Source: Anaerolineaceae bacterium UBA5365 (lineage in GTDB: Bacteria; Chloroflexota; Anaerolineae; Anaerolineales; Anaerolineaceae). From it: a DNA stretch of 22,190 nucleotides. Location: assembly GCA_002407905.1 (NCBI GenBank), contig DHPL01000064.1, positions 6,493 through 28,682 on the forward strand, read 5' to 3'. Made by a program: the position numbers and the translations under genes. The notes below the pieces were generated by a model that saw nothing but the letters and a program-made list of their open reading frames with translations, was not told the origin of the DNA and did not search any database. Of this stretch, positions 1 through 22,190 are shown piece after piece; position 1 is the first letter of the stretch, and the number at the start of each line of letters is the position of its first letter.

Positions 1-348
1 ACCATCCGGGATGCCATCGCGGCGTTCAGGAATAAATGGCCCGAGTACGACAGCCTCTTTGGGGTCTCGCGCATCCAGAACCGCCTCTGGGACCATGAAA
101 ACAAGCCCATCAACCATAACCCCAATGAGTTGCTGCGCACCCAGGACCTGCCGCCCGTCTACTGGGATAATTCCTGCGTGTACATCTTCACCGCCGAAAC
201 CCTGCGCCAACGCGGCAACCGGCTGGGATTCCGCCCGCAAATGTTCGAGATCGATGGGCGTGAAGCTGTGGATATAGACGAAGAACTGGATTTCGAGATC
301 GCCGAGATCCTGCTGGAACATCAAAACCGAGGTAAGCCCAGTGAGTAA
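1..348 (+). CDS. NeuA-like acylneuraminate cytidylyltransferase, C-terminal fragment
   Basis: The gene enters from the left edge, so only the last 115 residues are visible, open from base 1 to the TAA at 346-348. The tail carries the signature of the acylneuraminate (CMP-sialic acid) cytidylyltransferase family: a P-P-V-Y-W-D-N-S-C-V-Y-I-F segment corresponding to the family's YxxNGaiYif stretch, followed by EAVDIDEELDFEIAE, which matches the conserved DID-x-E-x-D-F-x-x-A-E end of the domain. Family members use CTP to activate a nonulosonic or related sugar acid as its CMP derivative in the cytoplasm. NG of the usual motif is NS here, so the sugar need not be Neu5Ac. The next gene starts inside its last codons (8-base overlap), so it is co-transcribed with the dehydrogenases and DUF115 gene that follow. 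I am confident of the family, not of the substrate. Confidence 0.8.
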   Translation, partial: TIRDAIAAFRNKWPEYDSLFGVSRIQNRLWDHENKPINHNPNELLRTQDLPPVYWDNSCVYIFTAETLRQRGNRLGFRPQMFEIDGREAVDIDEELDFEIAEILLEHQNRGKPSE

Positions 349-1315
349 AGTACTGATTTCCGCCCCTTATATGCTGCCGTTTATGGAGCGCTTCCGCCCG
401 ATTTTGGCTCATTACGGCCTGGAGACCATCGAACCCGAAGTGACTGAGCGCCTGGAGGCCGAGGAGATCCTGCGTTATGCCGGCCAATTCGTGGGCACGA
501 TCTGCGGCGACGACCGCTACACCGCGGAAGTTATCCGGGCTTGCACCCCGCCGCTGAAGGTGATCTCCAAGTGGGGAACGGGCATCGACTCGATCGATAA
601 GGCCTTTGCCAGTACCTTGGGCATTCCCGTGCTGAACACGCCGAACGCCTTCACCGTGCCAGTGGCCGAAAGCACTTTGGGCTATATGCTGGCCTTCGCA
701 CGCAGCCAGCCCTGGATGGACCGGATGATGAAAGACGGGGTTTGGCAGAAGATCCCCGGGCACACGCTGAGCGAAAGCACCCTGGGCGTGATCGGGGTGG
801 GAAATGTGGGCAAGGCGGTGCTGCGGCGCGCGCGGGCCTTTGGGATGAAATTGTTGGGTACCGATATCATCGATATCGAGCCGGATTTCCTGGTTGAATA
901 CGGTGTAGAGATGACCAGCCTGCCGGACCTGATGGCCCGGGCGGATTACATCAGCGTGAACTGCTCGCTGAACCCCAGCAGCCGGCACCTGATCGACTTT
1001 GAAACCCTGGCTTATGCCAAGCCGAACGCGGTTGTGATCAATACTTCGCGCGGGCCGGTGATCCACGAAGAAGCATTGGTGCAGGCCTTGCAGGAAGGCC
1101 GTTTGGGCGGGGCAGCGCTGGACGTCTTTGAGGACGAACCCCTGCCGGCCGCCAGCCCCTTGAGAGGCATGCAGAATGTGATGCTGGCGCCTCACAACAC
1201 CAATAGCAGCCCCTTTTATTGGGAGCGCGTGCACTGGAACACTGTGCGCAACCTGCTCGTAGGGTTAGGATTGCCGGTGGGTACGATCAGCGAATTAAAA
1301 GCGATGGAAAAATAG
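341..1315 (+). CDS. D-isomer-specific 2-hydroxyacid dehydrogenase (SerA-like)
   Basis: This is a 324-residue NAD-dependent dehydrogenase of the D-3-phosphoglycerate dehydrogenase / D-2-hydroxyacid dehydrogenase family. The nucleotide-binding motif GVGNVG is at about 152-157. The catalytic triad of the family is visible as Arg237 (in NTSRGP), Glu266 (in EDEP) and His285 (in LAPHN). It lacks the C-terminal ACT or ASB domains of long SerA enzymes, so it is the short form and need not serve serine synthesis. The start is GTG at 341, inside the end of the cytidylyltransferase gene, which argues for translational coupling; no internal start is better placed. Sitting between a CMP-sugar synthetase and an SDR, it more likely oxidises or reduces an intermediate of a sugar-acid or glycan precursor. 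That role is inference; the enzyme family is clear. Confidence 0.85.
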   Translation: MSKVLISAPYMLPFMERFRPILAHYGLETIEPEVTERLEAEEILRYAGQFVGTICGDDRYTAEVIRACTPPLKVISKWGTGIDSIDKAFASTLGIPVLNTPNAFTVPVAESTLGYMLAFARSQPWMDRMMKDGVWQKIPGHTLSESTLGVIGVGNVGKAVLRRARAFGMKLLGTDIIDIEPDFLVEYGVEMTSLPDLMARADYISVNCSLNPSSRHLIDFETLAYAKPNAVVINTSRGPVIHEEALVQALQEGRLGGAALDVFEDEPLPAASPLRGMQNVMLAPHNTNSSPFYWERVHWNTVRNLLVGLGLPVGTISELKAMEK

Positions 1316-1350
1316 GCAGTTTTGCCTGCCACTCAGCATAGAGGAAAGCA

Positions 1351-2115
1351 ATGAGCGAAAAGAAAAAGACCGTATTGATCACCGGCGCTGCCGGCGGCGT
1401 GGGGCAGGCTACCGTGGCTTACTTTGCCCAAAAGGGCTGGCAGGTGATCGGCGTGGACCGGAAAGACGGCTACCCCGGCTTCCCGGCTGAGGGCTTGTAC
1501 ATCCAGGCCGATATTGCCGTGCCTGAAAACCTGGAGCGCATCTACGCCCGCGTGGCGGAATTCACGCCCAAGCTGGACGCGGTGGTCAATAACGCCGGTT
1601 TTCAGATCAGCAAGCCGCTCATTGAAACCAGCGCCGAAGAGTGGGATACAGTAATGGCTTCCAATTTGCGCTCGGTTTTCCTGGGCGCGAAACTGGGCCA
1701 CAGCCTGCTCAAAGCCGAGGACGGCGGGGCGATCGTGAATGTTTCCAGCGTGCATGCCGTGGCCACCAGCGCCAACATCGCGGCTTACGCGGCCAGCAAG
1801 GGCGGGCTGCTGGCGCTCACGCGGGCCATGGCAATTGAATTTGCCCCGCAAGGCATCCGGGTGAACGCGGTGCTGCCCGGCGCGGTGGATACACCGATGC
1901 TGCGGGCTGGTTTTCGGCGCGGAAGGCCCGGGGAACTGCCCGAAGAGGAACAAATGGCCGCCCTGGCTGCCAAAACCGTCAACGGAAGAGTGGGCGAGCC
2001 TGAAGAGATTGCCAGCGTGATCTATTTTTTGGCGGACAATAGCCAAAGCTCCTTTATGACCGGCCAGGCTGTGATTGTGGATGGCGGCGCCACCTGCCGC
2101 TTGAGCACCGAATGA
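1351..2115 (+). CDS. Short-chain dehydrogenase/reductase (SDR, classical type)
   Basis: This 254-residue protein is a complete classical SDR. The cofactor motif TGAAGGVG lies at 11-18, the NNAG motif at 80-83, the catalytic serine in VNVSS at about 132-133, the Y-A-A-S-K active site at 146-150 (Tyr146, Lys150), and the PGAVDTPM turn near 176-183. The C-terminal GQAVIVDGG is typical of FabG-like enzymes. Asp36 after the second strand (GVDRK) favours NAD over NADP; this is inference. ATG at 1351 is preceded by a GAGGAAAG ribosome site at about 1341. The stop overlaps the next start as ATGA, placing it firmly in the same operon. With the CMP-sugar synthetase and hydroxyacid dehydrogenase it probably modifies a sugar or polyol precursor. 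The actual substrate cannot be read from the sequence. Confidence 0.85.
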   Translation: MSEKKKTVLITGAAGGVGQATVAYFAQKGWQVIGVDRKDGYPGFPAEGLYIQADIAVPENLERIYARVAEFTPKLDAVVNNAGFQISKPLIETSAEEWDTVMASNLRSVFLGAKLGHSLLKAEDGGAIVNVSSVHAVATSANIAAYAASKGGLLALTRAMAIEFAPQGIRVNAVLPGAVDTPMLRAGFRRGRPGELPEEEQMAALAAKTVNGRVGEPEEIASVIYFLADNSQSSFMTGQAVIVDGGATCRLSTE

Positions 2116-2918
2116 ACGAGTTGACCGCTTACGAGAAAATGGGCGCCTGGGATAAGGCGATGCGCGCGGCTTACGACGGGCTGCGCCGGCTACCGGAACT
2201 GCCGGCAGCTTATCTGCACCCCTGGCGGCGGGAATCGATCCGGCGATTGGGCAAACTGAAAGACAGCCATGCGGGCGAACGCTGCTTTATTCTGGGCAAT
2301 GGCCCCAGCCTGAAGCAGACCGACCTGAGCAAACTTAAGGGTGAGTTTTGCATCGGCTTCAATCGCATTTTCCTGGCCGCTGAAGAGCTGGGTTTCACGC
2401 CCTCCATCCTGGTTTCGATCAATGACCTTGTGGTGGAACAGAGCACGGAGGAATTCAAGGCCTTACAGATGCCCAAATTCTTCAGCTGGCGCGCCCGCAA
2501 ATGGCTGCCAATGGATGAGCATACCCACTTTCTGTACACCAGCTATTCCACACCCAAGTTCAGCACCGATGTACGCGGACGGGTCTGGGAAGGCGCTACG
2601 GTAACCAATGTAGGCCTGCAGCTCGCCTACCACATGGGCTTTAAGCAGGCTATTCTGATCGGCGTGGACCACAGTTTTGTGGATAAGGGCAAACCCAATA
2701 CCACCGTGGAGAGCCAGGGCGATGACCCCAATCACTTCTCGCCGGCTTACTTTGGCAAAGGCTTCAAGTGGCAGCTGCCGGACCTGGAAACCTCGGAGCT
2801 GGGCTACCGCATGGCGCGCAAAGCCTACGAGGCCGACGGCCGCGAAGTGCTGGACGCCACCATTGGGGGCAAGCTGCAAATATTTAAGAAAGCCGCGTAC
2901 GACACCCTCTTTAGCTGA
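2112..2918 (+). CDS. DUF115 / MAF-type protein, candidate nonulosonate glycosyltransferase
   Basis: This 268-residue soluble protein belongs, by motif, to the DUF115 (MAF_flag10, MptE-like) group. It has an N-terminal helical segment and then FILGNGPSL at about 59-67, which forms the nucleotide-binding loop in this fold. LIGVDHSF follows near 182-189, and a D-P-N-H-F-S segment near 205-210. The same order of elements (GNGPSLK, a G-[IV]-D strand, then a histidine) occurs in GT42 sialyltransferases such as Campylobacter CstII, as I recall them. MAF flagellar proteins with this domain transfer pseudaminic or legionaminic acid. The gene overlaps the SDR stop (ATGA) and lies in an operon with a CMP-sugar synthetase. 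A transferase of CMP-activated sugar is therefore a reasonable inference. Databases often label such proteins 6-hydroxymethylpterin pyrophosphokinase-like, which I think is misleading here. Confidence 0.65.
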   Translation: MNELTAYEKMGAWDKAMRAAYDGLRRLPELPAAYLHPWRRESIRRLGKLKDSHAGERCFILGNGPSLKQTDLSKLKGEFCIGFNRIFLAAEELGFTPSILVSINDLVVEQSTEEFKALQMPKFFSWRARKWLPMDEHTHFLYTSYSTPKFSTDVRGRVWEGATVTNVGLQLAYHMGFKQAILIGVDHSFVDKGKPNTTVESQGDDPNHFSPAYFGKGFKWQLPDLETSELGYRMARKAYEADGREVLDATIGGKLQIFKKAAYDTLFS

Positions 2919-3177
2919 AATGCCAGCCATTCAATTTAACGCGCTCATCCAGGGGTTAGGCTCAGCCGGACCCAGTACACGGGTTATGCGGAAAAGATCA
3001 TGCGGGTCGGGCAAAAGTCCCGACCCCTGCATTGGAATGCCTTAAAAGGGCGGGCCTGCTGCCTGCCCCGAAAGTCCTCATGGCCTTGGACCCCGACTCT
3101 CGGCTCTGACTGTTAAGTGGGGTGACCTCATTGCATTCGATCATTCCCTACCCAAGATCCCAAAATGGAAAGCACAC
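2919..3177. other. Gene-free interval with two hairpins
   Basis: About 260 bases without a credible gene separate the glycan operon from the XRE promoter. Two GC-rich inverted repeats are visible: GGGTCGGG (3004-3011) with CCCGACCC (3019-3026), 8 pairs around a 7-base loop, and GGGCGGGC (3048-3055) with GCCTGCCC (3061-3068), 8 pairs including one G-U around CTGCT. Neither is followed by a T run on either strand, so they are not standard intrinsic terminators, though they may help end or stabilise the upstream transcript. I see no tRNA, small ORF with a ribosome site, or mobile-element end. Confidence 0.4.
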
Positions 3178-3206
3178 TTGACATTTAGATATCTTGCCGC
3201 TATACT
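3178..3206 (+). promoter_or_regulatory. Near-consensus sigma-70 promoter for the XRE/membrane-protein pair
   Basis: TTGACA at 3178-3183 and TATACT at 3201-3206 are separated by exactly 17 bases. This is the strongest housekeeping promoter in the window. Transcription would start near 3213, giving a short leader with a perfect AGGAGG ribosome site at 3228-3233. A short TACT-N6-AGTA inverted repeat (3203-3216) covers the -10 box and predicted start. It could be an operator for the regulator encoded just downstream, but it is too short to be sure. Confidence 0.8.
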
Positions 3207-3238
3207 ATGGAAAGTAAGCTTTACATTAGGAGGTCGTA

Positions 3239-3436
3239 TTGAAAAACAGGTTGGAAGAATTACGCAAGGCCAAGGGGCTGCGGCAGGAAGAGTTGGCAGA
3301 TATTCTGGAGGTTTCCCGCCAGACCATCGGTTCGCTAGAGAACGGACGCTACAACCCATCCATCACCTTGGCCTTCAAAATAGCGAAGGTCTTTAACTTA
3401 TCGATCGAAGAAGTCTTTATTTACGAAGAGGAGTAA
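3239..3436 (+). CDS. Small XRE-family transcriptional regulator
   Basis: This 65-residue protein consists almost wholly of a Cro/CI-type helix-turn-helix. LRQEELADILEVSRQTIGSL (about 14-33) is the helix-turn-helix, followed by the ENGRYNPSITLAFKIAKVF stretch characteristic of compact XRE regulators; the end is acidic (EEVFIYEEE). The start is TTG at 3239, chosen because AGGAGG lies 5 bases upstream and no ATG fits. The stop is 3 bases before the next gene, which encodes a small membrane protein. Such XRE-plus-membrane-protein pairs are common in bacteria, where the regulator is thought to control its own operon. It probably binds its own promoter at 3178-3216; this is inference from position. 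No metal site, sensor or dimerisation domain is present. Confidence 0.88.
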   Translation: MKNRLEELRKAKGLRQEELADILEVSRQTIGSLENGRYNPSITLAFKIAKVFNLSIEEVFIYEEE

Positions 3437-3439
3437 ACC

Positions 3440-3877
3440 ATGTTCAGCAAAAAAGGCAGTCATGTATTAATTTTAGGCGTAGGGCTCTTACTGGTTTTGT
3501 TAGGAATTCTGGCGCTCAAGGGTAGCTTGCCGGTCTTCACCGTATCCCCGGTATTGCCCTACCTCATGGTAGGCCTGGGGGCGGGCCTGTTTGGCACCGG
3601 GTTTGGCAGCTTGGTACGGCGGGAAATTTTGCAGCACGACCCAGCCCTGGCACGCAGGGAGCGCATTGAAGCCGGCGATGAACGCAACCAGAGCCTGCTG
3701 GCGCTGGCTAAAGCCAAGGCCTACGACGTCTTCATTTACGCTTTCGGAGCGATTTTACTGGCACTGGCGATCGTGCCGGAAATGAATATGGCAGTCTTGC
3801 TGGCCCTGGTTTTGGTTTACGTGATGGTGGTGGGGATGATGTTATTTACCTTCGCCAGGCTGCAGCGCAAGAGCTAA
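3440..3877 (+). CDS. Four-helix membrane protein, DUF2178-like
   Basis: The 145-residue product has four hydrophobic segments (about 8-26, 38-57, 97-113 and 117-137) and a charged cytoplasmic-type loop between the second and third. That loop contains ERIEAGDERNQSLLALAKAK (75-94), which resembles the D-E-R-x-x-x-I-x-x-x-A-x-x-K-A block found in DUF2178-type proteins that accompany XRE regulators. No catalytic motif is visible and the function is unknown. The ATG is 3 bases after the regulator's stop, and the regulator's own GAAGAGGAG tail provides the ribosome site, so the two are translationally coupled. A plausible but unproven idea is that the membrane protein senses an envelope signal or modulates the regulator. 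An intrinsic terminator lies 23 bases downstream and ends this two-gene unit. Confidence 0.7.
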   Translation: MFSKKGSHVLILGVGLLLVLLGILALKGSLPVFTVSPVLPYLMVGLGAGLFGTGFGSLVRREILQHDPALARRERIEAGDERNQSLLALAKAKAYDVFIYAFGAILLALAIVPEMNMAVLLALVLVYVMVVGMMLFTFARLQRKS

Positions 3878-3900
3878 TACGAGCACAACTTCTAGAATCA

Positions 3901-3929
3901 GCCTTTTGCGAGTCGCAAGAGGCTTTTTT
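3901..3929 (+). terminator. Intrinsic terminator after the XRE/membrane-protein operon
   Basis: GCCTTTTGCG (3901-3910) pairs with CGCAAGAGGC (3914-3923), 10 pairs including one G-U with an AGT loop, followed at once by six T residues (3924-3929). This is a textbook Rho-independent terminator for the plus strand. Confidence 0.9.
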
Positions 3930-3991
3930 ATTGGTTCCGCACAGGCAGGTGAACGCAATCGCTGCTCTCACAGGTATACGCAGAGCGCCTA

Positions 3992-4000
3992 TGTTAAAAT
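3992..4000 (+). promoter_or_regulatory. Extended -10 promoter for the glycosyltransferase pair
   Basis: TGTTAAAAT fits the extended -10 form TGnTAnAAT, with no convincing -35 box. The last base of the hexamer is 4000, so the expected transcription start is 4007, which is the A of the ATG of the glycosyltransferase gene. That geometry predicts a leaderless mRNA. Confidence 0.55.
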
Positions 4001-4006
4001 GTGCGC

Positions 4007-4975
4007 ATGCTTTCTGAAAAACCGCTGGTCAGCATCATCACGCCTTCCTTTAACCAGGCCGGCTATCTGGAACAGGCCATCCAGTCCGTTTTAGCCCAGG
4101 ATTACGAGAACATCGAATACTGGGTGATGGATGGCGGCTCGACGGATGGCAGCCTGGAACTGCTGCAGCGCTACGATTCGCGCCTGAGCGGCTGGGTTTC
4201 GGAGCCGGATAATGGCCAGGGCGAGGCGATCAATAAGGGCTTTGCCAAAGCCCGGGGGGAGATCGTAGCCTGGTTGAACAGCGACGATATCTATAAGCCT
4301 GGCGCTATAGCGGCAGCTGTGGAGGCATTCCGTATACACCCCGAGGCAGCCTTTGTGTACAGCGATGTGGAAAGCATCGATGAACACGGCCGGCCATTCA
4401 ACCGCATGCGCTACGCCAACTGGGGGCTGGCGGGACTGCTGCAGTTCAAGATCATCGGCCAGCCAGGCGTGTTTATCCGCCGGGACCTGCTGGAGCGGGT
4501 GAGTGGGCTGGACCCGTATTACCACTACATTTTGGACCATAAGCTCTGGCTGGAGCTGGCCGCCCTGGCCGAGCCGCGTTACATCCCCGGGCAGGTCTGG
4601 GCCCAGGCCCGCATGCATTCCGGCGCCAAGAACATGGCTGCCGCGGAAAAATTTGGGCCGGAGGCTTTTCGCCTGGCGAAGTGGATTGGCAATGAGGAGC
4701 GCTTTTACCCGCTGAACGCCCAGCTGCACCGCCGGATCTGGGCGGGGGCTTACCGCTTTTACGCCTTCTACCTGGTAGAGGCCGGGCAGCCGCGCGAAGC
4801 CCTGGCGATGTACCGCCACAGCCTGCGCCTGAAGCCCAACCCGGCGCTGCGGGATTGGAAGCGCATCGCCCTGGCTTTTGCCAGCACCCTGGGCCTGGGC
4901 AAACTGCGCAAGCCCCTGGACTGGCTGCGGCGCCGCGCTTACAAAGCTAAGGCCAAGGGAGGCAAAGATGCCTGA
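4007..4975 (+). CDS. Family 2 glycosyltransferase with TPR-like tail
   Basis: This is a 322-residue GT-A fold glycosyltransferase of family GT2. The N-terminal strand VSIITPSFNQ (8-17), DGGSTDGS (42-49) for nucleotide binding, and NSDD (91-94) as the metal-binding DXD equivalent are all present. LDHKLW near 176-181 provides the usual acidic residues of the acceptor-side domain. Residues about 248-280 (LVEAGQPREALAMYRHSLRL) look like one TPR repeat, and the end is very basic, consistent with membrane association. There are no transmembrane helices. ATG 4007 is preferred over GTG 4001 because a predicted promoter ends at 4000 and there is no ribosome site. It overlaps the next gene by 8 bases, and the two are paralogues. 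It likely adds a sugar to a lipid-linked glycan or surface polysaccharide; donor and acceptor are unknown. Confidence 0.85.
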   Translation: MLSEKPLVSIITPSFNQAGYLEQAIQSVLAQDYENIEYWVMDGGSTDGSLELLQRYDSRLSGWVSEPDNGQGEAINKGFAKARGEIVAWLNSDDIYKPGAIAAAVEAFRIHPEAAFVYSDVESIDEHGRPFNRMRYANWGLAGLLQFKIIGQPGVFIRRDLLERVSGLDPYYHYILDHKLWLELAALAEPRYIPGQVWAQARMHSGAKNMAAAEKFGPEAFRLAKWIGNEERFYPLNAQLHRRIWAGAYRFYAFYLVEAGQPREALAMYRHSLRLKPNPALRDWKRIALAFASTLGLGKLRKPLDWLRRRAYKAKAKGGKDA

Positions 4976-5750
4976 GGCGCTCCCCAGGGTGAGCATCGTA
5001 ACGCCTTCCTTCAACCACGCGCGCTTTCTGGAACAGACCATGCGCTCCGTGCTGGAGCAGGATTACCCGAATATCGAATACATCGTCATTGACGGCGGCT
5101 CGCAGGACGGCAGCAGGGACCTGATTGAAGCTTACGCCCCGCAATTAGCCTATTGGCAAAGCCAGCCAGACGGCGGCCAGACAGACGCGATCAACCAGGG
5201 CTTTGCCCGGGCCACCGGCGAGATTTTGGCCTGGCTGAACAGCGATGACTACCTGCTGCCTGGCGCGGTGAGCAGGGCGGTGGCGGCCTTGCAGGCCGAG
5301 CCGGAGCTGGGCATGGTGTATGGTGACTGCCTGCTGGTCAATGCCGAAGGCAAGACCATCAAGCGCTTCCCGGCAGCTCAAACGGACTACGCCCGTCTGC
5401 GCCGGGGTTATGTGCATATTCCCCAGCAATCCAGCTTTTGGCGGGCTTCGCTCTGGGAAGCGGTGGGGCCGCTGGATCCCAGCTTCTACTTTGCCATGGA
5501 TTACGACCTGTGGACCCGCCTGGCCAGGATGGCGCCGCTGAAGTATCTGCCCGGCGAGCCCTGGGCGGCCTTCCGCCTGCACGGGGATGCCAAAAGCCTG
5601 GCGCAGGACGACCGTTGCTGGCCGGAGATGCTGCGCGTGCATTACCGCGATGGCGGCAAAAAACTGGCTGCCCTGCCCGCGAAATACCTGCTGCGCAAGC
5701 TGCTGCAGCCGCTTTTGATCGCCCGCCGGCGCAGGCAATTTAAAGCCTGA
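4968..5750 (+). CDS. Family 2 glycosyltransferase, paralogue of the upstream gene
   Basis: The 260-residue product aligns with its neighbour almost residue for residue through the catalytic domain. VSIVTPSFNH is at 8-17, DGGSQDGS at 42-49, NSDD at 91-94, and FAMDYDLWTRL near 175-185. It lacks the TPR-like tail and ends in a basic helix rich in Arg and Lys. The start is ATG 4968, with the ribosome site AAGGGAGG about 6 bases upstream; longer readings of this frame start within the upstream gene and give non-homologous residues. The 8-base overlap with the previous gene indicates co-translation. Conserved order and spacing of motifs indicate a tandem duplication followed by divergence, so the two enzymes probably add different or successive sugars in the same glycan. 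The substrate is not determinable from sequence alone. Confidence 0.85.
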   Translation: MPEALPRVSIVTPSFNHARFLEQTMRSVLEQDYPNIEYIVIDGGSQDGSRDLIEAYAPQLAYWQSQPDGGQTDAINQGFARATGEILAWLNSDDYLLPGAVSRAVAALQAEPELGMVYGDCLLVNAEGKTIKRFPAAQTDYARLRRGYVHIPQQSSFWRASLWEAVGPLDPSFYFAMDYDLWTRLARMAPLKYLPGEPWAAFRLHGDAKSLAQDDRCWPEMLRVHYRDGGKKLAALPAKYLLRKLLQPLLIARRRRQFKA

Positions 5751-5855
5751 GCCCTTCTTTCTCACGGTTCATCACAATAGTCGCATTCGCGCCTATCTGG
5801 TTTGATCAGTAGAGGCAATGTACAGCCCAATTCTGCCTAAAACGCGGCCCAGGCG

Positions 5856-5862
5856 TTAGAAT
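5856..5862 (+). promoter_or_regulatory. Possible -10 element upstream of the PfpI-like gene
   Basis: TTAGAAT fits a -10 box (TAGAAT, 5857-5862) placed 24 bases before the start codon, with the ribosome site AAAAGGAG in between. No good -35 box at 16-18 bases is visible. The 136-base gap after the glycosyltransferases holds no other recognisable signal. Confidence 0.35.
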
Positions 5863-5886
5863 CCGCTTAAGAGAAAAGGAGATCTC

Positions 5887-6405
5887 ATGGAAAAGAACAA
5901 AACTGTTGCATTCCTCGCTGACGAGGGGGTTGAAGACCTGGAATACTACGTTCCGGCTATGCGCTTGCAGGAGATCGGCTACGATGTTGTGCTGGCTTCG
6001 CTGAAAAAGGACACCATCACGGGCAAAAACGGCTTGAAAATCAGGCCCGACACAACCGTGGACCAGCTGCGGGCCGATGATCTTTTTGCCCTGGTACTGC
6101 CTGGGGGGTGGTCGCCGGATAAGATCCGCCGCAATAAGGGCGTGACCGAGCTGGTAGCCGAAGTGAACAAGCAGGGCAAGGTGATCGGCATCATTTGCCA
6201 TGGCGGGCTGATCGCGATCAGCGCCGGTATTGTTAAGGGCCCGGCAACCGGTTCCCTGGGCATCAAGGACGATATCGTCAATGCCGGGGGCACCTGGGTG
6301 GACGAGGCTGCCTTCACCGATGGCAACCTGGTTTGGGGCCGTGTAGTGGCCGATATTCCGGACTTTAACCGCGAGTTGGTTGCCGCGCTGGAAGCCGCCA
6401 AATAG
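5887..6405 (+). CDS. DJ-1/PfpI family protein (class I glutamine amidotransferase-like)
   Basis: This 172-residue protein matches the PfpI/YhbO branch of the DJ-1 superfamily in length and motifs. It has an N-terminal VAFLADEGVEDLEYY with the conserved acidic residue, LPGGWSPDKIR near 71-81, and the nucleophile elbow GIICHGGL with Cys104 and His105. Relatives are described as intracellular cysteine peptidases, glyoxalase III-type enzymes or deglycases that limit carbonyl damage, and this protein is probably cytoplasmic and oligomeric. Start ATG 5887 has AAAAGGAG just upstream. It has its own possible promoter and is separated from pdxS by another promoter, so it is likely monocistronic. Which of the competing activities applies cannot be settled here. 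Confidence 0.85.
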   Translation: MEKNKTVAFLADEGVEDLEYYVPAMRLQEIGYDVVLASLKKDTITGKNGLKIRPDTTVDQLRADDLFALVLPGGWSPDKIRRNKGVTELVAEVNKQGKVIGIICHGGLIAISAGIVKGPATGSLGIKDDIVNAGGTWVDEAAFTDGNLVWGRVVADIPDFNRELVAALEAAK

Positions 6406-6424
6406 GCTTTAGACGCCTGGCTGG

Positions 6425-6433
6425 TGGTACAAT
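6425..6433 (+). promoter_or_regulatory. Extended -10 promoter for pdxST
   Basis: TGGTACAAT is a good extended -10 element (TGnTAnAAT) 36 bases before the pdxS start. There is no strong -35 box at normal spacing. Transcription would start near 6440, leaving a 30-base leader with AGGAG at 6457-6461 as ribosome site. The same TGGTANAAT form recurs before galE. Confidence 0.6.
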
Positions 6434-6469
6434 CGCCATAGATTTAGCAGAAGCATAGGAGTATATTGC

Positions 6470-7357
6470 ATGGCGAAGAAAGTATCCGGTTTTGAGGTTA
6501 AATCAGGCCTGGCCCAGATGTTAAAGGGCGGCGTGATCATGGACGTGGTAACGGTTGAACACGCGCGCATCGCCGAAGATGCCGGCGCGGTTGCCGTGAT
6601 GGCCCTGGAGCGCGTTCCTGCTGATATTCGCGCAACCGGCGGCGTTGCCCGCATGAGCGACCCGGAACTGATTTTGAAGATCATGGAAGCCGTATCCATC
6701 CCGGTGATGGCTAAGGTACGCATTGGCCATTTTGTTGAAGCGCAGATACTGGAAGCCCTGGGCGTGGATTACATTGACGAATCCGAGGTGCTCACCCCGG
6801 CAGACGAGGCTTTTCACATCAACAAACATGCCTTCAAGGTGCCCTTTGTTTGCGGCTGCCGCAACCTGGGCGAGGCCATGCGCCGCATCGGCGAAGGCGC
6901 GGCGATGATGCGCACCAAGGGCGAGCCAGGAACCGGCGATGTGGTTGAAGCCGTGCGCCATGCCCGCCAGGTCTACGGCGAGATCCGCCGGCTGCAGAAC
7001 ATTCCCGAAGAGGAAGTGATGACCTTTGCCAAGGAAATCGGCGCCCCGTACGAGCTCTGCTTACAGGTACGTGAAACAGGCAGCCTGCCTGTGGTGAACT
7101 TTGCCGCTGGCGGCATTGCCACCCCGGCTGATGCTGCGCTGATGATGCAGCTTGGCGTGGACGGCATCTTTGTGGGCTCCGGCATTTTCAAGAGCGGCGA
7201 TCCCGCCAAGCGTGCCGCGGCGGTGGTCAAGGCCACCACGCATTACAAGGACGCGAAGATCCTGGCTGAAGTCAGCCGCAACCTGGGCGAGCCGATGGTC
7301 GGCCGCACCGTAGACAGCCTGGACGAGATCGAGAAAATGGCTGGCCGCGGTTGGTAG
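6470..7357 (+). CDS. pdxS: Pyridoxal 5'-phosphate synthase, synthase subunit PdxS
   Basis: PdxS builds pyridoxal 5'-phosphate from ribose 5-phosphate, glyceraldehyde 3-phosphate and ammonia supplied by PdxT, in a cytoplasmic dodecameric (beta/alpha)8-barrel complex. The 295-residue sequence is full length and highly conserved. Asp25, Lys82 (in VMAKVRIGH) and Lys150 (in [12 protein letters not shown]) correspond to the catalytic Asp and the two Schiff-base lysines of characterised PdxS, offset by one from Bacillus numbering. The phosphate-binding [12 protein letters not shown] is near 234-245. ATG 6470 is preceded by AGGAG. pdxT starts 4 bases after its stop, the standard arrangement, which supports assembly of the two subunits. 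The deoxyxylulose-independent route to vitamin B6 is therefore present in this organism. Confidence 0.98.
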
Positions 7358-7361
7358 GCGG

Positions 7362-7946
7362 ATGAAAATCGGTGTACTGGCCCTGCAAGGTGCCTTTCGG
7401 GAGCACATTGCCGCGCTCAAAAAACTGGATGCAGAAACTGTTGAGGTGCGCTTGCCGGCGCACCTCGAATCTTTAGATGGCCTGATCATCCCCGGGGGCG
7501 AATCCACCACGATCGGGAAGCTGCTTTTGGCCTTTGACCTGATGGAGCCCATCCGGGCTTTTGGCCGGCAGAAGGCCATTTGGGGAACCTGCGCCGGGGC
7601 GATTTTGCTCGCCAAAAACGTAGGCCGCGCCCAACCCCTTTTGGAATTAATGAACATCGAAATCGAGCGGAATGCCTTCGGGCGCCAGGTGGAGTCCTTT
7701 GAGATCGACCTGGACTGCCCCTTCCTCACCCCAAGCGAGCCGCCGTATCATGCCACTTTCATCCGCGCGCCGATCATCAAAACGCTTTCCGCGCCAGCCC
7801 AGGCACTGATGCAGCTTGAGGATGGCAGAATTGTGGCTGCAAGGCAGGAGAACCTCTTGGCCACCTCCTTCCACCCTGAGCTCACGGATGACCTGCGGTT
7901 CCACCGCTACTTTTTGGAGATTGCCCAACGTACACGCGCAGCCTGA
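7362..7946 (+). CDS. pdxT: Pyridoxal 5'-phosphate synthase, glutaminase subunit PdxT
   Basis: PdxT hydrolyses glutamine and channels ammonia to PdxS. The 194-residue length is normal for the family. Motifs are complete: IGVLALQGAFREH at the start, PGGEST at 44-49, the nucleophile elbow GTCAGA with Cys77, NAFGRQVESF near 104-113, and the His171/Glu173 pair in SFHPEL completing the class I amidotransferase triad. The gene begins 4 bases after pdxS with no separate promoter, so the two are co-transcribed. The start codon ATG 7362 is fixed by the family N-terminus MKIGVLALQG. The following GNAT-like frame runs into its end, suggesting that the transcript continues. Confidence 0.98.
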   Translation: MKIGVLALQGAFREHIAALKKLDAETVEVRLPAHLESLDGLIIPGGESTTIGKLLLAFDLMEPIRAFGRQKAIWGTCAGAILLAKNVGRAQPLLELMNIEIERNAFGRQVESFEIDLDCPFLTPSEPPYHATFIRAPIIKTLSAPAQALMQLEDGRIVAARQENLLATSFHPELTDDLRFHRYFLEIAQRTRAA

Positions 7947-7987
7947 GCATTGCCGATACGCCTGAAATCCTACGCTATGCCCATTTA

Positions 7988-8887
7988 GTGCATCCGCTCA
8001 ACCAGATGCGCCTGCTCACGCGCGGCAGTCCCCTGGGGCTGCGCAACCAACTGGCCCGCATCCGCCCTGACCTGGACGTGAGCACACTGGTCTACGAAGG
8101 CCGCCCACAGCCGCCGGCCTATGCCCAAATGCGGCATTACGCGGGCGAGGCCACCGCCGCCCTCAGTTTTGCCATTCTGGCGCCGATGCAGATCGCCCAA
8201 AAGCTGCCTATTCTGCTGGATGACCTCACGGAGCTGGCGGGAGACTGGCAGGTGCTGGCATTGCTGGCGGACATCCCGGAAGGTTCTGAGCTGATGCCCA
8301 GTTTCAGGCGTTCATCCTTTATTGTGTGGGCGCGCCAGACGGTATTTCAGCTTAATTGGGAACGTAAGCGCAGCGGGATTGAGGCCTGGGATTGGCGGCC
8401 CTGGCTGCCGACCGACCTGCCTGCCATGCAGAGCCTGCATCATCGCCTGGTGCCCGGGCAGTTTCAGGCTATCGAAGCGGTCACGCGCAAACGCCTGCAA
8501 GGCCTGGTGCTCAAGGACCATCAAGGCCGCCTGCTGGCGTACGCCGACCTGGACCAGGGCCCCAAGGGGTTTTGGGCGCAGGTTCTTGCCCTGCCGGAGA
8601 TGAACGACCCCCTGGCCCTCAATGCGCTGGGCGCTGCCCTGGCGGAAAACTTTGATCTTCTAGGTCGGCCGATTTTTCTGGCTTGCCGTTCCTACCAGCC
8701 CTGGCTGCAGGAATTGGCCGCACAGTGCGGCATGCCTGCCGCGGACGAGCAGGCCTTGCTGGTGCGCTTTTTAAGCCGTTACGCCCGGGACCTAGCCCAG
8801 CAAGAGGCGGCCGAAGAATTGGCCTTTGGGGCGCGCGTTCCCGTGGCGCAGCTCAGCGGGGAGGCCAAGGAGCCCACCCATACTTAG
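7988..8887 (+). CDS. GNAT-like acetyltransferase (two-half type), start uncertain
   Basis: The frame encodes about 299 residues from GTG 7988. Its layout resembles the long GNAT-fold proteins I associate with Chloroflexota: an N-terminal half with LLTRGSPLG and a degenerate acetyltransferase core, an arm with FIVWARQTVFQL, then a second half around PWLPTDLPAMQSLHHRLVPG and GLVLKDHQGRLLAYADLD. No clear acetyl-CoA P-loop is visible, so the acetyltransferase label is tentative. The frame stays open upstream of 7988 without an ATG. A CTG at 7943 overlaps the pdxT stop as CTGA and would add 15 residues reading SLSIADTPEILRYAH, which look like part of the domain. The reported GTG has no ribosome site. 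The gene probably lies in the pdxST transcript; substrate unknown. Confidence 0.6.
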   Translation: MHPLNQMRLLTRGSPLGLRNQLARIRPDLDVSTLVYEGRPQPPAYAQMRHYAGEATAALSFAILAPMQIAQKLPILLDDLTELAGDWQVLALLADIPEGSELMPSFRRSSFIVWARQTVFQLNWERKRSGIEAWDWRPWLPTDLPAMQSLHHRLVPGQFQAIEAVTRKRLQGLVLKDHQGRLLAYADLDQGPKGFWAQVLALPEMNDPLALNALGAALAENFDLLGRPIFLACRSYQPWLQELAAQCGMPAADEQALLVRFLSRYARDLAQQEAAEELAFGARVPVAQLSGEAKEPTHT

Positions 8888-8953
8888 AACGCGGAAAACC
8901 AGAGCAGATGAAAGTGCCTTGCAGGCTGGCACGCGGCTGAGGCATTGCCGGGC

Positions 8954-8982
8954 TTGCCAGATTCTTATATGATGCGTATAAA
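8954..8982 (+). promoter_or_regulatory. Promoter P1 upstream of the R3H ATPase operon
   Basis: TTGCCA (8954-8959) and TATAAA (8977-8982) are separated by 17 bases, a good sigma-70 arrangement. An inverted repeat ATGCG (8972-8976) / CGCAT (8984-8988) flanks the -10 box, and a palindrome GCATATGC follows at 8985-8992, so this promoter could be under operator control. The rest of the 8888-9073 gap holds a second -10 element and a purine-rich leader. Confidence 0.6.
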
Positions 8983-9001
8983 GCGCATATGCATAAGAAC
9001 C

Positions 9002-9007
9002 TATAAT
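9002..9007 (+). promoter_or_regulatory. Second -10 element (P2) upstream of the R3H ATPase operon
   Basis: A perfect TATAAT sits 20 bases downstream of the P1 -10 box. At 17-18 base spacing the -35 position is AT-rich without a good match, so P2 may be weak or need an activator bound to the GCATATGC palindrome just upstream. A purine-rich, T-poor stretch (9033-9063) follows and contains the ribosome site before ATG 9074. Confidence 0.45.
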
Positions 9008-9073
9008 GCTCTAGAATAAAGCCGGACAATTAAAAAAAAGAAAAGAAAGATTTGGAGCAAGGAAAACCGATTT

Positions 9074-10792
9074 ATGATGACGAACAGACAACGCATTACC
9101 GATGATTTGGATGCGATGCTTGCTGTCTTCCCGCCGGAGCTTGCCCAGGCGGTCCAATCCAAGGACCATTTTGACCAACTTGTTGAAGTCATTTTAGACC
9201 TGGGCAGACAACCCAGCGCACGTTTTTTTGACCAGGAGCTCATTTTGTTGGAGCGGCCGGTCACCATGCAAGACATCAATTACATCGTTGAACGCATCGG
9301 CGATTTTGACGCAGACAACCGCGCGGGCATGGAAAGCACCCTGCACCGCATTTCGGCCATCCGCAACCGCAGGGGCCACATTGTGGGCCTGACTTGTCGC
9401 ATCGGCCGGGCGGTTTTTGGCACCATTGATATCATCAACGACCTGGTGAGCAGCAATGAATCAATTTTGATTTTGGGCAAACCAGGCGTGGGCAAGACCA
9501 CCATGCTGCGCGAAGCCGCCCACATTTTGGCGGAGAGCAAACGCGTGGTGATCGTGGATACCAGCAATGAGATCGGCGGCGATGGCGACGTGCCGCACCC
9601 GGCCGTGGGGAAAGCCCGGCGGATGCAGGTGCCGATGCCTTCGCTGCAGCACGAAGTGATGATCGAGGCGGTGGAGAATCACAACCCGGAAGTGATCGTG
9701 ATCGATGAGATCGGCCGGGAGCTTGAAGCCCAGGCTGCCCGCACCATCGCGGAACGCGGCGTGCAGTTGATCGGCACCGCGCACGGTATTGCCCTGGAGA
9801 ACCTGCTGCTCAACCCCACCCTCTCGGATTTGGTGGGGGGGATTGAGTCGGTAACACTTTCGGATGATGAAGCCCGGCGGCGCGGGACGCAAAAAACCGT
9901 GCTTGAGCGCCGTTCGCCTCCGACCTTCACCGTGATGGTGGAGATGCTGGAGCGCGACCGTGTGGCCGTGCACCGCGACGTGGCTGCTGCCGTGGACGCA
10001 ATTTTGCGCGGCTACCCCATTCCGCCCGAAGAGCGCTATTGGGACGATAAGGGCAAGATCCATTACATCAAAGCCACGCCTACCTCCGCCCCAACTGCTG
10101 CCCAGAGCCTGCGCCGCGGCAGCAATATGGAGAAGGCACCCTTCCAGCGCGACCGCAACCTGAACGAAAAGCGCGGCCCGCGGCGGGGCCAACCAGCAGA
10201 CCGGGGCAGTGCGGCCTCCTATGGCGGGAATGGTTCCGGGGAGGCAGACGCCCGGCCTTTTTTCGCTGAAGGCGCCCCTTTTCAGGGCAGCGCGGACGAA
10301 GACTACTTTGGCGCAGAGATCGCGGCGGGTGAACAAATTAAAAACGTGTACGCCTATGGCGTCGCGCGCAACCGCCTGCTGCAGGTGATCCGCAACATGG
10401 GCGTGCCTGCCCGCATCGTGCGCACCCCTGAAGAGGCCGACCTTTTCGTGACCCAACGGCGCTATTACCGCGAACGGCTGCAGCCCGTGGTGGACGCTGA
10501 AGAACGGGGAATCCCGATCTTTGTGATCAAAAGCAGCAGCGGCGGGCAAATTGAGCAGTTCCTGGCTGACGCTTTTTCGATGCGCGGCCCTCGCCGGGGC
10601 AACCAGGAGGAGGCCATACGCCACGCGACCCTGGCCATAGACCTGATACAATCGGGAGAGAAGTATGTGAACCTGCCTCCCGCTGATGCGCAAACACGGC
10701 GCCTGCAACACGGCATGGCGCAAAAGGCTGAGTTGGTTTCACAATCCTATGGGAAGGAGCCCAACCGCTACGTGCGCATCTTTAGGGATTAG
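9074..10792 (+). CDS. SpoIIIAA/Ycf45-like AAA ATPase with C-terminal R3H domain
   Basis: The 572-residue protein has three parts. Residues about 20-330 form a SpoIIIAA-like P-loop ATPase, with Walker A GKPGVGKTT at 135-143, Walker B EVIVIDEIG at 206-214, and a GTAHG sensor-type motif near 234-238. Residues about 335-410 are a low-complexity, Gly/Arg/Ser-rich linker. Residues about 420-572 contain a second conserved region (YAYGVARNRLLQVIRNMGVP) and an R3H single-stranded nucleic-acid-binding motif, R542-x3-H546, before a C-terminal YVRIF. Cyanobacteria and algal plastids have similar proteins (Ycf45), also of unknown role. It is the first gene of a tight run, with tmk starting 2 bases after its stop. 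A nucleic-acid-dependent ATPase is the safe statement; a link to DNA metabolism through tmk is only suggestive. Confidence 0.85.
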   Translation: MMTNRQRITDDLDAMLAVFPPELAQAVQSKDHFDQLVEVILDLGRQPSARFFDQELILLERPVTMQDINYIVERIGDFDADNRAGMESTLHRISAIRNRRGHIVGLTCRIGRAVFGTIDIINDLVSSNESILILGKPGVGKTTMLREAAHILAESKRVVIVDTSNEIGGDGDVPHPAVGKARRMQVPMPSLQHEVMIEAVENHNPEVIVIDEIGRELEAQAARTIAERGVQLIGTAHGIALENLLLNPTLSDLVGGIESVTLSDDEARRRGTQKTVLERRSPPTFTVMVEMLERDRVAVHRDVAAAVDAILRGYPIPPEERYWDDKGKIHYIKATPTSAPTAAQSLRRGSNMEKAPFQRDRNLNEKRGPRRGQPADRGSAASYGGNGSGEADARPFFAEGAPFQGSADEDYFGAEIAAGEQIKNVYAYGVARNRLLQVIRNMGVPARIVRTPEEADLFVTQRRYYRERLQPVVDAEERGIPIFVIKSSSGGQIEQFLADAFSMRGPRRGNQEEAIRHATLAIDLIQSGEKYVNLPPADAQTRRLQHGMAQKAELVSQSYGKEPNRYVRIFRD

Positions 10793-10794
10793 GC

Positions 10795-11418
10795 ATGTTT
10801 ATCAGTTTGGAAGGCCCTGAAGGTTCCGGTAAAACCAGCCAAATGCCCTTGCTTGCTGAATTTCTCAGCCAGCGGGGGTATTGTGTTATTTGCACCCGCG
10901 AGCCGGGCGGCACGCCCATCAGTGATCAAATCCGCGAGGTGCTGGTGAGCATGAAAAACCAGGACTTGCGGCCGCGGACAGAGATACTGCTCTTTTTAGC
11001 CAGCCGCGCGCAATTGGTTGATCAGCTGATCCGGCCGGCCCTGGCGGAAGGCAAAATTGTGATTTGTGACCGCTTTGGCGATAGCACCCTGGCCTACCAG
11101 GGTTACGGGCATGGTTTGCCCCTCGACCAGCTGCGCCAGATGCTGGCCTTTGCCACGGGCGGCCTTACGCCGGACCTGACCCTGTATTTGGACCTGGATG
11201 TTGAATGCGGCCTGAAACGCAAACAAGAAGCCCAGGATTGGAACCGCCTGGATGCCTACGCCCTGGATTTTCACCGGCGTGTGCGCCAGGGTTACCTCTG
11301 CCTGGCTGCCGAAGAACCTGAACGCTGGCGCGTGATCAATGCCAGCCAGGGGCGTGAGGCAGTTCAAACTGCGATGCGCCAGGCAGTCACCGAGAAATTA
11401 ATGGAAAGCCAGGGCTGA
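10795..11418 (+). CDS. tmk: Thymidylate kinase
   Basis: Tmk phosphorylates dTMP to dTDP with ATP, in the cytoplasm, on the path to dTTP. The 207 residues are full length. The P-loop GPEGSGKTS is at 7-15, TREPGGT at 34-40, the substrate-site RTEILLFLASRAQ at 61-73, and the DRF motif at 92-94, followed by DSTLAYQGYGHGL. The lid region RKQEAQDWNRLDAY is near 142-155. The start ATG 10795 follows the R3H ATPase stop by 2 bases and the family N-terminus (MFISLEGPEGSGKT) fixes it. An inverted repeat lies across its stop codon (11411-11430), and the lipoprotein gene begins 25 bases after the stop. It is an essential housekeeping enzyme embedded in an operon with envelope genes. Confidence 0.97.
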   Translation: MFISLEGPEGSGKTSQMPLLAEFLSQRGYCVICTREPGGTPISDQIREVLVSMKNQDLRPRTEILLFLASRAQLVDQLIRPALAEGKIVICDRFGDSTLAYQGYGHGLPLDQLRQMLAFATGGLTPDLTLYLDLDVECGLKRKQEAQDWNRLDAYALDFHRRVRQGYLCLAAEEPERWRVINASQGREAVQTAMRQAVTEKLMESQG

Positions 11419-11430
11419 TCAAGCAGCCCT
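11411..11430 (+). other. Intercistronic hairpin over the tmk stop codon
   Basis: AGGGCTG (11411-11417) and CAGCCCT (11424-11430) form a perfect 7-pair stem with an ATCAAG loop. It covers the tmk stop codon and ends 13 bases before the next ATG. No T run follows, so it is not a full terminator. It might set the relative expression of tmk and the downstream lipoprotein gene or protect an mRNA end. Confidence 0.4.
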
Positions 11431-11443
11431 CTGAAAGGAAACC

Positions 11444-12805
11444 ATGAAAAAGCTGTATTCAAGCCTGATTATTGTGCTCATCGCGGGCCTGCTCCTGGCG
11501 GCCTGTAAGGTTAATGCCCCCACACCGCCCCCCGCGACGCCCACGGAAAGCGCGGCTGCTCCAGCGGCGGATGAGACGCAAATGGTCGCTCCTGCCGAGG
11601 AAACGCCTGAGGCTGGCACGCCTTTGCCCACCATCGAACTGCCGCCAACGCCCACCCCGGATACGCGCCTCTTCGATGAAAACAATCGCATGATCTGCAC
11701 GGTTTACGAACCCATGTTCCCGCCACTCACCCCTGAGGAAAAAGAGGCGATGGGCGATGTGGGCGAAGTGAATGAGAACGACCACGTCTGGGGCAAGCCG
11801 GATGCCGCTTTGACCATCCTGGAATACAGCGATTTTCAATGCCCGGCTTGTAAGGCCTTTTATGATGAATACGAGAAGCTGGCAGCCGCCTTCCCCGATG
11901 ATGTGCGCCTGGCTTTCCGCAACTTCCCCCTGGTATCCATTCACCCCAACGCCACCATGGCTGCCCAGGCTGCCGAGGCGGCTGCCCTGCAGGGCAAGTA
12001 CTGGGAGATGTACCACGTGCTTTTCTCCAAACAGAGCGATTGGGCCGGCCTGGAGGCTGAAGCTTTGATCACCTGGCTGGAAAAAGAAGCCGCGGACCTG
12101 GGCCTGGAGCCTAAATTCAATGAGGACCTGGTAAGCCAGGCGATCGTGGACAAGGTAAAGAACGAAACGGATGAAGCCGTTGCTGTGGGCCTGAACCAAA
12201 CCCCCACGGTCTTTATCAACGGCCGCCATTGGCCCTATAACTGGGACTTAAGCACCATGACCATGGTGCTGAACGTGATCAAGGCTGAGGAAAAGCTTGA
12301 GACCGAGTGCCCGGCCTTTGAGATCGACCAAAATAAAAGCTACACCGCCACGATCAAGATGGATAAGGGCGAGATTGTGATGGAACTCTTCCCCAAGGAA
12401 GCCCCGCAGGCGGTCAACTCCTTTGTTTACCTGGCGCGCAAGGGCTTTTACGATGGCGTAACCTTCCACCGCGTGATGCACGACTTTGTTGCCCAGGCCG
12501 GCGACCCCAGCGGTACCGGCATCAGCGGCAGCGGCTTTGAATTCCGCGAGGAAGTTGTGGAAGGCTTGACCTTTGACAAGGAAGGCGTAGTGGGCGTGGC
12601 CAAGACCAATATGCCCAATAGCAGCGGCTCGCAGTTTTTCATCACTTACGGCCCAACCCCGCAGCTGGATGGCGGCTATACCATTTTTGGTCAGGTGATA
12701 AGCGGTATGGACGTGGTGAAACAGATCACCGAACGCGACCCGCAAACCAATCCGGATGCGCCTGAGGGCGATAAGATCATCACGATCACGATCGAAGAGA
12801 AATAA
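11444..12805 (+). CDS. Lipoprotein fusing a DsbA-like thioredoxin domain to a cyclophilin PPIase
   Basis: The 453-residue protein starts with a lipoprotein signal peptide (KK, hydrophobic core, lipobox LLAAC with Cys21). A Pro/Thr/Ala-rich linker to about residue 75 follows. Residues about 110-282 form a DsbA/DsbG-type thioredoxin fold, with the redox motif C133-P-A-C136 in DFQCPAC and the cis-proline in QTPTVFING (Pro254). Residues about 297-453 form a cyclophilin, with FHRVMHDFVAQAGDPSGTG (341-359, including the catalytic-type Phe-His-Arg), GSQFFI near 395-400, and LDGGYTIFGQV. The Trp typical of the human cyclophilin A drug site is absent. Cys85 and Cys289 flank the thioredoxin domain and may form a structural disulfide. 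It probably acts outside the membrane as a combined disulfide and prolyl-isomerase folding catalyst; the neighbours are membrane proteases. The combination is inferred from sequence, not activity. Confidence 0.9.
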   Translation: MKKLYSSLIIVLIAGLLLAACKVNAPTPPPATPTESAAAPAADETQMVAPAEETPEAGTPLPTIELPPTPTPDTRLFDENNRMICTVYEPMFPPLTPEEKEAMGDVGEVNENDHVWGKPDAALTILEYSDFQCPACKAFYDEYEKLAAAFPDDVRLAFRNFPLVSIHPNATMAAQAAEAAALQGKYWEMYHVLFSKQSDWAGLEAEALITWLEKEAADLGLEPKFNEDLVSQAIVDKVKNETDEAVAVGLNQTPTVFINGRHWPYNWDLSTMTMVLNVIKAEEKLETECPAFEIDQNKSYTATIKMDKGEIVMELFPKEAPQAVNSFVYLARKGFYDGVTFHRVMHDFVAQAGDPSGTGISGSGFEFREEVVEGLTFDKEGVVGVAKTNMPNSSGSQFFITYGPTPQLDGGYTIFGQVISGMDVVKQITERDPQTNPDAPEGDKIITITIEEK

Positions 12806-14082
12806 TGCAGGATTTTCAGTACCCGAACGCGCCTGCCTACCCTGAACCGGCATATCCGCCGGTTCAGCCGCGCGCCAAAACCGATTGGCTGAGTATTGCC
12901 CAGCTGGTGTTCTCGGTGGGCAGTCTACTTTCCAGCCTGGCGATCGCCGCGCTGATGTTCTTTACGGACTTTATGCCGATGGACCCCCAACTTGGCGCGG
13001 TGAACAGCGGCCCGCTGATGCTGCTGGCCTATGCTTCCCTGGTGGTTGCGGCTTTGGCCTTGATTTCGGCGGTCTATGCCGTACGGCGGCTGATGGGCTG
13101 GCGTTCCCCTGGCCAGCCTGCCAAACGAAGTGTCTGGCTTTACGGTTTGCTGGCCTTGTGGCCCTTCCTGCTTGCGTGGGGCAGTTCCGTCAGCGCGTCC
13201 GGTGATTCCGGCGGGCTCTCAGCTCTGCTGGTGGTTTTGGGCCTGGCCGTGCCTACTTTTTGGCTGCTGCGCTATGGGTCCGGCGGCCTTTGGGGAGCTT
13301 ACCCGCAGCGCGATTCAGGTTTGTTCACCTTTGGGGCGGGCTTCAGCCTGTATTTCATTATGTTCCTGGAACTGGTGGCGATTGCCCTCCTGCTGGTGGG
13401 GGTGGTGCTCGTGGCGCCAATGCTGCCCGGCTTACAGCAGATCCTGCAGGAGCTGGGGCGCATCTTTCAGGAAGGCCCGCAGGTGCTGGAAGACCCGCGC
13501 ATCCTCGAGCGCCTCACCGGTATGCTCAATCAGCCGGGAATCATCGGCCTGCTGATCCTGGCGATCGGCTTGATCGCGCCGTTCCTGGAAGAGCTGTTCA
13601 AGCCGCTGGGCGTCTGGCTTTTGGCAGGGCGCAAGCCCAGTATTTCGCCGGCGCAGGGTTATGTGGCAGGGCTATTCAGCGGAGCAGCTTTTGGCCTGGT
13701 GGAAGGCATGCTTTACGGGATGCAGGTGATTGGCGCGGGTTCCGGCGAGTTGTTTTTGGGCTTTATGCTGGGCCGGGCTGCCGGATTGCTTTTGCACATC
13801 TTCCTCTCCGGCTTGAACGGTTGGGCGATTGCCAAGAGCTGGCAGGATAAACGCTGGGGGCGGATACTGGGCATGCTGGCCCTTACCACGCTCATCCATG
13901 GGGCCTGGAACAGCCTGGCGATTTTGAACGGATTAAACAACCTCGATTCCGAGGCGGTCTTCGACCTGAGCCACCCGATCAGCCTGTTGCCGATGGCGTT
14001 GATCTTGATCGGGATGCTGCTTGGTTTTCTGGTGTTTAGCAAGCGCGTGCAACGTGAGTTCCATGCGCCTGAAACGGTTTAA
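12805..14082 (+). CDS. PrsW-like intramembrane protease
   Basis: The 425-residue multi-pass protein has a Pro/Tyr-rich cytoplasmic head (about 1-25), several N-terminal transmembrane segments (about 33-52, 70-90, 110-128, 137-155), then the PrsW core. The core elements are PFLEELFKPLGVW with the Glu262-Glu263 pair and Lys266, GAAFGLVEGMLYG with Glu300, GLLLHIFLSGLNGWA with His331, and TLIHGAWN with His365. These are the conserved acidic and histidine residues of family M82/PrsW. Bacillus PrsW makes the first cut in the anti-sigma factor RsiW. The core is standard and the N-terminal half is an extension. Its ATG overlaps the preceding stop by one base (TAATG), and the acyltransferase starts 2 bases after its own stop. 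Its target is unknown; a possible one is discussed in the findings. Confidence 0.82.
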   Translation: MQDFQYPNAPAYPEPAYPPVQPRAKTDWLSIAQLVFSVGSLLSSLAIAALMFFTDFMPMDPQLGAVNSGPLMLLAYASLVVAALALISAVYAVRRLMGWRSPGQPAKRSVWLYGLLALWPFLLAWGSSVSASGDSGGLSALLVVLGLAVPTFWLLRYGSGGLWGAYPQRDSGLFTFGAGFSLYFIMFLELVAIALLLVGVVLVAPMLPGLQQILQELGRIFQEGPQVLEDPRILERLTGMLNQPGIIGLLILAIGLIAPFLEELFKPLGVWLLAGRKPSISPAQGYVAGLFSGAAFGLVEGMLYGMQVIGAGSGELFLGFMLGRAAGLLLHIFLSGLNGWAIAKSWQDKRWGRILGMLALTTLIHGAWNSLAILNGLNNLDSEAVFDLSHPISLLPMALILIGMLLGFLVFSKRVQREFHAPETV

Positions 14083-14084
14083 GC

Positions 14085-14813
14085 ATGAGTGTTTCTGAGG
14101 CGAGCCAAATGCGCGTACGGGTGCCCAAAAAGGCCCTTTCCTGGCGCAAGTTCCTGCGCAGGGTGGTGAACGCCCTGGTGGACCTGCGGGTGGAAGGAAA
14201 GGAATACATCCCCGAGCAAGGCGCTTGCCTGGTGGCTACCAGCCACATCAGCCGACTGGACACCCCCTTCTTGATGTTTGCCACCACCCGTGACGACACG
14301 ATTGGCATGGTGGCCGAGGATTACCAGCGCTTTCCGCTGTTTAAATGGATCCTGGATGGGATCAAGGTGATTTGGGTCAAACGCGGCGAGTACGACTTTG
14401 AGGCCTTCCGGGAAGCCGTGGACTACCTGAGGAAGGGCTGGCTGGTGGGCATTGCCCCGGAGGGCACCCGCTCGCCGGAGGGCGTATTGCTGGAAGGTAA
14501 ACCCGGCGCTGCCTTGCTTGCCGAACGGGCCAAGGTGAAAGTGCTGCCGGCCAGCGTGAGCGGTTCCACGGCCATGCTGAGCCGTTGGTTCAAACTGCGC
14601 AAAATGCAGGTGCTGGTACGCTTTGGGGAGCCCTTTAACCTGCCTGCCCAAGACCAGGAAGAAGACAAAAAGAACTGGCTGCGGCGCGCCACCGACGAAG
14701 TGATGGCACGCATTGCCGTGCTTTTGCCTGCTGAACGCCGCGGTGCTTACACGGCCCACCCCCGGGTGAATGACCTGGCGGAGGAGCAAAAAGCAAAGGA
14801 GGCCCAAGGATGA
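14085..14813 (+). CDS. 1-acyl-sn-glycerol-3-phosphate acyltransferase (PlsC-like)
   Basis: PlsC-type enzymes add the second acyl chain to lysophosphatidic acid at the membrane, making phosphatidic acid. The 242-residue product carries the catalytic HX4D motif as His54-ISRL-Asp59, a VAEDYQRFPLFKWIL substrate-binding block (76-90), and the EGTRS phosphate-binding motif at 126-130 followed by LLEGKPGAALLA. Hydrophobicity is low apart from short segments, so it may be a peripheral membrane enzyme. ATG 14085 is 2 bases after the PrsW gene. Its stop overlaps the rhomboid start (ATGA), with AAAGGAGGCCCAAGG as the ribosome site for the latter. It could alternatively acylate another glycerolipid or an acyl-glycan, but the operon position fits membrane lipid synthesis. 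Confidence 0.88.
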   Translation: MSVSEASQMRVRVPKKALSWRKFLRRVVNALVDLRVEGKEYIPEQGACLVATSHISRLDTPFLMFATTRDDTIGMVAEDYQRFPLFKWILDGIKVIWVKRGEYDFEAFREAVDYLRKGWLVGIAPEGTRSPEGVLLEGKPGAALLAERAKVKVLPASVSGSTAMLSRWFKLRKMQVLVRFGEPFNLPAQDQEEDKKNWLRRATDEVMARIAVLLPAERRGAYTAHPRVNDLAEEQKAKEAQG

Positions 14814-15487
14814 TCCCGATCCGTGATGAGATCAAGACCCGCATCGTGCCGGTTGTGAACTACGCGCTCATTGCCGCGAACGTACTGATGTTCCTGTACA
14901 TGCTTAGCATGGGCAGCGGCGTGGAAGCCTGGGTGCAGCGCAATGCCCTGGTGCCGGTCAATATCAGTTCCGGGCTGGACCTGGGCGACCTGAAAGCGCT
15001 GTTGATGAGCATGTTCATGCATGCCGGTTGGATGCACCTGATTGGCAATATGCTTTACCTGTGGATATTTGGCGATAACATCGAGGAAAGCCTGGGCCAT
15101 GTTGGCTATCTGGTTTTTTACCTCTTGGGTGGGGCGGCTGCAGCTCTGGCTCATATTCTCACTGCGCCTGGCTCGCAGGTGCCGGCGGTAGGGGCCAGCG
15201 GCGCTGTGGCGGCCGCCTTGGGGGCCTACCTGGTGCTCTACCCGCATAGCCGGGTGTACACCTTTATTCCCCTGGGTTTCTTTAGCCGGCTGACCTTGGT
15301 GCCGGCCATCGTGGTGCTGGGGCTGTGGTTCGTGCTGCAGCTCTTTAGCGGCGTTGCCAGCCTGGGCGCCAGCGATGGGGGCGGCGTGGCCTTTTGGGCG
15401 CATATCGGCGGTTTTGTTTTTGGCGTGCTGGTTGGGCTGCTCTTCAAAGGGCGGCGGCAAGTGGCCCCGGAGCGCCAGTGGTCCTAA
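14810..15487 (+). CDS. Rhomboid family intramembrane serine protease
   Basis: The 225-residue protein has about six transmembrane helices. The catalytic serine is Ser130 in GASGAVAAALGAYL, and the catalytic histidine is His198 in WAHIGGFVFGVLVG. The helix-2 HxxxN motif is present as H76-LIG-N80 in HAGWMHLIGNMLYLWIFG. The N-terminal MIPIRDE matches a bacterial rhomboid subgroup with a short cytoplasmic tail. The catalytic dyad is intact, so it is probably active, cutting single-pass membrane proteins near the outer face of the membrane. It overlaps the acyltransferase by 4 bases and is the last gene of the run. It is the second intramembrane protease of the operon, after the PrsW-like protein; substrates are unknown. 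Confidence 0.92.
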   Translation: MIPIRDEIKTRIVPVVNYALIAANVLMFLYMLSMGSGVEAWVQRNALVPVNISSGLDLGDLKALLMSMFMHAGWMHLIGNMLYLWIFGDNIEESLGHVGYLVFYLLGGAAAALAHILTAPGSQVPAVGASGAVAAALGAYLVLYPHSRVYTFIPLGFFSRLTLVPAIVVLGLWFVLQLFSGVASLGASDGGGVAFWAHIGGFVFGVLVGLLFKGRRQVAPERQWS

Positions 15488-15515
15488 ATCCTCTGAAATC
15501 TTAAGAACCAGTTAC

Positions 15516-15546
15516 ACTGCCTTGCACTCCGCAGGGCAGTTTAGTT
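15516..15546 (+). terminator. Probable terminator of the R3H-tmk-rhomboid operon
   Basis: ACTGCCTTGC (15516-15525) pairs with GCAGGGCAGT (15531-15540), 10 pairs with one G-U around ACTCC, followed by TTAGTT, a poor T tract. A competing reading is a promoter for the VOC gene, TTGCAC (15522-15527) and TAAGAT (15546-15551) at 18 bases. Both signals could coexist in the 113-base gap 15488-15600. Confidence 0.5.
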
Positions 15547-15600
15547 AAGATTCGCCTGTTCGTTTGATCAGAAATTCAAAGTAAATATAAGGAGATTTAT

Positions 15601-16032
15601 ATGGGTGAGCGTTTGGAGTTTTACCTCAGTTTTCCCGGGACCGCGGCCCAAGCTGCTGAACTTTACAGCAAGGTTTTTGGCCAGGAAATCGAGATGATGC
15701 GTTTTGGCGATTTTCCGCCCTCCGGGGATATGGGAAATGTGGACCCGGATTGGATCGGGCATGCCCAGCTGGTTTTTGAGAATGCCACCATGATGTTCTC
15801 CGATGACCCCAGCGGCCAGGCATCGCCGGCCAACAACTTCTCGGTCAGTTGGGCCACCACGGACGAGGCCAGGCTGCGCGAGGTTTGGCAGCGGTTTGTG
15901 GATGGCGGCGCGAAGGTGAGCGACGAACTTGCCCCCACTTTCTGGGCCAAGCTCTATGGCAACCTCACGGATCCCTTTGGGGTTTCCTGGCTGCTGATGT
16001 ACAGCGACGATAATTTTGAGATGCCCGGATAA
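15601..16032 (+). CDS. PhnB-like VOC superfamily protein
   Basis: The 143-residue protein has the PhnB/3-demethylubiquinone-methyltransferase-like subtype of the vicinal oxygen chelate fold. It opens with LEFYLSFPGTAAQAAELYSKVF, has GHAQLVFENATMMFSDD in the middle, and ends with YGNLTDPFGVSWLLM, each typical of one half of the paired beta-alpha-beta-beta-beta modules. Metal ligands of true glyoxalases are not clearly conserved, and most PhnB relatives have no defined reaction. The ATG follows a strong AAGGAGATTT ribosome site. The next gene starts 20 bases after its stop on the same strand, so they may be co-transcribed. It is probably cytoplasmic; no specific function can be assigned. Confidence 0.85.
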   Translation: MGERLEFYLSFPGTAAQAAELYSKVFGQEIEMMRFGDFPPSGDMGNVDPDWIGHAQLVFENATMMFSDDPSGQASPANNFSVSWATTDEARLREVWQRFVDGGAKVSDELAPTFWAKLYGNLTDPFGVSWLLMYSDDNFEMPG

Positions 16033-16052
16033 CCGGACGAAGGGAGCCCGTG

Positions 16053-16499
16053 ATGACGCAGATGCTTGCCAGCCCTTTGGACGTGCTGGCTGCTTATACG
16101 GCAGCCGTATCCGCGAGCGACCAGGAGGCTTTTTTGGGCCTGTATGCCGGGGATGCCCGTGTGTTCGATGCCTGGGAGGTCTGGGAATATCAGGGAAAGG
16201 ATATCTGGCGAAAGACAGTGGCGTCCTGGTTCAATTGGGCCGGGGAGGACGGCGGGTATGACCGGCCGCGATTTGAAGAGGTGCAAGTATCCGCGGGGGA
16301 GACGCATGCCTTCATCAGCGCTATTGTGCATTACGACCATTTTGATGCCGAGGGCAAGCTGAGCCGCAGTGTGCGCAACCGGATGAGCCTGGGCCTGGTG
16401 CGCCAAGGTGAAGGCTGGTTGATCCAGCAGGAGCATACTTCCGTGCCCGGGAGCATGGACAAGTACGATGAATTGTTGGCGGAGCCCCCAGCCGCTTAA
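16053..16499 (+). CDS. SnoaL/NTF2-like (ketosteroid-isomerase fold) protein
   Basis: The 148-residue product has the cone-shaped NTF2 fold pattern. A first helix (LDVLAAYTAAVSASDQEAFLGLY) leads into GDARVFDAWEVWEYQGKDIWRK, and later strands include ETHAFISAIVHYDHF and VRNRMSLGLVRQGEGWLIQQEHTS, the typical end of SnoaL/DUF4440-type domains. Such proteins may be small-molecule enzymes or binding proteins, and no catalytic residues can be assigned. I prefer ATG 16053 over GTG 16050 because the AGGGAG site at 16041-16046 is then 6 bases away. It lies 20 bases after the VOC gene and converges on galE, separated by a GC-rich hairpin. Confidence 0.8.
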   Translation: MTQMLASPLDVLAAYTAAVSASDQEAFLGLYAGDARVFDAWEVWEYQGKDIWRKTVASWFNWAGEDGGYDRPRFEEVQVSAGETHAFISAIVHYDHFDAEGKLSRSVRNRMSLGLVRQGEGWLIQQEHTSVPGSMDKYDELLAEPPAA

Positions 16500-16505
16500 A
16501 GCAAA

Positions 16506-16525
16506 CCGCCGGCCCAGGCCGGCGG
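16506..16525. terminator. Hairpin terminator between convergent genes
   Basis: CCGCCGGC (16506-16513) pairs with GCCGGCGG (16518-16525) around CCAG, in the 47-base gap between the SnoaL-like gene and galE. Read on the minus strand it is followed by TTTGCTTT, so it best fits a terminator for galE. On the plus strand it is followed by TAACGATT and would be weaker. Confidence 0.7.
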
Positions 16526-16546
16526 TAACGATTAACCCCAGTTTGA

Positions 16547-17563
16547 TCAGTAGTGAATGATATTATCGCGCACCTTGCCCCAGGCGAGGGCATCGGCGAT
16601 CCCCTGGCTGACGGGCAGGTCTGCCTTCCAGCCGAGCAGCTTGAGGGCGCGGTCGGCATTGGCATAGGCGCCGGCTACGTCGCCCGGGCGCGGGCCTTCC
16701 TCTACTACGGGCACTGGCTTGCCAAAAACCTGTTCAAACGCGGCCACAAATTCCTTCACGGTAACGCCTTTTCCCGTGCCCAGGTTGATTACGGCGTAAT
16801 CCGCATCCGTCTCGCGGCCACCCGCGATCACTTCATCAAACTTTTCCACCGCCAGCAGGTGCGCGCGGGCCAGGTCCCAAAGGTGGATGTAATCACGGAT
16901 GCCGCTGCCATCGCGGGTGGGCCAATCCACACCGGTGAGGTGGAATTCCGGCTCTTTGCCCAAGGCAACCTGTACCAGCTTGCCGATGAGGTGGCTGGGG
17001 TACTGGATGTGCAGGCCGGTGCGCAGCTGCGGGTCGCCCCCAATGGGGTTGAAGTAGCGCAGGGCGATGCCCTTAAGGCCATAAGCCGCGCAAAAATCCT
17101 TGAGGATCATTTCCATCATGTACTTGGTGCGGCTGTAGGGGCTTTCCGGGTTGAGGGGGGAGCTCTCGGTGACCATGAAGTCTGGCCCGGCCACGCTGCC
17201 GTAAACCGCTGCGGATGAGCTGAAGACCACGCGGGGATACCCGCGCTCCGCCAGGTATTTGAAGAGCTCCATGCTCTTCACCACGTTTTCGGTGTAGTAC
17301 TCGTAGGGTTTGGAAACGCTTTCCGGCACCACGATGAGCGCGGCGCAGTGGATGGTGGCAAAGATGTCCGGGTGTTCATCAAAGACCCTTTGGAGGGCTT
17401 GCCGGTCGGCGATATCGGCTTGGTAGAAGATGCGCCCTTGCACAAATTCCGGGCGGCCGGTTACCAGGGAGTCCAGAATTACAGGGGTGTGCCCCTGGTC
17501 CAAAAGCATTGAGGCGATGGTGCTGCCGATGTAACCTGCTCCGCCAGTGATGAGAACTTTCAT
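16547..17563 (-). CDS. galE: UDP-glucose 4-epimerase
   Basis: GalE interconverts UDP-glucose and UDP-galactose with bound NAD, supplying UDP-galactose for surface glycans. The 338 residues are full length. TGGAGYIGS at 6-14 binds NAD, FSSSAAVYG near 114-122 carries the catalytic Ser/Thr position, and Y143-SRT-K147 is the active-site pair. ALRYFNPIGG near 167-176 and the GSGIRDYIHLWDLA block (219-232) are diagnostic of GalE within the extended SDRs. The start is the ATG at 17563-17561, with AAGGAG upstream on the minus strand and an extended -10 promoter before it. A Leu (AALIVVPES) stands where many enzymes have HLKAVGES, so some change in substrate pocket is possible. The glycosyltransferases elsewhere in the window are plausible users of its product, but there is no operon link. 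Confidence 0.95.
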   Translation of the reverse strand: MKVLITGGAGYIGSTIASMLLDQGHTPVILDSLVTGRPEFVQGRIFYQADIADRQALQRVFDEHPDIFATIHCAALIVVPESVSKPYEYYTENVVKSMELFKYLAERGYPRVVFSSSAAVYGSVAGPDFMVTESSPLNPESPYSRTKYMMEMILKDFCAAYGLKGIALRYFNPIGGDPQLRTGLHIQYPSHLIGKLVQVALGKEPEFHLTGVDWPTRDGSGIRDYIHLWDLARAHLLAVEKFDEVIAGGRETDADYAVINLGTGKGVTVKEFVAAFEQVFGKPVPVVEEGPRPGDVAGAYANADRALKLLGWKADLPVSQGIADALAWGKVRDNIIHY

Positions 17564-17619
17564 TTACGCCAAGCTCCTTAGATTGTGTTCAGCCCGGTAG
17601 GGCAGTCAGTAGCCGGGTA

Positions 17620-17628
17620 ATTCTACCA
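17620..17628 (-). promoter_or_regulatory. Extended -10 promoter for galE
   Basis: On the minus strand TGGTAGAAT forms an extended -10 element about 57 bases before the galE ATG. No strong -35 box is visible. The sequence differs from the pdxS element (TGGTACAAT) by one base. It starts about 25 bases after the methyltransferase stop, so galE probably has its own start even though both genes lie on the same strand. Confidence 0.6.
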
Positions 17629-17651
17629 AATTTACATATCCAAAAAATGGC

Positions 17652-18395
17652 CTAGTCGCCAACGCCCCGGTTCGGGGCGGAAGCTGTACCTATGGGTAAT
17701 ACCGGTTTCAGCCAATGATAGAGATCGTAGGCATAAGTCAGGCCTGTGGCATTTGGATGCAGGGCTAACCACGCATTGGCGCCTTCCTGCGGAAATTCCA
17801 GCCTGATCACCGCTTCGAAGTCCTTTCGGTGCTCAAAACGCCAGCTGCTTAGCACTGTGTATCGAGACGCGCCCTGGGCTTGCCACCAGGCTCGCGCAAA
17901 TTCTGCGTCTTCCTGCTGGCTTGGGCCGTAAAGGGAGGTAAGCAGGCCGGCAAACTCGCCCTGCTCCAGGTTGTTAGCAATAACGACCAAACTGCCGCCC
18001 GGTTTTAAGACGCGGGCCACCTCAGCAAGGCCTTTATCACAAGGGTTGTTCTCCATTGGAAAAAAGTAAGCGAAGCGCGCGTGGACGACATCGATACTCT
18101 CATCCTCCAAAGGTATATGTTCCGCTGAACCCCGCAGTACCTTCCCCGCGCCGCGCATTATGGCCAGGGGCAAGAGGTCTGGGTCGGGTTCAATCCCGTA
18201 AACCTGGGAAGCGTCCCGGTATTTTTCCAACCAGTACCCGGACCCACAACCCAGATCTACCAGCACTTTACCCTGCCAAGGGGCCAATGCCGCAAGTTTT
18301 GCCCAAAGCTTGCCTTCGGGGTCAAGTGCTTTATTCTCCAGTTCATAGACTTCGGGTGAAACCGCCTGGTTTCCTGACCTTACAAAGTCGTCCAT
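17652..18395 (-). CDS. Class I SAM-dependent methyltransferase
   Basis: The 247-residue protein is a UbiE/Methyltransf_11-type enzyme. Motif I VLVDLGCGSGYW is at 44-55, the acidic residue binding the ribose of SAM is in GIEPDPD (Glu69), SAEHIPLEDESIDVVHARF (90-108) contains motifs II-III, and VLKPGGSLVVIANN follows. The C-terminal third, with several Trp residues, is not a known domain and probably forms the substrate pocket. Start ATG 18395-18393 has GAAGGGAG upstream. A GC stem-loop (17663-17679) lies in the last codons, and a run of six T follows on the minus strand about 15 bases later, too far for a classic terminator. It is transcribed divergently from the sigma-factor gene. The acceptor molecule is unknown. 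Confidence 0.85.
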   Translation of the reverse strand: MDDFVRSGNQAVSPEVYELENKALDPEGKLWAKLAALAPWQGKVLVDLGCGSGYWLEKYRDASQVYGIEPDPDLLPLAIMRGAGKVLRGSAEHIPLEDESIDVVHARFAYFFPMENNPCDKGLAEVARVLKPGGSLVVIANNLEQGEFAGLLTSLYGPSQQEDAEFARAWWQAQGASRYTVLSSWRFEHRKDFEAVIRLEFPQEGANAWLALHPNATGLTYAYDLYHWLKPVLPIGTASAPNRGVGD

Positions 18396-18444
18396 CGTTC
18401 TCCCTTCGTGTATGGACTATCCGCTGTCCAAGACCAAATACAAT

Positions 18445-18453
18445 ACTATACCA
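18445..18453 (-). promoter_or_regulatory. Extended -10 promoter for the methyltransferase
   Basis: On the minus strand TGGTATAGT matches the extended -10 form, about 50 bases before the methyltransferase ATG, with only a weak TTCGGA at the -35 position (17-base spacer). It is the third TGGTA-type element in the window. Confidence 0.5.
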
Positions 18454-18514
18454 AGGATAAATCGATTTCCGAACATCCTTTTTCCAGAGCCGGGTAACCC
18501 TAAGAAGGAGCGGC

Positions 18515-18634
18515 ATGAGAATGGACATCAGGGATGCATTTCCAGGCTCCTGTGCAACGTTTTTGGCTCTCCAAGCGACTATTAAGCAAGAACCGGTCCT
18601 TAGGGAGATCTATGGAGACAAGCATCGAGACTAA
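18515..18634 (+). CDS. Possible 39-codon leader ORF before the sigma-factor gene
   Basis: An ATG at 18515 (second in-frame ATG at 18521) follows AAGGAG at 18505-18510 and opens 39 codons beginning MRMDIRDAFPGS. It ends at a TAA (18632-18634) that overlaps the start of the sigma-factor gene by 23 bases in another frame. The ribosome site is among the better ones in the region, but spacing to the first ATG is only 4 bases. No homology is recognised. It may be a leader peptide coupling translation into the sigma gene, or chance. If transcription starts at the ECF-type promoter at 18554-18580, the ORF would lie partly upstream of the transcript and not be read. Confidence 0.3.
   Translation: MRMDIRDAFPGSCATFLALQATIKQEPVLREIYGDKHRD
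18554..18580 (+). promoter_or_regulatory. Possible ECF-sigma autoregulatory promoter
   Basis: GCAACGTTTTT (18554-18564) followed by CGACTATT (from 18576), with 17 bases between the AAC and the CGA, resembles the AAC-type -35 and CGT-type -10 boxes recognised by many ECF sigma factors. It lies just before the sigma-factor gene, where autoregulated ECF promoters usually sit. This is a pattern match by eye only. Confidence 0.4.
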
Positions 18635-19175
18635 AATGCAGGACCCCTTTGCCATAAACGCCCTGGTGGCGCGTGCTGCCGTCGACAAGCACGCTTTCAC
18701 CCAGCTTTACAGGCATTACCTGCCGCGGATCTATGGCTATGTGCTCAGCCGGGTGGGCGATGAAGCCAGCGCCGAGGACATCTGCGGACAGGTCTTTTTG
18801 GCCCTGCTGCAGAAACTACCCCAATTGCGTGATCCTCAGCGCTTCAGCGCCTGGCTTTTCAGCATCGCGCGCAACAAGTGTATGGATCACTTTCGGACGC
18901 TCAAACGGGAGCAGGCCAGGAATGCCAGCCTGGGGCACCTTTTTGCGGAGGCCTCAGCGGAAACTGACGAGCTGGACGGGCTGGAAGCTGCCTTTCAGGC
19001 CTTGCCTGAACTGGAACAGGATATTTTACGTTTACGCTTCTTGGGGGATATGCGGCTCAAGGAGATCGCGGAGGTCTTGAAGCGCTCTGAGAGCTCGGTA
19101 AAAGCACGCTATTACCGCTGCCTTGAGAAACTGCAGCTCTGCATGAGCATGGAGGATGACCATGATGGAAATTAA
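18612..19175 (+). CDS. ECF-type RNA polymerase sigma factor
   Basis: The 187-residue protein contains only the two sigma domains needed for extracytoplasmic-function factors. Region 2 (about 30-98) has LYRHYLPRIYGYVLSRVGD and AEDICGQVFLALLQKLPQLR, then FSAWLFSIARNKCMDHFR, the core-binding and -10 recognition helices. Region 4 (about 124-176) has LPELEQDILRLRFLGDMRLK and EIAEVLKRSESSVKARYYRC, the helix-turn-helix for the -35 box. I chose ATG 18612, which has GGGAG 4 bases upstream and gives the usual short N-terminus; a longer frame from 18534 adds 26 residues without homology. The next gene starts inside its end, so the pair is translationally coupled. It is expected to be held inactive by that membrane protein and released on an envelope signal. 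Confidence 0.92.
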   Translation: METSIETKMQDPFAINALVARAAVDKHAFTQLYRHYLPRIYGYVLSRVGDEASAEDICGQVFLALLQKLPQLRDPQRFSAWLFSIARNKCMDHFRTLKREQARNASLGHLFAEASAETDELDGLEAAFQALPELEQDILRLRFLGDMRLKEIAEVLKRSESSVKARYYRCLEKLQLCMSMEDDHDGN

Positions 19176-21438
19176 TACCCTTGAGGCGCAACTGCGCTCC
19201 AGGATTAACGTTTCGCAGCCGAAGGTTGCATTTCAAAACCGATTGGAAGCCCAGCTTGGGCAGGCCTGGGACGAGGCCGCTGAAGCGGAGGCAGTCCGCC
19301 CGAAACCTCGTTTGGCCTGGGCAGGATTGGCGGCATTATTGGTGCTGGGTATTCTGGTGCTGGCCGCCGGGCCGGCAGCAGTTTGGGCGCAGATCCGCGG
19401 GCTTTTGGGCTTTGTACCTGGCGTTGGGGTAGTGGACTCCAACGCGCCCCTGCGCGTGCTGGCAGAACCCGTGCGGGTGACGCGGGACGGCATCAGTCTG
19501 GAAGTTAATAGCGCCATGGTCAGCCCCGAAGTAAGTTACCTGGATTACCAGGTCTTTGGTGTGCCGGCTTCGGCGCTTGCCCCGGATGGTCAGGTGCAAA
19601 CCTGTACACAGGAGGCTTATTTGCGCCTTCCGGATGGCAGCCGCCTGCAGCGCAGAGGCCCGGCCTGGCCCGGCCTCCCCAGTGATCTGACCACGGTGAC
19701 CCTGGTGGTCCCCTGCCTGGAGGGCACCCGCGAAGGCACGGTGCCAGAGGGATGGGAGCTGAAACTGCGCCTGATCACCCCGGACGAAGCCCCTGTACAA
19801 TTGCCCCTTCTGGAAGTCATCCGCGCCACACCCACCACAGGGCCAGCTGCCGAGGCGGCAACAGACGAAGCCAATCTGGCCAATCCGGGCTGGGCCTTTG
19901 AAGTGAGCACCGTGATCGAGACCCCGCGGGGCTACATTTTGGCTGGCCCGGGCCTGCAGGGCAACTTGAGTGACCGTATTGAGATCATGCATCCCGTCAG
20001 CGTGAAGGACGCACAAGGCCGGGCTGTTCCCGCCGCGCTGCCAGCGGAATTCCCAAAGCTGCACCAGAGCGGAGCCATCCCCAACCATGCCTGGGCCATC
20101 CAGTTTGCATCGGAGGGTCTGGCTATGCCGCTGGAACTGAGCGCCGCAGTCGAGACCCAAAGAATGCAGATGATCGCGGTGGAACCAGTGCAGATAAGCC
20201 TGGATATGGATTCAGCGATCGAAGATGGGCAGGAAAGAAACTTTGACCAGGCCTTCGAACTGGGCGGAACACCGTTTCGCCTGGTGAGCATCCGGGCGGC
20301 CGCAGATGGTTACCGCTTTACGCTGGAAGCCCCCGGTGATGTGATCGACCTCGATTTGGAGGTTGAGGGGCACCCGGCTATTGGGGCCGGCGGGGGCGGC
20401 AGCGGCGGCCCAGCTGAAGGGGAGAGACATCTCATTGAGCTGAACCGGGTTTATGCCACACGCCCGATGGAATTGCAGCTGCGCCTGGTTGTTTCAGGAT
20501 ATACGCTCATGTCGGCGGCTGAAACGCGGGTGCACACCTTGAGTTGGACGCCATCTGCGGCCCACGCGCCTTATCTGCAAGCTGTTAAGCCTGCTGGCAG
20601 CGTTTGCCTGAGCCCGGATGGGCTGCAAATGGCCCTGGACACGCCATTTGCTGGGGCGGGCTGGGCGTACTTCTCGCGCAACGAAGGCGGCTCGCTGCCC
20701 AACCTCTACCGGGTTGATCTGGCGACGGGCGGGCAGAAGCTCCTGGCGGTGAACGTGGCCTGGCCGGCCATCGCTGCCTCCGGAGAGGCCCTGGCTTATC
20801 CCGGCGAGACCAGCGTGAAAGCCCTCTGGCTGGAACACCCCATGCCCTACGATCTGTCGCAGCAGGCCTTGCAAGTCAAATGGTCCCCCGATGGCCGCCA
20901 GTTGGCAGCACTGAGCATGCAAAGCAATGTACAAGACCAGCGTTTGGGGCTGATTTCAACGGACCTTAACAGCAGTTCGTACACCCAATTGCTGGATACG
21001 GGCTACGCTTACATCGCCGGGTGGATGCCGGATGGCAAAAGCGTGATCTTCCTGACTGCCGCGCTTAACCTGAATGGCTGGAAGGTGCAGCGTTACGATC
21101 TTGAGAACAAAGCGAACGAAGAGTTGTTTACCATGAATACGGGCACGATCAAGTACCTGGACCCGGAGCTTTCACCCGATGGTGAGTGGTTGGCTTACCG
21201 GGCGCTGGACAGCAGCTCGGTGCGCGTCGTGCGCCTGGACGGCAGCGAGGACCATCTGCTCGCGGAAAGTTTGCACGCCGTGGAGCTCAGTTGGGCCAGC
21301 CCGGAGCTGCTGGCGCTCAGCCTGAGCGGCATGCCCGCTGGGATGGAGCGCACCGTGCTGGTAAACATCAATACCTGCGCGGTGCAAGCCCTGCCCGAGG
21401 AATATAGCGGTACGGTGGCGGGGATCAAAATCGAGTAA
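19162..21438 (+). CDS. Single-pass membrane protein with PD40 beta-propeller end, probable anti-sigma factor
   Basis: The product has about 758 residues. A 50-residue cytoplasmic head (helical, with FQNRLEAQLGQAWDEAAEAE) is followed by one transmembrane helix (about 52-74), and everything after it should lie outside. Residues about 85-460 are beta-rich with no family I can name; they start with an Ala/Pro-rich FVPGVGVVDSN stretch and include a Gly-rich loop (GAGGGGSGGP). Residues about 470-745 contain repeats of the PD40/TolB-propeller type: CLSPDGLQMAL, KWSPDGRQLAAL, GWMPDGKSVIFL and ELSPDGEWLAYR. No HxxxCxxC zinc anti-sigma motif is present. ATG 19162 is chosen because GGAGG (19151-19155) lies 6 bases upstream; 19156 and 19165 are alternatives. 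Overlap with the ECF sigma gene and topology make it the likely anti-sigma regulator and sensor; this is inference. Confidence 0.75.
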   Translation: MMEINTLEAQLRSRINVSQPKVAFQNRLEAQLGQAWDEAAEAEAVRPKPRLAWAGLAALLVLGILVLAAGPAAVWAQIRGLLGFVPGVGVVDSNAPLRVLAEPVRVTRDGISLEVNSAMVSPEVSYLDYQVFGVPASALAPDGQVQTCTQEAYLRLPDGSRLQRRGPAWPGLPSDLTTVTLVVPCLEGTREGTVPEGWELKLRLITPDEAPVQLPLLEVIRATPTTGPAAEAATDEANLANPGWAFEVSTVIETPRGYILAGPGLQGNLSDRIEIMHPVSVKDAQGRAVPAALPAEFPKLHQSGAIPNHAWAIQFASEGLAMPLELSAAVETQRMQMIAVEPVQISLDMDSAIEDGQERNFDQAFELGGTPFRLVSIRAAADGYRFTLEAPGDVIDLDLEVEGHPAIGAGGGGSGGPAEGERHLIELNRVYATRPMELQLRLVVSGYTLMSAAETRVHTLSWTPSAAHAPYLQAVKPAGSVCLSPDGLQMALDTPFAGAGWAYFSRNEGGSLPNLYRVDLATGGQKLLAVNVAWPAIAASGEALAYPGETSVKALWLEHPMPYDLSQQALQVKWSPDGRQLAALSMQSNVQDQRLGLISTDLNSSSYTQLLDTGYAYIAGWMPDGKSVIFLTAALNLNGWKVQRYDLENKANEELFTMNTGTIKYLDPELSPDGEWLAYRALDSSSVRVVRLDGSEDHLLAESLHAVELSWASPELLALSLSGMPAGMERTVLVNINTCAVQALPEEYSGTVAGIKIE

Positions 21439-21486
21439 GCCTGGCCGCGGGGTGTTCAGCGCTGCCTGGCATTAAGGTTCCGGTGG

Positions 21487-21516
21487 AAAAAAAGCTGGCC
21501 CTTCATCAGGGCCAGC
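21487..21516 (-). terminator. Intrinsic terminator of the Ca2+ ATPase gene
   Basis: Read on the minus strand, GCTGGCCC (21516-21509) pairs with GGGCCAGC (21501-21494) around a 7-base loop, followed by seven T residues (21493-21487). This is a strong Rho-independent terminator placed 24 bases after the ATPase stop. On the plus strand the same stem is followed only by CTTATAG and would be a weak terminator for the anti-sigma gene. Confidence 0.9.
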
Positions 21517-21539
21517 CTTATAGCTTATTTCATGGTAAC

Positions 21540-22190
21540 TCAGGCGTTGCGTGCCTGGGCTTCGGCCTGGTACTTTTTGTAGGTCATGGTTTTCATGATC
21601 TCTGCGGCGATCGAAGGCAGGAAGATAAGCGGCAGGATCTCCAGCCAGTGCACCGGTTCGATAGGCAAAGTGCCGAAGATGTTCTGCAGGAAGGGCACGT
21701 AAACCACCAGAATAATCAGGGCCAGCGAGACCAGAACTGCCAGGTTCATATTCTTGTTGGTAAAGATGCCGATCTTGGTGAGCGGGTAGTACTCGCTGCG
21801 GGCGGTGTAGGCACGCAGGAGCTCGCTCATGGAAAGGGTCACAAAGGCATAAGTCTCGCTGAGGTGAACTGCCTCGGGCGCCGCGCCGCGCAATGCCCCG
21901 CCGCCCAGGAAGAAGGCGCCCAGGGTGGCGAGCGTGATGGCCACCGTCTGGACGATGATGCCGCGCATCATGTAACTATTGATAATTGGTTCGTCGGTTG
22001 GGCGGGGCGGGTGGTCCATGATGTCCGGGTCGCCTTTTTCGGAGCCCAGGGCCAGGGCCGGAGCGCCATCGGTCACCAGGTTCAGCCAGAGCAGCTGGAT
22101 GGGCGAGAGCGGCGTATTCCAACCGAAGACCGTGGCCAGGAAGATGATCATGATCTCCGCCACGTTGCAGCTCACCAGGTAGTAAACGAA
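21540..22190 (-). CDS. SERCA-type Ca2+-transporting P-type ATPase, C-terminal part
   Basis: The gene runs off the right edge; 216 residues of the C-terminal membrane region are visible, open to base 22190. They begin in helix M5 with FVYYLVSCNVAEIM, where Asn and Glu match the Ca2+ ligands of SERCA (N768, E771). M6 follows with LLWLNLVTDGAPALALG, whose Asn, Thr and Asp match N796, T799 and D800. DPDIMDHPPRP is the conserved cytosolic loop. Further helices include VTLSMSELLRAYTARSEYYP, with a Glu at about the place of SERCA E908. The end, LPLIFLPSIAAEIMK, is the usual last helix. All ligand positions favour Ca2+ export over Na+/K+ or H+ transport. The catalytic P and N domains lie outside the window. 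It is a single gene with its own terminator, convergent with the anti-sigma gene. Confidence 0.92.
   Translation of the reverse strand, partial: FVYYLVSCNVAEIMIIFLATVFGWNTPLSPIQLLWLNLVTDGAPALALGSEKGDPDIMDHPPRPTDEPIINSYMMRGIIVQTVAITLATLGAFFLGGGALRGAAPEAVHLSETYAFVTLSMSELLRAYTARSEYYPLTKIGIFTNKNMNLAVLVSLALIILVVYVPFLQNIFGTLPIEPVHWLEILPLIFLPSIAAEIMKTMTYKKYQAEAQARNA

Follow-up and report, generated by a model that had tools for sequence, protein, structure and literature searches.

A probable membrane anti-sigma factor with a modular outer sensor, encoded in overlap with an ECF sigma factor gene in an Anaerolineaceae bacterium

As described in PMC6066255, RsiV is the anti-sigma factor of sigma-V in Bacillus subtilis, and its DUF4179 segment holds a signal peptidase site that is shielded by amphipathic helices until lysozyme binds. 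The same source presents DUF4179 as largely confined to Firmicutes, with three Chloroflexi sequences as of 2018, and names BAS1627 as an anti-sigma factor with DUF4179, PDB entry 3fbq being its ectodomain (PMC6066255). RsgI of Clostridium thermocellum occurs as several paralogues per genome that sense different substrates, its membrane helix being cut by RseP (PMC12203970), and RsbN of Streptomyces is described as a membrane-anchored inhibitor (PMC8103513). Sigma factors of the ECF57 group are described as carrying WD40-like C-terminal extensions (PMC8999054).

Here, we analyze a gene pair in a 22,190-nucleotide stretch of an Anaerolineaceae genome, called the window throughout. The best-supported reading is that the second gene encodes an RsiV-like membrane anti-sigma factor with a modular outer sensor. 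On the present analysis, the probability that this protein is the anti-sigma factor of the overlapping ECF sigma factor, released by an RsiV-like signal-peptidase switch, is put at roughly 0.6. The features of the locus, in window coordinates, are:

18553..18585, + strand: weak promoter candidate for the pair, TGCAACGTTTTT ... GCGACTATTAA (highest-scoring position under a two-block model built from relatives)
18602..18607, + strand: ribosome-binding-like AGGGAG preceding the sigma ATG at 18612 (direct sequence reading)
18612..19175, + strand: ECF sigma factor gene, 187 aa, regions 2 and 4 (Pfam and TIGRFAM-type profile matches)
19162..19175, + strand: overlap of the sigma and membrane protein genes, 14 bases (open reading frame coordinates)
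19162..21438, + strand: membrane protein gene, likely anti-sigma factor, 758 aa (open reading frame, family-wide sigma adjacency, AF2 model)
19162..19311, + strand: head, residues 1-50, two predicted helices, predicted cytoplasmic (AF2 model)
19315..19368, + strand: predicted membrane helix, residues 52-69 (AF2 model, hydrophobic alignment columns)
19381..19392, + strand: V-W-A-Q, residues 74-77, putative signal-peptidase-like site by the membrane helix
19405..19821, + strand: first beta domain, residues 82-220 (structure models)
19408..19428, + strand: conserved GFVPGVG, residues 83-89 (family alignment)
19909..20547, + strand: second beta domain, residues 250-462 (structure models; top, weak profile match to 3fbq)
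20626..21435, + strand: C-terminal TolB-like beta-propeller, residues 489-758

The sigma gene starts at ATG 18612, with an alternative in-frame ATG at 18534, and stops at 19175. Its product is an ECF sigma factor by sigma-70 regions 2 and 4 with family cut-offs passed, matching Sigma70_r2 (PF04542, 1.4e-18), r4_2 (PF08281, 1.4e-11) and TIGR02937 (99.0 bits, cut-off 42.9). The top-scoring model is the BldN family (TIGR02952), yet the score is under its cut-off, and the best PDB match is 6dxo_A (1.4e-17, residues 21-105), which we take to be the BldN-RsbN entry. The membrane protein gene runs from ATG 19162 (other candidates at 19156 and 19165) to the stop at 21438. Open reading frame positions and the overlap of the two genes, as reported in an earlier note on this DNA, are thus confirmed. 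Elsewhere in the window, the + strand encodes a PdxS pyridoxal phosphate synthase subunit (6470-7357, cut-off passed), a 572-aa frame with a stretch resembling stage III sporulation protein AA (9074-10789; TIGR02858 2e-19, below cut-off) and a single frame (11444-12802) in which a thioredoxin-like (seleno)lipoprotein-type part (NF041057, 8e-24, below cut-off) stands together with one of cyclophilin-type peptidyl-prolyl isomerase character. The C-terminal part of a cation-transporting ATPase (21540-22190, - strand) faces the membrane protein gene.

The pairing recurs widely. Defining a family member as head, helix and beta module, 152 loci gave 139 distinct members, and for 131 of these an ECF sigma gene lies on the same strand no more than 200 bases upstream. 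Homologues regularly without a neighboring sigma gene, which the earlier note had named among the findings that would refute its reading, were thus not what was found. As a control, the 318 other open frames of at least 300 codons in loci L081-L152 were checked, and none has an upstream sigma gene, a figure that is partly biased as the loci are centered on pairs. The eight misses comprise three members that start at or near a contig end (L052, L128, L133), two with a sigma gene just before the frame where the module match begins late in the frame (L076, L152), a second frame behind a member with its own sigma gene (L145, 7438), a member with an internal stop and no sigma gene (L057), and a family fragment titled as Saprospiraceae that adjoins unrelated reverse-strand DNA (L142, 5620-6801), on a contig that is perhaps chimeric or mis-binned. 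At L072, the sigma gene is divergent and was overlooked by the first profile.

Matches to the family occur in 38 of the 61 genomes searched, the window's own included, in some cases to the propeller part only. The closest relative, P0002, is 54% identical. Scanning named genomes yielded 72 loci, almost all titled as Anaerolineae or Chloroflexi metagenome-assembled genomes; those under other titles (L088, Bacteroidota; L123, Caldisericales; L142, Saprospiraceae) may be mis-binned. The window's own genome has 14 PF04542 matches and five pairs, in each of which the membrane protein gene overlaps an ECF sigma gene directly upstream. The four paralogues of the window protein lie on contigs C22 (two), C46 (471 aa) and C28 (839 aa); on C22, two sigma/membrane-protein pairs stand in tandem (L007 4657-10594, - strand). 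Since the pair recurs five times in its own genome and in 131 of 139 relatives, the arrangement is not due to chance.

The AF2 model of the membrane protein (53 sequences, mean pLDDT 83, pTM 0.70) places head helices at residues 3-14 and 22-42, a helix at 52-69, a further helix at 71-80, beta structure at 82-220 and 250-462, and then the propeller. Sequence set A4 combined 45 of 76 propeller-bearing proteins (L081 and up, 690-830 aa), seven database proteins and the window protein. The single predicted membrane helix behind a small head, proposed in the earlier note, is present in the model as helix 52-69. Fold searches with residues 1-470 gave no strong match; 3fbq ranks first in the PDB for the profile of this stretch, spanning residues 245-452, at a non-significant E-value of 0.16.

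The head is likely to be the sigma-binding part of the membrane protein, judging from sequence comparisons. That of the window protein has neither Cys nor His. The HxxxCxxC motif occurs in 0 of 121 family heads, and any Cys in two, which sets the heads apart from the zinc type of class I anti-sigma domain. The absence of this motif had been remarked on earlier as a departure from classical anti-sigma factors; the absence stands, but it is not unusual, as PMC7406223 puts the share of class I anti-sigma domains without the zinc motif at about 44%. No anti-sigma domain family is among the seven Pfam families listed at E <=1 for the window protein, nor among the best 25 of 33 Pfam families for 53 members; the heads are short and divergent.

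Comparison of heads with sigma factors was based on 115 of the 131 pairs, those with a module cut at an end or a masked sigma factor being dropped. Unsupervised clustering (k=2, the number of sigma clusters being fixed by the analyst) divided the sigma factors into 100 and 15 and the heads into 100 and 15, with identical membership in 115/115 pairs; the window sigma factor sits in the class of 100. In the minor class, the nearest neighbor lies within the class for 15/15 heads versus 6/15 ectodomains. Across the 115 pairs, the rank correlation of distances is 0.635 for sigma and head and 0.259 for sigma and ectodomain, and the partial correlations are 0.603 versus 0.067. Re-pairing within genomes reached the observed 0.635 in 0 of 499 trials (null mean 0.551, maximum 0.617). 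Inside the main class (n=100), the head does no better than the ectodomain (0.456 versus 0.494; partial 0.272 versus 0.340), which means that the signal specific to the head comes from the two-class split. As far as sequence comparison goes, each of the two sigma types is matched by its own head type with an ectodomain common to both, at class level and not as pair-by-pair co-evolution.

These results bear on whether the membrane protein is an inhibitor at all. It could instead be a surface protein transcribed along with the sigma factor, or act with that factor in a positive sense, as its target or activator; gene neighborship alone fits an operon partner equally well, and the lack of an anti-sigma domain family among the Pfam families listed is in keeping with this. 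Against it, head class tracks sigma class in every pair though the ectodomain is common to both classes, and anti-sigma genes usually lie immediately downstream of a sigma gene. We consider such a non-inhibitory role improbable. The earlier note's reading of the genes as a sigma factor and its membrane anti-sigma factor is therefore retained on the strength of adjacency and class tracking, with three changes to the reading.

How the anti-sigma factor might be released is suggested by the segment directly behind the membrane helix, where the alignment of 121 members shows V-x-A followed by GYxPGxG. Conservation, counted over 121 of 139 modules, is 98% for P86, 98% for G89, 89% for G87, 85% for V74 and 83% for G83. 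The pattern [AVS]xA lies between the helix and GY in 114/121 members versus 31% of shuffled segments, in a tally whose residue count runs two below the protein numbering; as the shuffled figure shows, chance alone may also place VxA-like sites next to a membrane helix. The hydrophobic moment exceeds the mean of a member's own shuffles in 113/121 cases, and helix 71-80 of the AF2 model is a single juxtamembrane helix of low confidence. The earlier note had called the beta-rich part unassigned. This is not wholly so, as DUF4179 matches the helix and juxtamembrane stretch in 14 of 53 members at E <=0.1 (best 6.2e-7). The Pfam cut-off of 30.1 is exceeded in two of 61 genomes (G029:C300, 31.2 bits; G037:C76, 30.2 bits, the latter counted with neighbors in the frame); for the window protein, no DUF4179 match is listed at E <=1 and the cut-off is not reached. 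Genes for signal peptidase I (2.2e-43) and for M50 site-2-type proteases (best 9.9e-45) are present in the window's genome, as they are in most control genomes.

The protein could also be an anti-sigma factor that is freed by another site-1 protease, or by a conformational change without proteolysis. Other membrane anti-sigma factors rely on other site-1 proteases, [AVS]xA is missing at the juxtamembrane place in 7/121 members, and the window protein falls below DUF4179 detection. On the other side, the VxA site and GYxPGxG are among the best conserved N-terminal positions, and the DUF4179 relatives include RsiV, which is described as cut by signal peptidase (PMC6066255). On balance, release by one of these other routes seems unlikely.

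The outer part of the protein is modular. PD40 scores 21.8 bits on the whole membrane protein (Pfam cut-off 20.9) with no single stretch passing alone, and SPDG motifs are found at residues 484, 575 and 671 with PDG at 623, which bears out the PD40-type repeats reported earlier. In the structure model, the C-terminal propeller has a TolB-type fold. Propellers were called in complete proteins only (n=110), by a match at E <=1e-5 to a nine-member profile: 76 have one, a fraction biased by the query itself being propeller-bearing, and 65 of these 76 are 730-782 aa long. None was detected in the other 34, of which 26 are 456-540 aa. The propeller thus appears optional, and the beta module with the juxtamembrane motif forms the core. 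The earlier proposal of a propeller-type sensor accordingly holds for the modeled fold, but not as a fixed part of the layout. In one protein (L032 1270-3498), a portion of the beta module is apparently matched twice, as if repeated in place of the propeller.

The TolB-like fold raises the prospect that the protein is a TolB component of Tol-Pal type that stands beside a sigma gene by accident. This is extremely improbable, as sigma genes recur beside relatives in which no propeller was detected, adjacency being 131/139 for the family as a whole, and the TIGR02800 TolB model gives 23.6 bits against a cut-off of 343.15.

Sequences upstream of the sigma genes also divide by class. TGTCCC occurs in 50 of 126 upstream stretches against an expected 6.1, and CCTTTT in 63 of 126 against 12.2. 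TGTCCC is present in 50/100 main-class and 0/15 minor-class stretches, and CCAACCTTT in 14/15 minor-class versus 0/100 main-class stretches. A two-block motif, tTTGTCCCTTTT ... cCGATTTA, built on 96 of the 100 main-class sequences, exceeds the 95% null in 89/96, the model having been trained on the same sequences, and its median position is 78 bases ahead of the estimated start. The two class-specific motifs, TTGTCCCTTTT...CGATTTA and CCAACCTTTT...GTATA, are ECF-like in form and lie upstream of sigma genes in relatives, for example at L009 about 5553-5583. The split of promoter motifs with sigma class suggests that the sigma factors autoregulate their own operons. The window candidate scores 6.3, below the null 95% of 10.5, and has no second copy in its own genome with up to three mismatches allowed. 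A strict promoter pattern gave 12 sites in 61 genomes, six of them before sigma genes, versus 25 for a reversed control. We tentatively propose that Anaerolineae carry a surface-sensing system with one exchangeable ectodomain, made of beta domains with or without a TolB-like propeller, on two heads, each with its own ECF class and promoter and both sharing a VxA/GYxPGxG signal-peptidase switch; it would follow the logic of RsiV outside the Firmicutes, with a propeller as the receptor. This is possible rather than probable.

For the anti-sigma factor with an RsiV-like switch, we infer a course that takes in topology, sigma binding, inhibition, ligand, cleavage, release and autoregulation. The small head would tether the sigma factor to the membrane, with the outer beta domains and the propeller sensing a ligand; the cell-wall or surface ligands suggested in the earlier note are a guess. 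If RsiV is taken as the model, the short juxtamembrane helix would come away from the membrane once ligand is bound, uncovering the V-W-A site for signal peptidase, with a predicted cut after residue 76. Cleavage inside the membrane by a site-2 protease would follow. The head fragment would then be broken down, and the sigma factor, once free, would transcribe its own operon as well as other genes.

If correct, this would provide a defined outside-to-inside signaling module for mostly uncultured bacteria, present in five copies in the window's own genome, and would place the RsiV signal-peptidase switch in another phylum and pair it with a propeller as receptor. The cut position and the promoter motifs that would report module activity are predicted, and the class-specific motifs offer a ready handle for regulon searches. 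Because the genes are neighbors in almost every relative examined, surface signaling of this kind in these little-studied bacteria would become directly testable.

Among described systems, RsiV has a similar layout, with a head, one membrane helix and a sensor part outside (PMC6066255), and relatives of the window protein have a DUF4179-type juxtamembrane segment with apparent amphipathic character and a putative signal-peptidase-like site. Two juxtamembrane helices are proposed for RsiV in that source, whereas one is modeled here, with low confidence (PMC6066255). Unlike RsiV, the window protein has no lysozyme-sensing domain family among its listed matches and no detected DUF4179, and its sigma factor scores best with the BldN-family model rather than SigV. 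The protein would be RsiV-like in its working, but falls under the DUF4179 threshold and is therefore set down as a variant. BAS1627 is likewise a sigma-linked membrane protein with DUF4179, the match of 3fbq to the window protein being non-significant. The propeller fold is common to TolB and the window protein, which scores under the TolB model cut-off. RsgI resembles the window family in having several paralogues in one genome; RsgI factors control sigma-I and are not known to control ECF sigma factors. A likeness to RsbN-BldN lies in 6dxo_A as the best PDB match of the window sigma factor. In ECF57, propeller-type repeats are within the sigma factor itself, whereas at this locus they are carried by a separate membrane partner.
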